Assembly: GCF_900452515.1 (NCBI RefSeq)
Contig: NZ_UGNW01000001.1
Coordinates: 3,431,501 to 3,495,500 of the forward strand
Reading direction: 5' to 3'
Source: Legionella birminghamensis
GTDB lineage: Bacteria; Pseudomonadota; Gammaproteobacteria; Legionellales; Legionellaceae
DNA length: 64,000 nt
Shown here: piece after piece, positions 1-64,000 of the stretch
Layout: each line of letters starts with the position of its first letter
Position numbering within the stretch: position 1 is the first letter of the stretch
Notes under the pieces: model-generated
Told to the model about the DNA's origin: nothing
Seen by the model: the letters and a program-made list of their open reading frames with translations, nothing else
The model's database searches: none
Program-made: the position numbers and the translations under genes

Positions 1-1710
1 GATTATTATCAGCCGGAAGCCTATGTCCCTGCCTCTGATACTTTCATTGAAAAAGACGCATCGATTAACGAACATATCGAACAAATGCGCCTCTCTGCGA
101 CCAAGGCTTTAATCGAGCGTAAAGATGCGATTATTGTTGCCACGGTTTCTGCCATTTATGGATTGGGCGATCCGGATTCCTATCTGCGTATGGTATTACA
201 TCTTTCACGCGGAGAACAATGCGACCAGCGTAAAATTTTGCGCCGTCTGGCAGAAATGCAATACACCCGCAATAATCAGTCACTGGATAGGGGGCAATTC
301 CGGGTTACTGGCGATGTAATTGATGTTTTTCCGGCCGACTCGGAGAAGGAAGCCGTCCGTATCGAATTATTCGATGATGAAGTAGAACGCATTATGCGAT
401 TTGACCCGCTAACAGGCGACATTATCCAGCATCTCCCGCGCGTTACCATTTTTCCAAAAACACACTATGTAACGCCGCGGGAAAGGCTTCTTGAAACCAT
501 CGAACAAGCCAAGGAAGAATTAAGGATAAGGGTGGATGAGTTCACCCGGGAGGGCAAACTGCTGGAAGCGCAGCGTTTGCAGCAACGCACCTGTTTTGAT
601 ATCGAAATGATGTTAGAGCTGGGCTATTGCTCGGGCATTGAAAACTATTCCCGTTATTTATCCGGGCGAAACGAGGGTGAGCCGCCGCCTACCTTGTTTG
701 ATTATTTACCGCCAGAAGCCTTGCTGATAATTGATGAATCCCATGTCACCGTACCGCAAATCGGCGGCATGTATCGCGGCGACCGCGCCCGTAAAGAAAC
801 ATTAGTTAATTACGGTTTCAGGCTGCCTTCCGCACTGGATAACCGCCCGCTTCGTTTTGAAGAATTCGATAGCCGCTCACCGCAGACTATTTATGTGTCG
901 GCCACTCCTGGCCCTTTTGAAAAGGAACAGGCCGATAATATCGCGGAGCAGGTCGTTCGTCCAACCGGCCTTGTCGATCCGCAGGTCATTGTAAGGCCTG
1001 TGAGGAATCAGGTCGATGACCTGCTCTCTGAAATCCGCCAGGTTCAGGCTCAAGGCGAGCGGATCCTTGTCACCACCTTAACCAAGCGGATGGCAGAGGA
1101 TTTAACCGACTACCTCCAGGATCAAGGTGTTCGCGTCCGCTATTTGCATGCAGATATCGATACCGTTGAGCGGGTCGAGATCATCCGTGATTTAAGGCTG
1201 GGCGAATTCGATGTGCTGGTGGGAATCAATCTATTGCGTGAAGGCTTGGATATGCCCGAAGTCGCCCTGGTTGCCATTCTTGATGCGGATAAGGAAGGCT
1301 TCCTCCGTTCCGACCGTTCGCTGATTCAAACGATAGGCCGAGCCGCCAGAAATCTGAACGGCCGGGCCATTTTATATGCCGATCGCATGACGGGCTCCAT
1401 GCAGCGGGCGCTTGATGAAACGGAGCGTCGGCGTAACAAACAATTAGCTTACAATGAAGCGCATGGTATAACGCCCAAAGGCATTAAAAAATCAATTGAA
1501 GATATCATGGAAGGTGCTTACAGTAATAAACGGAAAAATCAGATTGCTGAGCGCCAGCCAAAATACGAGCTTCTGCCGCCGGAACAGCTTGCCAAACGAA
1601 TTAAGCAACTTGAAAAACAAATGCATACTCACGCCCAGAATATGGAATTTGAAATAGCCGCAAAAGTGCGTGATGAACTTCTGGCCCTTAAAGATCAATT
1701 AAAAGCATAA
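1..1710 (+). CDS. uvrB: UvrABC excision nuclease subunit B, 5'-truncated by window edge
   Basis: This is the damage-verifying helicase-like subunit of nucleotide excision repair, which loads on DNA with UvrA and then recruits UvrC. The reading frame is open from base 1, so about 569 residues are present and roughly 95-100 N-terminal residues, including the Walker A motif, lie upstream of the window. Visible landmarks are the start of the damage-probing beta-hairpin region ([10 protein letters not shown]), a DEAD-like IIDESHVT motif, SATPGPFE, the helicase motif VI block QTIGRAARN, and a C-terminal UVR motif (around [19 protein letters not shown]) that contacts UvrC. Nothing suggests damage to the gene. 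The next gene starts 24 bases downstream but looks unrelated. Confidence 0.97.
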
Positions 1711-1734
1711 GTGACGAAGTAAGGAGGTATAACA

Positions 1735-2118
1735 ATGACGATCAGCCTGGGTGACTTGAAAAAAATTCTTGATGAATTTTCAAAACAATGCTCAGAATTT
1801 GAAGCAGATAGTGAATCTGAGCGTCTTTCTGCGTCCCTTGCTTCCTTAACTCGACATATCGATACTGAAAAAGAAAAGCCAGTGGAAGCTTCCCTAAAAA
1901 ATGAAGTTATCCTGAGGATTGATCAGTTTTGGCATTGGGCAACCAATAATATTGTTGACGAAAAGTGGCGCGAGAATACACAGGTTGGCAGCTGGATTGA
2001 GCTTCAAAATACACTGGAGAGAAATGGCTTTTCCGATGTATATACCCGGCATTATCCATTTGTTTTTGAACGCTATAGCGAGGAATTTAATAAGGCAGGA
2101 AATATATCCGCGGGCTGA
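1735..2118 (+). pseudogene. 5' fragment of an orphan gene split by an IS4-family element
   Basis: This is the N-terminal 127 codons of an unrecognised, mostly helical protein. It starts at an ATG behind a good ribosome binding site (AAGGAGG, about 1722-1728). The TGA that ends it (2116-2118) belongs to the insertion sequence starting at 2115, not to the gene. Removing the element and one copy of the 8-bp target duplication joins this frame exactly to the fragment at 3424-4330. The restored protein has 428 residues and reads ...NISAG-SMLSLITATARV... across the junction. No known domain is recognised. The style (hydrophilic, helical, orphan) is common among Legionella accessory proteins, but the function is unknown. 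Confidence 0.8.
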
Positions 2119-3415
2119 CTGATCCCCACAAAATTACCATTTTCTAGCCAACTCCTGTTCAATAAGATTTGGTAAGTTTTCATGGTCAATAACGAGCTCA
2201 TGTATCTTGTCAAATTCAACCATCAATTGTCCTAAATAGAAGTAAGAGAATACCTTTTTATCCCTGACGGTATTAGCCTGAAAAACCCTTTGATAATTTT
2301 GGCTATGGGCAATCACGCCTATTATCCAAAACATCAGCTGAACAATAGCAGCCAATAACATTTTGACCCCCCAGCGATAAATGCTTTTAGTGCTTGCATA
2401 GCGAGCTGACAAACCAAATTGATGGCTTTTAACGTCACGAAATGATTGTTCTATTTGCATTCTTTTAGAATAATAGTTCACTACTTTGGTGGCGTTAAAA
2501 GTCTCTTTAGGTAAATTCGTTGCCAATATCCATGGCTCTCGTGCCAAACGTCGGTAATGATTAGAGCCGGCTTTATCATTCCTTGGAACTCGACTCAGAC
2601 TTCTTTTTTCCCCAGGACTACGTTGTGTGGTAATAACGCGACATGCACGATTATGGTCTTTCATGATAAAGGCTTGATTGTAACTTTTCGTTTTCTCCGA
2701 TATTTGGGGGACGAAGTCTTTTACTGTAGTCCATTCTTCATCAGCGCCAAGTTTTAGCATTTTTCCTTGTCTAATCCGAGTTAACCAGAACCAGCCCAAT
2801 GACTCTATTGCTTTAAGCCAGTCTTCACCAAATCCTGCGTCCATAATAAAAATGACGGTTTTGTTCTTTGGAATACAGGGCATTAATCCCTGTAAAAAAG
2901 AGTGCGCTCGTCCAGATAATCCCCCGGAGCGAAACACTTCTCGATACAGGGGAATGCTTCTGCCTTTAAGCGCAATTTCTGCACTTAACATTTGAATATC
3001 ATGATCATCTTTTAAATAACAAAGATCGATTAACACAGGAACATCTTCTTGAAAAGCAAGGTATTGAAATAGAAAGCTGGAAAGACCTGTATAAATTGCG
3101 CCGATTTCTTCATAAAGGTGCTTGTTCCCCTCAAGGCGATCCACTTTTTTAATTTTATGCTTTAATGAAACGTCGCCAGATAATCCTTTTCCTATCGCTG
3201 TTAGAGATAGGTTTTGCTTCTTCTGAAGAGAGCAAGCCACATCCATGACCGCCTGTAAACGTTTACCATGGATAAAAGGGCACTCTTCCATCAAATGAGT
3301 ATGTAAAATATCAATAGCTTCCATCATTCATCCCAATCTGTTTTATTGGGAGGAATTAGATCATTACTCGAATTTAACTGCAATTATTTTTATCAAATTT
3401 GTGGGGATATATCAG
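2115..3415. mobile_element. Complete IS4-family insertion sequence, 1301 bp
   Basis: The left end (2115-2135, CTGACTGATCCCCACAAAATT minus its last base for brevity) and right end (3395-3415) are imperfect 21-bp inverted repeats that share CTGA and ATCCCCACAAA. They are flanked by the direct repeat TCCGCGGG at 2107-2114 and 3416-3423, an 8-bp target-site duplication. One transposase gene fills the element on the minus strand. Identical target duplications and an open transposase frame suggest a recent, potentially still mobile insertion. The boundaries are set by the repeats and by the exact in-frame restoration of the interrupted gene. Confidence 0.93.
2134..3327 (-). CDS. IS4-family transposase
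   Basis: The gene encodes a 397-residue DDE transposase that cuts and joins the ends of the surrounding element. The IS4 family signature YREK is intact near residue 285-300 (Y-S-K-R-M-Q-I-E-Q-S-F-R-D-V-K). Candidate catalytic aspartates are in VLIDLCYLKDD (about residue 95-105) and FIMDAGFGEDW (about 160-170). The length is normal for the family. The stop codon lies inside the left terminal repeat, which is typical of compact IS elements. No frameshift or internal stop is visible. Confidence 0.95.
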   Translation of the reverse strand: MMEAIDILHTHLMEECPFIHGKRLQAVMDVACSLQKKQNLSLTAIGKGLSGDVSLKHKIKKVDRLEGNKHLYEEIGAIYTGLSSFLFQYLAFQEDVPVLIDLCYLKDDHDIQMLSAEIALKGRSIPLYREVFRSGGLSGRAHSFLQGLMPCIPKNKTVIFIMDAGFGEDWLKAIESLGWFWLTRIRQGKMLKLGADEEWTTVKDFVPQISEKTKSYNQAFIMKDHNRACRVITTQRSPGEKRSLSRVPRNDKAGSNHYRRLAREPWILATNLPKETFNATKVVNYYSKRMQIEQSFRDVKSHQFGLSARYASTKSIYRWGVKMLLAAIVQLMFWIIGVIAHSQNYQRVFQANTVRDKKVFSYFYLGQLMVEFDKIHELVIDHENLPNLIEQELARKW

Positions 3416-3423
3416 TCCGCGGG

Positions 3424-4330
3424 CAGTATGCTCAGTCTTATTACAGCCACAGCAAGAGTTTTGGGAGAAGCCACAACCGATAAATTCACAATCGATAAAA
3501 TAGAGCGCTACCCCTTCTTAAGAATTCTGCAAATGCAGGATCAGGTCGAATACAAAAAGATTCTAACACAGCAGCATAGTTTAAAGGGTTCTTTAACTTT
3601 AATGGCAAGCTTATTTTACATCCTCCACTTCCACCTTGAGGATGCTCAAATCGGATTACTTCCTGCACTGATCAGATGCCGGCCCAAAACTACGAAAGAG
3701 GAATGTGATTCTGAAATAGCCCTCTTCTCCGGCTTATACGGCTCCAGTGCGCTATATATTATTCAGATGACTTGCCTGAAAAACTATATTGATTACGCTC
3801 ACGTCCTTAATCATCCAGCGACACAATCGCTAAAAGCATATCTTCCCGACTCTCGTATGGCTTTGCTGGAAGCATTGATTGGCTCTTCTAAAAAACCCGC
3901 TGAATTACAATTGACTAAAGCGTTTTTGCATGATCTGAAACTTTGGACAGGCGGCGGACGTTTCGAAAAAATAATACATTTTATCAAATATACTCTAGCC
4001 GAAATGGACACTCTCAAGCCGGAAAACCGCGAGAAAATCATCGAACAGTTACGTACTGGCAGCCTGCAACACTATTATGAAACACATCCACATAAATTGT
4101 CGGCTCCTTCCAGCTCAACTGGTACCGATGCATCTCCGCAGCAAGCTGCCGCTCAATTTCAGCCCATTAAAGCGCTTATTAAATTTTTTAGCCGCCCAGA
4201 ACCCGTCCCGCAACGCGACAAGATTGCTGAAATAAATGCTTTATTCGATAATGCCTTATCCCGCTCTGAGAAAAAAGCACCCCATACCGAGCCTCAGAGT
4301 CCAATAAGCAGCGTTCATCGCCCTTATTAA
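3424..4330 (+). pseudogene. 3' fragment of the IS-interrupted orphan gene
   Basis: This is the remaining approximately 302 codons of the gene that begins at 1735. The open frame runs through the IS end and could in principle start from a GTG at 3401 inside the element, giving a 309-residue product, but no convincing ribosome binding site precedes it. The fragment is predicted to be helical. It has a moderately hydrophobic stretch near SLTLMASLFYILHFHL and a Ser/Thr/Ala/Gln-rich linker (PSSSTGTDASPQQAAAQ) before a charged tail. No family is recognised. Its frame is undamaged, so the insertion is probably recent. Confidence 0.78.
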
Positions 4331-4340
4331 TGCCTCAGTA

Positions 4341-4379
4341 ATTAGTGCCATTTCATTGACAAAATTGAATGGCATTAAT
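4341..4379. terminator. Hairpin after the interrupted gene, possible terminator
   Basis: ATTAGTGCCATT (4341-4352) pairs with AATGGCATTAAT (4368-4379) with one G-U wobble, 11 bases after the stop codon at 4330. There is no long T-run, so intrinsic termination is plausible but not certain. Confidence 0.4.
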
Positions 4380-4411
4380 ACACTGAATTTTTATCCAAAA
4401 TTTCAACACCT

Positions 4412-5110
4412 ATGGCCGTTGATTTTTTCAACCCTTTCTCAGGGATCAGAGAAGCAAAGCACACACCTCATGCCCGGGCTTTGCGAACCTCACTTCGGCA
4501 AAAAGTAAAAGATACTTATTTTATTTTTGCTGGCAATGAGAATCACGTGGGCATTTATGATTATGTGAGTTTATTTATACCCCGGCTTTTTGAAAATGTA
4601 TTACCCTGGCGAGGGGCTGTATTCTTTTATGCCCTGCGTGCCATAGTCAGTGGAGCAGCCACAGCCCTATTCTTTCCCATTGTTTTGATTGTACATAGCG
4701 TAGCAGCCCTTATTGCTGCAAACTATAAAAAAAGGGCTATGGAATTACGGGGCTATGAAATAGATAGCAGGCATGAAAACGGGCAAATGCACAATTTAAG
4801 TTGCGCCGAATTCCTGGCAAAAAACCAGCTGGATGTTGAAGACATTCAAGTAACCGTCGAAGCCCTGGATCCGCAGCTGAAACCCACCCTGATTCATACT
4901 TCGCATCAACTGAAATTCTGGCGGCACGCGCCAGGAAAAAAGAAAGAAGAAGGCACCGGTTTTGTTATCCCTCTGCAGCAAGCCCAGAAAGTTGGATTAT
5001 TCAGCTTTTTTCAGTTGAATATAGGCGCTGTTGTCAGCAATATTGAAAAATGCAATGAAGTGAAGGAAACAGCGATTAATAATGAGTTGCTGAGCCAGTA
5101 CACGGGATGA
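4412..5110 (+). CDS. Orphan protein with a central hydrophobic hairpin
   Basis: The 232-residue product is not recognised. It has a basic N-terminal region (residues 1-60) and a long hydrophobic segment at about residues 68-103 (ending in SVAALIAANYKK) that could form one or two membrane spans. A soluble C-terminal part of about 125 residues follows. There is no signal peptide and no clear ribosome binding site before the ATG, so the start is tentative, although no good downstream alternative exists. A cytosolic protein with a membrane hairpin is a common architecture among Legionella effectors, but this is only an inference. It converges with the permease gene at 5250 and is separated from it by a palindromic repeat pair. 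Confidence 0.6.
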   Translation: MAVDFFNPFSGIREAKHTPHARALRTSLRQKVKDTYFIFAGNENHVGIYDYVSLFIPRLFENVLPWRGAVFFYALRAIVSGAATALFFPIVLIVHSVAALIAANYKKRAMELRGYEIDSRHENGQMHNLSCAEFLAKNQLDVEDIQVTVEALDPQLKPTLIHTSHQLKFWRHAPGKKKEEGTGFVIPLQQAQKVGLFSFFQLNIGAVVSNIEKCNEVKETAINNELLSQYTG

Positions 5111-5111
5111 T

Positions 5112-5239
5112 GGGCCCCGCGGTCGCTGCCGCGGGGATTCGGCGTAATGCTGCCTGATTACGGCTTAATGCTCCGAGGGATTCGAATGCTCGCGTGGTTC
5201 GTTTAAATTACGAATCCCCGCGGCAGCGACCGCGGGGCC
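5112..5239. repeat. Pair of inverted GC-rich palindromes between convergent genes
   Basis: Two copies of the palindrome core CCCCGCGG-N6-CCGCGGGG lie at 5115-5136 and 5216-5237 in opposite orientation. The asymmetric tails (GGGC outside, ATTCG inside) are mirrored, so the whole 128-bp block is also one large inverted repeat. The block fills the gap between the stop of the orphan gene (5110) and the stop of the permease gene (5250), a position fitting bidirectional termination. Between the two copies is the motif TTCGAATGCTCGCG, which recurs beside the palindrome at 55767. Confidence 0.85.
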
Positions 5240-5249
5240 TATCTAACCC

Positions 5250-6659
5250 TTAAATTGCCTCAACATTAGCAGCCTTAAACCGGCCTCGGCTTTGCCACCA
5301 ACTGCTGATTAACGGCGGAGAGCACATTAACAGCAATCCTAAAACCAGAGTCAATTCATATCGGCTTGTACTGCCAACATTGATGTTATCTGGCGGCATA
5401 AAGCTGACAACCAATGTGGTCAGGGTGCCGATGATACCGATTCCGCAAACGAACAATAATCCCGCCTTTCCGCCAGGAATACGAAAAGCACGATGATGAT
5501 CGGGGGCGCTGAACCTCAATTTAATCGCAGCAAGAAACATCATCAGATACATCAGCATGTACAGTTGTGCGGCCAGGGCTGTCAACAACCAGTAGGAGCC
5601 GTTCACGCTGGGCATGAATAAAAAGAGGGTAGATAACAATGTTACAATCACAGCCTGGGTAATTAACATGACAACAGGCGCATTTTGTCGATTAGTACGT
5701 TGAAACAGCTCCGGCAAATTACCGTCTTCTGCAGCCACCAGCAGCCCCTTGGTGGGGGCGATAATCCAGTTGCTCACACCGCCAAGGCCGCCCATAACCA
5801 GCATCAGGGCAACAACCGGCATCATCCACACCAGATGGTATTGGCTAAAAAACGCGTGAAAGGCCTGCATGATTCCCGCTACCAGATTGATTTCGCTGTT
5901 TGGCAACACAATTGCAATAGCCAGGGAACCCAATATGAGAGTACTTAGAATAATCAGAACGGAGTAGATCAGCGCCCGCGGAAATGCATGTTGTGGATTA
6001 TTCACATCATTTGCATGCACCGTGGCGATTTCAATGCCGCAAAAAGACATCATAATGGCTGTTAATGAAACCCACATGGAGCGATCCTGCCAATGGGGGC
6101 TAATACTTTGTACATCAAATTGAATTTGTAAGGGATTTCCGCCTGCAAGCCATGCAGCACCCAAGCCGATAATCAAGCCCATCGGCAGCAAGAGCCCCGA
6201 GATAGCACAGATATTACTAAATAATGCAGAGGACTTCATGCCGCGCAGATTAACCAGAGTAGCACCCCAGAAAGAGCAGACGATCACCAGCCACAGGAAA
6301 TAAGGGTTATCGGCCATGGCTGGATTAATCAAATAGCCAATGGTCCCTGCGACAAAGGACAGGATGGTGGGATACCAAATGACATTTTCAATCCATTGCA
6401 GCCAAATCGCAAGGAAGCCGGCTCTTTTGCCGAAAGCCTCTTTAACCCAGATGTAAATGCCACCCTGTTTAGCCCAACCGGAAGCCAGTTCGGCGGATAC
6501 TAAAGCTGTCGGGATTAGAAAGAAAAAAGCCCCCAGAAAGAAGAACGAAATTAACTGGCTGCCAAACAACGCTGTTGCCGGCAAATTACGGATACTATCT
6601 ACCGAGCCTACAGTAATCATTGTCAGACTAAAAATGCTAAGCGCATGCTTCTTACTCAT
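5250..6659 (-). CDS. APC-superfamily amino acid permease
   Basis: The 469-residue inner-membrane protein has about 12 hydrophobic segments and the APC signature near the N-terminus (TMITVGSVDSIRNLP, residues 13-27, then ALVSAELASGWAKQGG around 51-66). The closest functional subgroup by eye is the glutamate/GABA antiporter-like (GadC/YjeM-type) permeases, so it probably moves amino acids or amines. The substrate cannot be told from sequence. The start ATG follows GAAGGAATGTA on the minus strand. The gene stands alone, divergent from the Kef-type antiporter gene. Confidence 0.88.
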   Translation of the reverse strand: MSKKHALSIFSLTMITVGSVDSIRNLPATALFGSQLISFFFLGAFFFLIPTALVSAELASGWAKQGGIYIWVKEAFGKRAGFLAIWLQWIENVIWYPTILSFVAGTIGYLINPAMADNPYFLWLVIVCSFWGATLVNLRGMKSSALFSNICAISGLLLPMGLIIGLGAAWLAGGNPLQIQFDVQSISPHWQDRSMWVSLTAIMMSFCGIEIATVHANDVNNPQHAFPRALIYSVLIILSTLILGSLAIAIVLPNSEINLVAGIMQAFHAFFSQYHLVWMMPVVALMLVMGGLGGVSNWIIAPTKGLLVAAEDGNLPELFQRTNRQNAPVVMLITQAVIVTLLSTLFLFMPSVNGSYWLLTALAAQLYMLMYLMMFLAAIKLRFSAPDHHRAFRIPGGKAGLLFVCGIGIIGTLTTLVVSFMPPDNINVGSTSRYELTLVLGLLLMCSPPLISSWWQSRGRFKAANVEAI

Positions 6660-6961
6660 TACATTCCTTCACTGCTGGTCTACACTTGCTGAAGCTATTA
6701 TATTGGCTTTAGCTTAAGAAAATCTTAATTTTTGAATAAATTATGCTCAAAGCGAGCCATTTATTTCAATAACCTGCGATTAAATTATCAAAATGCTTCA
6801 CTCTACGACACTCTTTCCCATTTGTAAATAATGCCTCCGTTGAATAATTTTTAATCATTCATGAAAAACTATTTTAAACATCACAAGTATTTAATGCTTA
6901 TTGTTTATTCGCCTGTGGTTACAGTTATAATGAGTATTCACTTCTTTCGCCTGATTCTTAT
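6660..6961. promoter_or_regulatory. Divergent promoter region between permease and Kef-type antiporter
   Basis: This 302-bp AT-rich gap holds no credible ORF. A TATAAT hexamer at 6926-6931 lies 30 bases before the antiporter start and is the probable -10 element. An upstream TTGTTT at 6901-6906 is a weak -35 with 19-bp spacing. No clear operator or riboswitch is visible. Confidence 0.4.
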
Positions 6962-8815
6962 ATGCAAAATACGCTTTTGACCCAGGTTTTTATTTTTCTG
7001 GCTGCGGCATCCTTAATCGTTCCCTTGGCCAGCCGATTCAAATTGGGCTCTGTTTTAGGTTACCTGTCAATTGGAATCCTCATTGGCCCCTATGGATTTC
7101 GGCTGATGGGGAATGCCGAACAGATTATGCATTTTGCCGAATTTGGCGTCATCATGATGCTGTTCCTTATCGGCCTTGAACTCGAACCGGCAATGCTCTG
7201 GCGTTTAAGAAAAGCTATCATCGGCCTGGGAAGCCTTCAGGTGCTAATGACCACACTGGCGTTCGCTCTCACTGGGTTGTTGCTAGGGTTTAACTGGCAG
7301 ACCAGCCTGGCGCTAAGCATGGCATTTTCCTTGTCATCCACCGCTTTAGTCCTGCAAATGCTGGAAGAAAAGAATCTCTTGCGGACTGTTGAAGGAGAAA
7401 CCTCTTTTGCCGTGTTATTATTCCAAGATATTGCAGTCATTGGGATGTTAATTGTCCTGCCTTTACTGGCTGTCAAATCCAATCTTCTGGCCTCCAGTGA
7501 GGCCCATGCAGGTCAACTTTTGAACCTGCCGGAGTGGGCCCGTGCAATTGCCGTCACCACTATCATTGGCTTACTGGTGATTTCTGGCCATTACTTTTCC
7601 CGCCACCTGTTTTCGATGATTGCCCGTACTAATTTGCGCGAATTATTTACGGCAACGTCTCTTGCGCTGGTAGTTGGCATCACTTTGCTGATGCAGACTA
7701 TTGGTGCGTCCCCCGCCCTGGGCGCTTTCGTCGCCGGGGTGGTGTTGGCAAATTCGGAATACAAACGAACACTTGAAACCGATATTGAGCCGTTTAAGGG
7801 CTTGCTGCTGGGGCTTTTCTTTATTTCAGTCGGGATGGGAATGAATTTCAGTTTGTTTTCATCCCATTCCTCATCCATTCTGTCATCAGTATTGATGATA
7901 GTGGCCATTAAAGCCATCATTTTAGTTGCCCTGGGTTATTCCTTTGGCCTAACCAGGCTGCAGACTGTTGGTTTTGCCTTGTCGCTCTCCCAAGTGGGAG
8001 AGTTTGCCTTCGTGCTTTTAAAATTTGCCGCATCCATCAAGATAATTTCAGGCCAGGTGAGTGAGTTAAGCATATTGGTGGTGGCACTTTCAATGTCAAT
8101 AACCCCTTTCCTGATGTTATTTTATTATCATTGCCTGGTTCCTCGCTTTATGAGCCGAATACCAACCCCGGAGTTTGATGCAATCAAGGAAAATCATCCT
8201 GTTATCCTGGCTGGCTATGGACGCTGCGGGCAGATTATTGGACGATTTCTAAGTGCACAAAAAATACATCTCACTATTCTGGAAAAAGATACGGAGCAAA
8301 TTGAATTACTGCGGAAATTTGGATTTAAAGGCTATTTCGGAGATGCCTCGCGACTTGATTTGTTGAAAAATGCCGGCGCCGCGCATGCGCGATTGCTTAT
8401 TATTGCCATCGCAGATCCCGAAGTGAGCCTGGAAGTTGCAGCAATGGCCAAGGAAGCATTTCCCAATCTGAAAATTTTTGCGCGAGCAAGAAATCGGCGG
8501 CATGCTTATGACCTCCATAAACTGGGTGTTGACTATTTTAAACGCGATACTTTTGATTCGGCGCTCAATATGGCACGGGATATTATGGTTCATCTTGGGC
8601 ACAATCCCCGGCAAATGACCAAAAAAGCCCAGATGTTTGCTCAGTTTGATGAAACTTCTTTGAGAAAATCCTTTGAATTTTTTGATGAAGAATCCACATT
8701 GATCAGTTTTTCGCGGCAGGCCAATTGGGAACTCGAAAGGGTTCTACAGGCAGATTTGGAAACGGCACAGCAGGCTTCAGTGAAAGCTGAAAGCATGCCA
8801 TCAGCACCGGCTTAA
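6962..8815 (+). CDS. CPA2-family K+/H+ antiporter with RCK domain (Kef-type)
   Basis: The 617-residue protein has an N-terminal Na+/H+ exchanger domain with about 12 membrane spans (residues 1-385). A cytosolic RCK/TrkA-N nucleotide-binding domain follows, starting at PVILAGYGRCGQIIGRF (about residues 407-423), which is the Rossmann GxGxxG-like motif. This is the architecture of KefB/KefC/YbaL potassium efflux systems, which acidify or adjust ion balance in response to ligands bound by the RCK domain. A C-terminal tail of about 60 residues is charged. No KefF/KefG ancillary gene is adjacent. Substrate specificity (K+ versus Na+) is inferred from the family. Confidence 0.93.
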   Translation: MQNTLLTQVFIFLAAASLIVPLASRFKLGSVLGYLSIGILIGPYGFRLMGNAEQIMHFAEFGVIMMLFLIGLELEPAMLWRLRKAIIGLGSLQVLMTTLAFALTGLLLGFNWQTSLALSMAFSLSSTALVLQMLEEKNLLRTVEGETSFAVLLFQDIAVIGMLIVLPLLAVKSNLLASSEAHAGQLLNLPEWARAIAVTTIIGLLVISGHYFSRHLFSMIARTNLRELFTATSLALVVGITLLMQTIGASPALGAFVAGVVLANSEYKRTLETDIEPFKGLLLGLFFISVGMGMNFSLFSSHSSSILSSVLMIVAIKAIILVALGYSFGLTRLQTVGFALSLSQVGEFAFVLLKFAASIKIISGQVSELSILVVALSMSITPFLMLFYYHCLVPRFMSRIPTPEFDAIKENHPVILAGYGRCGQIIGRFLSAQKIHLTILEKDTEQIELLRKFGFKGYFGDASRLDLLKNAGAAHARLLIIAIADPEVSLEVAAMAKEAFPNLKIFARARNRRHAYDLHKLGVDYFKRDTFDSALNMARDIMVHLGHNPRQMTKKAQMFAQFDETSLRKSFEFFDEESTLISFSRQANWELERVLQADLETAQQASVKAESMPSAPA

Positions 8816-8903
8816 ATCAGCCCGCTGTTTGCCGCTGTGTGATATTTTGATTCGATTTTCAATAATCGATATACTTCTTGCCTCTTTCATTGCGAAGATA
8901 AGC

Positions 8904-10280
8904 ATGTTTCAATCCCTTTTATTTATTGTATTAATGAGCGTTAGCCTCCTCATCCAGGCAGCGCTGCCTGCTGACCCCATTCAGCGCTGTCTGGATGTAA
9001 GAAGACTTGCTGATTTCACCTCAAGACAAAAAATGGCTGCTAAAGAACCAGGTGTCCTGCGTTTTAAATTCCATAAAATCCAGGCAGCTGAATTGCCGCT
9101 CGTGAATCCTGCAGGCAATATGGATGAGATTATCAGCGCCTTAGCCATTCAGATTAGAAACTGCAAAAAAAGCCGCGGTGAATTTCAATCAGTGACGATT
9201 GCAGGTCATCGCTATACGCGTAAACAATGGTGCCTGAATTCCAACAGAAAAATGCTCGCGATTGCCAAAGCGGCTCGCGGCGATTTCCAAAAATTTCTGT
9301 CAGGAATCAAATCAGAATTTGACTGGTATAAAAGCGAGGGTTGGCCCGAAAATCACGCAGGATTTCAAAAGGGCGAGTTTCAGTTTACTGCTTATTATGC
9401 GCCTGCCGCTGTTGAGGCGCGCAGGAAACGGGAAAAAGCCTTTGTATACCCTATTTATAGCAACCCAGGTGTTGTGAATGCGGCTTTGGAATGCAGAAGA
9501 TACCATTTGAAAATGCCTCTTTGCGGTGTTGATCCGCTTACCGGCATGGCACGTGGATTTTGTCTGAAAAATGCGGACGGAACTTACTCTGTCGCCCCGG
9601 ATCGAAGCGAAATTGAACATGGCGCACTACACCCCAAATACGTAATCGGCTATGTGAAGGATCCCAATGACCCGGCTTTTTTAATGGTTGAGGGCTCTGG
9701 CTCCCTACTTCTTGACGGGCAGTTATTCCATATCAATTACAATGGTTCAAACGGCAGGCCTCGCACCATGCTTGGCCGGATTGTCCAGTGCTCGCAAGAT
9801 CCGACCTGCGGCGGCAATCTTGACAGCATTGAACGTTGCGCAAAAGATCCCAAATGCCACGATGAAGCGAAATTACGCTGTAACCTGTCTGCCGAAATTA
9901 AACAAAGCGCCGCGTCAGAAAAGCTTATCCGAAAATACCTGGATAATCTTTTTGACCCTGAAAAGGCCGCCGATTTACGAAACAGGGATCAAAGCTATGT
10001 ATTTTTTGCCAAAGAACATGGCGGACCCTATGGCTCGGAAAATATCCCCCTGACGGCCCATGCGTCCTGCGCAACGGATCATAGGGTCATCCCCGTGGGA
10101 ATGAGCTTTTTGTACACTACTGGAAACACCACTTCATGGTGCATAGCCCAGGATACAGGCGGCGCTATTGTTGGAGCCCATGTTGATCTGTATAAAGGAG
10201 AAGGGGATCAGGCTGGTGTAGAGGCGAATGAAGTAAACCATACCGGTGCATTGTTTGTAGCCTTGCCGAAACGCTCCTGA
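8904..10280 (+). CDS. mltA: Membrane-bound lytic murein transglycosylase A
   Basis: This is a periplasmic enzyme that cleaves the glycan strands of peptidoglycan to anhydromuropeptides. The MltA domain occupies the middle of the protein (FTAYYAPAAVEARR, then EVDP-like segments). The C-terminal 3D domain is clear, with the conserved aspartates in AQDTGGAIVGAHVDLYKGEG followed by DQAG. An ATG at 8904 is preferred to the upstream in-frame start at 8829, because MFQSLLFIVLMSVSLLIQA then forms a normal signal peptide. There is no lipobox cysteine right after it, so membrane anchoring as in E. coli MltA is not evident. An insertion with six cysteines lies between the MltA halves (CSQDPTCGGNLDSIERCAKD and following residues) and is unusual. 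Confidence 0.88.
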   Translation: MFQSLLFIVLMSVSLLIQAALPADPIQRCLDVRRLADFTSRQKMAAKEPGVLRFKFHKIQAAELPLVNPAGNMDEIISALAIQIRNCKKSRGEFQSVTIAGHRYTRKQWCLNSNRKMLAIAKAARGDFQKFLSGIKSEFDWYKSEGWPENHAGFQKGEFQFTAYYAPAAVEARRKREKAFVYPIYSNPGVVNAALECRRYHLKMPLCGVDPLTGMARGFCLKNADGTYSVAPDRSEIEHGALHPKYVIGYVKDPNDPAFLMVEGSGSLLLDGQLFHINYNGSNGRPRTMLGRIVQCSQDPTCGGNLDSIERCAKDPKCHDEAKLRCNLSAEIKQSAASEKLIRKYLDNLFDPEKAADLRNRDQSYVFFAKEHGGPYGSENIPLTAHASCATDHRVIPVGMSFLYTTGNTTSWCIAQDTGGAIVGAHVDLYKGEGDQAGVEANEVNHTGALFVALPKRS

Positions 10281-10332
10281 GCTACAGGAACTGCCGGTCT
10301 GCAGAGCATCAGAACCTGCCTTACGGCCTACT

Positions 10333-10424
10333 TACTGCGGCTTGTGTCCGCAGTATCCAACAATCGTTTAATTGCTTTGATTGGCCAGACAGTATAATTT
10401 AGATACCGCGAACAAGTCGCGGTA
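10333..10424. repeat. Two short hairpins of a second repeat type
   Basis: TACTGCGG-CTTGTGT-CCGCAGTA (10333-10355) and TACCGCGA-ACAAG-TCGCGGTA (10404-10424) are perfect 8-bp stems in the gap between convergent mltA and ppa. Their loops contain CTTGT or its complement ACAAG. A similar hairpin is at 29810-29830. They may act as transcription terminators between the two genes, although T-runs are lacking. Confidence 0.6.
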
Positions 10425-10471
10425 CGTAGCGGGATAGGGCCTAGATTGCCAGACCGAAGGATTTAATAAGC

Positions 10472-11008
10472 TTATTGAGCTTGTTCGTTGTAGCGTTTCA
10501 CGCTGGAAAGGACTTCCTGCTTGGCTGGCTCAATGCCGGCCCAGCCATCGACTTTAACCCATTTACCTTCTTCAAGATCTTTATAATGCTCGAAGAAATG
10601 TTCGATTGACAATAATAAAGGTTTGGGTAGATCCTGGTAAGTTTCAACGCCCTCATACATTTTAGTTAATTTGTGAGTAGGTACCGCGACCAATTTGACA
10701 TCAACCCCTTTTTCATCGGTCATCTTCAGCATACCCAGAATGCGGCAGGCAATAACGGAACCACTGATTAAAGGAACTGGTGTAACCACCAGCACATCGA
10801 CCGGATCGCCATCTTCTGAAAGGGTATTGGGAACATAGCCATAGTTGGCCGGATAATACATCGCTGTTGCCATAAACCGGTCAACACATAAAGCACCGGA
10901 TTCTTTATCCACTTCATATTTGACCGGTTCAGCGTGCATAGGAATTTCAATCACGACATTAATTTCATTGGGTATGTCACGACCACTATTAATTCGCATT
11001 AAGCCCAT
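10472..11008 (-). CDS. ppa: Inorganic pyrophosphatase, family I
   Basis: This cytosolic enzyme hydrolyses pyrophosphate to phosphate with Mg2+ and so drives biosynthetic reactions. The 178-residue protein aligns closely in pattern with E. coli Ppa: [19 protein letters not shown] near the N-terminus, then the metal-binding signature [10 protein letters not shown] (about residues 64-73) and LKMTDEKG. The ATG at 11008 is preferred to the one at 11017, because GGATGA then sits at normal spacing and the N-terminus matches the family. It is divergent from hinT. Confidence 0.95.
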
Positions 11009-11151
11009 TTTATTCATCCAAAAAATTTTTTCGCAGGTATTATGCGCAAAAGCCGTTTAAAAGGCAAAATTAGTCGCTTATTAACAGGAAACTTTGAAGT
11101 GCCTGTCATCTCAGAGTATACTACTTCATTCAGCCAAATTTCAGGAAGACT

Positions 11152-11493
11152 ATGGATTGCTTGTTCTGTAAGATTGCAAAAGGTGAACTCCCTGCGACAA
11201 TCGTGTTTGATGGGCCTGAGATCATGGCCTTCCGCGATATTCGTCCTCAGGCACCGACTCATATTCTGGTCATTCCGAAGCAGCATATTGCTACTATCAA
11301 TGACACTGACAGCAAAGATGAGCAGCTTCTCGGACGAATGATCCTGACAGCCAAAAATCTGGCTAAGGCAGAGCACTTAAGTGAAGAAGGATACCGGCTT
11401 GTTTTTAATGTGAATTCAGGTGGAGGGCAGGAAGTTTACCACATTCACTTACATCTTCTTGGCGGCCGTCAAATGACTTGGCCTCCAGGTTAG
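11152..11493 (+). CDS. hinT: HIT-family purine nucleoside phosphoramidase
   Basis: The 113-residue HIT protein hydrolyses adenosine phosphoramidates and aminoacyl-adenylates. The histidine triad is in the C-terminal third (HIHLHLLGG, about residues 98-106), and the N-terminus [12 protein letters not shown] carries the zinc-site-like CxxC pattern seen in HinT. AGGAAG precedes the ATG. folE begins a few bases downstream, so the two are likely co-transcribed. Confidence 0.94.
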
Positions 11494-11503
11494 GACAATG
11501 TCA

Positions 11504-12046
11504 ATGCATGAATTATATAAAAAAATACTAGAGGAAATTGGAGAAGATCCTAATCGAGAGGGCCTTAAGGACACTCCTAAACGCGCTGCAACCGCTTTCC
11601 AATACCTGACGAAAGGCTACAACGAGGATCTGCAGGAAATCATTAATGATGCGCTGTTCGAATCCGATATGAGTGAAATGGTGATTGTTAAAGACATTGA
11701 GTTGTACTCAATGTGCGAGCATCATCTCTTGCCGTTCCTGGGCAAATGCCATGTAGGTTATATTCCTAACGGAAAAGTACTTGGATTATCCAAGGTTGCA
11801 CGCATTGTTGAATATTTTGCCCGCCGCCTGCAAATTCAGGAACGGCTGACAATGGAAATTGCCAGCTGCATTGAATCAATCACCCGCGCCAAAGGAGTAG
11901 CAGTCGTTGTTGAAGCCAAACATTTATGCATGATGATGCGCGGCGTAGAAAAACAAAACTCGCAAATGCTAACTTCAGTGATGTTGGGCGATATGCGTCA
12001 TAATGTGAGCAGCCGGGCTGAGTTTCTGTCTCTAATCGGTAAATAA
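11504..12046 (+). CDS. folE: GTP cyclohydrolase I
   Basis: This enzyme catalyses the first step of tetrahydrofolate (and queuosine/pterin) synthesis, converting GTP to dihydroneopterin triphosphate. The zinc-binding and catalytic region [20 protein letters not shown] (about residues 69-88) is complete, and a later Cys-containing [14 protein letters not shown] gives the third zinc ligand. The 180-residue length is typical of short bacterial FolE. ATG 11504 is chosen over ATG 11498, because AGGA at 11492-11495 would be only two bases from the latter. Confidence 0.95.
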
Positions 12047-12218
12047 ATCTCCCAGCAATATCATCGTCTCTCGGTCTCCCGTGAAAGCGGGAAACCCGTT
12101 GACATCCTGTTTTATATCTGCTTTATTCATCGAACCTCAACAAGACAAATTGGATTTTTTTTGCACAATTACTACATATAATTAATAATAGGTAATAGTT
12201 ATGTTGGAGTAATGTATC

Positions 12219-12374
12219 ATGGCCAAAGTTGATAAAACCTATGCAAAAGAAAACAAAAAAATAGCCGATGAGAATCTGGAAAAATTGTCAGGCGGCCTGA
12301 ATATTCAGGTTATAGGATTTAAGGAACCCAAAAATACATCCAAAAATAAGGGTAAAAAAAAGAAAAGCCGTTGA
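12219..12374 (+). CDS. Small basic peptide with double-glycine (LSGG) leader-like motif
   Basis: This is a 51-codon gene. TTGGAG at 12205-12209 lies 9 bases before the ATG. The peptide begins MAKVDKTYAKENKKIADENL and continues EKLSGG, then a 25-residue basic tail (LNIQVIGFKEPKN... ending KKKKSR). The stretch ADENLEKLSGG matches the general pattern of double-glycine leaders (an E-L/E-N-L segment, then hydrophobic-x-GG) cut by C39 peptidase ABC transporters in bacteriocin and related export systems. A related gene lies 96 bases downstream with the same ribosome binding site layout and the same DENL..LSGG core, which argues that both are real genes. No peptidase-type ABC exporter is in the window. 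Function is unknown; secreted peptide, signalling peptide or antimicrobial are possibilities. Confidence 0.6.
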   Translation: MAKVDKTYAKENKKIADENLEKLSGGLNIQVIGFKEPKNTSKNKGKKKKSR

Positions 12375-12469
12375 TTGAATACAGGGTTGACGGATTAAAA
12401 ATGATTTCTTGTATACAATTTTGATATGGATCAAAGAATTAACAAGGTTGGTACTGGAGATAATATATC

Positions 12470-12654
12470 GTGACCAGAACACACAAAACCACCACCAAAG
12501 ACAAAAAGATTACCGATGAAAATCTGAAAACTTGTCCGGTGGTACTATGCGTACACCCAAAGCCGAGATGAAAGGCTACGTGTTTGAAGGTAACCCAAAC
12601 GCCTCTCCTTCGGGAAAGACTAAAAAAAAAGAAACGGCAAACTTCAATCAATAA
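12470..12654 (+). pseudogene. Paralogous LSGG small-peptide gene with a one-base frameshift
   Basis: A GTG start at 12470 follows GGAG (12456-12459) with the same spacing as the upstream copy. The zero frame reads MTRTHKTTTKDKKITDENLK and then shifts out of register, stopping at 12571 after 33 codons. Adding one A to the run at 12527-12530 (or a -1 shift) gives NLSGGTMRTPKAEMKGYVF and on to a TAA at 12652-12654, about 62 residues with a KTKKKE tail like that of the first copy. Either the gene is broken by a single-base loss, the base call is wrong, or translation shifts frame. The site is not a canonical A_AAA_AAC slip sequence. TTGACG (12387-12392) and TATACA (12412-12417) may be its own promoter, with long 19-bp spacing. 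Confidence 0.55.
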
Positions 12655-12695
12655 GACCATTTTCTAGGTGTTGGAAAGCAGAAACGAATTGAATG

Positions 12696-12718
12696 GCGGA
12701 GGATCAGCAATCCTCCGC
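12696..12718. terminator. Hairpin between small-peptide locus and ahpC
   Basis: GCGGAGGA (12696-12703) pairs perfectly with TCCTCCGC (12711-12718) around a 7-base loop. It lies between two convergent units and could stop transcription from both sides. No long T-run follows. Confidence 0.5.
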
Positions 12719-12725
12719 ATTAATG

Positions 12726-13331
12726 CTAGAGATTGTCAGAGTGCTCAGATAAATACTCAGCAACCCCTTTTGGAGAAGCTTTCATACCTGCTTTTCCTTT
12801 TTCCCAGCCAGCAGGGCAAACTTCGCCATGCTCTTCAAAGAATTGTACCGCATCAATAATACGGATAATTTCATCGATATTACGGCCAATTGGCAGATCA
12901 TTAACGATTTGTGAGCGCACCATTCCGTTTTTATCAATAATGAACGCACCGCGGAAAGCAACGCCTGCGACAGGGTGCTCCACGCCATAAGATTGGCAAA
13001 TGGTATGCGTCATATCGGCAGCCATTGTGAATTCAACAGCGCCAATACCGCCTTGCTTGGTCGGCGTATTACGATAAGCATTATGCGTGTACTGGGAATC
13101 AATAGAGACTGCAATGACTTCAACGTTCCTTGCTTTAAATTCATTCATACGATGATTCAGGGCAATTAATTCTGAAGGGCATACAAAGGTAAAATCCAGG
13201 GGATAAAAGAAAATTAATCCGTAACGATCCTTTAATGCATTATGTAAATTGAATTTGTCAGTAATTTCACCATTGCCCAACACTGCAGGCACAGTAAAAT
13301 CAGGGGCTTTTCTTCCAACTAAAACACTCAT
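12726..13331 (-). CDS. ahpC: 2-Cys peroxiredoxin (alkyl hydroperoxide reductase C type)
   Basis: This cytosolic thiol peroxidase reduces hydrogen peroxide and organic peroxides. From ATG 13331 it has 201 residues. The peroxidatic cysteine is in YPLDFTFVCPSEL (about residue 50) and the resolving cysteine in HGEVCPAGWEKG (about residue 172), the typical 2-Cys arrangement. The start is fixed by AAGGAGAG just upstream; an in-frame start at 13361 lacks such a site. It follows grxD in the same direction, with sodB divergent, forming an oxidative-stress cluster like that known in Legionella pneumophila. Confidence 0.95.
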   Translation of the reverse strand: MSVLVGRKAPDFTVPAVLGNGEITDKFNLHNALKDRYGLIFFYPLDFTFVCPSELIALNHRMNEFKARNVEVIAVSIDSQYTHNAYRNTPTKQGGIGAVEFTMAADMTHTICQSYGVEHPVAGVAFRGAFIIDKNGMVRSQIVNDLPIGRNIDEIIRIIDAVQFFEEHGEVCPAGWEKGKAGMKASPKGVAEYLSEHSDNL

Positions 13332-13387
13332 TCCTGCTCTCCTTTTCAGCACATCAATCAATGTGCATAAAGTTCTTGTTATTTTTC

Positions 13388-13717
13388 TTAAGAAGTTACC
13401 GCTTCACGTAACAACGCTTCCAGCTCACCTTGCTGGTATAACTCGGCTATAATATCAGATCCGCCGATTAATTCACCTTTTACATATAGCTGGGGAAACG
13501 TAGGCCAATCAGCGATTTGCGGCAAGGCCTGTCTGATATCGGGGTTTGCAAGAATATCAACATAGGCAAAATTGACACCGCAGGCATCAATGCATTGTAC
13601 TGCCCGGGCAGAGAAGCCACATTGAGGCATTTTGGGACTGCCTTTCATGTAAAGTAATATGGCATTGTCTTTAATTTGCTGTTTTATTTTGCTAATTACA
13701 TCAACTGAAATTTCCAC
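13388..13717 (-). CDS. grxD: Monothiol glutaredoxin (Grx4 type)
   Basis: The 109-residue protein has the CGFS active site (MPQCGFSARAVQC, about residues 30-42) that coordinates a glutathione-ligated [2Fe-2S] cluster in the dimer and delivers iron-sulfur clusters. The glutathione-binding segments around WPTFPQLYVKGELIGGSDI are intact. The initiation codon appears to be GTG. It is followed by ahpC after 56 bases, so co-transcription is likely, and it is divergent from sodB. Confidence 0.94.
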   Translation of the reverse strand: MEISVDVISKIKQQIKDNAILLYMKGSPKMPQCGFSARAVQCIDACGVNFAYVDILANPDIRQALPQIADWPTFPQLYVKGELIGGSDIIAELYQQGELEALLREAVTS

Positions 13718-13813
13718 TGATTATACCTACGAAAATATTAGTAAACCTTAATTATGGCGAAAATAAGATCAATTAGCAACCGAACTGCAATTATCCTCCC
13801 ACGCCTGGGCCGC

Positions 13814-13834
13814 AAAAGCCTCAGAGAGGCTTTT
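13814..13834. other. Perfect hairpin in the grxD-sodB divergent region
   Basis: AAAAGCCTC (13814-13822), loop AGA, and GAGGCTTTT (13826-13834) form a 9-bp perfect stem with T-run and A-run edges, like a compact bidirectional terminator. However, it lies between two divergent start codons, 65 bases before sodB. It could be an upstream attenuator, a 5'-UTR structure or a protein-binding palindrome. Confidence 0.55.
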
Positions 13835-13899
13835 GATTTCATTGAATATGTCCAGCATCCTGCTACACTTACTCATTCAACTTACTAATTGGAGAAACC

Positions 13900-14478
13900 A
13901 TGGCTTTTACACTCCCTCCACTCCCTTATGCAATGGATGCTTTGCAGCCCCATATTTCCAAAGAAACGCTTGAATATCACTATGGCAAACACCACAATGC
14001 CTATGTCACTAACCTGAACAAACTCATTCCGGGTACCCAATTTGAATCGATGTCACTCGAGGACATTATCAAAAATTCAGCTGGCGGGGTTTTTAATAAT
14101 GCCGCACAGGTATGGAACCATACCTTTTACTGGCATTGCATGAGCCCTCAGGGGGGAGGCGAACCCACTGGGCGAGTGGCTGAAGCGATTAACAAGGCAT
14201 TCGGTTCTTTTGCTGCGTTTAAGGAACAGTTTACGCAAGCGGCCATCACCACTTTCGGTTCTGGCTGGGCATGGCTGGTTCAGGATAATACCGGGAACCT
14301 CAAAATTATCAGCACCAGTAATGCAGGCACCCCGATGACAGATAATCTCACCGCCCTGCTCACCTGCGATGTCTGGGAGCATGCTTACTATATTGACTAT
14401 CGCAATGCCCGCCCGGATTACGTGAATGCATTCTGGTCATTGGTCAACTGGGATTTTGTGAACCAGAACATGCGTTAA
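13900..14478 (+). CDS. sodB: Iron superoxide dismutase
   Basis: This cytoplasmic enzyme dismutates superoxide to oxygen and hydrogen peroxide. The 192-residue protein has the Fe/Mn-SOD metal ligands: His in [16 protein letters not shown] (about residue 27), His in VWNHTFYW (about 74), and Asp/His in [13 protein letters not shown] (about 157 and 161). The gene has a strong GGAG before the ATG. The sequence [20 protein letters not shown] favours the iron type. The neighbouring ahpC then handles the peroxide formed. Confidence 0.96.
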
Positions 14479-14516
14479 CCCAGGAGTTCATTTTTAGTTT
14501 AAATGCTGCTATTTTA

Positions 14517-14544
14517 GGGACGATCGATATCAGACGCTCGTCCC
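14517..14544. terminator. Hairpin after sodB
   Basis: GGGACGA (14517-14523) pairs with TCGTCCC (14538-14544), 39 bases after the sodB stop and 66 before argD. It is a likely end point for sodB transcription, but no T-tract follows. Confidence 0.4.
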
Positions 14545-14609
14545 GATATCCCTGATAAATATATCTGCATGTACCATGCAGCAGCGAATAAACCAAAAAA
14601 AGGAATATA

Positions 14610-15779
14610 ATGGCCATTATAACCAGTTACAGTCCAATGCCTGTTTCATTTACTCATGGAGAAGGAGTATGGTTGTATGATGAGAATGGAAAAGCCTATT
14701 TAGATGGCTTGAGCGGCATTGCAGTCTGTGGACTGGGGCATGCCCATCCCGATGTCACCCGAACAATTCAAAACCAGGCTGCCAAGCTGATTCATACCTC
14801 CAATGTTTTTCATATCAAAGAGCAGGAACTTCTTGCTGAACGCTTGACAAAAATGACTGGTATGGAGCAGGCATTTTTTGCCAACTCCGGCGCCGAAGTC
14901 AATGAAGCAGCTATCAAACTGACTCGCTTATTCGGTCATAAGAAAGGAATTGAAACCCCTTCCATCATTGTGATGGATCGCGCTTTTCACGGCCGCACCA
15001 TGGCGACGCTGACCGCGTCAGGGAGCCGTAAAGTACAGGCCGGCTTTGAACCCCTGGTGCCCGGTTTCATCCGCGCCCCTTTTAATGACATTCAGGCATT
15101 AAGAACCATTGCAGAAAACCGTGACGACATCGTCGCAGTCATGCTCGAACCCATACAGGGTGAAGGCGGGATTTTTCCAGCAGAGGATTCCTATTTACGT
15201 GCCGTATCTGAATTATGTAAGAAACACGACTGGCTATTAATACTGGATGAAATCCAGACTGGCAATGCCCGTACCGGGAAATTGTTTGCATTCATGCATG
15301 CAGGCATTAAACCGGATGTTTTAACTACCGCCAAAGGTCTTGGTAATGGCATGCCGATTGGCGCCTGCCTGATGAGTGGAAAAGCCTGCGACTTGTTTAA
15401 ACCGGGCAACCATGGCTCAACCTTTGGCGGAAATCCACTGGCTTGCGCAACAGCGCTCACTGTATTGGAGGTTATCGAAAGAGATAATCTTTGTGAAAAA
15501 GCAGCTCACAATGGCATACAATTGCAAGACAAGCTCATGCGCAGCCTTCACGAGCACCGGGGAATACGGGCAATCCGCGGACGAGGATTAATGCTGGGCA
15601 TTGAAATTGACAAACCGGCGAATGATGCGCGCGCAATTGGACTGGAAAACGGCGTATTGTTTAATGTGACCGCCGAAAACGTCATCCGGCTTTTACCGCC
15701 GCTGATTATCAATGAAGAAGAAATGGATGAATTGGTAGAACGTCTGAGTAAAACGATTTACCAGTTTTACAGGATGTAA
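14610..15779 (+). CDS. argD: Acetylornithine/succinyl-diaminopimelate aminotransferase
   Basis: This class-III PLP-dependent aminotransferase has 389 residues. It transfers an amino group from glutamate in arginine synthesis and often also in the lysine pathway. The PLP-binding lysine lies in TTAKGLGNGMPIGA (about residue 240), the preceding ILDEIQTGNARTGK holds the cofactor aspartate, and the substrate/phosphate loop FANSGAEVNEAAIKLTR is present. The ATG follows AAGGA. It could alternatively be an ornithine or GABA-type aminotransferase, but length and motifs fit ArgD best. Confidence 0.9.
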   Translation: MAIITSYSPMPVSFTHGEGVWLYDENGKAYLDGLSGIAVCGLGHAHPDVTRTIQNQAAKLIHTSNVFHIKEQELLAERLTKMTGMEQAFFANSGAEVNEAAIKLTRLFGHKKGIETPSIIVMDRAFHGRTMATLTASGSRKVQAGFEPLVPGFIRAPFNDIQALRTIAENRDDIVAVMLEPIQGEGGIFPAEDSYLRAVSELCKKHDWLLILDEIQTGNARTGKLFAFMHAGIKPDVLTTAKGLGNGMPIGACLMSGKACDLFKPGNHGSTFGGNPLACATALTVLEVIERDNLCEKAAHNGIQLQDKLMRSLHEHRGIRAIRGRGLMLGIEIDKPANDARAIGLENGVLFNVTAENVIRLLPPLIINEEEMDELVERLSKTIYQFYRM

Positions 15780-15797
15780 ATCCTCCTTGGCCACTTG

Positions 15798-15817
15798 GAC
15801 TCCCCAGATGGGGAGTC
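15798..15817. terminator. Hairpin between convergent argD and orphan gene
   Basis: GACTCCCC (15798-15805), loop AGAT and GGGGAGTC (15810-15817) form a perfect 8-bp stem midway between two convergent stop codons (15779 and 15827), consistent with a bidirectional terminator. Confidence 0.5.
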
Positions 15818-15826
15818 GACCGACCT

Positions 15827-16324
15827 TTACTGCAAGGGAACCTCTTTACCTGAAACAACAATACTATCAAGCTGCTGAATATGGAGATATTCACAGCGCA
15901 TCGCCTGTAAAATCTGCTGCAAGGTTGAGAATTCATAGCTGAGCTGAAAATACAACTCTGCACTCTGGTTTTCCTGCAACTCACCAACTGTTAAATAGGC
16001 GGCCTTTCCCATGTTCGAAAAATAACTGAGGCTGACATGTCTTTTTTCAGCCATACCGGGGAACAAGCCACAGAACAATAAACTCTTATCCCCTACGTCC
16101 CGCAATAACTCTACCTGTTTGTGTTTTTTTGACTGCATGGACTCAAGAAAGTCCAGCGCAACAACTGATTCGATGAGTTTTGTTCCCTGGGAAAAACGCA
16201 TCAATAAAAAAACAAGATAACTCTCTGTTGATTCATTTAAAATCAAATCGGTTGTGGCTTGCGCTTCATTGACCAATGCATGCCATTGACTGAGTTCTGT
16301 AGGATGCAGTATCAACTTCTTCAT
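15827..16324 (-). CDS. Conserved-looking small cytosolic protein of unknown function
   Basis: The 165-residue product is not recognised. It has no signal peptide or membrane span, mixed helix/strand character, and a start codon behind AAGGAAG. The segments YLVFLLMRFSQGTKLIESVV and KSLLFCGLFPGMAEKRHVSL suggest a compact globular fold. It is a single gene, convergent with argD and divergent from the phytase gene. The ordinary base composition and good ribosome binding site support a real gene. Confidence 0.65.
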   Translation of the reverse strand: MKKLILHPTELSQWHALVNEAQATTDLILNESTESYLVFLLMRFSQGTKLIESVVALDFLESMQSKKHKQVELLRDVGDKSLLFCGLFPGMAEKRHVSLSYFSNMGKAAYLTVGELQENQSAELYFQLSYEFSTLQQILQAMRCEYLHIQQLDSIVVSGKEVPLQ

Positions 16325-16576
16325 GAATGGCTTCCTTTTTTTGTACTTGTCACTGAAAGTTTAGCAAAGGGCATACCAAAAGATTAAAATTAAGGCGCTA
16401 AATAAGATAAAAAATCATACTGACCCCGTCACCACAACAGCATCATTTTTGTGAGCACAATTCAAAAATATTAGGCATTTTTTTATTATTTATCATGAAG
16501 TTATTTTAACAACCCCTATTGTAGAGCGCTTTTTTTTTCCCTAAACTAAAATTTTTGCCTTGCTTTGGGGTCTGCA

Positions 16577-17530
16577 GTGTATAAACGTTTATTCGCGCTC
16601 CTAATCGGCTTTCTTTGTCTCAACCTCTACGCCAGTGATCAATCCACTTGCGATGGAACAGTTGAGAAACCATGCTTAATTCAAGATACAATGCCGGATT
16701 CTACCTCGCTCGGTTCCATGCGGGATCTATCGCAAATCATACCACTGAGAAATAAAGACAGTTTTGAGTTATGGGTTTCAGCAAGCGCTAATCCCAATTT
16801 AAAAGGCTGGCTTGAATTGGCGGATTTCATTGACTTGAAAAGCAGTTTTATGGCCAATCCGCGTATTGTCCTTGACTTGCGACAGGAAAATCACGCTTAT
16901 CTGAATGGCAATTCAATTACGCTTTGCGACACTCACAACTGGATAAACCTTGGCAAGTCCACGGAACAGGCTGAGCAGGCTGAGCGCGATTGGCTATTGA
17001 CCCTTGGCAGTGCTGCGGAAATTTCCGGCATTTTAACGCCTGAACAATTTGTCGAAAAAAATTATAGCTCAGGGACTACTGTGCAAGTTGAATCCCTGAA
17101 TAATGAAAAACAGATAGTCAGTAATCTTGGGTTTACTTATTATCGCATGGCGGTCAGTGATCACCAGGCCCCTGGTGACAAGATTGTTGATGAATTTGTA
17201 AATTTCATAAACCATCTTCCCCCTCAGGCCTGGCTGCATATTCATTGCCGTGGAGGAAAAGGGCGTTCAACAACCTTTATCGTGATGTATGATATGTTGA
17301 AAAATGCTCAGGACTTCAGTTTTGAAGAGATCATAGCACGGCATGCAGCCGTACCACCTTATTATGATCTGGCCAATACAAGCCGTTCAGATAGCGAATT
17401 AACCCATTTTTTCGAGGAGCGCTATCAGTTTCTGCAACGCTTCTACCGCTATGCCCAGGATTATCTCCAGGGTTATTCAGGGAGCTGGACGGAGTGGAAG
17501 GCTTTCGAGACGGAGCGCTGCTCCTCATAG
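16577..17530 (+). CDS. Secreted PTP-like cysteine phytase (inositol phosphate phosphatase)
   Basis: The 317-residue protein starts with a signal peptide (KRLFALLIGFLCLNLYAS). The active-site P-loop HCRGGKGRS (about residues 223-231, CX5R) and the general-acid aspartate in AVSDHQAP (about 195) match PTP-like phytases such as Selenomonas PhyA. The C-terminal FYRYAQDYLQGY and WTEW also fit that family. Such enzymes strip phosphates from inositol hexakisphosphate; Legionella pneumophila has a translocated relative, LppA. Here an N-terminal signal peptide points to Sec export rather than a plain Dot/Icm substrate. GTG 16577 is preferred, with GGGG seven bases upstream. The last residues (AFETERCSS) come from sequence resembling an intergenic repeat. 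Confidence 0.82.
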   Translation: MYKRLFALLIGFLCLNLYASDQSTCDGTVEKPCLIQDTMPDSTSLGSMRDLSQIIPLRNKDSFELWVSASANPNLKGWLELADFIDLKSSFMANPRIVLDLRQENHAYLNGNSITLCDTHNWINLGKSTEQAEQAERDWLLTLGSAAEISGILTPEQFVEKNYSSGTTVQVESLNNEKQIVSNLGFTYYRMAVSDHQAPGDKIVDEFVNFINHLPPQAWLHIHCRGGKGRSTTFIVMYDMLKNAQDFSFEEIIARHAAVPPYYDLANTSRSDSELTHFFEERYQFLQRFYRYAQDYLQGYSGSWTEWKAFETERCSS

Positions 17531-17536
17531 CGAAGT

Positions 17537-17720
17537 GTCTACACAAATGTGTTTCCCGCTCCGCCCCCCCGCGGCTGTGACCGCGGGGCCCATAGTGGGC
17601 TTAAATAATAGCTTAGAAAAAACTACAATCCTGCCTGAAGTAACGATTGAATGAACTGCTTAGTAAACTGGGTCTCCGAATAAGATTCATTGGGCCCCGC
17701 GGTCGAAGCCGCGGGGATTC
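17537..17720. repeat. Palindrome pair with partial MITE-like left end
   Basis: Cores CCCCGCGG-N6-CCGCGGGG lie at 17567-17588 and 17695-17716 in opposite orientation. CTACACAAATG at 17540-17550, the terminal inverted repeat sequence of the larger copy at 57052-57263, starts the block. The right terminal repeat is missing. Instead AAGATTCATTGGG (about 17683) and its inverted copy near 17739 enclose the second core, forming a nested palindrome. The block fills the gap between the convergent phytase and TTL-like genes. Confidence 0.75.
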
Positions 17721-17762
17721 GAAGGGGCTGCGACCCCAATGAATCTTATAGGTACCCATGAC

Positions 17763-18767
17763 CTAGCGGACTGGGTGCAAGTCAACCTTGTCAAAGGTAG
17801 AATAATCCACCCGTTTATCGTCCTGATTCAAACCAATAGGCAAAACAAAACTACTCAATAGTGCACGCCAGAAATCGGAGTAAAGATAATTTTGTAAGGG
17901 ATGCTCCGCTTCTATCGGAAAGCAGGGGCCGTGATTTACTTCCAAAAGCCAGACCTTCGAATTGCAATCCACCATAAAATCCACGCCAAATAAAGCAAAC
18001 GATTTCAACCCATTGCTGGTAAATGCCTGGGGATAACGCCTTGCTAAAGCCTCAGCCAACTGGCCAATAATATGTTGTATTTGCGGATAAAGCAGGGCAA
18101 AAAACTCAAAACGATCCGTTGGAATCTGGATGACGTTACTTTCCTCTTCATGCAAATGCTCATTTGTCAAATGCGGGCGCAAATCTTCAAACCGCCCTGG
18201 GGTATAGGGATGGCGGGAAACATTAAAATACCCGCGCGGAAATAAATAAGCACCTGCATAATTACTAAGTACCAGAAACATGCGGATACTGTATTTGCGA
18301 TCATCACGCAATAAATGCGGTGGGTTAATATATTCCTGTAATACATGGTCGCCGCCCAAACGTCGATTGGTCGAAAAATGCCTTTCCAGATCACTAAGCT
18401 TGCTAAATATTTTAATGAATTGCCCATTATTTAGCAGAGAAGGCTTTAAAATCCAGACAGGTGACGGCTGCTCCAAAGCGGCCTTGTTAAGAAACTGCAA
18501 AACAAGAGGCCAGTTCTGATCGTTAATCAGGAAAGTAGGCATCATAATTTGCGGACAAAACTCTGACACCAACTCGGCCAGAGAATGCTTAAACTCCAAA
18601 CATTGGGCAGCCTCTTCATTGAATTGCAGGTTGGCATCACTAAAATTTGCCATCCACTTGAATCGTGCAGGCTTCCATCCTGCTTCAAGGAGATAATAAT
18701 TCAAATTAAAAAAAGTCGGTGATTTTGTCTCGCTAAATGTAAACCGTCCTGCTTTTAGTCTATTCAT
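17763..18767 (-). CDS. Tubulin-tyrosine-ligase-like ATP-grasp protein
   Basis: The 334-residue protein resembles the TTL/TTLL family of ATP-grasp ligases, which join an amino acid to a protein carboxylate or side chain. Matching elements in order are WILKPSLLNNGQFIKIF (ATP-binding lysine and loop, about residues 125-141), VLQEYINPPHLL then RKYSIRMFLVL (about 165-190), and FALFGVDFMVD with WLLEVNHGPCF (metal-binding E-x-N, about 270-297). The glycine loop is weaker than in eukaryotic TTLs. The start codon overlaps the end of benE (ATGAATAG), so translation is probably coupled. The bacterial substrate is unknown; a host protein target is possible but there is no evidence of secretion. Confidence 0.78.
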   Translation of the reverse strand: MNRLKAGRFTFSETKSPTFFNLNYYLLEAGWKPARFKWMANFSDANLQFNEEAAQCLEFKHSLAELVSEFCPQIMMPTFLINDQNWPLVLQFLNKAALEQPSPVWILKPSLLNNGQFIKIFSKLSDLERHFSTNRRLGGDHVLQEYINPPHLLRDDRKYSIRMFLVLSNYAGAYLFPRGYFNVSRHPYTPGRFEDLRPHLTNEHLHEEESNVIQIPTDRFEFFALLYPQIQHIIGQLAEALARRYPQAFTSNGLKSFALFGVDFMVDCNSKVWLLEVNHGPCFPIEAEHPLQNYLYSDFWRALLSSFVLPIGLNQDDKRVDYSTFDKVDLHPVR

Positions 18768-19971
18768 TAAGCAATTCCGCTCCTTCCTTTACAGGAGAAA
18801 AAACTGATTGGCTAACCAAACCCGGTTTAATAATTAAAGAAGATAAAATACCGGTGAGCAAGCCCCAGAATGCGGCGCTAAATCCCAGAAAATCGAGGCC
18901 CGATGCGGAGACCAGAAAGGTAAGAATGGCCGCTTCACGCTGTTTGTCATTCTCCAGCGCTTCTTTAAGGTTTGAAGCGAGGGTACCGAACAAGGCCATA
19001 CCAGCAACTGCCAAAACCAAATTAGAGGGAAAAGCGGCAAACAATGCAACAATCGTGGTGCTGAACAAACCCATCAGCAAATAAAACAAGCCAGCGCTGA
19101 TTGTAGCGCGGTAACGGCGCGATGCGATAGGGTCCGCTTCTTCATTGGCACAGATAGCCGCAGTAATCGCCGCCAGATTTAAACTGAATCCACCAAAGGG
19201 CGCCATCAGTAAATTCCCCATTCCCATGATGCTGACCAACTTAGAAACGGGCGGATGAAAACCGGCAGCTCTGAGCACAGTCAGGCCGGGGATGTTCTGA
19301 GAGGTCATGGTGATGACAAACAGCGGCAGTCCAACACTGCATAATGCAAACCAGGAAAACTCAGGCCAGGTAAACACAGGTGATGAAAACCCCCAGTGCA
19401 CCAAATCCATGCGAATTTCGCCCTGGAAAGCAGCGACAGTAATACCTAATAGTAAGACAATAGGCAACACGTAGCGTGGATAAAACCGTTTGCCAAGAAT
19501 GTAAGCAGATAACATTATCAGAATCATTAAATGGGCATTCTGCAAAGCCAGAAAAACATTCAAACCAAAATGCAGAAGAATTCCAGCTAACATGGCAGAT
19601 GCCAGCTCACTGGGTATACGGGACATGAACCGCTCAAAACACCCGCTGACGCCTGCCAGAACAGTTAAAAAAGCCGAAAAGAGAAATGCACCGACCGCCT
19701 GGGATAAGGTCAGGCCAGTCAGACTGCTGGCTAGAAGAGCAGCGCCAGGCGTAGACCAGGCGGTCAGAATGGGCATGCGATAGTATAGCGATAAGCCGAT
19801 GCAGCTTATTGAAACGCCTACCCCCAGAGCCAGAATCCAGGAAGCGAGTTCCGCTGTTGAAGCATGCACTGCAGAAGCTGCCTGAAACAGGATGGCAGCC
19901 GAGCTGGTGAAACCCACTAGCACTGCGATAAACCCGGCAGAAAGATGAGAAAGAGAAAAATACAATCGCAT
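18760..19971 (-). CDS. benE: BenE-family benzoate/H+ symporter-like transporter
   Basis: The 403-residue inner-membrane protein has about 12 hydrophobic segments and the BenE-type pattern: ILTAWSTPGAALL (about residues 69-81), FERFMSRIPSELASAMLAG and MAPFGGFSLNLAAITAAIC (about 256-274). Family members import benzoate or related small acids; the true substrate here is not known. It is divergent from an XRE-cupin regulator and followed by the overlapping TTL-like gene, so the three form one regulated locus. Confidence 0.88.
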   Translation of the reverse strand: MRLYFSLSHLSAGFIAVLVGFTSSAAILFQAASAVHASTAELASWILALGVGVSISCIGLSLYYRMPILTAWSTPGAALLASSLTGLTLSQAVGAFLFSAFLTVLAGVSGCFERFMSRIPSELASAMLAGILLHFGLNVFLALQNAHLMILIMLSAYILGKRFYPRYVLPIVLLLGITVAAFQGEIRMDLVHWGFSSPVFTWPEFSWFALCSVGLPLFVITMTSQNIPGLTVLRAAGFHPPVSKLVSIMGMGNLLMAPFGGFSLNLAAITAAICANEEADPIASRRYRATISAGLFYLLMGLFSTTIVALFAAFPSNLVLAVAGMALFGTLASNLKEALENDKQREAAILTFLVSASGLDFLGFSAAFWGLLTGILSSLIIKPGLVSQSVFSPVKEGAELLNE

Positions 19972-20015
19972 GCTTGGATTCCTGTTAAAAACACTTTAGG
20001 TATGTTATGATCGAT

Positions 20016-20063
20016 GCGCTATAACGCACAGAGCAGAAAGCATAACACCGTGCGTTATAACGC
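20016..20063. promoter_or_regulatory. Two palindromic operator candidates in the benE/XRE divergent region
   Basis: GCGCTATAACGC (20016-20027) and the perfect palindrome GCGTTATAACGC (20052-20063) lie 36 bp apart centre to centre. With flanks they fit a shared 16-bp consensus GTGCGTTATAACGCAC. They sit between the benE start (19971) and the XRE-cupin start (20124), the classic place for an autoregulated divergent operator. Confidence 0.65.
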
Positions 20064-20081
20064 TCAAGTTTTATTTACCAG

Positions 20082-20117
20082 ACTCTCGTATCAGGTTCTC
20101 CACCCGGATACGAGAGT
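20082..20117 (+). promoter_or_regulatory. Leader hairpin just before the XRE-cupin gene
   Basis: ACTCTCGTATC (20082-20092) and GATACGAGAGT (20107-20117) form a perfect 11-bp stem with a 14-base loop. It ends 6 bases before the ATG at 20124, where a ribosome binding site would be expected. It could limit translation of the regulator or be a third protein-binding palindrome. Confidence 0.5.
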
Positions 20118-20123
20118 GCTTTA

Positions 20124-20705
20124 ATGGGAGAGTCTGTGGAAGAGTTAAACCAGCGTATTGGAATACGCCTGCGTGAACTAAGACAACACTACGGATGGAG
20201 TCTTGATAAAGCGGCACAGGAAACCACCGTCAGCAAAGCCATGCTGGGACAAATTGAGCGCTTCGAATCTTCACCTACGGTAGCTACACTCTGGAAAATC
20301 GCCAGCGGCTTTCGCGTTTCCTTCTCCTCTTTTCTGGAAGAAACGAACGATGAGCCCGCGAAAGAATTCCGCGAGGGTAGAACCAGTGCCTGGGAACATG
20401 GGGACGAATTAATAAAAATCACTCCGCTTTTTCCCTTTGACAAACATTTACATCTTGAGATTTTTCAGATTGAACTGCTTCCCGGGTGCGAACAATATTC
20501 GACCGCGCACGAAAGAGGTGTTATCGAGCATGTTATTCTTATTGATGGCGCCTTGGAGGTATTGGTTGAGCAACAATGGAAATCACTGCGTAAAGGAGAA
20601 GCTATTCGATTCGCTGCCGACAAACCCCATGGATATCGCAATTTGAGCGGCCAAAGCGTTTATTTTCATAATATTATCCACTACCCCCATTCCGTGTTTA
20701 TTTAG
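20124..20705 (+). CDS. XRE-family regulator with C-terminal cupin sensor
   Basis: The 193-residue protein has an N-terminal helix-turn-helix (IGIRLRELRQHYGWSLDKAA then VSKAMLGQIERFESSPT, about residues 12-50) and a C-terminal cupin fold (about 110-190, with PGCEQYSTAHERGVIEHVIL and KPHGYRNLSG holding possible metal ligands). Proteins of this layout sense a small ligand and control adjacent transporter or catabolic genes. It is divergent from benE over two palindromic sites and so probably represses or activates benE and itself. No normal ribosome binding site is visible because a hairpin occupies that position. A GTG at 20136 is a possible alternative start. Confidence 0.88.
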   Translation: MGESVEELNQRIGIRLRELRQHYGWSLDKAAQETTVSKAMLGQIERFESSPTVATLWKIASGFRVSFSSFLEETNDEPAKEFREGRTSAWEHGDELIKITPLFPFDKHLHLEIFQIELLPGCEQYSTAHERGVIEHVILIDGALEVLVEQQWKSLRKGEAIRFAADKPHGYRNLSGQSVYFHNIIHYPHSVFI

Positions 20706-20782
20706 ACGATAAGTTAGCAGCTCGGTAGGAACAACGTAAAGATTCTATTAAGATCTCAAGCATGGCTTTTTGAAAAAAATGA

Positions 20783-20827
20783 CTATGCTATGATTAATGT
20801 ATGAGTCATTAATGAGATTTAAGCAGA
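20783..20827 (+). promoter_or_regulatory. Upstream element shared by the two paralogous genes, copy 1
   Basis: CTATGCTATGATTAAT begins at 20783, 45 bases before the ATG at 20828. The same CTATGCTATGATNAT recurs at 21793, 44 bases before the second paralog's ATG. TATGCT or TATGAT within it is a likely -10 hexamer. Conservation of position suggests the duplication carried the promoter. Confidence 0.5.
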
Positions 20828-21769
20828 ATGTCTGGAACTACCCAATCAAGCAGTGCAGAAACTGTTGAAACTGTTTCAACCCCTTCTGCCGCGAGCCCCG
20901 CAACCCCTGCAAGCACCGCGCCGGCTGCTACTGCGCCAAGCGATACTGATACTGCTAATAAAAAAGCGGCTCAGGATACTGCGGCTAATGCCGCGATCGC
21001 CGCAGATGCGGCTAAAGCAAAAACCACGATGGCCGCAGCTCAGCCTGCAGCTGCAGCAGCAAGCAAAAAAGAGGAGAAAGCAGCCCCCGCCGAGGAAGAA
21101 TCCTTTTTAAAGCAGGACATCGATCCCAATGAAGATGCCTGGCTAAAAATCATAAAAGAATGGATAAATCTTATTAATGAGCTGAATGAACAATTTACCA
21201 GTTACGCCGGGAACAAACTAAAAGGTGCCGCCATGGGTGCCAAAGAACTTGGCGGTCAGCTTTTTGAGGGGCTGAAATCACAAGCCGCCAATGGCGTTAG
21301 CACACTGAAGGATTATTTCAATCCCCCTCCGAAAGCAGCAGAGGTTCCTCCCGGCCATGAAGGAAAACCTTCACCTGATGCGGGATTAGCACTTGATGCG
21401 GAGCATAATATTTCAGCAGCCATACCGAAGCCGGAAATGGAAGCTCCTGAAGATATTCTGGCCACTTCTCATTTATATAATCCCAGTGCCGATTATTGGG
21501 ATACTGGAGATGAGTTGGACCTGGGCGAAACTATGGCACCGAAAGCCGATATGCCTTTAGCCAGCCCTGAAATGAGTGCCCTGCCAGAGTCTCCCCAAGC
21601 TGTCCTGGGCAGTTCGTTTGCGGACAATGCTGATTTCCAGCTGGGGGAACTTAATCCCACCCCTGAAGAAACTGCTTCTGTAATGACCACAATGGACGAA
21701 GGAGATAAACTCTCCGCAATGGCAGATGACGGTGAAGAACTAAACCAGGAAAATCTAATGGCACCTTAG
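20828..21769 (+). CDS. Effector-like protein, short paralog of tandem pair
   Basis: The 313-residue protein is not assigned to a known family. Residues 1-90 are low-complexity Ala/Ser/Thr/Pro. Residues 90-165 form the region shared with the next gene (FLKQDIDPNEDAWLKIIKEW, then LINELNEQFTSYAGNKLKG and YFNPPP). The rest is acidic and loosely structured, with the partly shared PEDILATSHLYNP and an acidic C-terminal tail (DDGEELNQENLMAP) that resembles the E-block signal of Dot/Icm substrates. It lacks a signal peptide and membrane spans. Role in translocation is inferred from composition and the Legionella context only. Confidence 0.72.
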   Translation: MSGTTQSSSAETVETVSTPSAASPATPASTAPAATAPSDTDTANKKAAQDTAANAAIAADAAKAKTTMAAAQPAAAAASKKEEKAAPAEEESFLKQDIDPNEDAWLKIIKEWINLINELNEQFTSYAGNKLKGAAMGAKELGGQLFEGLKSQAANGVSTLKDYFNPPPKAAEVPPGHEGKPSPDAGLALDAEHNISAAIPKPEMEAPEDILATSHLYNPSADYWDTGDELDLGETMAPKADMPLASPEMSALPESPQAVLGSSFADNADFQLGELNPTPEETASVMTTMDEGDKLSAMADDGEELNQENLMAP

Positions 21770-21792
21770 GCGTCATGCATCAGTGAATTAGG

Positions 21793-21836
21793 CTATGCTA
21801 TGATAATCTATGAATTTTATTTGATAAGATAATACC
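21793..21836 (+). promoter_or_regulatory. Upstream element shared by the two paralogous genes, copy 2
   Basis: CTATGCTATGATAAT starts at 21793, 44 bases before the ATG at 21837, matching the element in front of the first paralog. It implies separate transcription of the second gene although the genes lie only 67 bases apart. Confidence 0.5.
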
Positions 21837-24065
21837 ATGTCCGGATCAGCACCCTCTAGCAGCACAGAAACTGCAGAATCCACCCCCACTTCTACTCCGA
21901 CCTCTGCACCGCAGAGCTCGGCACCAGCCCCTGCACCTGCAACCACAGCGGCACCTGCTGCGGCCAAGGCGACAATGGCGCCTGTCGCTCCAGCTAAAAC
22001 TGCTGCAGCAACCAAGGAAAGTACGCCGCCGCCAGCTGAAGATGATTATTTTTTTAAACAGTCGATAGATCAGAATGATGAACCCTGGCTAAAAATGGTT
22101 AAGGAATGGCTTAACCTGATTAACGAGTTGAATGCCCAATTTACTGACTTTGCAGGGGAAAAACTAAAAGGGGTTGCCCAGGGTGCCCAAGCAGTTGGAA
22201 GCCAAGCTTTTGATGCGGTAAAAAATTATTTTAACCCTCCGAAACCGCAAGACGATCTGATGCGGCGAACTGCTCGTCTGGAGACCGCCAGCAAGCCGAC
22301 ACGGGATGAAGGGCTTGATCTCGATGGAAGCGAGTTAACAGGCGAAGCAAAGCCAAAACCAGCCCCGGGTCTCAACTTAAGCGAAATGAGCACTGTCTAC
22401 GAATCACCCGAAGATATAGTCGGCAGCTCTTTCCTCTATAATCCTGAATTACAGTTAGAGGCTGACGAACCACTCGATGTAGGGGCAAGTGCTGCACCCA
22501 AAATTGATCAGGATTCAGTAATGCTTCACGACTCCGATCAACAGATTACGGTTGAACTGACTGCCGTAAAATTACAAAACTGGCTCAATAAAGTGGACGG
22601 CACCCAGACTTCTGAAACCGATAATCCTTCAATCACCCTGGGTAAAACAGGTTTGCAGAAAGCACGGGATGTCATTAATTTCCTTAACACACCAGCAGGC
22701 GACACAACCAAAGAAAGAATTGCAACGGAATTGATTCAGGCGGTAGAGCGAGAGAAGCAAAACGAAGAAATACAAAGAGAGCAGCTTCTGCAGGAGCAGC
22801 GGCTGGCGGCTTTTCTCATCCATGCGGCCCGCCAGGATGCTGATTTGATTGCCGAAAGGAACATTCGAATACAGGAAGATATTGATCAACGGGTACAGGT
22901 GCAGAAACAGCAACAGCTTGCTGACTCCATGTCACCTGATGAAAAAGCACAAAAAGAAGCTGATCTGGATGCGATGATTGGCGCTTATGACGAGCAGATT
23001 GAAAGCTTGCAAAAAGCAATTGCTGAAAAAGATAAAGAAATTGCAGAAGTTGATAAAGAGATTGAGCGCCTCGAGCAAAAGGGTAAATCTATCGATGCAA
23101 AACACAACACATATCAGGATGGAGTTAATCGGGCTAAAAGTTTTAACCCCGACAATCCAGACGACAGGGCTGCGATGAGGAGCCGTATCGGGGCAATGAG
23201 GGCTGAAGCTGAAAAAAACGAGCAAAGCGCCTTTGAGAGAGTGGATAGAGACGAAGACGGGGCTCTGGAAGACTTGCAAAAGGCAAAAAATAATATCATG
23301 GAAATTGCAGCACTGGAAGAAATGCTGGATGTCTATGAGGGAAAACAAACGGCTTATACAGCAGACGGTACCCAGACCTCTAATCCCGATGAATTTGCCT
23401 ATCTGGCTCCCAGCAACAAAAGTATATTAAAAGATGATGCAGGCAATCTCTACCTGGTTAACAAAGGGGTCGCTAGTGTTGATAGTTTATCTACTGGGGA
23501 GAAACAGCAAGCGCAGGCAGATTTTCAAAGAAATAAAAATGCAATGACCAGTGTCCAGGATGTTATCAAAAATAACCGCAGCGGTGAGCATGGAATGAAT
23601 AACCAGAGCCTGGACGCCGCCCAACAAAAGAAACAGAGCTTAATGAGCGAATCCGCAGAGATGCGCATGCAGCTTCAAACAGCGCTGAAAGAAAAAGAAA
23701 AATGTCAGGATGCTAAAAATAATTTACGCAGCCCAAGCCCTTCACCTGCATCAGGAAATCAGCAGCTCTCCAAGGCGGAAATCGATCAGGCAACGTCTGT
23801 TTTTTACAAAATGCTTAATCGGGTTGCGGATAACTACAGTGATGGGGGCATGAAGGCATTACAAAATCATGTAGTGAATACTTTTGGCCAAAATCAGCAA
23901 ACCAACGCCCTGCTCCGGCAAATCCCCCAGGGCCAGCCGATTGACCCCAATAACATCAGACAGTTGACCGAGCAATTTCGCTCCTGCGGCGACGCACCTG
24001 CACCAAGCATGCAGGCTAGCGCGGAAGCTGAGCAGCAAAACCAGCAGACAGTACGGATGCCCTAA
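21837..24065 (+). CDS. Effector-like coiled-coil protein, long paralog of tandem pair
   Basis: The 742-residue protein shares its first approximately 215 residues with the preceding gene: a Pro/Ala/Ser/Thr head, then FFKQSIDQNDEPWLKMVKEW and NLINELNAQFTDFAGEKLKG, YFNPP and SPEDIVGSSFLYNPE. It then gains about 500 residues absent from the short copy: a helical region with strong coiled coils around residues 295-450 (repeated E/K/Q heptads such as IAEKDKEIAEVDKEIERLEQK), a second helical block near 590-640, and a Gln-rich tail. No catalytic motif is recognised. Architecture and head are typical of Legionella effector candidates; the function is unknown. Confidence 0.75.
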   Translation: MSGSAPSSSTETAESTPTSTPTSAPQSSAPAPAPATTAAPAAAKATMAPVAPAKTAAATKESTPPPAEDDYFFKQSIDQNDEPWLKMVKEWLNLINELNAQFTDFAGEKLKGVAQGAQAVGSQAFDAVKNYFNPPKPQDDLMRRTARLETASKPTRDEGLDLDGSELTGEAKPKPAPGLNLSEMSTVYESPEDIVGSSFLYNPELQLEADEPLDVGASAAPKIDQDSVMLHDSDQQITVELTAVKLQNWLNKVDGTQTSETDNPSITLGKTGLQKARDVINFLNTPAGDTTKERIATELIQAVEREKQNEEIQREQLLQEQRLAAFLIHAARQDADLIAERNIRIQEDIDQRVQVQKQQQLADSMSPDEKAQKEADLDAMIGAYDEQIESLQKAIAEKDKEIAEVDKEIERLEQKGKSIDAKHNTYQDGVNRAKSFNPDNPDDRAAMRSRIGAMRAEAEKNEQSAFERVDRDEDGALEDLQKAKNNIMEIAALEEMLDVYEGKQTAYTADGTQTSNPDEFAYLAPSNKSILKDDAGNLYLVNKGVASVDSLSTGEKQQAQADFQRNKNAMTSVQDVIKNNRSGEHGMNNQSLDAAQQKKQSLMSESAEMRMQLQTALKEKEKCQDAKNNLRSPSPSPASGNQQLSKAEIDQATSVFYKMLNRVADNYSDGGMKALQNHVVNTFGQNQQTNALLRQIPQGQPIDPNNIRQLTEQFRSCGDAPAPSMQASAEAEQQNQQTVRMP

Positions 24066-24136
24066 TGCAGTCCATTACACTGCTTTTGCGAGTGAAGTAT
24101 TGCAATGGCCTCTATAGATTAAACTTTTACCTCAAT

Positions 24137-24230
24137 CCGTTCGGCCTGAGAAGCCGCTTTAGCGGCGTCTTGAAGGCCTCGCTCGGTGTCAAGCCTTCGA
24201 GACGGCTCTGCTCCTCCCCAGGCCGAACGG
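24137..24230. repeat. Intergenic inverted repeat upstream of typA
   Basis: CCGTTCGGCCTG (24137-24148) and CAGGCCGAACGG (24219-24230) are perfect 12-bp inverted arms. They enclose a smaller AAGCCGCTTTAGCGGCGTCTT palindrome (one base shortened here) and the block CTTCGAGACGG...CTGCTCCTC, which also appears at the 3' end of the phytase gene (about 17503-17527). A TATAAT at 24270-24275 further downstream may be the typA -10 element. Nothing else is seen in the 321-bp gap between 24066 and 24386. Confidence 0.65.
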
Positions 24231-24386
24231 TTCTTTTACACGCCATTAGGATTGTGCCTGCATCTAGTGTATAATGTAAGCACAATTAATTACTCACTGC
24301 TGCAAACTCCAAAAAGCCCCCTTTTTGGCCTGTTGGCTTATACGCCTGCTGCTGTGCATCGTTATTCGTCGTGAACAAGGTTTTTT

Positions 24387-26210
24387 ATGATTGAGAAGAT
24401 AAGAAATATAGCCATTATCGCCCACGTGGATCATGGTAAAACTACATTGGTTGACAAGCTGCTGCAACAAACCGGTACCCTGAATGAGCGTGGCCCCAAA
24501 GTGGAACGCGTCATGGATTCCAACGCCCTGGAAAAAGAGCGCGGCATTACTATTTTAGCCAAGAATACTTGTGTTTACTGGCGGGATTATCAGATTAACA
24601 TCGTTGATACCCCAGGCCATGCTGACTTTGGCGGCGAAGTGGAGCGTATTCTCTCCATGGTCGATAGCGTATTGCTGCTGGTCGATGCGGTCGATGGCCC
24701 CATGCCGCAAACCCGTTTCGTTACGCAAAAAGCCTTTGCCCGCGGCCTTAAGCCCATCGTTGTTATTAACAAAATCGATCGTCCAGGAGCCCGTCCGCAC
24801 TGGGTTATGGATCAGGTATTCGACCTCTTTGATAATCTTGGCGCGACCGATGAGCAGCTTGATTTCCCCGTGGTTTATGCGTCTGCACTGAATGGTTACG
24901 CAAAACTTGATTTGGATGAGGAAGCCAGCGACATGAATGCGCTGCTGGAAACCATTGTTGAGCGTGTTGCCCCGCCGGACGTGGATGAGAATGGTCCATT
25001 CCAGATGCAAATCAGTTCACTTGATTATTCCTCTTATGTAGGTACCATCGGCATTGGCCGTATTACCCGCGGCAATATCAAGGCAAAATCGCCCGTTAAA
25101 ATTATCGATAAAGACGGTAATATCCGCAGCGGCCGTCTGTTACAGCTGCTGGGATTCAAAGGGCTGGAGCGAGTCGAAGTAGACGAAGCCAATGCCGGCG
25201 ATATTATTGCGGTTACCGGTATCGAACAACTAAACATTTCCGACACGCTTTGTGATCCAAACCAGGTCGAGGCATTAACCCCGCTGACAGTGGACGAGCC
25301 AACGATTAGCATGACGTTCCAGGTTAATGATTCCCCCTTTGCCGGCCAGGAAGGAAAATATGTTACCAGTAGAAAGATTCGCGAACGCCTGCAGACTGAA
25401 TTGCTCCATAACGTAGCACTTCGCGTTGAAGATACTGCCGATCCAGATAAATTCAGGGTATCCGGCCGCGGAGAGCTGCATTTATCCATTCTCATTGAAA
25501 ACATGCGCCGTGAAGGCTATGAGCTGGCAATTTCCAAGCCAGAAGTTATTATGCGTGAAGAGGACGGCGTTATGCTGGAGCCTTATGAACGGTTAACGGT
25601 GGATGTTGAAGAAACGCATCAGGGCGCAATCATGGAAAAACTGGGAGAGCGCCGCGGTGAATTACAAAATATGCTGCCTGATGGAAAAGGGCGGGTTCGT
25701 CTTGATTATATCATTCCGACCCGAGGCCTGATTGGTTTCCATACTGAATTTCTATCCAGCACTTCCGGCACAGGCCTTAACTATCATGTCTATGATCATT
25801 ATGGCCCGGCGTTTAAAGGCCGTTTAGGCAAGCGCAACAACGGCGTTCTCATTGCCAACTGTCAAGGCGCAGCGCGTGCTTTCGCATTATTCAATTTGCA
25901 GGAACGCGGTCGTCTCTTCATTGATCCGCAGGTCATGTGCTATGAAGGCATGGTCGTGGGCATTCATTCCCGCGATAACGATCTGGTAGTGAATGTGACC
26001 AAGGAAAAACAACTGACAAACATTCGCGCATCCGGCAGCGATGAAAATATTTTATTAACGCCGCCGATTAAGCTTAGCCTTGAGCAGGCCCTGGAATTTA
26101 TCGATGACGATGAATTAGTGGAAGTAACCCCACAAACCATCCGTATTCGCAAAAAGGAATTGAAGGAAAACGAACGCAAACGCAGCTCTCGTGCTAATGT
26201 TGAAGAATAG
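24387..26210 (+). CDS. typA: Ribosome-associated translational GTPase TypA/BipA
   Basis: This 607-residue elongation-factor-like GTPase binds the ribosome and supports 50S assembly and stress adaptation. The GTPase domain has [17 protein letters not shown] (G1, residues 9-25), [12 protein letters not shown] (G2), [14 protein letters not shown] (G3) and [10 protein letters not shown] (G4, about 128-137). Then come EF-G-like domains II, III and V and the BipA-specific C-terminal domain ([36 protein letters not shown]). Length is normal. nadK follows after a few bases and recN after that. Confidence 0.97.
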
Positions 26211-26234
26211 GATTTAATTTTGCCACGGCAGATT

Positions 26235-27119
26235 ATGAAACAGAAATTTCAACGCGTCATTTTATATGCGCGGCAGTACCGCGCTAATCAAGGGGTCAAT
26301 GAAACCTTACAGCGCTTGATTGATTTTTTGGCAAAACAGGTTGAAACGTTTGTAGATGCCGATACGGCAGACCATTTCGATAGTGGTCTGCCCGTATTAT
26401 CTCGTATGCAGATGGGCAAAAAACAGGATTTAATTGTGGTGGTCGGCGGCGATGGAAGCCTGCTGTCGGCTGCCCGCATGGCGATTGGCGTTGATGTGCC
26501 GGTTATCGGGATTAATCGTGGCCGCCTGGGCTTTCTGACTGATATTCTCCCTTCCGAAATTGAAAAACAGCTCAAACCCGTCCTTGATGGCGAATATTAT
26601 GAAGAGCGGCGTTTTTTACTTAAAACACGCATTCATGACAATGAAAATACCTATTTTCAAAGCAACGCATTAAATGACGTGGTGCTTGGCCGCGGTAATG
26701 AAACTCACCTGATTGAATTTGATGTTTATATCAATCAGCAGTTTGTAAGCCATTACCGCTCAGACGGAATGATTCTTTCAACGCCAACCGGATCAACAGC
26801 TTACTCCCTGTCCGCAGGCGGACCCATTATGCACCCTCATCTTAATGCCATCGTGTTGGTACCGATGTTTTCCCATAGTCTCAGTTCCCGGCCTTTAGTG
26901 GTCGATTCCCAGGTTTCCATTGATCTGGTGATAAGCGATACCAATGAATCCGAACTACGGATCAGCTGTGACGGCCATGAATCCAGGATGGTAAAACCCG
27001 GCCAGCAGGTTAATGTTGAAAAGAATACGCAATGCCTGCGCCTCTTGCATCCTCTCGACTATCACTATTATGATACACTACGCATTAAATTGGGTTGGGA
27101 ATCCAAGCATCAGGGATAA
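26235..27119 (+). CDS. nadK: NAD kinase
   Basis: This enzyme phosphorylates NAD to NADP with ATP. From ATG 26235 it has 294 residues. The family motif [11 protein letters not shown] (about residues 68-78) and the later [12 protein letters not shown] and [16 protein letters not shown] are intact. A TTG at 26220 is an alternative start with AGGA seven bases upstream; ATG 26235 aligns better with the usual N-terminus. It lies in a tight typA-nadK-recN unit. Confidence 0.95.
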
Positions 27120-27122
27120 ATC

Positions 27123-28784
27123 ATGCTGACCACCTTACGCATCAAAAACTTTGCCATTGTACAATCTCTTGAACTGGATTTTGCCGGAGGCATGACCGCC
27201 TTTACAGGGGAAACCGGTGCAGGCAAATCCATTATGATTGATGCCTTAATGCTTGCGCTGGGGGAGCGCGCCGATTCCTCGGTAATCAGACCTGGGGCTG
27301 ATCGCTGTGACATCACAGCTATTTTTGACTGCAGCGGCTCAAAGGATACTGCCGCCTGGCTGAAAGAACATGGCATTGATTCAGACGGCGAGCTGGTATT
27401 ATGGCGCGTGCTTTACGCCGAAGGCCGCTCAAAGTCCTATATCAACGGCAATCCTTTCCCACTGCAGAAGGTCAAAGAACTAAGTGAAATGCTGGTTCAC
27501 ATTCATGGCCAACATCAGCACCAGACCTTAATGCAGCATGCGACCCACCGCCAACATCTGGATCATTATGCCAATCATCCTGCGCTATTGCAGGAGGTTC
27601 AGCATCATTACAAACAATGCCAGAAAATAAAGCAGGAACTGGAACAATTACAAAAACTTGAAAACCAGCAGGATCGCATCGATTTGCTGCAGTTTCAAAT
27701 TGAAGAACTGGACAATCTCGCTCCCAAACCGGGGGAGATCGACAGCCTGCATACCGAGCATCAGCTGCTGCACCATGCGCAGGATTATCTCCTGAATGGC
27801 AATCAGATCATTCAGCTTCTGGATGGCGATGAGGGGCCTAGCCTGCGGCAGGGGCTGCATCAGAGCATGCAGCTTCTCACTAATTTACCAGCACAAAATC
27901 CTGCCATGCAGAATGCGCTGGAACTCCTGCAAACAGCCTCTATCCAATGCGAGGAAGCCCTGGCTGAAATAAAGCAGTTTGTTGAATCGGTCCAATTAGA
28001 TCCGGAACGTCTGCAGGAAGTTGAATTGCGTCTTGCGGCGCTTCATCAGGCCGCCCGTAAATACCATGTCGATCCAGAGCAACTTCCAGCGCATGCCGAA
28101 AAGTTAAGGGAAGAAGTTAAACAGCTCAGCCATGCCGAGCAGCGAATGACCGAGCTCGAAAAGCAATATCAGATTCAACTGAGATCCTATCAGGAAGCCG
28201 CTGCAAAACTCAGCCAATCCCGCCAAAAATATGCTTCACAGCTCGCTGAAGAAATTACCGGTATCATCCAGCAATTAGGCATGCCCAAAGGCTATATCAA
28301 TGTGGCCCTTAGCGAACTCGATAAAATGCAATCGCATGGATTGGATAAAGTTGAATATAAGGTCTGCAGCAATCCCGGCATGGCGCCCGACTCATTAAGT
28401 AAAATCGCTTCTGGCGGTGAATTGTCCCGGATTAGCCTTGCTATCCAGATGATTACAGCCCAACGCGGTGCCACGCCTACCTTACTTTTTGACGAAGTGG
28501 ATGTGGGTATCGGCGGCTCAACTGCCGCGCTGGTAGGTCAGCTGTTACGCAAGCTGGGTGAGCGCCTGCAAGTATTCTGCGTGACGCATCAACCACAGGT
28601 TGCCTCTTCAGCACATCATCATTTTGTGGTTCAAAAGCATAGTGACAGCAATCAGACTTATTCCAGCATTCTTGAACTTGGCGCGGCTGAAAAGGTAAAT
28701 GAAATTGCGCGAATGCTGGGGGGGATTACAATTACTGAGCAAACGCGCTCCCACGCCCGTGAACTCTTGGCTCAACACTCCTGA
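27123..28784 (+). CDS. recN: DNA repair protein RecN
   Basis: This SMC-like ATPase is involved in double-strand break repair and sister chromatid cohesion. The 553-residue length equals that of E. coli RecN. Walker A is FTGETGAGKSIMIDAL (about residues 27-42). Long coiled coils follow at about 150-225 and 300-360. The ABC signature is IASGGELSRISLAIQM (about 427) and Walker B is TLLFDEVDVGIGG (about 455). The start is three bases after the nadK stop, giving strong coupling. No LexA-type box is apparent immediately upstream, consistent with operon expression. Confidence 0.97.
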   Translation: MLTTLRIKNFAIVQSLELDFAGGMTAFTGETGAGKSIMIDALMLALGERADSSVIRPGADRCDITAIFDCSGSKDTAAWLKEHGIDSDGELVLWRVLYAEGRSKSYINGNPFPLQKVKELSEMLVHIHGQHQHQTLMQHATHRQHLDHYANHPALLQEVQHHYKQCQKIKQELEQLQKLENQQDRIDLLQFQIEELDNLAPKPGEIDSLHTEHQLLHHAQDYLLNGNQIIQLLDGDEGPSLRQGLHQSMQLLTNLPAQNPAMQNALELLQTASIQCEEALAEIKQFVESVQLDPERLQEVELRLAALHQAARKYHVDPEQLPAHAEKLREEVKQLSHAEQRMTELEKQYQIQLRSYQEAAAKLSQSRQKYASQLAEEITGIIQQLGMPKGYINVALSELDKMQSHGLDKVEYKVCSNPGMAPDSLSKIASGGELSRISLAIQMITAQRGATPTLLFDEVDVGIGGSTAALVGQLLRKLGERLQVFCVTHQPQVASSAHHHFVVQKHSDSNQTYSSILELGAAEKVNEIARMLGGITITEQTRSHARELLAQHS

Positions 28785-28811
28785 ATGATAAAAATGGAAA
28801 AGGATTTCCTG

Positions 28812-28945
28812 ATGAAACGCTTTGTCGCCCTGATTAAACGATTGTGATTTATTATTCCTTTGTGACATTAACAACTATTGGCTATAGCGATATTTTACCG
28901 CTTAGCTTCTTCGTCCACCGCTTTGACTTGCCCATCAATTATTAA
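28812..28945 (+). pseudogene. Relic of a two-TM potassium channel gene
   Basis: Between recN and nth, one frame begins MKRFVALIKRL and stops. In another frame the sequence reads VIYYSFVTLTTIGYSDILP (28844-28900), a K+-channel pore helix plus selectivity filter (TTIGYGD with G to S), then runs to a stop at 28945. Most of the transmembrane and C-terminal parts of such a channel are missing and the frames do not join. This looks like a decayed ion-channel gene with an internal deletion and frameshift. Confidence 0.6.
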
Positions 28946-28993
28946 GCCACTACACTTGGCCAGAAACTTTTTAATCCGATTGGAACATGCTTT

Positions 28994-29641
28994 ATGAATC
29001 AGGAAACCCGTCGTGCCATATTTAAAACCTTCCAATCCTTAAACCCGCACCCAACCACTGAACTAATCTATCACTCAGCATTCGAGTTGCTGATTGCTGT
29101 TTTGCTATCCGCGCAGGCGACTGATATCAGCGTGAATAAAGCAACGGCAAAACTCTTTGCCGTGGCCAATACCCCTCAGGCCATTTTAAAACTGGGGGAA
29201 GAAAGACTGAAGGATTTCATTAAAACCATAGGTCTTTTTAATACCAAGGCCAAACATGTCATTGCAACCTGTGAGATTCTGGTTTCGCAGTTTGAAGGGC
29301 AAGTGCCTGCAGAACGTGCCGCTTTGGAAAAACTGCCCGGCGTTGGCAGAAAAACGGCAAACGTCATCCTCAACACCGCCTTTGGCCAACCGACTATGGC
29401 GGTAGACACGCATATCTTTCGCGTGGCCAACCGCACGGGAATAGCACCGGGAAAAACGCCTCTGGCCGTGGAGCAGGCATTACTAAAGCGGGTAGACAAG
29501 GAGTTCCTTCACGATGCCCATCACTGGCTCATCCTGCATGGGCGGTATATCTGCCAGGCAAGAAAGCCGCGCTGCCCTGAATGCCCAATCCGCCAATACT
29601 GTGAGTATCCGGATAAGACTACTCTTGCGGATTTTAAATAA
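28994..29641 (+). CDS. nth: Endonuclease III (DNA glycosylase/AP lyase)
   Basis: This base-excision repair enzyme removes oxidised pyrimidines. The 215-residue protein has the helix-hairpin-helix LEKLPGVGRKTANVILN (about residues 114-130) with the catalytic lysine. The catalytic aspartate is in AVDTHIFRVANR (about 139-150). The [4Fe-4S] cluster cysteines are spaced C-x6-C-x2-C-x5-C in CQARKPRCPECPIRQYC (about 187-203). It appears to be a single gene. Confidence 0.96.
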   Translation: MNQETRRAIFKTFQSLNPHPTTELIYHSAFELLIAVLLSAQATDISVNKATAKLFAVANTPQAILKLGEERLKDFIKTIGLFNTKAKHVIATCEILVSQFEGQVPAERAALEKLPGVGRKTANVILNTAFGQPTMAVDTHIFRVANRTGIAPGKTPLAVEQALLKRVDKEFLHDAHHWLILHGRYICQARKPRCPECPIRQYCEYPDKTTLADFK

Positions 29642-29759
29642 GCTTTGATGCAACGCTGGATTTCACGCGTTAAGTCTAGCGGTCCCAACCGCACTCCCCC
29701 GGCTCCGACTCATGGGTATTACACATATCCAAACACAGAGCCTGCTCCTGGCTTCTACG

Positions 29760-29830
29760 TCCCTCGGCTATGTCCGAGGGATCCAGAAGATCCACAAAAA
29801 AATGCTGGACCCTGCGGACAAGCCGCAGGG
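29760..29830. repeat. Two adjacent hairpins in the gap after nth
   Basis: TCCCTCGG-CTATGT-CCGAGGGA (29760-29781) and CCCTGCGG-ACAAG-CCGCAGGG (29810-29830) are perfect 8-bp stems. The second has the ACAAG loop seen at 10404-10424. The 327-bp gap 29642-29968 holds an open frame of 79 codons spanning these hairpins, which has no ribosome binding site and repetitive Pro/Gly/Arg composition, so it is not called as a gene. Confidence 0.6.
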
Positions 29831-29968
29831 CGTAGTGGTGTGTTGATACCTATGGCTCGACGCCACCGAAGATCCCACTGGTGAGATGCCATAAAAAAAA
29901 CGTGCTGCTCTGGTTATTTGCAGATTTTACCCATAGAATGAAATTTCGAACTATTGCAGGAGAGCATT

Positions 29969-31786
29969 ATGGGTTGGATGACCACAGTTCAGGAATGGGG
30001 AAAAAGTCTGAATAACAATTGGATGCCCACGGTTCGGGAATGGGGTAAAAGTCTGAGTGACAAAGCGGCTGTGGTAAGCAATGCAGTCGCTGCATTGAAT
30101 AATAATCTTACCATAAAAAAGGTAGCAAAAGGGATAGGCTCTTCAACACGCAAGGTATTTTCCTACGGTTTTAAACAAAGCGCTGGCCTTTTTGATCTGG
30201 TCTCTGAGACGACCAATCCCAATGTGCAATCCATTTACACAGATATGGCCTATATCCTTTACAAAAATGTAACACCCTGGGTCTTAGCAAGTTACCTCAA
30301 CAGTTTGATCGTTACCCAACTGCAAGAAATGACTGATCCAGAAAATGATCAATCGATCAGCGTCAATACCGCCCTAACCCTAATGGTTGGTGCTATTAAC
30401 TGTCTGACTTTTATGTATCAAGCCAAGAAAAGTGCTGAAACGACTATTAATATGTTGATTCTGATGGCCAAAGCATCGAATCAGTTTTCGCAAGCTGGTG
30501 AAGAATTACAGGGCTCAACCTTTAAGGTATTTTCGAATCCCACACCGGAAGGGGAACTTAAACAGGTCACTATCTGCGAGCAAGAGAATTGTAATTTTCT
30601 GCGCAAATTCAAAGGGGGGATTGAAAACAGTGTAAACTATTGGGCTATACGTGGATTATTATGGGGCATCAGTTTTATTCCCTATGTAGGAAAACCCCTG
30701 TCAGCCGTATTGCTCATCCTATATGACGGTCAATTCATCCTGGCAATGGCTATGCCAGATCATTGTAACCGGCACATTACCGCTTATCTGGAACAAAACT
30801 GGGAATTGGCTGCTTCCCTTGGCTTGGGTTCCCGCGCTATTAATTTTGCATTTGTGGAAGGGGTATTCTATTTAACAGGTATACCCCGCGAACATTATCA
30901 GGATGTATTACAAAAATTTGCCATTTTAATGCAGATAGGCACAGCTACTCATATGAGCCTGCCAGCGCCTGTTAAAAAATCGTCCAGGGAATTGCTTGAC
31001 CCCTTATCGATTTTTAGCAGAGGTGTTGATTTTGTTTTTGAACTGATGACTGCAGGGGCCAAGAAAAAAGTACCTGAAATGTTAAAGGGTCAGAAATCAG
31101 ACTTCGACTGGCCGAATTCTATTAAAATTGCGCAAGATTGCTGGAATAACCCTTATTTGCAAAAACCCAAGCAATACCTATTACCCTCCATGCTGGTCAG
31201 CGAGGAAAAATTCACCAATGATCCCATGATTAAACCGTGCTGGAACGCAATACTGCAGAGCACAGAATCGGTTACCCATGTAATTATTGATATCAGAGAA
31301 AATAAGCTTGTACAGATGGCCTCATCGGTACCAAACGCCTCAGCAAGTGTACTGCAGAAGCTCAAAAATTTGCCACCTTTTGTCACTGTGTTTGCATTGG
31401 CTTCATTATATACTCCACCTTTAATGAAAATTGTCTATCTGATTAATTTTAAAATTACAGGAAAAAAGCCGGAAGAATTAAAACCGATAGTCCCTGTTGA
31501 TGATAACAGGTTAAGGGTAATCGAATCGGCTGCTGCCTCCGATCTGGCAGCAAACTCTGAACAACAGTCGGCAACGCCTCTTCCACCCTCAACCGAATTA
31601 AAACCGCAGGTTCCTGAAGCCTTAATTGAGGACTTAAAGCCCTGTCCATTGGCGATTTCAGCGAAAGCTTTGCGCCATGTCGGCGCATTCTCCCAATACG
31701 ATCTGGCGGATTTTAAGTCTGATAGCAATACGACCAACAGTAATTTCAAAGAACTTTCACAATCTAGAGAAGCTTCTTTTTTTTGA
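29969..31786 (+). CDS. Effector-like membrane-associated orphan protein
   Basis: The 605-residue protein has no recognised domain. It begins with an imperfect tandem repeat of 15 residues (WMTTVQEWGKSL / WMPTVREWGKSL). Several moderately hydrophobic helices lie at about residues 100-150, 230-265 and 475-495. The C-terminal 120 residues are Pro/Glu/Ser/Asn-rich and hydrophilic. ATG 29969 is chosen because GCAGGAGAG stands just before it; an upstream TTG (29954) would include that site. The stop codon lies inside the convergent corA gene (23-bp overlap of 3' ends). A Legionella effector is a reasonable guess from style, not from homology. Confidence 0.7.
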   Translation: MGWMTTVQEWGKSLNNNWMPTVREWGKSLSDKAAVVSNAVAALNNNLTIKKVAKGIGSSTRKVFSYGFKQSAGLFDLVSETTNPNVQSIYTDMAYILYKNVTPWVLASYLNSLIVTQLQEMTDPENDQSISVNTALTLMVGAINCLTFMYQAKKSAETTINMLILMAKASNQFSQAGEELQGSTFKVFSNPTPEGELKQVTICEQENCNFLRKFKGGIENSVNYWAIRGLLWGISFIPYVGKPLSAVLLILYDGQFILAMAMPDHCNRHITAYLEQNWELAASLGLGSRAINFAFVEGVFYLTGIPREHYQDVLQKFAILMQIGTATHMSLPAPVKKSSRELLDPLSIFSRGVDFVFELMTAGAKKKVPEMLKGQKSDFDWPNSIKIAQDCWNNPYLQKPKQYLLPSMLVSEEKFTNDPMIKPCWNAILQSTESVTHVIIDIRENKLVQMASSVPNASASVLQKLKNLPPFVTVFALASLYTPPLMKIVYLINFKITGKKPEELKPIVPVDDNRLRVIESAAASDLAANSEQQSATPLPPSTELKPQVPEALIEDLKPCPLAISAKALRHVGAFSQYDLADFKSDSNTTNSNFKELSQSREASFF

Positions 31787-32828
31787 AAAAATAGAGCATG
31801 GCCAACGCAATGAAGGCCATGCCGACCAATACCAGCGGATAGGCAAAACGCCATTTTAACTCAGGCATGTGTTCAAAATTCATTCCGTAAACGCCAGCAA
31901 TAAACGTTAATGGGATAAAAATACTCGCAAAAAGAGTCAATATCTTCATGGTTTCGTTCATTCGATTATTCAGCGTTGACAAATAAATTTCCAGTATGTT
32001 ATTCGTCATTTCACGCTGCAAATCAAGTGACTCCAATAAGCGCAGGCAGTGATCATGCAAATCACGAAAATACATCTGGTACTCAGGATTGATGAGCGTG
32101 CCTTTATTTGAGGTTAATAAATGGACAATATCGCGCAGCGGCGCAATGATTTTGCGAAGAAGTACAACCCGGCGTTTTATTACATATACATCTTGCAAGG
32201 AGATGGCTTGAGGATTGCCAATGAGCAGATCCTCAATCGCTGTTAAGGATCTATCGATCCCTTCTACATAATCAAAAAAATTATCAACCACCTGATCCAT
32301 TAATAAATACGCTAGATAATCCACAACCTGATCGCGAATCATCGAATTTTCCATAGCCATGCGTTTATATAAGGCAACTAATTCCTCATCATCGCTTTCC
32401 CGGAAAGTGAGCAAGAGATTTTCCTTAATAATCATACTGAATTGCTCACTGTCCTCACACTCGAATTCTTTTGGCTTATCAAGCATTCTGAACACAATAA
32501 ATAAGCCGCCATCAATGACATCCACCTTGGGACGTTGATGGGTGTTCATAATATCCTCCACGATTAAAGGGTGGATATCGAAAAGGTCACAGCAATTATC
32601 AATAAGAGCAACATTGTTCAAACCAAACACATCAATCCAGACTGTTTTCTTTTCCCGCAGAGCTGTTTCTACAATTGCCTGGTTCATTCCTTCATAGCAG
32701 GTATAGCTGGACTCATCATATACATGTATAAAAATCTGCGTGGGCTTTGGAGGGTTCTCACCAACATATACCGCCGATCCGGGCAGCATCCCGCGTTTTG
32801 CAGAAGATTGCTTTCTATAATGAACCAT
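31764..32828 (-). CDS. corA: CorA-family Mg2+/Co2+ transporter
   Basis: This inner-membrane channel for Mg2+ uptake has 354 residues. It has a large acidic cytosolic domain (residues 1-290) and two C-terminal transmembrane helices separated by the signature YGMNFEHMPEL (about residues 318-328). The lysine-rich end (FFKKKKLL) is typical of the inner face. Its 3' end overlaps the convergent orphan gene by 23 bases. The long N-terminal part includes FRESDDEELVALYKRM and a conserved DYVEGIDRSLTAIEDLL helix. Confidence 0.95.
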   Translation of the reverse strand: MVHYRKQSSAKRGMLPGSAVYVGENPPKPTQIFIHVYDESSYTCYEGMNQAIVETALREKKTVWIDVFGLNNVALIDNCCDLFDIHPLIVEDIMNTHQRPKVDVIDGGLFIVFRMLDKPKEFECEDSEQFSMIIKENLLLTFRESDDEELVALYKRMAMENSMIRDQVVDYLAYLLMDQVVDNFFDYVEGIDRSLTAIEDLLIGNPQAISLQDVYVIKRRVVLLRKIIAPLRDIVHLLTSNKGTLINPEYQMYFRDLHDHCLRLLESLDLQREMTNNILEIYLSTLNNRMNETMKILTLFASIFIPLTFIAGVYGMNFEHMPELKWRFAYPLVLVGMAFIALAMLYFFKKKKLL

Positions 32829-32942
32829 CGCTATTTCCCTGTTCCCAGTATGTTATGAGTGTAAATGAAAGAAGGGTTTATTGGCAATTTAGCTACGCAG
32901 CTGGCCCATGAGGACATGAGGAATTCGGAAAAGCCCCACAAC

Positions 32943-32972
32943 TTGCCAAAAGAATTGTTATAGTGGTATATT
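32943..32972 (+). promoter_or_regulatory. Candidate sigma70 promoter for the VUT-like gene
   Basis: TTGCCA (32943-32948) and TATATT (32967-32972) are separated by 18 bp and stand about 70 bases before the ATG at 33042. Confidence 0.4.
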
Positions 32973-33041
32973 GCTGGGCACTTATTGGCACGGATGTGGG
33001 CAATGGGTGCTCTAAATGATTTGAATTAGGGCGGTTGGCTC

Positions 33042-34331
33042 ATGTCTTTTCCAATACAGCAACAATCACGCAATTGCTTGATATTAACAGTCTCCCTGCT
33101 GACCTGTTTGATGCTGCTCATTAACGTATCCTTCAAGATTATTATTTTTCAGGGCATGTTAATTACCTCCAGCAGTGTACTCTGCCCGCTGGTTGCCTGT
33201 TTTTATCTGGCAATATTGAATAAATGCAGTCTGATACAGCAACGGCACACGCTTAATCAATCCTTACTGACACTTTACCTGTTCTCTATCGGCATTTATA
33301 TTCTCGTGAATTTACCTGCTGCTGAGTATATGCGCGACAGCACTGCCTATCAGATTGTATTTGAAGACATTCCCAGAAAGTTTTTTGCATCGACAATTGC
33401 CTTTGCTGTCAGTTTCTATTTGCCTCACCTCTATTTTTGCTCACGCCGACCCAAAATAATGGCCTCTGCCAAAAAACGCCTATGGCTGGCATTATTTGGC
33501 GGGCTTTCTTTTTTCACGTTTGATTTTCTCCTCTTGTTTGCCGACCCTCATGCTGAAAGCTTTGGCCGCATTTATTTTGATTCGCTGCTTATTACTTCAA
33601 GCATTCTGCTTATTGCTGCAATCATCTATCTAATAAGCCATATACTGAGCAAGCCTACGTCTATCAGTAGCCGCAAAGAATCCTTTTATTTTATTTCCCC
33701 CTGGTATCACTACCTGGTCAGTTTTGCGGTTACTGTAACGTTAATTTCATTATCCTGTGAATACCGCATTGTCTCATTTGGTAATGACTGGACTTTAACA
33801 GCCAGCGGCCTTGTGTTTCCTTTGGTGATTATGGCCAGTAATTTAATTGGTGAGCTTTATGGGTACAAGGCCAATTTGCTTCTGGCCTGTTTCATCATTC
33901 TTGCGGAACTGGTGTTTGATGGTTTATTGATGCTGGCTATCATTTTACCTTCGCCAGATTTTTTTGATCTGACGCCATTTTATTCCTTCATGATGCCAAG
34001 ACGTATCCCTGCAACTATTCTTACCTTGTTAATTTGCCTGGCCGGCAACAGTTTTCTTCTGGAAAAATTAAAACAGACCGGTTATGGCAGTAATCGCGGG
34101 TTACGTCTCTTAGTAGCTAATCTGATTGTTAATACGCTGCTATGCCTGGTGAACTATGGCTTGTTATTTGGCGGAATGTATCCTTTCGAACAAATTTTCA
34201 ACCTGGCTACCAATGCCTGGGTATTAAAGTTTATCCTCACCTTGATTGGCGTTCCCTTTGTCCTGTGGATTTATGAACTGCTTAACTCACAGATTTTAAG
34301 ACGGCAAGCTGCAACCCTGTATATGGAATGA
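33042..34331 (+). CDS. Duplicated VUT/YhhQ-like membrane protein
   Basis: The 429-residue inner-membrane protein has about 12 hydrophobic segments. The second half (from about residue 235) starts with EYRIVSFGNDWTLTASG then FPLVIMASNLIGELYGYKAN, a good match to the VUT (DUF165, YhhQ) family of queuosine-precursor transporters, whose members usually have about 200-230 residues. The first half starts with a weaker copy (KIIIFQGMLITSSSVLCPLV) lacking the E-x-YG motif. This suggests an internal duplication or fusion in which only the C-terminal half keeps the key motif. Transport of queuosine precursors is a family-level inference. Confidence 0.6.
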   Translation: MSFPIQQQSRNCLILTVSLLTCLMLLINVSFKIIIFQGMLITSSSVLCPLVACFYLAILNKCSLIQQRHTLNQSLLTLYLFSIGIYILVNLPAAEYMRDSTAYQIVFEDIPRKFFASTIAFAVSFYLPHLYFCSRRPKIMASAKKRLWLALFGGLSFFTFDFLLLFADPHAESFGRIYFDSLLITSSILLIAAIIYLISHILSKPTSISSRKESFYFISPWYHYLVSFAVTVTLISLSCEYRIVSFGNDWTLTASGLVFPLVIMASNLIGELYGYKANLLLACFIILAELVFDGLLMLAIILPSPDFFDLTPFYSFMMPRRIPATILTLLICLAGNSFLLEKLKQTGYGSNRGLRLLVANLIVNTLLCLVNYGLLFGGMYPFEQIFNLATNAWVLKFILTLIGVPFVLWIYELLNSQILRRQAATLYME

Positions 34332-34373
34332 GAGCCTGATTAGCTTAGCATGGACCCTGCGGCTTCAACCCAT

Positions 34374-34618
34374 AGCTATCTACACAAATGTTTTCCCCGT
34401 CCGAATCCCCGCGGCACCGACACCGAATCCCCGCGGCTGCGACCGCGGGGCCCATGCCTGTTTGAGCATGGTCGTCAAACAAGTTTCAATGTTGCCAAAA
34501 AATAGAGTTTAACAGGTAGTCATAAACAAGTCTTCTTAACATTAAATTGGCTTCGTGTGGGCCCCGCGGTCGCAGCCGCGGGGATTCGATCGCTTTTAAT
34601 TCTCATGCACTTGTATCA
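34374..34618. repeat. MITE-like palindromic element, copy with degraded right end
   Basis: The left terminal repeat AGCTATCTACACAAATG is intact (34374-34390). Palindrome cores lie at 34429-34450 and 34562-34583 in opposite orientation. The spacer includes TTTCAATGTTGCCAAAAAA (34483-34501), shared with the copies at 43.7 and 57.1 kb. The right terminal repeat is only partly recognisable (ATGCACTTGTATCAATAGCT, near 34603-34622). It fills the gap of about 345 bp between the convergent VUT-like gene and glmU; nothing else is seen there. Confidence 0.75.
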
Positions 34619-34676
34619 ATAGCTATGGGATGGGGCAAAGACCGCGGGGCGCACACCGCCTGGTTTCGTGAACAGA

Positions 34677-36050
34677 TTAACGCTTTTCTTCCTTCACTGG
34701 CCTTTTCCAGCCATACACCGTCTTCTGGCGGTTTTCACTCAATGTAAGTTCATCCGCAGGAACATTTTTTCTAATCGTGCTGCCGGCGCCTATGGTAGCG
34801 TTTGTGCCTATAGTTACCGGCGCAACTAATTGAGTATCCGAACCGACAAACACCCCATCCTCAATAATGGTCTGGTGCTTATTTACCCCATCGTAATTAC
34901 AGGTTATTGTACCGGCACCAATATTCACATCCCGGCCAATCCGTACATCTCCCAGATAGCTTAGATGGCTTGCTTTGGAATGTTCATCCAATAAGGCATT
35001 TTTGGTTTCGACAAAATTCCCGATTTTACAAAAAGAGGCAAGCCGGGTGCCGGGACGCAGACGGGCGTAGGGACCAATCTGGCATTGCGCAGCGATCTCC
35101 GCCTGGTCAATTACGCTGCCAGGCAGAATCTCTGTCCCCACACCTATGCTGCTATTACGGATAAAGCAATTAGGGCCGACCTGACAACCGTCCTCTAAAA
35201 TAACCTTACCGATAAATACACAGTTGACATCAATAAAAACATCTTTACCGCAAACTAATTCGCCGCGAATATCCAAGCGGGCTGCGTCAGCAATCGATAC
35301 GCCTGACAAAAGGAGCTTTTCGGCTTGCCGCTGCTGCCATATCCGTTCCAGTTGCTGCAGCTGCAACTGATTATTAACCCCCTGGATTTCAATGTTATCC
35401 CTGGCGGTAATCGATTGCACCATTTGCTCCTCTTGCACTGCCAGGGCGATAATATCTGTCAGATAATACTCCCCCTGGGCATTATTACTGCCGAGTTTAG
35501 GCAGCCAGCGCTTTAGATCACCGGCATTGGCACAGCAAATACCACTATAGATTTCCTTAATCTGCTTTTGCTGTTCATTCGCGTCTTTTTCTTCGACAAT
35601 ACCGTAAATAGCAGAATTGCCATCCCGCAATATTCGGCCCAATCCAAACGGATTGTCCAAATTAGCCAGTAGAAGACTTAATTGATTGAAACTGCCGGAT
35701 TGTCTGATTAAATGCTCCAGTGTATCGACACTAATCAGGGGAACATCTGCCGAAAGAATCAGTACTCTGGACTCGTCGGGAATAAAAGGCAAGGCCTGCA
35801 TGACAGCATGGCCCGTACCCAGTTGCTTTTCCTGCAACACCCAATTCACATCCAGAGACGACAGCGCCTCGCGTACCAGGGCGCCGCCATTGCCGTATAT
35901 GATATGAACCGCCTCAGGCTTTAGGCTTTGAGCTGCCTCCACCACCCAGGATAGCATGGGTTTACCTGCCAACTTATGCAGCACTTTGGGTGTATTGGAA
36001 TACATCCTTTTTCCCATTCCAGCTGCTAAAATAATGATGTGTAGAGACAT
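34677..36050 (-). CDS. glmU: Bifunctional N-acetylglucosamine-1-P uridyltransferase / glucosamine-1-P acetyltransferase
   Basis: The enzyme makes UDP-GlcNAc for peptidoglycan and LPS. The 457-residue protein has the N-terminal pyrophosphorylase motif ILAAGMGKRMYSNTPKVLH (residues 6-24), with EKQLGTGHAVMQ and NAQGEYYLTDI further on. From about residue 250 there is a left-handed beta-helix of hexapeptide repeats, including GPYARLRPGTRL, KIGNFVETKNA, GAGTITCNYDGVNKHQT and GAGSTI. Both catalytic halves look complete. The start is the only reasonable ATG. Confidence 0.97.
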   Translation of the reverse strand: MSLHIIILAAGMGKRMYSNTPKVLHKLAGKPMLSWVVEAAQSLKPEAVHIIYGNGGALVREALSSLDVNWVLQEKQLGTGHAVMQALPFIPDESRVLILSADVPLISVDTLEHLIRQSGSFNQLSLLLANLDNPFGLGRILRDGNSAIYGIVEEKDANEQQKQIKEIYSGICCANAGDLKRWLPKLGSNNAQGEYYLTDIIALAVQEEQMVQSITARDNIEIQGVNNQLQLQQLERIWQQRQAEKLLLSGVSIADAARLDIRGELVCGKDVFIDVNCVFIGKVILEDGCQVGPNCFIRNSSIGVGTEILPGSVIDQAEIAAQCQIGPYARLRPGTRLASFCKIGNFVETKNALLDEHSKASHLSYLGDVRIGRDVNIGAGTITCNYDGVNKHQTIIEDGVFVGSDTQLVAPVTIGTNATIGAGSTIRKNVPADELTLSENRQKTVYGWKRPVKEEKR

Positions 36051-36124
36051 CTTTCAAATTCTCCTGTAAAAACAAGCTCTTTTACTGTTTAGGGCGGTGT
36101 TGAATTAAACACTCTGCGTCTGTA

Positions 36125-36152
36125 TTGCTAATCCTGAAATTACTGTTATGAT
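36125..36152 (+). promoter_or_regulatory. Candidate sigma70 promoter for orphan gene at 36182
   Basis: TTGCTA (36125-36130) and TATGAT (36147-36152) are spaced by 16 bp. AAGGAG then follows at 36169-36174 and the ATG at 36182, a compact and convincing start region. Confidence 0.5.
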
Positions 36153-36181
36153 AAAAAAATTGCAACAAAAGGAGTAGTGCA

Positions 36182-37153
36182 ATGACAATGTATTTGGAAA
36201 TAGTGCGATTCCATATTAAAAAAGAAATATTAAATTATACAGGCAAATCTGTAGCAAATGAAAATTCATGGTGGAATGCTGCAGCCGCTGTTGCTACATC
36301 GGTCACTGGTATTGAAATGGGAATTGATTCCGAGCTTTCAGGGGCAAAGAGAGATATCGGAAGTATAATTATTGAAGACCTGAAGAAAATTACGCTTGAA
36401 AAAGCAGCTGTAGCGGTAAAAAAGACTTCAGATGACGAAGAAGATGTCGAAGCGGATAAAAGTTCCGATAAAAAGGAGGTTCCATTAGCGAAAACAGACA
36501 CAGAGCTTCATAATGAAGTTAATGCAATTCTTACCCGGAATCAGGCTACCTCATCTATAAAAGCGGATGAAAAACATAAAGAAGACGGAACATTTGAATC
36601 CAAGATTGATTTATGTATCAAATTGGCAAATAAGCTGAACGAGCGCTTTGCAAAAGCAGGTTTGGCAAATATCAGTTTTTCTTTACACCCCGTAACTGGT
36701 GCACTTCAGACAGATGATCCACTTGATATTTTCAGATATTGGATGGCCCAGTATATATATAAAAATGTCAGCGAGGAGGTTTACGGGCGGAAAAGCTGGG
36801 GCTTCTGGGGAAATCCAAAGGAACTAGCTGATGAGAAGGAAAGTCTGATTAAAAGAATTCTCATCACCCTAACTGACGATCTTGATACCCTTGACAAACA
36901 TCACCCCAGATATCTTGAGAAACGCAGGGAGAGAGTCCTGGAATACATCAAACAACTGAGCGAAGGGAACCTGAAAGCAATTGACGAACGAAGTACTAAT
37001 GTATCAGCTCCCTGCACGATTAATGTGCTGGCCTCATTTTCCATTGAATTAGGAAAATTAAGACCCGCAGAAGGGTATTTAAAACATTGCCTTGATCAAG
37101 CTCAAACTATAATAACCGAACCGAAGCACGCCGCATTACCGACGCTTTCCTAG
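36182..37153 (+). CDS. Orphan hydrophilic protein, possible effector
   Basis: The 323-residue product is not recognised. It has an Ala-rich stretch (WWNAAAAVATSVTG, about residues 30-43), a highly acidic/lysine-rich linker (SDDEEDVEADKSSDKKE, about 83-99) and a helical C-terminal half. There is no signal peptide or membrane span. A strong ribosome binding site and a plausible promoter precede it, so it is a well-defined gene. It is convergent with ansA. The charged linker and orphan status are seen in many Legionella secreted proteins, but nothing shows secretion here. Confidence 0.68.
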   Translation: MTMYLEIVRFHIKKEILNYTGKSVANENSWWNAAAAVATSVTGIEMGIDSELSGAKRDIGSIIIEDLKKITLEKAAVAVKKTSDDEEDVEADKSSDKKEVPLAKTDTELHNEVNAILTRNQATSSIKADEKHKEDGTFESKIDLCIKLANKLNERFAKAGLANISFSLHPVTGALQTDDPLDIFRYWMAQYIYKNVSEEVYGRKSWGFWGNPKELADEKESLIKRILITLTDDLDTLDKHHPRYLEKRRERVLEYIKQLSEGNLKAIDERSTNVSAPCTINVLASFSIELGKLRPAEGYLKHCLDQAQTIITEPKHAALPTLS

Positions 37154-37188
37154 ACAAAGCTCAATCGAGGAAGAAAATAAGCTTTTGC

Positions 37189-38226
37189 TTAACTCTTCCT
37201 CCATTTAAGGTCGGTCTCTGTCAGTTCACCGCACAGGTTTTTCTCCAGTGCCTCCTTGATCTTTACCACAGACAGGTTTTTACTGAACAAATAAAGCAAT
37301 TTGCAATGCGCCGCTTCCGGAGTCATGTCATGGCCGCTGATTAATCCGGCATCTTTCAGCGTATGACCAGTTGCATATTGGTTCATCTCGACACAGCCTT
37401 GCTGGCATTGGGTACAGTTTACAATGATGACCCCGCGTTTGCCGGCCTCTTCCAGCATTTGCAGGAAACGCAAATCATTATTTTGGGCATTGCCTGCGCC
37501 ATAGGTTTCAAGCACCAGGCCGCGCAGGGGCTGTTGCAGGAGCGCTTGCAGCACATCAGTGGAAAACCCGGGGAATAATCTGAAGTTTGCGATGAAATGC
37601 GGGCTGATAGTTTGTAAATGAAACGGTTTTTTGGCAGGCGGCAGGATTAAGTCCTGATTTATTTTTATATCGATGCCAACGCTCGCCAGTAAGGGAAAAT
37701 TCGGAGAGGCAAAGGCGTCAAAATGCTGTGCGGAAACTTTTTGGCTTCGGTTGCCCCTTAATAATCGCTGATTGAAATATATACAGACTTCCGCAACAGG
37801 CTGGTGCACGCAAAGCCATAAAGAGGTCAGGATATTATCATAGGCGTCATTCCTAACTTCAGACAGGGGGATTTGTGATCCGGTAAGAATCACCGGCTTA
37901 TTTAGATTTTCCAGCATGAAGGAAAGCGCTGATGCCGTATAAGCCATGGTATCGGTACCATGAAAAATGACAAAGCCGTCAAACTGATCGTAATTAGAGG
38001 CAATATCGCAGGCAATCTGATTCCAGTCATTGAGTGTCATATTGGATGAATCCAGCAGCGGGGAATATTCCTTAATCTCATACTCCGGCATGCCTGGATG
38101 CTCCAGGGCGTGCATTTGCTTTAGTGCATGCTGCACATATCCCTGGGCTGGCTCGTAGCCGTGATCCGTTTTGATACTGCTGATGGTACCGCCGGTATTA
38201 ATGATCAGAACGCGTTTTTTCTTCAT
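37189..38226 (-). CDS. ansA: Cytoplasmic type I L-asparaginase
   Basis: This enzyme hydrolyses L-asparagine to aspartate and ammonia. The 345-residue protein has the first catalytic threonine in LIINTGGTISSIK (residues 7-19) and the second in VIFHGTDTMAYTASAL (about 86-101). The downstream NILTSLWLCV and VNCTQCQQGCVEMNQY also fit AnsA. No signal peptide is present, consistent with the cytoplasmic low-affinity enzyme. Confidence 0.94.
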   Translation of the reverse strand: MKKKRVLIINTGGTISSIKTDHGYEPAQGYVQHALKQMHALEHPGMPEYEIKEYSPLLDSSNMTLNDWNQIACDIASNYDQFDGFVIFHGTDTMAYTASALSFMLENLNKPVILTGSQIPLSEVRNDAYDNILTSLWLCVHQPVAEVCIYFNQRLLRGNRSQKVSAQHFDAFASPNFPLLASVGIDIKINQDLILPPAKKPFHLQTISPHFIANFRLFPGFSTDVLQALLQQPLRGLVLETYGAGNAQNNDLRFLQMLEEAGKRGVIIVNCTQCQQGCVEMNQYATGHTLKDAGLISGHDMTPEAAHCKLLYLFSKNLSVVKIKEALEKNLCGELTETDLKWRKS

Positions 38227-38356
38227 AAACGGTCAAAAATAAACAAAACAGCTATTATTTTAGTGTTGGAATCAAGTTAAATACAGTTTTATTTGCTCGG
38301 ATTGACAGTTTGTGAAAAAATCAGGGCATTAAGAGTTTAGTGTAAGTAGTAAAGTC

Positions 38357-38881
38357 ATGGTAATTGATCGTGCCGGATATCGGCTGAATGTCGGTATAAT
38401 TCTGGTGAACGACTCCGGCCGGGTTTTTTGGGGAAGGCGCCACGGGCATGATGCCTGGCAGTTTCCTCAAGGGGGACTGGCAGCGGGTGAAACGTCACTG
38501 GAAGCGATGTACCGGGAGCTAAAGGAAGAAGTTGGTCTGGATCGGGATGACATTGAGGTCTTGGGCGTCACCAAACGCTGGTTAAAATATCGCCTGCCCA
38601 AGCAATACTTAAGACATGGCAGCGAACCGCTGGTTATCGGTCAAAAGCAGAAATGGTATCTTTTACGTTTGCTGACCAGTGAACAGAAACTGCGCCTTGA
38701 CCTAAGCGACTCGCCCGAGTTTGACAGTTGGCGATGGATAGATTATCACGAGCCGCAGGAGCAGGTTATTTTTTTTAAACGGCAAGTTTATGCCCAGGCA
38801 ATGAAAGAGCTGGAGCATTTATTAAGAAAACGGCGCACGCCCTATGGCATTCGACGAAAGCGAGGTAACCAAAGTCGATAA
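38357..38881 (+). CDS. rppH: RNA pyrophosphohydrolase (Nudix)
   Basis: This enzyme removes pyrophosphate from the 5' end of mRNA and so triggers RNase E decay. The 174-residue protein contains the Nudix box GGLAAGETSLEAMYRELKEE followed by VGL (about residues 38-60) and the RppH-type DAWQFPQGG lead-in and W-L-KY-LP segment. ptsP starts immediately after its stop codon. The order rppH-ptsP-lgt-thyA is conserved in many gammaproteobacteria. Confidence 0.96.
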   Translation: MVIDRAGYRLNVGIILVNDSGRVFWGRRHGHDAWQFPQGGLAAGETSLEAMYRELKEEVGLDRDDIEVLGVTKRWLKYRLPKQYLRHGSEPLVIGQKQKWYLLRLLTSEQKLRLDLSDSPEFDSWRWIDYHEPQEQVIFFKRQVYAQAMKELEHLLRKRRTPYGIRRKRGNQSR

Positions 38882-41173
38882 ATGTTAAAAATACTTAAGC
38901 GAATAGTTCAGGATGTAACTACAGCCAACCATTTAAGTGATGCATTGTCCATTCTCGTTCAGCGTGTCCGCAAAGCGGTCAGCGCGGACGCGGTATCCGT
39001 TTTTCTGATTGACAACAAACATGCCGAGTATGTGCTGGTCGCTACTGACGGCTTAAATAAAATGGCGGAATATCGGGTACGGGTTGCTTTGGATAGCGGT
39101 ATTATCGGCCTGGTTGGCCGGCGCGAAGAACCTATCAATCTGGAGAATGCCCCCACTCATCCTGAGTTTCACCAGAATCCTTTAATCGGCGAAGAGCATC
39201 TGAAAGCATTTTTGGGTGTGCCTATTATTCAACATCGTAAGCTGTATGGTGTATTAACCGTTCAACAGGCGGAACAACGTTGCTTCGATGACGCTGAAGA
39301 AGCATTCCTTATCACGCTGGCCGCCCAGCTTGGCGGGATTATTGCGCAGGCTGAAGCCACCGGTGAACTCATCCAGATCACCCAGCCCAAACCCACTGGC
39401 AGCCAAAAAATTGAAGCAACGCAAACCGCCCTGACCGGGGTAGGCAGCGTGCCAGGCGTGGGTATTGGCACCGCAGTCGTTGTTTATCCCCCCGCAGACA
39501 TTGACGCTGTCCCCCGGCATAATATCGAGGATGTCGAACAGGAAGCAGCCACCTTTTTTGATGCCCTGCAGATTGCCCGGCAGGATATGCAAAGGCTGAG
39601 TAAACGTATGAAGCATACGGTTGCGGAAGAAGAGCATGCCCTGTTTGATGTGTATATCCGTATTCTGGACAAAGACAGTCTGGGTACCGAAGTTGAAGAA
39701 GTCATCCGCGCTGAAAAACTAAGCGCCCAGGCAGCACTATCGAGTGTAATCAAGAAGCACATCCAGCAGTTTGAAAGCATGGAGGATGATTATTTACGTG
39801 AACGTGCCAGTGATTTCCGTGATCTGGGACGCCGGGTATTGGCTGAACTGCAACGGACCCAGCGCGAAGAAATTGTTTATCCCAAACGCACCATTCTAGT
39901 CGGTGAGGAGATTACTGCATCGGCGCTGGCTGAAGTACCGGAAGGGCATTTAGCCGGCGTGGTGTCAGCCAAAGGGGCTAATAATTCGCATGTGGCAATC
40001 CTGGCCCGTGCGCTCGGTGTACCGACAGTTATGGGCGTTCGCGGCTTAAAAACCGAGTATCTGATGGAAAGGGCGGTGATTGTCGATGGCTTTTTAGGCC
40101 ATGTGTATATTTCTCCCAATCGCACGGTTCTCGCTGAGTTCAAGAAGCTGGCCCAGGAAGAACATGATCTGAACCAGACCTTGGTAAGCCTTCGCGATAA
40201 ACCCGCTGAAACGCTGGATAATTATAAGGTTTCTCTGCAGGTCAATACTGGTCTGGCAATGGATGCCGGCTTGTCAATGAGCGTAGGCGCAGAGGGTGTT
40301 GGCTTATACCGTTCTGAAGTACCCTTCATGAGCCGGGATCGCTTCCCATCGGAAGATGAGCAATACATTATATACCGGCAGATTCTAAAGGCATTTGCCC
40401 CACGCTTTGTAACTATGCGCACTCTGGATATTGGCGGTGATAAGATACTGCCTTATTTCCCGGTAGAAGAGGAAAACCCCTATCTGGGATGGCGCGGCAT
40501 TCGCGTAACACTCGATCATCCAGACGTATTCCTGATGCAGATAAGGGCCATGATCCGTGCAAGTGAAGAATTAAATAATCTCCGGATTATGCTGCCCATG
40601 GTGACCACGATTAGCGAGGTTGAGGAGACTGCCCTGTTAATTGAGCAGGCCTACCATGAGTTGCTGGAAGAGGGATGCCGCATTGAGAAACCCAAATTGG
40701 GCGTTATGATTGAAGTGCCAGCCGCTGTTTACCTGGCTCGGGAATTAGCAAAGCGGGTGGATTTTCTATCAGTGGGCAGTAATGATTTGACTCAGTATTT
40801 ACTGGCAGTTGATCGCAATAATGCAAGGGTTGCCGGGCTTTATGAAGCCTTTCATCCGGCGATGCTAAAAACGCTGATGCGTGTTGTAGAGGGGGGGCAT
40901 TCAGCCGGTGTTGAAGTCAGCATCTGCGGTGAAATGGCAAGCGATCCTCTGGCCGTCATGTTATTGCTGGCGATGGGATTTGATACCTTGAGCATGAACT
41001 CTACCAGTTTGCCGCGGGTTAAATGGATCATTCGCAATGTCTCACTAGCCACTTGCCGTAAGATTTTAGCCGATGTGCTGGAAATGGAACATCCAGCAGA
41101 AATTAAACTGTACTTACAGACTGCACTTGAAAATGAGGGCCTCGGGGGCTTAATCCGGGCTGGGAAGTCGTGA
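38882..41173 (+). CDS. ptsP: PEP-protein phosphotransferase PtsP (enzyme I-Ntr)
   Basis: This is the first enzyme of the nitrogen-related phosphotransferase chain; it passes phosphate from PEP to NPr. The 763-residue protein has an N-terminal GAF domain (about residues 1-165) and then an enzyme I module: the phosphorylated histidine in KGANNSHVAILARALG (about 364-379), RSEVPFMSRDRFPSE, YLGWRGIR and the C-terminal cysteine in VSICGEMASDP. The GAF domain senses small molecules such as glutamine in other bacteria. There is no gap after rppH, and the stop overlaps the next gene. Confidence 0.96.
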   Translation: MLKILKRIVQDVTTANHLSDALSILVQRVRKAVSADAVSVFLIDNKHAEYVLVATDGLNKMAEYRVRVALDSGIIGLVGRREEPINLENAPTHPEFHQNPLIGEEHLKAFLGVPIIQHRKLYGVLTVQQAEQRCFDDAEEAFLITLAAQLGGIIAQAEATGELIQITQPKPTGSQKIEATQTALTGVGSVPGVGIGTAVVVYPPADIDAVPRHNIEDVEQEAATFFDALQIARQDMQRLSKRMKHTVAEEEHALFDVYIRILDKDSLGTEVEEVIRAEKLSAQAALSSVIKKHIQQFESMEDDYLRERASDFRDLGRRVLAELQRTQREEIVYPKRTILVGEEITASALAEVPEGHLAGVVSAKGANNSHVAILARALGVPTVMGVRGLKTEYLMERAVIVDGFLGHVYISPNRTVLAEFKKLAQEEHDLNQTLVSLRDKPAETLDNYKVSLQVNTGLAMDAGLSMSVGAEGVGLYRSEVPFMSRDRFPSEDEQYIIYRQILKAFAPRFVTMRTLDIGGDKILPYFPVEEENPYLGWRGIRVTLDHPDVFLMQIRAMIRASEELNNLRIMLPMVTTISEVEETALLIEQAYHELLEEGCRIEKPKLGVMIEVPAAVYLARELAKRVDFLSVGSNDLTQYLLAVDRNNARVAGLYEAFHPAMLKTLMRVVEGGHSAGVEVSICGEMASDPLAVMLLLAMGFDTLSMNSTSLPRVKWIIRNVSLATCRKILADVLEMEHPAEIKLYLQTALENEGLGGLIRAGKS

Positions 41174-41982
41174 GCAATATTTTATTATTCAATGGGCTTG
41201 CCTATTCTCTTACCGGTATATTTGCCGGGTTAATGGCTGGACTTTTAGGCATTGGCGGTGGAATTATTGTTGTGCCTGCCCTGCTTTTTCTATTTGAACA
41301 AAATCCATTAATCACCAACGAGTTAGCCCCCCATCTGGCCGTCGGCAGTTCGCTGGCAGTTATGGTTTTCAGCTCGCTGGCAGCCATTTGGGCGCATCAT
41401 CAGCGTGCCAATGTTTCATGGCCGCTTTTTAATCATGTCTGGCCCGGGCTGGCAACAGGGGTTATGCTTGCGGCAGCCATAGCAAGGATATTGCCCGCTT
41501 ATTGGCTCAAAGCCTTGCTCGGTATTTTTCTCGTCGGGGCGGCAATCCGCATGCGATCCGGACTGCCTTCCCGAACGCAGGGCAGCTTTCCTGCCGCCTG
41601 GATTAATCATTCCTTCAGTTTGTTCACTGGTTTTATCTCCGGGCTGTTGGGAATAGGCGGCGGACTGATAATTGTTCCCTATTTAGCTTATTGCGGCGTG
41701 GATATTAAAAAAATTGCTGGTATTTCCGCTCTTTGCACCCTGACTGTTGGCGCAATAGGATGTATCGCCTTTACTATTGCTGGCTATACTGACACACAGC
41801 TCCCCTCAGGGGCCTGCGGCTATGTCTACTGGCCGGCAGTTCTTCCCATTGCCGTAAGCAGTATTTTATTTGCGCCAGCGGGGGTCAGTTTGAATTACCG
41901 TTTACCGGTAAAACAGTTAAACTATATTTTTATTTTTATGTTAATTGTTACTGCTGTGCATTTACTTTGGGACTTCTTTTAA
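41170..41982 (+). CDS. TauE/SafE-family anion permease
   Basis: The 270-residue inner-membrane protein has about eight hydrophobic segments. The two-fold repeated family motif is visible as [15 protein letters not shown] (about residues 24-38) and [15 protein letters not shown] (about 158-172). Family members export sulfite, sulfoacetate or related organosulfur anions; the substrate here is unknown. GTG 41170 overlaps the ptsP stop (GTGA). It is inserted between ptsP and lgt in the otherwise conserved operon. Confidence 0.9.
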
Positions 41983-42002
41983 ACTGTTTAATCGAGGCAT
42001 AC

Positions 42003-42785
42003 ATGCTAACTTATCCCATTATTAATCCCGTCGCTTTTTCGCTGGGTCCAGTGCAGGTACACTGGTATGGACTGATGTATCTGCTTGGATTTCTTATGGC
42101 CTGGCTTCTGGCGCGCTTACGAGTCAGGTTATACCATTTAAACTGGAGTGCCGAGCAGGTAAGCGATCTTATTTTTTATGCTGCGCTCGGCGTTATTATC
42201 GGCGGCCGTGTCGGCTATATGCTTTTTTACAATACCCATCAGCTGATTAGCGCTCCCTGGGCTTTATTTAAACTCTGGGAAGGGGGCATGTCCTTCCATG
42301 GCGGTTTAATTGGGGTCGCTTTGGCCTTGTGGTTATTCGCGCGGCGTATGCAGAAACCCTTTCTCGAGGTCGCAGATTTCATTGCGCCGCTGGTACCTCT
42401 TGGCCTTGCAGCTGGACGTGCTGGCAATTTTATCAATGGTGAATTGTGGGGACGGGTGACCGATGTGCCCTGGGCAATGATCTTCCCTGGCAGTGACGGC
42501 CAGCCGCGTCATCCCTCACAGCTCTATGAATTAGGCCTGGAAGGGCTTGTACTTTTCATCGTAGTCTGGTTATATGCGTCTAAAAAACGTCCAACAGGCT
42601 GTGTATCAGCTGTTTTTTTAATCGGCTATTCACTTTGCCGTATTTTTGTAGAATTTTTCCGTGAGCCTGACGTGCAACTCGGCTATTTGGCATTTGATTC
42701 GCTGACCATGGGGCAATTGCTCTCAATTCCCATGCTGTTAGCCGGATTATGTTTATGGTGGGTAAAACAATGCAAACCTATTTAG
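42003..42785 (+). CDS. lgt: Prolipoprotein diacylglyceryl transferase
   Basis: This inner-membrane enzyme transfers diacylglycerol to the lipobox cysteine of prolipoproteins, the first step of lipoprotein maturation. From ATG 42003 it has 260 residues, about seven spans and the Lgt signature [14 protein letters not shown] (about residues 139-152), plus [10 protein letters not shown] and FHGGLIGV. The ATG has GAGG at good spacing; the earlier in-frame start at 41967 would overlap the previous gene. thyA starts 16 bases before its stop codon. Confidence 0.97.
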
Positions 42786-43564
42786 ATTTACTGACACATA
42801 TTTTAAAAAATGGTACAGAAAAAACGGATCGAACCGGTACCGGGACTCTCTCGGTTTTTGGTTATCAGATGCGTTTTGATCTTCGCCAGGGCTTTCCCCT
42901 GGTTACTACTAAAAAACTGCATACCCGCAGCATTATTCATGAATTATTATGGTTTATCAGGGGCGATACCAATATTGCCTATCTCAATGAAAATGGCGTA
43001 AGCATATGGAACGAGTGGGCAGACAGCAATGGCGATCTGGGTCCGGTATACGGGCGGCAATGGCGCAGCTGGCCAACGCCTGAGGGTAAAACGATTGATC
43101 AGCTAAGCGAACTGGTACAGCAGATCAAAAGCAATCCTGACTCCAGACGCTTACTGGTCAGTGCCTGGAATGTGGGTGAACTGGATAAAATGGCTTTGAT
43201 GCCCTGTCATGCACTTTTCCAATTTTATGTAGCCAATGGCCAGCTTTCCTGTCAGCTGTATCAGCGCTCCGCTGATGTGTTTCTCGGCGTTCCCTTCAAT
43301 ATTGCCTCTTATGCCTTATTGACTCACATGGTGGCTCAGCAAACCAATCTCGAGCCAGGGGAATTTATCTGGACGGGCGGCGACTGCCATCTCTACCTGA
43401 ACCATTTGGAACAGGCGCAAACCCAGTTACAAAGAACCCCTTATCCCTTGCCGCAATTGGAAATCAAACGCAAACCAGATTCTTTGTTTGAATACCGCTT
43501 TGAAGATTTTGAAATTGTAAATTATCAATTTCACCCGCTTATCAAGGCACCTATTGCGGTGTAA
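42770..43564 (+). CDS. thyA: Thymidylate synthase
   Basis: This enzyme makes dTMP from dUMP with methylene-tetrahydrofolate. From ATG 42770 the protein has 264 residues, the same as E. coli ThyA. The catalytic cysteine is in [14 protein letters not shown] (about residue 146), and [16 protein letters not shown] binds dUMP. The start at 42749 would add seven residues and is less likely. The gene overlaps lgt by 16 bases, which implies translational coupling. folE and thyA both serve folate metabolism but are not linked. Confidence 0.97.
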
Positions 43565-43567
43565 GGC

Positions 43568-43890
43568 ATTCTTCCCGTCGGCGGGGACCTACCATATCCT
43601 CGCGAGCGGCGACCTACCGTATCCCCGCGGCTGCGACCTACCGCATCCCCGCGGCTGCGACCGCGGGGCCCATGTCTGGTGGCCAAAAATGCTCACTGAG
43701 TTTGCATTGTTGCCCCAAAAATAGAGAGTGAAAAGGCACAAGACTAATACCCTGAATAAGCATCATGTGGGCCCCGCGGTCGCAGCCGCGGGGATTCGAT
43801 AGCATTTGTGTAGAGCTCAGGGTCGCAGCCGCGGGGATTCGATAGCATTTTGTGTAGAGCTCAGGGTCGCAGCCGCGGGAATTCGGACGG
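43568..43890. repeat. Palindromic repeat cluster with tandemly duplicated right end
   Basis: Full cores are at 43647-43668 and 43772-43793, and at least four half copies flank them (near 43600-43640, 43825 and 43868). The spacer GTTTGCATTGTTGCCCCAAA (43699-43718) matches the copies at 34.5 and 57.1 kb. On the right, the unit GGTCGCAGCCGCGG-ATTCGATAGCATTTGTGTAGAGCTCAG (broken here for length) is repeated in tandem, so one end of the element has been amplified. It fills the gap between convergent thyA and the ABC ATPase gene. Confidence 0.8.
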
Positions 43891-43894
43891 TCTG

Positions 43895-44569
43895 TCATTG
43901 CAAATGTCCATCTACTAATACCAATTGGCGATCGGTAGCGGCCGCGAACTGCGTATCATGGGTGACTACAATCACTGTCCGCTGATAATGATGCGCAATT
44001 TCCTTAAGCAGAGCTTGCACGTTCTGACTCGCAGCACTGTCTAAATTACCAGTCGGCTCATCCGCCAGGAGCATCACCGGTTCATTCGCTAAGGCTCTGG
44101 CAATGGCTACCCGCTGGCTCTGTCCTCCGGATAACTGTTTGGGTAGTTTGTGCATCTGCTGGCCCAGGCCAAGCTCCTCAAGTAAACCGCTCGCCCGTTT
44201 ATGAATTTCATCTGGCGAAAGCCTGCCCAGGCGTTGCATCGGTAACATGACATTCTCCAATGCGCTGAACTCCGGCAGCAGAAAATGAAACTGAAATATA
44301 AAACCCAATTTGCGCAAACGAATATTAGCCAGCTGTTCTTCCGTGTAATGGCTGATATCTTCATCCTCGATCCAGATGCTGCCTTGCGTGGGGACATCCA
44401 GCAGCCCCAAAAGATAAAGCAGGGAGGATTTTCCTGAACCGGAAGGGCCGGTAATGGCGAGAAATTCCCCCGGTTCAACCTGCAGGCTCACGTCGTTGAC
44501 AAGGGTTATCGGTACTTCTCCCCTTAGTTTTCTGGTTAAATGTTCCACTTTAATGACTGAAGCACTCAT
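43895..44569 (-). CDS. LolD/MacB-type ABC transporter ATPase
   Basis: The 224-residue ATPase has Walker A ITGPSGSGKSSLLYLLG (about residues 39-55), Q-loop GFIFQFHFLLPEFSALENV, signature QLSGGQSQRVAIARALA (about 141-157), Walker B VMLLADEPTGNLDSAA and the H-loop VTHD. The FQFHFLLPEF sequence is closest to LolD, which powers lipoprotein release, but the partner genes are an adaptor and a single permease, as in MacAB- or DevBCA-type exporters. The start overlaps the permease stop by 4 bases. Confidence 0.9.
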   Translation of the reverse strand: MSASVIKVEHLTRKLRGEVPITLVNDVSLQVEPGEFLAITGPSGSGKSSLLYLLGLLDVPTQGSIWIEDEDISHYTEEQLANIRLRKLGFIFQFHFLLPEFSALENVMLPMQRLGRLSPDEIHKRASGLLEELGLGQQMHKLPKQLSGGQSQRVAIARALANEPVMLLADEPTGNLDSAASQNVQALLKEIAHHYQRTVIVVTHDTQFAAATDRQLVLVDGHLQ

Positions 44570-45810
44570 ATTTCACCTCGCAGAATTTCTATCGGTCTTA
44601 CTAAAGCTGCTTTTCTTGCCGGCAATAAACTGGCACATAAAGCCGCAATTAAGGCGAAACTGCCAGCAATGGCAAACTGCTGCCAGCCCCAATCCATCGG
44701 CATATGAATAATTTCGGTACTTCCAGGCGTTTTAAACTCTATCTGCATCATCCCATACATTAGTAAACTACCTAACGGTAGGCCCAGAAGACAGCCCAAC
44801 ACAGCGAGTATAATTCCCTGTGACAAAAAAATTCCCTGTATGTCCTTTGCGTGAAAGCCTATAGATTTTAAGATAGCAATATCTCGGTGTTTTTCCATTA
44901 CCACTGTCGAAATGACGTTATAAATCCCGAAGGCGGCAACGATTAAAACAGCGGAAACCACCGTATACATGATGATATTTCGAATCATTAGAGTATTGAG
45001 TAAATCTTCAGAGGCTTCCTGCCAGGAAACTGATTTATAACCGATATAGTTTTCAATGGCTGCCGCAGCATCATAAGCCTGGTAAGGATCTTTTAATTTG
45101 ATGGTAATTGCATTGGCACGGTTCGGGCGGTTCAGCAATGCCTGTACCCGTTTAAGCCCGGCATAGGCCTGGGTATTATCAAAATCAGCCCTGCCGGTGC
45201 GAAATATACCGACTATCTTAAATACCCGGATCTGGTTGCTGCTTGCTGTAATGGTTATATTATCACCCAGGTTGCGGGATAACTTTCTGGCCAGTTCGCT
45301 GCCGATAATGATGCCATCCTGATTGGCAATGAGGTTATCGAGTGAGCCCGCTTTCATATAGGAAGCCAAGGTAGTCACCTGGCCAATTTCCTCGGGCAAC
45401 ATGCCGTTTAAATTTACCCCATAATCTTTTCCTGCAAAATTGATTAACACTTGCCCTTTCAATGAAGCCGCAGCGAGGATATTCGGATTGCGGCGAAGGT
45501 AATTGATCACTTTTTTATAGCCGCGTATACCGCGGGTTTCCGTTAAAGGGCGAACATTACTGATTTCGATAGCGCCTTGCGGATAGTAACTTTCAGCAGG
45601 CTGGAGACGCGGATTGCGGAATTCATCCGAAATTGAAATGTGGGCTGTATTATTAATTAGACGGTTTATGAAATCACGCTCCGAACCCTGCATGGTCGCT
45701 GAAATGGCCAGAAAAAAAGAAACACCTAAAATTATTCCCGAAAGGGAAACAAGGCTTTGCCGTTTGCGCGCCAGCAGGTATTTGACTGCAATTTTTACGG
45801 GCAGGCTCAT
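44566..45810 (-). CDS. FtsX/LolE-fold ABC permease
   Basis: The 414-residue inner-membrane protein has an N-terminal span (about residues 20-40), a periplasmic domain of about 230 residues and three C-terminal spans. This is the FtsX/MacB/LolC-E topology. The segment EKHRDIAILKSIGFHAKDIQGIFL (divided, about residues 305-328) is the conserved coupling region for the ATPase. It overlaps both neighbours by 4 bases, so the three proteins are made together. The combination with an adaptor suggests export across or out of the envelope, with unknown substrate. Confidence 0.9.
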   Translation of the reverse strand: MSLPVKIAVKYLLARKRQSLVSLSGIILGVSFFLAISATMQGSERDFINRLINNTAHISISDEFRNPRLQPAESYYPQGAIEISNVRPLTETRGIRGYKKVINYLRRNPNILAAASLKGQVLINFAGKDYGVNLNGMLPEEIGQVTTLASYMKAGSLDNLIANQDGIIIGSELARKLSRNLGDNITITASSNQIRVFKIVGIFRTGRADFDNTQAYAGLKRVQALLNRPNRANAITIKLKDPYQAYDAAAAIENYIGYKSVSWQEASEDLLNTLMIRNIIMYTVVSAVLIVAAFGIYNVISTVVMEKHRDIAILKSIGFHAKDIQGIFLSQGIILAVLGCLLGLPLGSLLMYGMMQIEFKTPGSTEIIHMPMDWGWQQFAIAGSFALIAALCASLLPARKAALVRPIEILRGEI

Positions 45811-46808
45811 GATGCTTCCTGCAATTGGATCTGTACAGGAAGGTTTTCTTTGAAATGCTCATCGGGAGAAACAGCAATTAAATCATCGACCGAAAGCCCG
45901 CTCATTATTTCGACCTGCTCCTCCCCTTTTGCACCGGTTTTAACTGACAGCAGTTTGAGACGCCCGTTTTTTACCAGCCAGACTTTGTCATTCATAACTG
46001 CAGAAGAGGGAACAAGAAGGGCGTGTTTGTTTTCGTAGAAAATGATATTTGTTTCTGCAGTCATGCCAATTTTGAGCGGATTCTCCTGAGTGAAGCGAAC
46101 CCGAACCCGATAGCTGCGCGCAATAGGGTCTCCTTTGGGAGTAATTTGCTGCACCACACCATGAAATACCTGGCCTGGAAATGCATCCGCCCGAATGAGT
46201 ACCTGTTGGCCTGGCTTTACATTGGCAATGTCTTCTTCGTCAATTTCAGTTGAAACCCGAAGCGGTGCGCAGCACATTAGCCAGAATATCGTTTGATTGG
46301 CCGGAATCAGTTCGCCAATTTCACCATCCCGGCGGATGATGGTTCCGTCGGCCGGGGAAATCAACTGCAGATAAGTGAGTTTTGACTCAGCAGCGCTCAC
46401 CGCAGCCTGGGCGGCAAGCCAGCCCGAGCGGTCGCTTTCGTATTCATTGATAGAGACATTCCCTTTTTTTAGAAGAGAGGCACTGCGCTCGTATTTCTTG
46501 CGAGCAAACTCTTCGCGGGATTGTAATTCCTTGAGGTTATGCTGGAGCTCTTCATTATCAAGCTGTGCCAGAACTTGCCCTTTCTTGACCTGGGCTCCCT
46601 CATCCACATTCAACTCGATAAGCCGGGCCGTGACCCTTGAGGCAATGGGCATCATTACTGAGGCCTCCACAGTGCCGGTACCATAAGCTGCCTGTACCGC
46701 AGGGCCATAATGAGGGTGCACAACCATTATTCTTCTGGCCGGCAGAATAAAATAGCTGGCAGCAACAAGCATTGCGATTATCAAAAACAAAGCCCAGCGT
46801 TTTTTCAT
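45807..46808 (-). CDS. Periplasmic adaptor (HlyD/MacA family) of ABC exporter
   Basis: This 333-residue protein has an N-terminal membrane anchor (ALFLIIAMLVAASYFILP, residues 5-22). It also has a lipoyl-like half (ELNVDEGAQVKKGQVLAQLD, about 69-88), a short alpha-hairpin (about 88-135), a second lipoyl half (LISPADGTIIRRDGEIGEL) and beta-barrel domains. It would link the permease to an outer-membrane channel, but no TolC gene is in this operon, so it may use the one at 59194-60822 or another. It is the first gene of the three-gene operon. Confidence 0.9.
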   Translation of the reverse strand: MKKRWALFLIIAMLVAASYFILPARRIMVVHPHYGPAVQAAYGTGTVEASVMMPIASRVTARLIELNVDEGAQVKKGQVLAQLDNEELQHNLKELQSREEFARKKYERSASLLKKGNVSINEYESDRSGWLAAQAAVSAAESKLTYLQLISPADGTIIRRDGEIGELIPANQTIFWLMCCAPLRVSTEIDEEDIANVKPGQQVLIRADAFPGQVFHGVVQQITPKGDPIARSYRVRVRFTQENPLKIGMTAETNIIFYENKHALLVPSSAVMNDKVWLVKNGRLKLLSVKTGAKGEEQVEIMSGLSVDDLIAVSPDEHFKENLPVQIQLQEAS

Positions 46809-46934
46809 ATAAGCCCAGACTAAAACTTTTTTTTGTTCTGTATTAAGATCTTAGACAAGGCTGAAGGAAAAGGAAAATCAAGGCCATTACCAGGAATCCA
46901 GGTGAGCCATAGCCCCACCGTGAAGTGATTAAAT

Positions 46935-47321
46935 TTAACCTGCCACTGGCGAAGGTTCCAGAAATTCTGTGATCTTTTCTAACAATTCATTAATGTTAAA
47001 TGGTTTGGTTAAAAAATAAGTCGCTCCATTTTGCAATGCCTGTTGCCTGGCAATTCGATCGCCATGCCCGCTCATAACGATAGCCGGCATACAATTATCA
47101 CGTTCTTTTAACTCCTGAAGCAGTTCGTTGCCATCCATGAACGGAAGAAATAAATCAATAATCAGGCAACCCCGCCACTCAGTGGAATAATTCTCAAGAA
47201 AATTAAGCGGGTTGTCATAAATCTCGATAGGTACACTGAAAAATGAATCCAGTAGAAATTTAAGAGCAGAACAAACCGCCTCATTATCGTCAATTATGTA
47301 GATTGTATTAGCAGGCATCAT
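46935..47321 (-). CDS. Receiver-only response regulator
   Basis: The protein of about 128 residues consists of one CheY-like receiver domain: acidic pocket IYIIDDNEAVCS (residues 6-17), phospho-acceptor Asp in GCLIIDLFLPFMDG (about residue 58), switch Ser in AIVMSGHG and Lys in FLTKPFNINEL (about 108). It resembles the receiver of FixJ-like regulators but lacks the DNA-binding domain; it ends shortly after the receiver. The first ATG (47321), with AGGAAG upstream, overlaps the kinase stop by 14 bases. The protein may act by protein interaction or phosphate relay. Confidence 0.88.
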   Translation of the reverse strand: MMPANTIYIIDDNEAVCSALKFLLDSFFSVPIEIYDNPLNFLENYSTEWRGCLIIDLFLPFMDGNELLQELKERDNCMPAIVMSGHGDRIARQQALQNGATYFLTKPFNINELLEKITEFLEPSPVAG

Positions 47322-48645
47322 CGTGCTTCCTGATAGGCAGGCTAACTGTAAACCAGGCTCCATCATTTGTATCATTGATAAGCAGAGACCCACCATGGGC
47401 CTTAACAAGACTTCGGCAGATGGATAAACCCAATCCTGCACCCTGTGTTTTAGTAGTAAAGTAGGATGACAGGATTTTGCCACGTATTTCTTCTGGAATT
47501 CCGGGACCATTATCGCGGAAATGAATTTTCAGTTTATCCTCTTCTTTTTGAGTGCTGACAGTAATAACCGGTTTAATGCTTTTACTCCCATCAATGGCTT
47601 CAATACTATTCCTGCCTAAATTGAGGATAACCTGCATTATCTTAATGCGGTCAACAAGCAATAGGGGCAAATTGTCTTCTAATTGCAGCTTAACTTGTAA
47701 CTTGTCGGCTCTTTCATAGTAAAGAAAAGGGATAGTCTGGGTTATCAAGTCATTGATATTTGTTAATTCAAGATAAAGCGTGCCATCACGCATAAAGTCC
47801 TTCATGCGATGCAGAATGGTGCCCGCATGTTCGGATTGATTGGCTATTTGTGCCAGAGGAAATGCAAGACTGACATATGCAGGATCCTGTTTTATTTTTA
47901 GTAAACAACTGCGGCTGTATGCCTTAATTGCTGTCAGGGGTTGGTTAATTTCATGAGCCAATGCTGAAATTAGTTCGCCCATCACATTACTCCGTGCCAC
48001 CCGCTCTATCTCCGCCTGTTGTTTGTGAACCTCTCTCTCCTGCAATTTAAACGCTGTTAAATTTTTAATATGCAGATAAATTTTTTTCCTTTGTGAATAG
48101 AGGGGCTCCACAGAGCCTATATGTAGCTCGTAGTAAAAAAGTTCTTCTTCCAGATTATTATTCTCAATCACAATGCTGCTGTATTCGCCTGTTAGTGCGT
48201 TAGAGCAAGCCGTCATAATTCTGTCCTTTACTAAGGAATGATTATTCATCAGATGCGCCAAATTCATGCCAATTGAGATTTCTTCGGCGAAGACTTGCGA
48301 AAAGAAAGAAAAGAACGATTTATTGATAGCAATAAAATTGAAATTACTGTCGACAGCTGCTATCGCTTCATTGGCAGTTTGAAACAAACTGTTTATTAAA
48401 TTAAATGAGCGCTTGAGCTCAAGGCATTCGGTTTCCAATTTGAGTAAATAGCTTTCATCATAATACGTTGAATTAATTACATTATTTTTTTGGATGCTAT
48501 TACCGTTTTGTAAAGAGCGTAACGTCGCGTAAAGCGCATTTATTTGTTCGGCCTGTGCTTTGATTTTTTGTTCTTTAAGTTGCAGTTCACACTGTAACTC
48601 AGCCAGTTCCTTTTTTCGTTCTATCACTGGAGATTCATCCAGCAT
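47308..48645 (-). CDS. FixL-like PAS sensor histidine kinase
   Basis: The protein of about 445 residues has an N-terminal coiled coil (about 8-50) and a PAS-like region (about 85-200, NEAIAAVDSNFNFIAINKSF). The HisKA box is ELISALAHEINQPLTAIKAY (about 225-245, phospho-His in AHEINQP), and the HATPase motifs are NLGRNSIEAI, FRDNGPGIP and QGAGLGLSICRSLVKAHGG. No membrane span is present, so it is cytosolic. The HEINQPL box is typical of FixL/DctB-type kinases. ATG 48645, after GCAGGAG, is preferred to the upstream start at 48672. Confidence 0.92.
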   Translation of the reverse strand: MLDESPVIERKKELAELQCELQLKEQKIKAQAEQINALYATLRSLQNGNSIQKNNVINSTYYDESYLLKLETECLELKRSFNLINSLFQTANEAIAAVDSNFNFIAINKSFFSFFSQVFAEEISIGMNLAHLMNNHSLVKDRIMTACSNALTGEYSSIVIENNNLEEELFYYELHIGSVEPLYSQRKKIYLHIKNLTAFKLQEREVHKQQAEIERVARSNVMGELISALAHEINQPLTAIKAYSRSCLLKIKQDPAYVSLAFPLAQIANQSEHAGTILHRMKDFMRDGTLYLELTNINDLITQTIPFLYYERADKLQVKLQLEDNLPLLLVDRIKIMQVILNLGRNSIEAIDGSKSIKPVITVSTQKEEDKLKIHFRDNGPGIPEEIRGKILSSYFTTKTQGAGLGLSICRSLVKAHGGSLLINDTNDGAWFTVSLPIRKHDDAC

Positions 48646-48834
48646 ATTAGCTCCTGCAAAACATTTAGACAACCTGCACCACTAATCGATTGATGCAAAA
48701 CAAGTATTAATCTTAAGAATGGACTTATTACAGTCTATACCAAACAATCAGGTGGGAAAACAAAGCAATTAGATTTATGCATTATTTAATCCATTTGAAA
48801 TCCTAAAAATGAAGCATCCAAAACAAAATGATAC

Positions 48835-48840
48835 TATAAT
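48835..48840 (+). promoter_or_regulatory. Consensus -10 hexamer upstream of the gene at 48872
   Basis: A perfect TATAAT lies 32 bases before the ATG at 48872. No good -35 is seen at standard distance, which may indicate activator dependence. Confidence 0.45.
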
Positions 48841-48871
48841 AAGGTATAAATAAATCTGTTAAAAAGTTACT

Positions 48872-50722
48872 ATGCCTAAACGTATCCCCCAAAGCTATAT
48901 GCCTAATAATGGCCAACAGCGATATCTCATTAGTAAACAAACCTTTGATGCGATTCATGAATATCAACAGCAATTGGGCCAGGGTAAGGTAGAGCCCGGC
49001 GTCAACGTGCGGGCAGCCCTTAATTACCTTTTAGCGGAGGGTAATGACGAATTCGATCCCAACAAAGCCTTTACTCCCGAAGATTTGGAAAAAATCCGCA
49101 AGCTTTCGACTGAAGAATTTGCCCAGATCCTGATGAATTCCAGAAAAAACTGGATCTTTGCAGAGCAAGTCCGTATTGGTGATGGCCAGGCCTGGAATGA
49201 GGCGGAGTTTAAAATACTGAGTTGTATTGGTTCTGTTGTTGAAAATGCTACTGTCTATGATAATGGCCGGCACAGTAACCCCCAAATCCAGGGGGATGGC
49301 AGATATGCGGACAACCCGCATAAAGTCCACTTACTCTGTATACCGGGCGCTGTTCTCGCCAATCCGATTGATGCCGATAGGATTGTCGATACCCAGCCGG
49401 ATGGCTCCAAAGCCATTAACCAGGAAAAGTACAACGATGTGTATGTGGATCGTTTGGAAATGATGTTCATGCAAGCTAATGAATTGGGAAAACAAGAGGG
49501 GCGTAAAACCTTGGTTACTGTGCCAGGTATCGGTAATGGGGTTTTTGCTGGTGCATTCAAGGGTAAAACGATGCCTAACCTGGAAAAAGCCATCGCAACA
49601 ATCCTGGAAGCACACCCGGAATGGGAACATATAGGCTGTGTTTGGCTGGATGGCTGGCAAAGCCCCCATATTAATGATCAGCGCATTGGAAATACCTTGC
49701 TACGTGCACGTAACTCCGGTGGGAACAATGGTGATCACCATTTACACAGCGGACAACCATACTCTGAATTGGGACAATTATCTAAAGCTGAAGAGTTTGC
49801 AGAATCAGCCGAAGAGCTGGAAGAGTTTAAAAATTACGGACGCTGTAAAGTCTTTGCCTGGGATCCTTTTTCATTTGAGGGCAACGACTGGGTCGCCGGG
49901 AGCAGGCAAACCGATGAAGGCTGTATCGCAGCCACCAATGCGCATGAGATAATTTCAGGCATCGAAGGGGAATATAAACCTGTCCCTGGCAGAGAGCGGG
50001 AACGGGCATTCCAGCCTAAAGGGTTTCCAACATGGAATGATGCATTTAACGAAGTCAACCTTAAACAATCCATTGCTGATCGCATGGTCGTATATAAAGA
50101 TAACGCGCTGGTCAACAGCAAAGAGGTGTCAACAACGCAACAGGATCTGCATCTCAAGATATCTGAAATAAAGAAGGGCGGCTCTTTCATCCGCGATAAC
50201 TACCCCAAGGAGCAATGGCCTGCCATTGCCAAATATATCGTAGACTATAAAGCGGCGATAATTGAAAATCTACCCCAACGTATAAGCGTCAGGTTCTCCA
50301 AAGAGCTTGAAGCCATGGTAAAGGAAGCAACCATCCTTGATAAAAAGACTTTAATGAGTATTAGTCATGGTTATAACCATGGCGACAATAATAGAACCCG
50401 TTATCATTGGCGGGCTGCTTCCGCAAATGGATTGAGAAATGACTTGGCGGAGCTCCGCGGCGATGCTTTGAAACGGAAAATAGTGGAAGAATACCGTGAA
50501 AAAATCGCATCCTGTACAACTAAGGAAGAACTCGACGAGGTACGCCGGGATTATGAATCATCAAATGACAAAACAATTATTGAATCAGCGCAAGGGCTTT
50601 GGACTAAAACATTTGGTCGGGAAACCAGTTCCCAAAAAGCAATGAGCGAGATGTTCCAGGAAGCAGAAAAAAGGGTAAATGATTTTGAAGCGGGCTATAA
50701 GTCCGGCATGGAAGCGAGTTAA
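48872..50722 (+). CDS. Large orphan, effector-like protein with macrodomain-like segment
   Basis: The 616-residue product has no signal peptide or membrane span. Residues about 150-290 contain VHLLCIPGAVLANPIDADRI, then TLVTVPGIGNGVFAGAFKG and EWEHIGCVWLDGW. The PGIGNGVFAG loop resembles the glycine-rich phosphate-binding loop of macrodomain/PARG-like folds, but the match is short. The C-terminal third (about 430-616) is helical and charged, ending EMFQEAEKRVNDFEAGYKS, with glutamates like the E-block of Dot/Icm substrates. It could be an ADP-ribose-binding or hydrolysing effector; this is a hypothesis. A TATAAT lies upstream. Confidence 0.72.
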   Translation: MPKRIPQSYMPNNGQQRYLISKQTFDAIHEYQQQLGQGKVEPGVNVRAALNYLLAEGNDEFDPNKAFTPEDLEKIRKLSTEEFAQILMNSRKNWIFAEQVRIGDGQAWNEAEFKILSCIGSVVENATVYDNGRHSNPQIQGDGRYADNPHKVHLLCIPGAVLANPIDADRIVDTQPDGSKAINQEKYNDVYVDRLEMMFMQANELGKQEGRKTLVTVPGIGNGVFAGAFKGKTMPNLEKAIATILEAHPEWEHIGCVWLDGWQSPHINDQRIGNTLLRARNSGGNNGDHHLHSGQPYSELGQLSKAEEFAESAEELEEFKNYGRCKVFAWDPFSFEGNDWVAGSRQTDEGCIAATNAHEIISGIEGEYKPVPGRERERAFQPKGFPTWNDAFNEVNLKQSIADRMVVYKDNALVNSKEVSTTQQDLHLKISEIKKGGSFIRDNYPKEQWPAIAKYIVDYKAAIIENLPQRISVRFSKELEAMVKEATILDKKTLMSISHGYNHGDNNRTRYHWRAASANGLRNDLAELRGDALKRKIVEEYREKIASCTTKEELDEVRRDYESSNDKTIIESAQGLWTKTFGRETSSQKAMSEMFQEAEKRVNDFEAGYKSGMEAS

Positions 50723-50789
50723 ACGGCTCTTGCTATATCATTCCTCTGATGCCTGGTATGATAGTGTTTTGATTATCTAGATAGTAATT

Positions 50790-51398
50790 ATGCAGCTGGT
50801 TATTGATTTTGATGGAACCATTGCCAATTCTGCCCCATTGCTCCTGAAAAAGCTTAAGGACGCCCTGCCCTATCCGATAGAGCTTGAGACATTGCGAAGC
50901 ATGAGCTTTAGGGAAATACTGGACACTATGCATATCGGCAGGCTGCATTTTCTTTATTTAATCTATTCCATCCGCAAAGAATTCCAGCGAAATATTCATG
51001 ACATCGGTCTGGTGGAACACATGGAAGAAGCGCTGAAGAAGCTTAACAGCCAAGGTCACCAACTACATATTGTATCGTCCAATTCTGCGAGGAATATCCG
51101 CCAATTCCTCAAGCATCACCATATCAGCCATTACTTTGAATCGGTTTCGAGTCTCTACACGGTTTTTAACAAAGCGACAGGTTTAAAGGGACTTATAAGA
51201 ACTAAAAAAATGCAACCCTCTGAAGTCATTTATATCGGTGATGAAACACGGGACATTGAAGCAGCAGCCGCAGCCGGCATTAAAAGCTGTGCGGTATCCT
51301 GGGGTTTGAATAATGCTGAAGCACTGATGCGTTATAAACCAGACTTTGTGCTAAATCATCCGGGGGAGTTATCTTTGCTCTTTGCCGAAAAGAAATAA
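50790..51398 (+). CDS. HAD-superfamily phosphatase (phosphoglycolate phosphatase-like)
   Basis: The 202-residue protein has all HAD motifs: I, VIDFDGTIANSAP (residues 4-16, nucleophile and acid Asp); II, HIVSSNSARNI (about 92-102); III, Lys in the KAT/KKM region; and IV, IYIGDETRDIEAAAAAG (about 148-164). The small helical cap (about 17-75) places it near the Gph subgroup. It may dephosphorylate a sugar phosphate or nucleotide. It stands alone between an effector-like gene and an OMP gene. Confidence 0.88.
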   Translation: MQLVIDFDGTIANSAPLLLKKLKDALPYPIELETLRSMSFREILDTMHIGRLHFLYLIYSIRKEFQRNIHDIGLVEHMEEALKKLNSQGHQLHIVSSNSARNIRQFLKHHHISHYFESVSSLYTVFNKATGLKGLIRTKKMQPSEVIYIGDETRDIEAAAAAGIKSCAVSWGLNNAEALMRYKPDFVLNHPGELSLLFAEKK

Positions 51399-51500
51399 TC
51401 CAGTCTCGCTCGGCTTGCAATTTTATCTTCCAATATACTTTTTTCTCGATTATAGTGCTGCAATAGTGTGCCATTTATATAGTCAGGGAGAAGGAATTAA

Positions 51501-52481
51501 ATGACTGCTTTCAGAAGGACCGCGCTTAGCGCATTTGTTATTGGCTTATGTAATTCACCCCTTGTTGTTGCCGGGAGTATGGGCCCGATAAAAGATTGTA
51601 GCGGATACCATCTTTTTGCCGGCATAGACGCCCTCTATCTTGAACCGCGAAATGACGATTTGGACTATGTAACCGTTTATTCCAGCGGCTACACCAAAAC
51701 CCACAATGTCAATCTGGATTACGATTGGGGATTCCGGCTTTACGGCGGTGTAAAATTGCTCAATAACAATGATATAACCATCGCATGGCAAAGGCTTCAC
51801 ACCAACGATTTGGATAATATCGGCAGCGATGGCAACCAACCTGTCGAACCTCGCTGGTTAACATTCTTCCCCTGGGAATACATTCGCGGTAAAAGCAGTT
51901 TTGATTATGATGAAGTCTCTGGCGTGTTTGCACATACTAAAGATTTTGCAAACGGCTGGCTTGTTCGTTACGGTGCCGGTGCTGAATATGCAGAGATAGA
52001 CTCCCGATTATCGGTAAAGGGGAGGACTACTGATTTTGTAGAGCGCGGCTATAGTAATGTCAGCGATTTTCATGGCTTCGGCCCACGCGTGGAAGCGGAT
52101 ATTTTCTATAATCTCTATCAGGATATCAGTGTATTTGCGAGCGCAAATTCGGCTCTTTTAATCGGAGAACGAACTTTTGCTTTACATGCATTAGATCTTG
52201 ATGGTACCTCCCGAGATTTTGCTGACCGAAGTGTAGTAGTGCCTAAATTCGGCTTGAGAGTGGGTCTGGATTATAAAAAATCGTTTGATTTAACTGGCAG
52301 CACATCATTAATCGATTTACAGCTGGGCTGGCAAGCAGAAACCTATATTGATCCCATTGAACGCCCCTCTACCGGGCTTATTGGAGGTGAGGGCTCTGTA
52401 GGTGTTGTTTTACCCAGAACGTCCAACTTTAGCAATCAGGGATTATTCTTCGGTGTTAAATTAACAAGCGATTGCCTCTAG
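51501..52481 (+). CDS. Lpg1974-type Legionella outer membrane beta-barrel protein
   Basis: The 326-residue protein has a signal peptide (residues 1-25, ending VVAGS) and a beta-rich mature chain with alternating aromatic strands. GYHLFAGIDALYLEPRNDDL near the mature N-terminus, LDYDWGFRLYGGVKL and a C-terminal NQGLFFGVKLTSDCL are typical of the Legionella pore-forming OMP family. Such proteins form channels in the outer membrane. It has a good GGAGAAGG site. A second family member is at 60977. The adenylating enzyme gene follows closely. Confidence 0.85.
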   Translation: MTAFRRTALSAFVIGLCNSPLVVAGSMGPIKDCSGYHLFAGIDALYLEPRNDDLDYVTVYSSGYTKTHNVNLDYDWGFRLYGGVKLLNNNDITIAWQRLHTNDLDNIGSDGNQPVEPRWLTFFPWEYIRGKSSFDYDEVSGVFAHTKDFANGWLVRYGAGAEYAEIDSRLSVKGRTTDFVERGYSNVSDFHGFGPRVEADIFYNLYQDISVFASANSALLIGERTFALHALDLDGTSRDFADRSVVVPKFGLRVGLDYKKSFDLTGSTSLIDLQLGWQAETYIDPIERPSTGLIGGEGSVGVVLPRTSNFSNQGLFFGVKLTSDCL

Positions 52482-52497
52482 TGGATAATTGTATTTA

Positions 52498-53883
52498 ATG
52501 AAACTATCCCCCTCAAAAATGCGCAGTGCAATTCCAGGTATCGCCTGGCCGCCTGCGCCGCATCCCATGGCTGCCCAGCTCTATTATCAGCTGGATCATT
52601 TCCTTTATACAGAGAGATTGCCTGCTGCTGAGATTCAAAAACATCAGTTTTCCCAGCTATTAGTATTCATGCAATTCGCGCGTCAATATGTCCCTTATTA
52701 TCAGAAACGATGGGCCCATTTACCCCTGTTTAAGGAATGGCAACAACTGGCTGAATACTGGCCTCAATTAGCTTTGTTAACCAGGGAAGATATACAAAAT
52801 GCCGGCGAATCAATTTTTGCCGTGAAGCTTCCTTCAGGGCATGAGCCCGCCGAATTATTATCTACCAGCGGTTCAACCGGCCGGCCGGTTACTGTAAAAG
52901 GAAATATGGCGACGCAATTTTTCTGGAACGCTATCTCCCTTCGCAATCATTTATGGCATGGGGATGAATTTGCAAATTCATTTGCCAGTATCCGCTACAC
53001 TGAAAAAAAGGAAGCGCTGCCGCCATTGGGTACTCGCTATGAAAACTGGAGCCCTGCAACCTATGCCATTGTGGAAACAGGCCCTTGCTTCCATCTGAAT
53101 TTATGCACTCCTGAGGAAGAGGCTGAATGGCTGCTCAAAGTGAACCCGCATTATTTGAATTGCAATCCATCCACCTTAAGGGAAATAACGCTTCATTTTG
53201 CCAGGCACGGCATAAAGCCATCTCGCCTGCAAAAGGTCCACACCCATAGTGAAATCGTCGAGCCTGAATTACGGTCCCTGGTCCATGAAGTTTTGGGGAT
53301 CCCCCTGATCGATAATTACTCCTCTAAGGAATGCGGCTATATTGCCCTCCAATGTCCAGAGAGTGGACATTATCATGTTCAGTCTGAAAATGTTCTGGTT
53401 GAAATTCTGAATGAAAAAAACCAGCCCTGCCAGGTTGACGAGCCCGGACGTGTGGTGGTAACTACGCTTCATAATTTCTCATCGCCTTTGATCCGTTATG
53501 ATATCGGCGATTATGCAATTCCTGGCAGCCCTTGCCGCTGCGGGCGTCAACTACCGGTATTGAAAACTGTTTTGGGCAGAAAACGAAATATGCTTCTGAT
53601 GCCAGACGGCCGCAAGCTGTGGCCAAGCTTTGCAGGTAATGGACTTCGGCTCATGGATCTTTTTAGCGGTTCGCAATTTCAGTTGATACAAATGACTCTG
53701 ACTGAAATCCAGGTGAATCTGACTCATAGCCCTTACACCTCATCAGAGGAAGAGCAACTTCGCGAAAAACTTAAAACTATTTTCAAGTATCCCTTCCATT
53801 TCCGTTTCAAATACATGGAAAACATTCCGCGAAGCCCGGGTGGAAAATTTGAAGACTTTATTTCTCTGGTGACACCCGAATAA
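52498..53883 (+). CDS. Phenylacetate-CoA ligase/CapK-like adenylate-forming enzyme
   Basis: The enzyme has about 461 residues. AMP-forming signature elements are LLSTSGSTGRPVTVKG (about 117-132, P-loop), IPLIDNYSSKECGYIALQ (about 262-279, the aromatic-S-x-E motif) and SSPLIRYDIGDYAIPG (about 328-343). The C-terminal segment with GRKRNMLLMPDGRKLWPS resembles PaaK/CapK proteins, which activate an aryl or acyl acid, often in a surface polysaccharide or siderophore-like pathway. Cysteines in PGSPCRCGRQLP are typical of PaaK. ATG 52498 is used; the exact start is uncertain and no strong ribosome binding site is seen. Confidence 0.8.
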   Translation: MKLSPSKMRSAIPGIAWPPAPHPMAAQLYYQLDHFLYTERLPAAEIQKHQFSQLLVFMQFARQYVPYYQKRWAHLPLFKEWQQLAEYWPQLALLTREDIQNAGESIFAVKLPSGHEPAELLSTSGSTGRPVTVKGNMATQFFWNAISLRNHLWHGDEFANSFASIRYTEKKEALPPLGTRYENWSPATYAIVETGPCFHLNLCTPEEEAEWLLKVNPHYLNCNPSTLREITLHFARHGIKPSRLQKVHTHSEIVEPELRSLVHEVLGIPLIDNYSSKECGYIALQCPESGHYHVQSENVLVEILNEKNQPCQVDEPGRVVVTTLHNFSSPLIRYDIGDYAIPGSPCRCGRQLPVLKTVLGRKRNMLLMPDGRKLWPSFAGNGLRLMDLFSGSQFQLIQMTLTEIQVNLTHSPYTSSEEEQLREKLKTIFKYPFHFRFKYMENIPRSPGGKFEDFISLVTPE

Positions 53884-53884
53884 C

Positions 53885-54058
53885 TCAGGATTTCTTTTTC
53901 CCGCTAGCCCATACAGTCAGTAACAGCTCTAAAGCAATGGCTGCTAAATTTACCGGATGTAATTTACCCCGATTAATGCCTTTAGGCTTAATCACCTTAT
54001 TTAGAAATAAGCGCAGCAGATGCAATCTGAAATACTGGATTAATAACTTATAAATCAT
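53885..54058 (-). CDS. Small 57-residue protein with hydrophobic segments
   Basis: On the minus strand, GAGGAAA lies seven to nine bases before an ATG at 54058. The frame reads MIYKLLIQYFRLHLLRLFLN, continues through KVIKPKGINRGKLHPVNLAA and ends in VWASGKKKS with a TGA at 53885. The N-terminal half is amphipathic/hydrophobic and the tail basic. Its stop lies two bases after the convergent stop at 53883. No family is recognised; the good ribosome binding site is the main support. The rest of the gap (54059-54271) shows no gene. Confidence 0.45.
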   Translation of the reverse strand: MIYKLLIQYFRLHLLRLFLNKVIKPKGINRGKLHPVNLAAIALELLLTVWASGKKKS

Positions 54059-54271
54059 CGGATTTCCTCAATGCTTGATAAAAATAATTATAGTCTATAA
54101 TAATTAAGTACAAATTGATTCACTAGTTATCAAGGAAGATAAAGAAAGAAATACAGTCGTGCAGAAATAGAAAGATACGCTTCCATTTCTGTAATGCAGT
54201 TTGTAGTCATGGCGGTAAACCCAAGCCTTACCTGATTAATCAGGATTTAACCAAATAATTGGAGGTGGAAC

Positions 54272-54514
54272 ATGCCTAACAAACAATTTTCAGAACGATT
54301 GAATCGAGAGCTGGATGCTATTGGAGTTCCCTGTATATACAAAGAACGAGTCAAAGCAGTAGCAAAGATTTTTAAATTGCCCTCATTCACCGCTCAGGAA
54401 CTACTTAACGGCAGCGTATTCGATACTCGTTTAGTCAATATCGTAGCTGACGAGCTGGAAGTTAACCCTCACTGGCTGTTGGGTAAAAGCCCGGTGAAGT
54501 CAAAAGTACATTAA
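54272..54514 (+). CDS. Small helix-turn-helix protein
   Basis: The 80-residue protein reads SERLNRELDAIGVPCIYKER and then VKAVAKIFKLPSFTAQELLNG, giving a predicted HTH of the XRE/lambda-repressor type with VADELEVNPHWLLG as the last helices. It has a strong GGAGG site. The thiolase gene begins 12 bases downstream, so it may regulate or simply be co-transcribed with it. Similar small HTH proteins are common in Legionella. Its operator is unknown. Confidence 0.78.
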   Translation: MPNKQFSERLNRELDAIGVPCIYKERVKAVAKIFKLPSFTAQELLNGSVFDTRLVNIVADELEVNPHWLLGKSPVKSKVH

Positions 54515-54526
54515 AGTGAGATCATT

Positions 54527-55705
54527 ATGACCGATGACGTCTTTATCTGTGCCCCTGTGCGCACTGCAATAGGTACATTTAATGGCAGCTTGAAAAATAC
54601 ACCCGCTCCTGATTTGGGAGCGGTGGTTATTCGAGAAAGCCTGCGGCGTGCTGCTCTGGACTCCCAAACAATTGAAACAGTCGTTATGGGGCAAGTGGTA
54701 CAAGCAGGGGCCGGCATGAATCCTGCACGTCAGGCCAGCATTAAAGGCGGTTTGCCAGTGCAGGTTCCGGCACTTACGGTGAATCGGGTCTGTGGTTCGG
54801 GGGCGCAAGCAGTCGTCTCCGCCTATCTTGAGGTAGTCAGCGGCAATATTGACTGCGCTATTGCGGGCGGAATGGAAAATATGGATCTCTGCCCCTATCT
54901 TTTACCTTCAGCCCGCTGGGGTTATCGTCTGGGGGACGGAAAAATGCGTGACAGTTTATTGCTAGACGGTCTGCATGATATTTTTTCCGGCCAGCATTCA
55001 GGCTGGCATACTGAAGATTTAGCCAGTGAATACCACATTAGCCGAGAAGAGCAGGATGCCTGGGCTGCGCGCTCCCATCAACGTTTTTCCAAAGCGCAGC
55101 AAGCAGGAGAATTTGCACAGGAAATTGCTGCAGTGGAAATTGGTTCGCGCAAGGGAATTGAGCTGTTTCAAAAAGATGAACATAACCGGGCCGATACCAC
55201 CGCCGAAATCCTCGCTAAACTAAAGCCTGCATTCCGCCCGCAAGGTACTATCACGGCCGGCAATGCACCCGGGTTAAATTCAGGGGCGGCCGCCATGATT
55301 GTCGCCAGCGCCCAATGCGTTAAGCGTTATCAGCTGGATCCCATGGCGAGGATTGTATCCTACGGTATTTCCGCCGTAGAACCAGGGATGTTTGGTCTTG
55401 GTCCCGTGCCGGCAGTAAAGCAAGCGCTTGAAAGAGCACAGTGGAAGCTGGCTGATGTGGAACGCCTGGAAATCAACGAAGCCTTTGCCGCGATAACGCT
55501 GGCGGTCATGCGCGAGCTTCATCTTGATGAATCCATTGTCAACGTGGATGGCGGCGCTATCGCCCACGGCCATCCAATCGGTGCTTCAGGAGCGATACTG
55601 ACTACCCGCTTGCTTTATTCCATGGCCCGGGATCATTTGAAAAGAGGTATCGTTACCTTGTGCATTGGCGGCGGCCAGGGAATTGCATTAGCCCTCGAGA
55701 GGTAG
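54527..55705 (+). CDS. Acetyl-CoA acetyltransferase (biosynthetic thiolase)
   Basis: The enzyme condenses two acetyl-CoA to acetoacetyl-CoA, the entry to polyhydroxybutyrate or mevalonate-type metabolism, or the reverse reaction in degradation. The 392-residue protein has the nucleophilic cysteine in TVNRVCGSGAQAVVSAYLEV (about residue 88), His in GGAIAHGHPIGASGA (about 348) and the second cysteine in LCIGGGQGIALALER (about 378). Legionella stores PHB, so a role in PHB synthesis is likely but no phaB/phaC gene is adjacent. It may be co-expressed with the small HTH gene. Confidence 0.94.
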   Translation: MTDDVFICAPVRTAIGTFNGSLKNTPAPDLGAVVIRESLRRAALDSQTIETVVMGQVVQAGAGMNPARQASIKGGLPVQVPALTVNRVCGSGAQAVVSAYLEVVSGNIDCAIAGGMENMDLCPYLLPSARWGYRLGDGKMRDSLLLDGLHDIFSGQHSGWHTEDLASEYHISREEQDAWAARSHQRFSKAQQAGEFAQEIAAVEIGSRKGIELFQKDEHNRADTTAEILAKLKPAFRPQGTITAGNAPGLNSGAAAMIVASAQCVKRYQLDPMARIVSYGISAVEPGMFGLGPVPAVKQALERAQWKLADVERLEINEAFAAITLAVMRELHLDESIVNVDGGAIAHGHPIGASGAILTTRLLYSMARDHLKRGIVTLCIGGGQGIALALER

Positions 55706-55766
55706 GGGGATACTCCACTCCATCCCAGCGGAGCAGTCTCCTCGAATGCTCGCGCTCCAGTTCATC

Positions 55767-55798
55767 CGAATCCCCGCGGTCGTTGCCGCGGGGATTCG
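55767..55798. terminator. Palindrome acting as terminator between convergent genes
   Basis: CGAATCCCCGCGG (55767-55779), loop TCGTTG, and CCGCGGGGATTCG (55786-55798) form a perfect 13-bp stem. It lies between the thiolase stop (55705) and the stop of the permease gene (55801), on a GC-rich stem followed by TTTT. The core equals the dispersed palindrome family. Confidence 0.65.
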
Positions 55799-55800
55799 TT

Positions 55801-56991
55801 TTACTCGCTCCGTAAAGACATAATCGGCTCCAGCTTCGCAGCACGCCTTGCTGGATAAAAGCCAAAAAAGATACCCGTGGCTACAGAAACGGCAAAGCCC
55901 GCCAAAGGGGGCAGGCTATGGAGAATGAAGGTCCATTCACTGAAATAAGCGACAATTCTTGTGAATATAAGACCTAACAATACACCAAGGCCGCCGCCCA
56001 GAAACGAAAGCAGCACCGATTCAACCAGAAATAAATTCTGTATTTCGCTGTTCCTGGCACCGACTGCTTTACGAATTCCAATCTCTTTTTTACGTTCACT
56101 GACTGAAACCAGCATCACATTCATCACACCAATACCGCCCACCAACAAAGATATCCCGCCAATAACGCCTAAGAGCAAGGTGAAAATCTGCCCCTGGCTT
56201 TCCATACTGGCAATAATTTGCTTGGCACTTCGGGTAAACAAACTGAGCCGCGGCGCCTCTAACTCCACCTGTTGTTTGATCTGGCCAATTGCTAAATCGA
56301 TATCAGTGTCAGGCTTTAAAAGCATGACGGCATTATTCACCTTGCTGTCTTTACTGATCAAAGCAATGCCGGCCACCGGTACAATCACGGAATGGTTGAC
56401 GTCTTCATTGAAAAAGCCGTTTTCCTGCCAGCGATCCACCACCCCGATAATGGTATAAAGCGAATTGCCAATGCGAATTTGTTTTCCTATGGGATCATCC
56501 AGCGTTATCTCGCGGATTTGGCGGGCCAAATCATCTCCAATAACGCAGAAATGTTCAAAAGAATTCAGAAACGAAACAAAATGGCCGCGCGCCACTTGAA
56601 TATGAATAATATCAGCCAGACTGTCATCTGCACCAATAATAGCACTCTGTAAAACCTGGCCCTTAAAGCTCACCGGCTGATAAGCGGTGGCATAGGGGGC
56701 TATTTTTAAAATGGAGGGAACTTTCGCGGGTAAACTGCGCCAGAATTGCAAAGCTAACTCAGACTGCACACTGGACTGGCCCCGCTCTTTCTGGAACACG
56801 GTGGTGGCCAAGAGATCAGTACCCAAAGCCTTAAATTGTTCCAGCGCTTTTTCTGTCGCCAATTGCCCACAACTGATCAAGGCAACAATGGCTGCCGTTC
56901 CTACCAGCACGCCCAACACTGCAAGAAAGGAGCGCAGCTTGGAAGCGGTCAGATTAACCAGGGCTTGCTGAAAATGATTAAACCAGTTCAT
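55801..56991 (-). CDS. MacB-type ABC permease (separate subunit)
   Basis: The protein of 396 residues (from ATG 56991) has an N-terminal transmembrane helix (about residues 17-40), a periplasmic MacB core domain and three C-terminal spans. Signature regions are VGGIGVMNVMLVSVSERKKE and IGIRKAVGARNSEIQNLF (about 275-315). In E. coli MacB the ATPase is fused; here it is a separate upstream gene. Unusually, 405 bases containing MITE-like palindromes lie between the ATPase stop (57397) and this start. The gene should still be expressed if the palindromes do not fully terminate transcription. Confidence 0.9.
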   Translation of the reverse strand: MNWFNHFQQALVNLTASKLRSFLAVLGVLVGTAAIVALISCGQLATEKALEQFKALGTDLLATTVFQKERGQSSVQSELALQFWRSLPAKVPSILKIAPYATAYQPVSFKGQVLQSAIIGADDSLADIIHIQVARGHFVSFLNSFEHFCVIGDDLARQIREITLDDPIGKQIRIGNSLYTIIGVVDRWQENGFFNEDVNHSVIVPVAGIALISKDSKVNNAVMLLKPDTDIDLAIGQIKQQVELEAPRLSLFTRSAKQIIASMESQGQIFTLLLGVIGGISLLVGGIGVMNVMLVSVSERKKEIGIRKAVGARNSEIQNLFLVESVLLSFLGGGLGVLLGLIFTRIVAYFSEWTFILHSLPPLAGFAVSVATGIFFGFYPARRAAKLEPIMSLRSE

Positions 56992-57051
56992 GGAGATTTC
57001 CAATTTGTATCAGCGCGCCAACCAGCTTGTACCCCCGCGGCTTCGACCCAT

Positions 57052-57263
57052 AGCTATCTACACAAATGTTTTTCCCGCTCCGAATCCCCGCGGCTGCGAC
57101 CGCGGGGCCCATGTCTGGTGGCCGAACCTGCACTTTAAGTTTGCAATGTTGCCAAAAATTAGAGGGGGAAAAGGTACAAGACTGAAACCCTGAATAGGCA
57201 TCGTTTGGGTTCCGCGGTCGCAGCCGCGGGGATTCGATAGCTAATGCATTTGTGTAGATAGCT
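57052..57263. repeat. Best-preserved MITE-like palindromic element (212 bp)
   Basis: Perfect 17-bp terminal inverted repeats AGCTATCTACACAAATG are at 57052-57068 and, inverted, at 57247-57263. Inside are a core at 57086-57107, a spacer with TTTGCAATGTTGCCAAAAA (57140-57158) and an inverted core at 57210-57231 (one base changed). A separate core lies just outside at 57338-57359, and partial palindromes flank the unit near 57033 and 57271. No coding sequence is present. The block separates two genes of one efflux operon. Confidence 0.82.
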
Positions 57264-57396
57264 TTGAGCTCCGACCGCGGGGTCCACCACTGAATTATGT
57301 AATAGTTACAATTCTTCTTCGCGCCAAAGGGCATGGGCCCCGCGGTCGAAGCCGCGGGGATACGTGGATGCGCTGCGGGGAGACTGTTTTGAAAAT

Positions 57397-58074
57397 TCAC
57401 CCTACAATCTCCCCATCACAAAGCACGATTCGCCGCTGGCACTGGGCCGCAATTTGCTCATCATGGGTAACCATGATAATGGTGCGGCCTTCAGCATGCA
57501 GCGCCAGAAACAGATTCATTACCTCAGTCCCTGTCCTGGAGTCCAGCGCACCGGTGGGTTCATCCGCCAGAATGACCTCGGGTTCAGTCACTAAGGCGCG
57601 GGCGATTGCCACACGCTGCTGCTGCCCGCCTGATAATTGGGTAGGCTTATGCTGGGCGAATTTTTCCATTCCCACCCGTGACAGGGCAGACATCACCAGA
57701 TTTTCTGATGCCTCTGAGCCAATGGAGCGATAAGTTAAGGGTAAAGCGACATTCTGGCGTGCAGTGAACCGGGGTAATAAATTGAACTGCTGAAAAACAA
57801 AGCCAATGTTACGATTGCGGTGGCTGGCGAGTTCATCTTCTGATAAATCAGCGACCGGCTGCTGATTGAGATAATAATCCCCCTTATCGGCCTTATCCAG
57901 CAAGCCTATGATATTCATCAGGGTGGACTTCCCGGAGCCGGAGGCACCAACAATGGCAAGTAATTCGCCGCGTTTAACGGTCAGGGAAACCTGTTTGAGA
58001 ACCTGACTGCTCACTCCCCCAATGGTATAACGCTTGCATAAGTTTTGGATGCGAATCAGAGCGGAATTAGTCAT
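57397..58074 (-). CDS. MacB-type ABC ATPase
   Basis: The 225-residue ATPase has Walker A IVGASGSGKSTLMNIIG (about residues 38-54), Q-loop GFVFQQFNLLPRFTARQNVA, signature QLSGGQQQRVAIARALV (about 142-158), Walker B VILADEPTGALDSRTG and H-loop VTHDEQIA. This matches the MacB/SalX group that drives export of macrolides, peptides or lipoprotein-like substrates. It overlaps the preceding adaptor by 8 bases. Confidence 0.94.
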   Translation of the reverse strand: MTNSALIRIQNLCKRYTIGGVSSQVLKQVSLTVKRGELLAIVGASGSGKSTLMNIIGLLDKADKGDYYLNQQPVADLSEDELASHRNRNIGFVFQQFNLLPRFTARQNVALPLTYRSIGSEASENLVMSALSRVGMEKFAQHKPTQLSGGQQQRVAIARALVTEPEVILADEPTGALDSRTGTEVMNLFLALHAEGRTIIMVTHDEQIAAQCQRRIVLCDGEIVG

Positions 58075-59197
58075 AAACGATTACGTCCCCCTCCTTCAAG
58101 CCAGCGACAACGCTTACTTTATCCACTTGAGAAGCACCTGTTGCAATGGGCTGTCTACTGATTGTGCCGTCCGCCTGACGCAGATTGACCATGCTGCGGC
58201 CATTATCCTGGGAAACGGCGGCAATGGGAATGAGTAGATGCCTCTCTTCTTCTGTGGAGAGCTCAATAGAAGCACTCATCCCTACTTTAATCAGCGCCTG
58301 CTGTGCCTTGCTTAAATGCTTTACTTCAACAATAGCGCTGAATGAGGGCAGGGCACCGCCATTCGCCGTGGCCTGGGCGTTGACCGCCACCAGCTCCCCG
58401 CTCAATGCTTCCTGCCCCAGAGCGACACCAGATACAGTGGCTTTCATTCCAGGGTGTATTTTATCAATGTCCACCTCGGGCACATCAATTTCCACACTGA
58501 TGCCGCTCATATCGCCAATCAAAGCAATGGCCTGCCCTGATTTGACCGCAGAGCCGACTGTCAAGCGCCCGGTCTTGTCATCGCCGCTTTTCGGAGGATA
58601 AAGCAGGATACCGGTTTCCGGCGCCTTAAGCTGGATTAGATTGTGATTAGTGTTTAAGGCTTGTCTGACTTTATCAAACTCCGACAGACTTAAGCTGGAT
58701 AAATCCGCACCCTCATCCATTTTTTCCAGTATCTCGCTTAATTTACGAGTCGCCTGCATCAAAGTGATGCGCGCTGTATCAAGGCTTGATTTTTCACTAA
58801 GATAATTATTTTTTGATAATAAGCCGGCATCCCAGAGCTCCTGCGTGCCGCTAAACTTCGCCTTGGCAATGTTATAGCTATCCTTGGCTTTCAGATAGTC
58901 AGTCAAAATTTCATTGTATTGCTTTTGTAATTCATTGGAATTAAGCACCACAACCACATCACCCTTATGAACTAATTGACCGTAGTGAAAATTCATTGTT
59001 TCAATGATTGCATCCATTGAACTGCTCAGGGTGTTTTCTTTCAAGGGCTGGATAATTCCGGTAAAAGCCAATGTTTTTTTCATGGGTTCCGGTTTCACCA
59101 CATAGCTTTGCCCACCGTGGCTTGCAGGGGAGTCGTCACCGCAGCCGCTCAATAAGGCCAGAAAAAATAAATACGTTATAAATTTAAAAAGTCTCAT
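58067..59197 (-). CDS. MacA-like periplasmic adaptor lipoprotein
   Basis: The 376-residue protein starts with a lipoprotein signal ending in LALLSGCGDD (lipobox LSGC, Cys about residue 19), unlike E. coli MacA, which has a membrane helix. Then come a lipoyl half (MNFHYGQLVHKGDVVVVLNS), a long alpha-hairpin (about 95-195) that docks with TolC, the second lipoyl half and beta-barrel domains with the macA-like GQAIALIGDMSGISVEIDVP. It overlaps tolC by 4 bases and the ATPase by 8, so the operon is tightly coupled. Confidence 0.92.
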   Translation of the reverse strand: MRLFKFITYLFFLALLSGCGDDSPASHGGQSYVVKPEPMKKTLAFTGIIQPLKENTLSSSMDAIIETMNFHYGQLVHKGDVVVVLNSNELQKQYNEILTDYLKAKDSYNIAKAKFSGTQELWDAGLLSKNNYLSEKSSLDTARITLMQATRKLSEILEKMDEGADLSSLSLSEFDKVRQALNTNHNLIQLKAPETGILLYPPKSGDDKTGRLTVGSAVKSGQAIALIGDMSGISVEIDVPEVDIDKIHPGMKATVSGVALGQEALSGELVAVNAQATANGGALPSFSAIVEVKHLSKAQQALIKVGMSASIELSTEEERHLLIPIAAVSQDNGRSMVNLRQADGTISRQPIATGASQVDKVSVVAGLKEGDVIVYD

Positions 59198-60822
59198 TCG
59201 CCAAACCTGAGTTTAATATTCCATTCCGTTAATGTGGTGCCCAATAAACGCTGAAGGGTAGACAGTTGATTCAAATAGGCGATTTTAGCACTAATCAGAC
59301 CCGACTGGGCCAAAATGAGCTGGTTCTGGGTGTTGCTGACATCCAGTGCGCTGGCAATACCCGCCTGCAGTTTCTTTTTCTCCAGCGCATAGGATTGCGC
59401 CGCCAGCTTCACCTGCTTTTCAGCCAGCTTGTAGCGTTTCGCCAGACTTTGAATAGTCGTAATGGTATTGGTAATGGTCGTAATTAAAGCGCGGCGGCTG
59501 GCCGTCAGGTTCAGCCGGTCTTTTTCCAGCTTTACCTTGGCATTAATAAGCTGGCTTCGACGGCTGATATCATTTAAGGGTACTGTCAAAGTCAGCCTGG
59601 CAGACTCATTTACATTGCGGCCATTATAAATACCGCGAAAACCATTATTGCCATCCACGTCAGTCACCATTCCAGATTGCACATTGGCACCGACATCCAG
59701 CTGCCATAACTGCTGATTTTGCGCCACTTTGTAAGCCCGTTCATCCGCCCTTAATTGCATTTGCTGGGCAATATAATTGCTGTTATTTTCCAAAGCCAGG
59801 CGGATGGATTCCTGTAAATCAGGCACTATAATTTTATCCACCTTGATATCATTGGGAACGGCGAGACGCATGGCCGGATCCAGGCCAATGGCCTGCAGCA
59901 AGTCCTGGCTAGCATTTTCAAACTCATTAATGGCCTGTTCCACCATTAAATTCAACGACTCAATCTGGTAAGACTGCTGAATATTAGCGGTCGGTTCCAG
60001 CTGCCCTGCCTTAATCTTTTTCTCATTCATTTCAAAGGTTTTTCGCGCTTCTTCCAGTTGATAACGCTGATTTTCAAGATTATTGCCACTGACTATTAGA
60101 CTGCGATAGGCGGTAATGACCTGGGTAACCTGCTCGATAACCGATTGGCGCAGATTAATTTTATTGAGTTGCTCTGAGTCAATAGCATCCAGTAAGCCCG
60201 CCTCATTTACTGCCTTGCCGAATCCTTGCAGCAGCGGTTGGGTGACCGAAAAATTCAGCACCGGGCTGTAACTGTTATAATTGGAAACATTATTATCGAG
60301 ATTCAATGATAATTGCGTACCCAGTTTAGTTTTCAGATCCAGTTCTGGTGTCGCCATAAAATTCTTATTAACCGCAGACCCCACGCTCTCATAGCGGCTT
60401 TTTTCAATCGAAGCGGTGCCGGCAAGTGCATATTGTAATTCAAATTCATTATGGGCCAGGCGGAGTTGATAGCGTTGAATGATACGATCCAGTTCGGCGC
60501 TCTGGATATTGGGGTTATAGCGCAGGGCAAGCAAAATGGCCTCCCTTAGTCCAAGATGCTGTACTTTCTTGTTTTTGGCATCGGGGGAAAGCGGCAATTC
60601 AATCCAGTGATCAAGCATATATTCCGGATTATGGATTGCCTGTTCAAGCCGGGCTTCAGCCTCGCTCACCTCAAGCGCTTCCTTGCCCGGATCAGCTGTC
60701 CAGCGATACAGGGAAACCGCTTCAGCAGGGCTTTGAGGTTGGCTTGCCTGGGCGCTGCAGCTATTCCATGGCAGAAAGGCCAGCAATAACATCGCAGATA
60801 ATACTTGCCAAACCTTCAACAT
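59194..60822 (-). CDS. TolC-family outer membrane efflux protein
   Basis: The 542-residue protein has a signal peptide (LLLAFLPWNSCSA region, residues 1-25) and two repeated OEP domains of long helices and beta strands (about 85-300 and 320-530). Segments such as NPNIQSAELDRIIQRYQLRL and KLQAGIASALDVSNTQNQLI are typical; the latter carries the conserved helix start with A-LDV-N-Q. It forms the outer-membrane exit duct for the ABC exporter below it. It is the first gene in the operon, with GAGAGGA before the ATG. Confidence 0.93.
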   Translation of the reverse strand: MLKVWQVLSAMLLLAFLPWNSCSAQASQPQSPAEAVSLYRWTADPGKEALEVSEAEARLEQAIHNPEYMLDHWIELPLSPDAKNKKVQHLGLREAILLALRYNPNIQSAELDRIIQRYQLRLAHNEFELQYALAGTASIEKSRYESVGSAVNKNFMATPELDLKTKLGTQLSLNLDNNVSNYNSYSPVLNFSVTQPLLQGFGKAVNEAGLLDAIDSEQLNKINLRQSVIEQVTQVITAYRSLIVSGNNLENQRYQLEEARKTFEMNEKKIKAGQLEPTANIQQSYQIESLNLMVEQAINEFENASQDLLQAIGLDPAMRLAVPNDIKVDKIIVPDLQESIRLALENNSNYIAQQMQLRADERAYKVAQNQQLWQLDVGANVQSGMVTDVDGNNGFRGIYNGRNVNESARLTLTVPLNDISRRSQLINAKVKLEKDRLNLTASRRALITTITNTITTIQSLAKRYKLAEKQVKLAAQSYALEKKKLQAGIASALDVSNTQNQLILAQSGLISAKIAYLNQLSTLQRLLGTTLTEWNIKLRFGE

Positions 60823-60976
60823 TCATCCTCTCAGCCTGATTCATGTTTAAAATTAAACCACATTTTGGCCTGATTTACTAGCTCGGCTTCTTTAATAATT
60901 ACCGACAGAAGACACTACCCAGACCAATGAAACTGGGTTATTCTCCACATTCTTTTACAACTACACAAGAATAGCC

Positions 60977-62056
60977 ATGAAAGGACTCTATCAATTAATT
61001 ATTGCAGCGGGTTTGCAAACTGTCAGCATGATCGGCATTGCAGGCGAAATGGGCGAAGCATCTACTGCTGGTATGGTATTCATTCCCGCGCTTAAGCCAG
61101 GCTTTGAACTATCCGTCAGTGCCCTTTTTCTAAAACCAGAAGCGGATAATCTGGGCTGGTCAGCTAATACCACTGTATTTCCCATCCCAAATCCTCAATG
61201 GCAGATTAATGCCATTGAACCTGATTTTGATACGGGCTTTCATTTAGGTGCACGCTATGTTTTCCCTAACTCAGGGACTGATATTCAGGCCAACTGGTTT
61301 TACCTGGATACCAGGGATCATGACAGCGTTGTTGTTAATCCGCTGACTCAATGGGTTTCGCCTTTTTCTCAAACCGGAACACCTCCTTCTGGAGGAGAAA
61401 TTACTGGCGTTGCCTTTTTAAGCAGTGCGGAGGCGAACCTGGATTTTAACTATAATGCCATCAATCTCGACATTGGAAAATTTGTCAATTTCGGCCCTGA
61501 TTTGCAGACACGTTTTTTTACCGGAATAAGCGGCGCATGGATAAAAGAGGAACTGGTTTCTACTTTTAATGGCGCTCCCACGGTTGTATTTTCTCTAAAG
61601 AACAAATCCACTTATCAAGGCGCAGGACCAAGGTTAGGCTTATTCAATGATTACAGCATTTATCAAGGGCTGCACCTGGTAGGGCAAGTGGCCGGCTCTG
61701 TGTTGTTTGGCCGCCTGAAACCCGGTGAATATCAATTTCTTGGCAGTTCGTCTGATTTGGCATTGGTGGGTATTGCTTTAAATCAGGAAAAACTGGCCAA
61801 CTCCAGTGTTGATCAGATAGTTCCTGCGGTCGATGCAAAACTGGGATTAAGCTATAGCCATTTATTGCATGAGCACGTACTCACTTTCGAAGCGGGTTAT
61901 ATGGGTACAGTGTATGTTCACCCCTTAGCTGCTTATGAAACCAACACCAATGTGATTGCCCTGGACACCGGCTCTTTATCCACCTCCAGTGTGAAACATG
62001 TACAAAGCAATTTTTCTGTCGCAGGACCTTATGTGACATTGAAGCTGAGAGGCTGA
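60977..62056 (+). CDS. Lpg1974-type Legionella outer membrane beta-barrel protein
   Basis: The 359-residue protein has a signal peptide (residues 1-22, IAGE). FELSVSALFLKPEADNLGW at the mature N-terminus matches the AlYLxPxxDnL pattern of the gene at 51501. FDTGFHLGARYVFPNSGTDI follows, with an amphipathic beta pattern to the C-terminal SVAGPYVTLKLRG. A barrel of the Legionella OMP family is likely. It is divergent from tolC, and convergent with ubiI over a strong terminator. Confidence 0.83.
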   Translation: MKGLYQLIIAAGLQTVSMIGIAGEMGEASTAGMVFIPALKPGFELSVSALFLKPEADNLGWSANTTVFPIPNPQWQINAIEPDFDTGFHLGARYVFPNSGTDIQANWFYLDTRDHDSVVVNPLTQWVSPFSQTGTPPSGGEITGVAFLSSAEANLDFNYNAINLDIGKFVNFGPDLQTRFFTGISGAWIKEELVSTFNGAPTVVFSLKNKSTYQGAGPRLGLFNDYSIYQGLHLVGQVAGSVLFGRLKPGEYQFLGSSSDLALVGIALNQEKLANSSVDQIVPAVDAKLGLSYSHLLHEHVLTFEAGYMGTVYVHPLAAYETNTNVIALDTGSLSTSSVKHVQSNFSVAGPYVTLKLRG

Positions 62057-62067
62057 CAGCTGTATCA

Positions 62068-62096
62068 CTAATCGAATCCCGGCGGGATTCGATTAG
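62068..62096. terminator. Bidirectional terminator between OMP gene and ubiI
   Basis: CTAATCGAATCCC (62068-62080) and GGGATTCGATTAG (62084-62096) form a perfect 13-bp stem with a 3-base GGC loop. It stands exactly between two convergent stop codons (62056 and 62100). The sequence GGGATTCGAT resembles the tail of the dispersed palindrome family. Confidence 0.7.
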
Positions 62097-62099
62097 CTT

Positions 62100-63266
62100 T
62101 CACAAAAGCGTTTCGCCATTGGCATGCTCAACAAACAAGCGCTTTAATGGGGTCACCTGATTACAAAATCGCATTCCGACTCCGCGCAGAAACCGCAGTG
62201 GCGGCAGCGGGTTGGCAAAGCCGCTTTTTAAAGCCTGCATCAGTAAAATGGTCTGCCATACACTGGCTTTGCGGGCACGCTGATATTCCGCCATCATTTT
62301 CCTTGTAACTATTTTTTTGCCGCTTCGATCAAGAATTGCAAGCCAGGCAGCAACATCTTCTAAGCCCACATTTAAACCCAAACCCGCCAATGGATGGATG
62401 GTATGGGCGGCATCGCCCATTAATAACCAATGCGGACCCGAATATTGTTTAACATGGCGCATTCTTAACGGAAACTGAAAGCGTTTGCTGATAAGCTCCA
62501 CCTGTCCCAATTTTTTTTGAAATGCCAAGCTAAGCTGCTGATTGAAATCAGGCTCTGCCATTCCCAGTAATTGCTGCGCACGCGCCGGCGTTGTAGACCA
62601 GACAATCGAACATTGATGAGAATCCTTTAATGGCAGGAAAGCCAGGGGGCCGTCGCTATTAAAAATCTGATAAGCGGTTTGCTGGTGCGGCAATGCAGTC
62701 TGTACAGTGGCAACCAGCGCATGCTGATGATAAGGCCAGGAATCCAGGTCAACATGAAGCAGCTTACGGCTTGGCGATTCTGCACCATCCGCAGCAATTA
62801 ACAGTTGGCTTTCCCAACAGCCTGTCTTGCTTTTAACAGTAATTTTATCCGCACAAGGGGCAATATCCCTAATTTCGGTTAAGGCAAAGCAGCGAACATT
62901 ATCCAGTTGCTGAAGGGCCTTCAACAAAGCGTTTTTTATTACCGATTCTTCAATAATCGTCCCCAGCTTTTCAGCGGCGATCAGCCGTGAATCGAAATCA
63001 ATGGCTGCCCCATTGGCTTCCCAGACATGCATCGCCTGGTAGGGAGAATGGCGCGATTGCCGGATAGCATCCCATATCCCAAGCGTTTTAAATAAATGCT
63101 CCGATGCCTGATTCACTGCATAGACCCTTAGATCCGGCTCCTCTGAGATTGCCATTTCCCTGGCGTCCAGCAAAGCAACACTATACTGGCGTTTTGCCAT
63201 GGCCAGAGCCGCAGTCAGCCCAACCACACCCCCGCCCGCGACCAGCACATCAACCGGTTCAATCAT
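62100..63266 (-). CDS. ubiI: Ubiquinone biosynthesis FAD-dependent hydroxylase (UbiI/VisC type)
   Basis: This 388-residue flavoprotein monooxygenase introduces a hydroxyl group on the ubiquinone ring precursor (C5 in E. coli UbiI). It has an N-terminal FAD-binding VLVAGGGVVGLTAALAMAKR (residues 8-27), the central LLIAADGAESPSRKLL (about 161-176) and GDAAHTIHPLAGLGLNVGLE (about 284-303), which holds the second FAD motif. The C-terminus is complete. It overlaps ubiH by 8 bases. Other Ubi hydroxylases (UbiF/UbiH) are similar, so exact ring position is inferred from operon position. Confidence 0.9.
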   Translation of the reverse strand: MIEPVDVLVAGGGVVGLTAALAMAKRQYSVALLDAREMAISEEPDLRVYAVNQASEHLFKTLGIWDAIRQSRHSPYQAMHVWEANGAAIDFDSRLIAAEKLGTIIEESVIKNALLKALQQLDNVRCFALTEIRDIAPCADKITVKSKTGCWESQLLIAADGAESPSRKLLHVDLDSWPYHQHALVATVQTALPHQQTAYQIFNSDGPLAFLPLKDSHQCSIVWSTTPARAQQLLGMAEPDFNQQLSLAFQKKLGQVELISKRFQFPLRMRHVKQYSGPHWLLMGDAAHTIHPLAGLGLNVGLEDVAAWLAILDRSGKKIVTRKMMAEYQRARKASVWQTILLMQALKSGFANPLPPLRFLRGVGMRFCNQVTPLKRLFVEHANGETLL

Positions 63267-64000
63267 GTTTTTCTCTCTGCTCTAAAGGGATGCCACAGGC
63301 CAGGTCAGGTACATGACCTGAAAAACCGCGAGCATGATAGGTTAATAATTTCTGCAGCATTGGAGAATTATCCATTGCCATTAAGCCCAGGCGGCGAGCC
63401 AGCCCCACCCCCGGCAAGGGGCTGGTGAACAGTTCTACCAGACCATCGGTGAAATAGCTTATGGCGGTCTGATCATAACGGCGCATGGATTGATAATGCG
63501 ACAACATAGGAGGATTTAGCCCTTTCTCAATAATCAACTGTGCCAGAGTCGCTACATCTCTCAGCCCGAGATTGAACCCTTGCCCCGCCACAGGGTGCAA
63601 AGTATGTGCGGCGTTACCGACAAACACCACCGGCCATTGTATTTGCATGGGCATAATGGCCTGCTGCAGAGGAAATAAATGGCGTTTGCCCGCTTTCAGA
63701 AAACGGCCTAGCTTGTAACCAAAAACAGTTTGCACACGGCTTAGAAAAGCGCGGTCATCCAGAGCCATCAGCTCCTGTCCCGCCGCTGGCGGCATCGCCC
63801 AAATCAGAGAAGAACGCTGCCCGCTCATCGGCAGGATCGCCATAGGTCCCATTGAGGTAAACCGTTCATAGGCAGAGTTGGCATGTGATCTGGACAAACC
63901 AATGTTGGCAGCAAGCGCCACCTGATGATAGTCCTTCACCTCAGCCGGTAAATTCAGCAGCTTCCTAACCATAGAATTTAGCCCATCAGCGGCCACCAGC
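63259..64000 (-). CDS. ubiH: Ubiquinone biosynthesis FAD-dependent hydroxylase (UbiH type), truncated by window edge
   Basis: Only the C-terminal approximately 247 residues are inside the window; the 5' end lies beyond base 64000. Visible are LVAADGLNSMVRKLLNLPAE near the window edge and HTLHPVAGQGFNLGLRD further in, the typical FAD-binding segment of UbiH/UbiF-type hydroxylases. UbiH acts at C4-type ring hydroxylation in E. coli (conversion to the methoxy precursor). It lies directly upstream of ubiI in the same direction, the usual ubiH-ubiI arrangement. The overlap of 8 bases implies coupled translation. Confidence 0.88.
   Translation of the reverse strand, partial: LVAADGLNSMVRKLLNLPAEVKDYHQVALAANIGLSRSHANSAYERFTSMGPMAILPMSGQRSSLIWAMPPAAGQELMALDDRAFLSRVQTVFGYKLGRFLKAGKRHLFPLQQAIMPMQIQWPVVFVGNAAHTLHPVAGQGFNLGLRDVATLAQLIIEKGLNPPMLSHYQSMRRYDQTAISYFTDGLVELFTSPLPGVGLARRLGLMAMDNSPMLQKLLTYHARGFSGHVPDLACGIPLEQREKHD

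What the first reader, a model, noticed from the sequence alone, without database searches (positions are those of the whole stretch)
12219..12654. Tandem micropeptide genes with double-glycine (LSGG) leader-like motifs
Two tiny adjacent genes, each with GGAG at 9-10 bases before the start, encode peptides that share K-K-I-(A/T)-D-E-N-L-(E/K)-x-L-S-G-G and a lysine-rich tail. This fits the pattern of leaders removed at a double glycine by C39-peptidase ABC transporters (class II bacteriocins, microcins and related signalling peptides). The N-terminal parts are conserved while the post-GG parts diverge, as expected for leader plus variable core. Such peptides are too short for most gene callers and may be unannotated. 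No peptidase exporter is in the window, so export would rely on a distant locus.
Basis: partly seen in the sequence, partly recalled or inferred. Interest (0 to 1): 0.78.

Follow-up and report, generated by a model that had tools for sequence, protein, structure and literature searches.

The report
Legionella's scattered double-glycine micropeptide family
A tiny, easily missed gene belongs to a scattered family of short basic peptides in Legionella-type bacteria that carry the tag a known kind of exporter cuts off; the second gene beside it is a broken copy.

Summary
The 51-codon gene at 12219-12374 is real: it lies between folE and ahpC, has intact orthologues in the same place in two other genomes of its genus, and evolves under purifying selection (dN/dS 0.09-0.18). 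The second 'gene' (12470-12654) is broken here: leader and LSGG lie in different frames; intact copies exist in both relatives. A leader profile finds 102 such peptides in 24 of 143 genomes of this bacterial family (1-10 per genome) and one of 369 class-wide genomes outside it. Leaders are short, basic, and hydrophobic at -12, -7 and -4 before Gly-Gly, the residues that the C39 protease LahT150 grips. The genome has two exporters of that type. Peptides and exporters co-occur (22 of 24 peptide genomes; 39 of 143 overall), and 27 of 102 peptide genes lie within 6 kb of one. Such exporters were published for Legionella as LB2SS/LB3SS; I saw no substrate named in the passages read. Best reading: these peptides are substrates, clipped and secreted as cationic peptides. 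Their task outside the cell is unknown; conserved cores argue against fast-changing toxins. A new variant of a known kind.

The parts
12206..12209 (+). GGAG, ribosome-binding-like site of the first gene
   Evidence: sequence read directly, 9 bases before ATG
12219..12374 (+). first gene: 51-aa double-glycine leader peptide precursor, intact (stop included)
   Evidence: ORF; orthologues in G003 and G008; dN/dS 0.09-0.18
12219..12296 (+). its 26-residue leader ending LSGG (hydrophobic at -12, -7, -4)
12297..12371 (+). its 25-residue core with lysine-rich tail, predicted secreted part
12456..12459 (+). GGAG, ribosome-binding-like site of the second, broken gene
   Evidence: sequence read directly, 10 bases before GTG
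12470..12571 (+). second gene, upstream piece: leader as far as ENLK, then out of register to a stop
   Evidence: ORF; weak profile match to this piece (E 0.023)
12532..12654 (+). second gene, downstream piece in another frame: LSGG and core
   Evidence: ORF; profile match to this piece (E 1.3e-5)
11498..12046 (+). flanking gene folE (GTP cyclohydrolase I), same neighbour in G003 and G008
   Evidence: Pfam PF01227
12726..13361 (-). flanking gene ahpC-like peroxiredoxin, same neighbour in G003 and G008
   Evidence: Pfam PF00578

Best explanation
The first gene encodes the precursor of a small secreted peptide. Its 26-residue basic leader is held by the C39 peptidase of an NHLP-type ABC exporter encoded elsewhere (most likely the one at C1:64-66 kb, with its HlyD adaptor, second ABC subunit and a cNMP-binding protein) and cut after Gly-Gly, and the cationic 25-residue core is secreted, probably unmodified. 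It is one of seven intact paralogues at six places in this genome that would share one export line; the gene beside it is a broken copy. Shown by computation: a coding gene under selection, a family, the leader pattern, co-occurrence with and adjacency to exporters. Inferred: cleavage, export, lack of modification, which of the two exporters. Unknown: the task outside the cell.
For: dN/dS 0.086-0.179 between three orthologues. 102 loci in 24 of 143 genomes of the bacterial family at E<=0.001. -12 Ile/Leu/Val in 66 of 66, -7 Leu in 66, -4 Ile/Val/Leu in 65, the positions gripped by LahT150 (PMC6363468, passages). The exporter's C39 domain keeps Cys, His and Asp and is closest among solved chains to that very protease, 6mpz (E 1.5e-40). 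22 of 24 peptide genomes have a strong NHLP-type exporter against 39 of 143 overall. 27 of 102 peptide loci, in 12 genomes, lie within 6 kb of one, about 0.5 expected. The 64-kb exporter groups with exporters that have adjacent family peptides.
Against: No transcript, cleavage or secretion data. The window genes are about 205 kb from the exporter if the contig is a circle, and no family peptide lies next to either exporter of this genome. G112 and G176 have peptides without a strong exporter; 17 exporter genomes have no peptide at that cut. The association is not corrected for relatedness. The ABC subunits score below the NCBIfam cut-offs. A gene of the ATP-grasp kind lies about 3.5 kb from the 64-kb exporter in this genome (L049:3677-4621), so modification is not excluded.
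Confidence: 0.8

Rival explanations
1. The peptides are class II microcin-like bacteriocins that kill competing bacteria. Export and cleavage as in the best explanation, with an antibacterial core.
For: Double-glycine leader and C39 exporter, cationic cores (55 of 66 positive); the published name of the exporters is Legionella bacteriocin secretion systems (PMC6959600, passages).
Against: Cores are hydrophilic (23% AILMFVWC). No small conserved immunity-like gene is evident beside the window gene; its neighbours are folE and ahpC. Cores are under purifying selection between species.
Confidence: 0.3
2. The peptides are signals or surface/polyanion binders used by the producer itself or inside its amoeba host.
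For: Conserved cores between species, several differing paralogues per genome, a lysine-rich tail in 7 of 7 intact cores of this genome, a cNMP-binding protein in the exporter operon.
Against: No receptor or sensor kinase is linked to the window gene; host action is speculation.
Confidence: 0.35
3. The peptides are precursors of a modified natural product (RiPP); an enzyme encoded elsewhere modifies the core before export.
For: NHLP-type exporters usually serve modified peptides (PMC2887384, passages). An ATP-grasp gene (PF14397) lies near the 64-kb exporter in G000 and, judged by eye, in G003. A graspetide from Legionella pneumophila is reported (PMC9576775, passages).
Against: Only 4 of 66 cores hold Cys. 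Of 20 exporter-side or paralogue-side neighbours in Pfam (10, 10) none hit a family I know as a RiPP modification enzyme. The ATP-grasp gene was not seen near the same exporter in G008 (L094, by eye).
Confidence: 0.15
4. The ORFs are chance open frames.
For: They are short and A-rich, and the second is broken.
Against: Orthologues at E about 1e-20 with synonymous bias; 102 relatives.
Confidence: 0.02

Closest known systems
NHLP and N11P (Nif11) precursors with the TIGR03794/03796/03797 export trio (Haft 2010, PMC2887384, passages read)
   Same: Double-glycine leader, hypervariable cores between paralogues, several precursors per genome, same kind of exporter trio
   Different: Leaders here have a median of 27 residues and are basic, not 87 or 69 residues and related to nitrile hydratase or Nif11; no NCBIfam hit to those models; most genes are far from the exporter (75 of 102 not within 6 kb)
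LB2SS/LB3SS, Legionella bacteriocin secretion systems (PMC6959600, passages read)
   Same: NHLP-type C39 exporter with two ABC proteins at one locus, in Legionella
   Different: The passages name no substrate; sequence identity with the published proteins was not tested here
LahT/LahA double-glycine substrates (PMC6363468, passages read)
   Same: Hydrophobic -4, -7, -12 in the leader; many different cores served by one C39 protease; the exporter's C39 domain is closest to LahT150
   Different: LahA leaders are of the Nif11 type and come from a lanthipeptide cluster in Lachnospiraceae
Class II microcins and class II bacteriocins (TIGR01847 leaders)
   Same: Short double-glycine leader, small cationic precursor
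   Different: Only 3 of 13 members touch TIGR01847, at E 0.065 or worse, the window peptide not at all; hydrophilic cores; no immunity gene evident

Membership tests
Double-glycine (C39) substrates | Gly-Gly at -2/-1 with hydrophobic residues at -4, -7 and -12 | tested here: met
   window peptide Leu-4, Leu-7, Ile-12; 65, 66 and 66 of 66 family members (members gathered with a profile)
Double-glycine (C39) substrates | A C39 exporter with catalytic residues in the same genome | tested here: met
   two in G000
Double-glycine (C39) substrates | Cleavage after Gly-Gly and export | not testable with these tools
   no experiment
NHLP / N11P precursors | Long leader related to nitrile hydratase or Nif11 (TIGR03793, TIGR03798) | tested here: not met
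   26-residue leader; no hit for the window peptide at E<=10 nor for 13 members at E<=1 to these models
TIGR01847 bacteriocin-type leader | Hit above the model's cut-off | tested here: not met
   3 of 13 members, best E 0.065; window peptide none
NHLP export trio | TIGR03796 and TIGR03797 above the equivalog cut-offs | tested here: not met
   802.5 and 795.3 against 853.3; 679.2 and 618 against 709.4, though best hits
NHLP export trio | TIGR03794 adaptor above its cut-off | tested here: met
   219 and 301 against 156.2
LB2SS/LB3SS | Sequence identity with the published transporters | not tested
   an accession is named in the paper; its sequence was not compared here
Class II microcins | Antibacterial activity of the unmodified core | not testable with these tools
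   no experiment
Class II microcins | Linked immunity gene | tested here: inconclusive
   neighbours are folE and ahpC; small ORFs antisense to the pair exist and were not tested for conservation

The most novel reading that the evidence does not exclude
Legionella-type bacteria carry a dispersed set of up to ten or more largely unlinked micropeptide genes that feed one type I export line and release a mixture of unmodified peptides with charged tails, whose cores are kept by purifying selection; the set serves life inside amoebae (polyanion or surface binding, or signalling) rather than killing bacteria, which would be a new class of secreted product for this genus.
Probability: 0.2. Interest if true: 0.82.

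Novelty: new variant of a known kind. Interest (0 to 1): 0.6.

Why it matters
NHLP-type exporters of Legionella were named as putative bacteriocin exporters without a substrate in the passages I read. This gives them a concrete, countable candidate substrate family with a sequence rule, most of it away from the exporter and short enough to be missed by gene callers. Public proteomes and transcriptomes can now be searched for these peptides.

Tried and rejected
Chance ORF: rejected for the first gene. Two working genes: rejected, the second lies in two frames. Membership of the window peptide in a Pfam, NCBIfam or PHROG family: no hit; other members of A1 gave only weak hits (best E 0.05). Mobile origin: tblastn of the first peptide found nothing in plasmids or phages at E<=0.01. 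Frame change as programmed frameshifting: considered from the sequence only, not tested; both relatives have one continuous frame, so decay or a sequencing error is simpler. Papers: eight of ten searches used, read as listings; none listed a paper on these peptides; subscription papers are mostly missing from that library.

Rows dropped, weak or against: the 66 peptides include one copy cut by a locus end (L074, same gene as in L031), one from outside the bacterial family (L148, G460) and two weak ones (L143, L144). The tree holds 25 exporter rows, two of them the same gene, from the 45 loci given; rows lacking a short motif were lost, among them the G168 and G006 exporters, which have adjacent peptides (the G006 peptide at E 0.0014). 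One search also warns that long branches meet where the two groups with adjacent peptides join. The 746-bit exporter cut is mine; the next score is 641. dN/dS of the upstream piece of the broken gene against the relatives is 1.1 and 1.6 on one or two synonymous changes, of the downstream piece 0.23 and 0.14. In 1 of 3 comparisons of the first gene the core's dN/dS exceeds the leader's.

Full report
What is there. The second is not one ORF. From the GTG at 12470 the frame gives the leader as far as ENLK, then runs out of register to a stop at 12571; LSGG and the tail are in the frame of 12532-12654. In two genomes of the same genus, G003 and G008, two peptide genes stand side by side between folE and ahpC, as in the window, and there both are single open frames (folE and ahpC in the window by Pfam). 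The window's second tail also differs from the relatives' after the lysine run. So the second gene is a broken copy here, or the assembly has errors at runs of A; the genome is otherwise good (2 contigs, 99.99% complete).

Is the first ORF a gene? Split after 26 codons, the core has 0.039, 0.068 and 0.205 and the leader 0.161, 0.486 and 0.155, on few changes; the intact relatives of the second gene have 0.097 and 0.352. The core is thus the more constrained part in 3 of 4 comparisons. 'Conserved leader, variable core' is true between paralogues, not between orthologues.

How large is the family? With 13 full sequences (A1) 24 of 143 genomes of the same taxonomic family hit at E<=0.1. A leader-only profile of 44 sequences (A2; 27 positions) gives 28 of 143 at E<=0.05 and, at E<=0.001, 102 loci in 24 genomes, 1-10 per genome. 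The window genome has seven there, at six places. In a class-wide draw of 369 genomes 3 hit at E<=0.01: the window genome, one other of its family, and one outside it. Of the 66 distinct peptides read, leaders have a median of 27 residues and a net charge of +4, cores a median of 27 residues and a net charge of +3; Arg, Lys, Pro, Ser and Gly are the commonest core residues, 23% are AILMFVWC, and 4 cores hold Cys. Position -12 is Ile, Leu or Val in 66 of 66, -7 Leu in 66, -4 Ile, Val or Leu in 65, -3 Ser in 66. Members were gathered with a profile, so part of this is by construction; the window peptide itself was not.

The exporter. The genome has three matches to the C39 peptidase family. One, weak, belongs to an LssB-type protein (TIGR03375 above its cut-off). 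The other two are NHLP-type: HlyD adaptor, C39 ABC subunit and second ABC subunit side by side, with best NCBIfam hits TIGR03794, TIGR03796 and TIGR03797; the adaptors are above the cut-off, the ABC subunits below theirs. The 64-kb one also has a cNMP-binding protein in line. The C39 domains keep Cys, His and Asp (that these are the catalytic residues is recalled), and the closest solved relative of the 64-kb one is 6mpz, a double-glycine protease domain (E 1.5e-40), LahT150 by the paper's account of its structure. That paper (PMC6363468; [quoted passage not shown]

Link between peptide and exporter. Of 143 genomes 39 have a strong NHLP-type exporter (746 bits or more, my cut). Of the 24 peptide genomes 22 have one; Fisher p is 2.5e-13, not corrected for relatedness. 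Exceptions: G112 and G176 lack a strong exporter, 17 exporter genomes lack peptides at that cut. Of 102 peptide loci 27, in 12 genomes, lie within 6 kb of an exporter, where random placement gives about 0.5. In the exporter tree the 64-kb exporter falls, with those of G003 and G008, beside those of G001, G002 and G009, which have adjacent family peptides; the 718-kb exporter belongs to another branch and has a different Cys-Gly-Gly peptide next to it in G000, G003 and G008. I assign the window peptide to the 64-kb exporter by inference. The pair is about 205 kb from it if the contig is a circle, and 45 kb in G003 and G008.

Comparison outside the family. In the best 80 of a capped list of NHLP-type exporter loci from other bacteria, the A2 profile finds ORFs of 20 bits or more in two (L189, L229); the double-glycine leaders listed there are mostly of the acidic ELSDEEL kind. 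The short basic leader looks like a feature of this bacterial family.

Mechanism, step by step. A translated tiny ORF: supported by selection. Leader bound and cut by the C39 domain: inferred from residues and exporter type. Export through HlyD and an outer-membrane factor: inferred from the trio. No modification: inferred; of 20 neighbours of exporters or paralogues scanned with Pfam none hit a family I know as a RiPP modification enzyme, but other neighbours were not scanned, and an ATP-grasp gene (PF14397) lies about 3.5 kb from the 64-kb exporter, as by eye in G003 and not, in the stretch fetched, in G008. Task outside the cell: unknown. The lysine-rich tail in 7 of 7 intact cores of this genome, the hydrophilic cores and the purifying selection speak for a steady task, such as binding a charged surface or signalling, more than for a pore-forming or fast-changing toxin; this is inference.

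What is known. Haft 2010 (PMC2887384, passages) defined the exporter trio and the NHLP and N11P precursors, with mean leaders of 87 and 69 residues. A 2020 survey (PMC6959600, passages) named NHLP-type exporters of Legionella LB2SS and LB3SS as putative bacteriocin exporters; the passages read name no substrate for them. PMC9576775 (passages) lists a graspetide from Legionella pneumophila, another class. Eight searches of the open library (listings) showed no paper on these peptides.

Noticed in passing
L050:5147-5371 (+), G000 C1 about 716 kb; also L084:5303-5515 and L095:12632-12844: A different small ORF with a very short leader ending Cys-Gly-Gly and a longer, less basic core, beside the second NHLP-type exporter in G000, G003 and G008; no NCBIfam hit. 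Likely the dedicated substrate of that exporter.
   Followed up: partly
L189:6182-6580 (-), cyanobacterial MAG: An ORF near an NHLP-type exporter that repeats an SGG-ended leader-like unit and a core-like unit, as if several cores were strung in one precursor.
   Followed up: no
window 20828-24065 (+): Two neighbouring Ala/Pro-rich ORFs with similar starts; the second has a LidA long coiled-coil domain (PF18641), the first no Pfam hit. Looks like a pair of effector-type genes.
   Followed up: partly
L082:9116-9352 and 11758-11991, G000 C1 about 3.05 Mb: Two family peptides 2.6 kb apart share leader and a Gly/Lys-rich tail while the middle differs: leader, variable middle, constant tail.
   Followed up: no
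window 2134-3327 (-): A 397-aa ORF with a transposase DDE domain (PF01609).
   Followed up: partly
L050:16206-16519; similar short frames in L049 and window 56978-57400: Intergenic stretches whose frames repeat RIPAAAT/SESPRLRPRG-like words: probably a dispersed DNA repeat.
   Followed up: no
window 17763-18767 (-): A protein of the tubulin-tyrosine ligase family, an ATP-grasp enzyme (PF03133), about 5 kb from the peptide pair; also present near the pair in G003 and G008 (by eye).
   Followed up: partly
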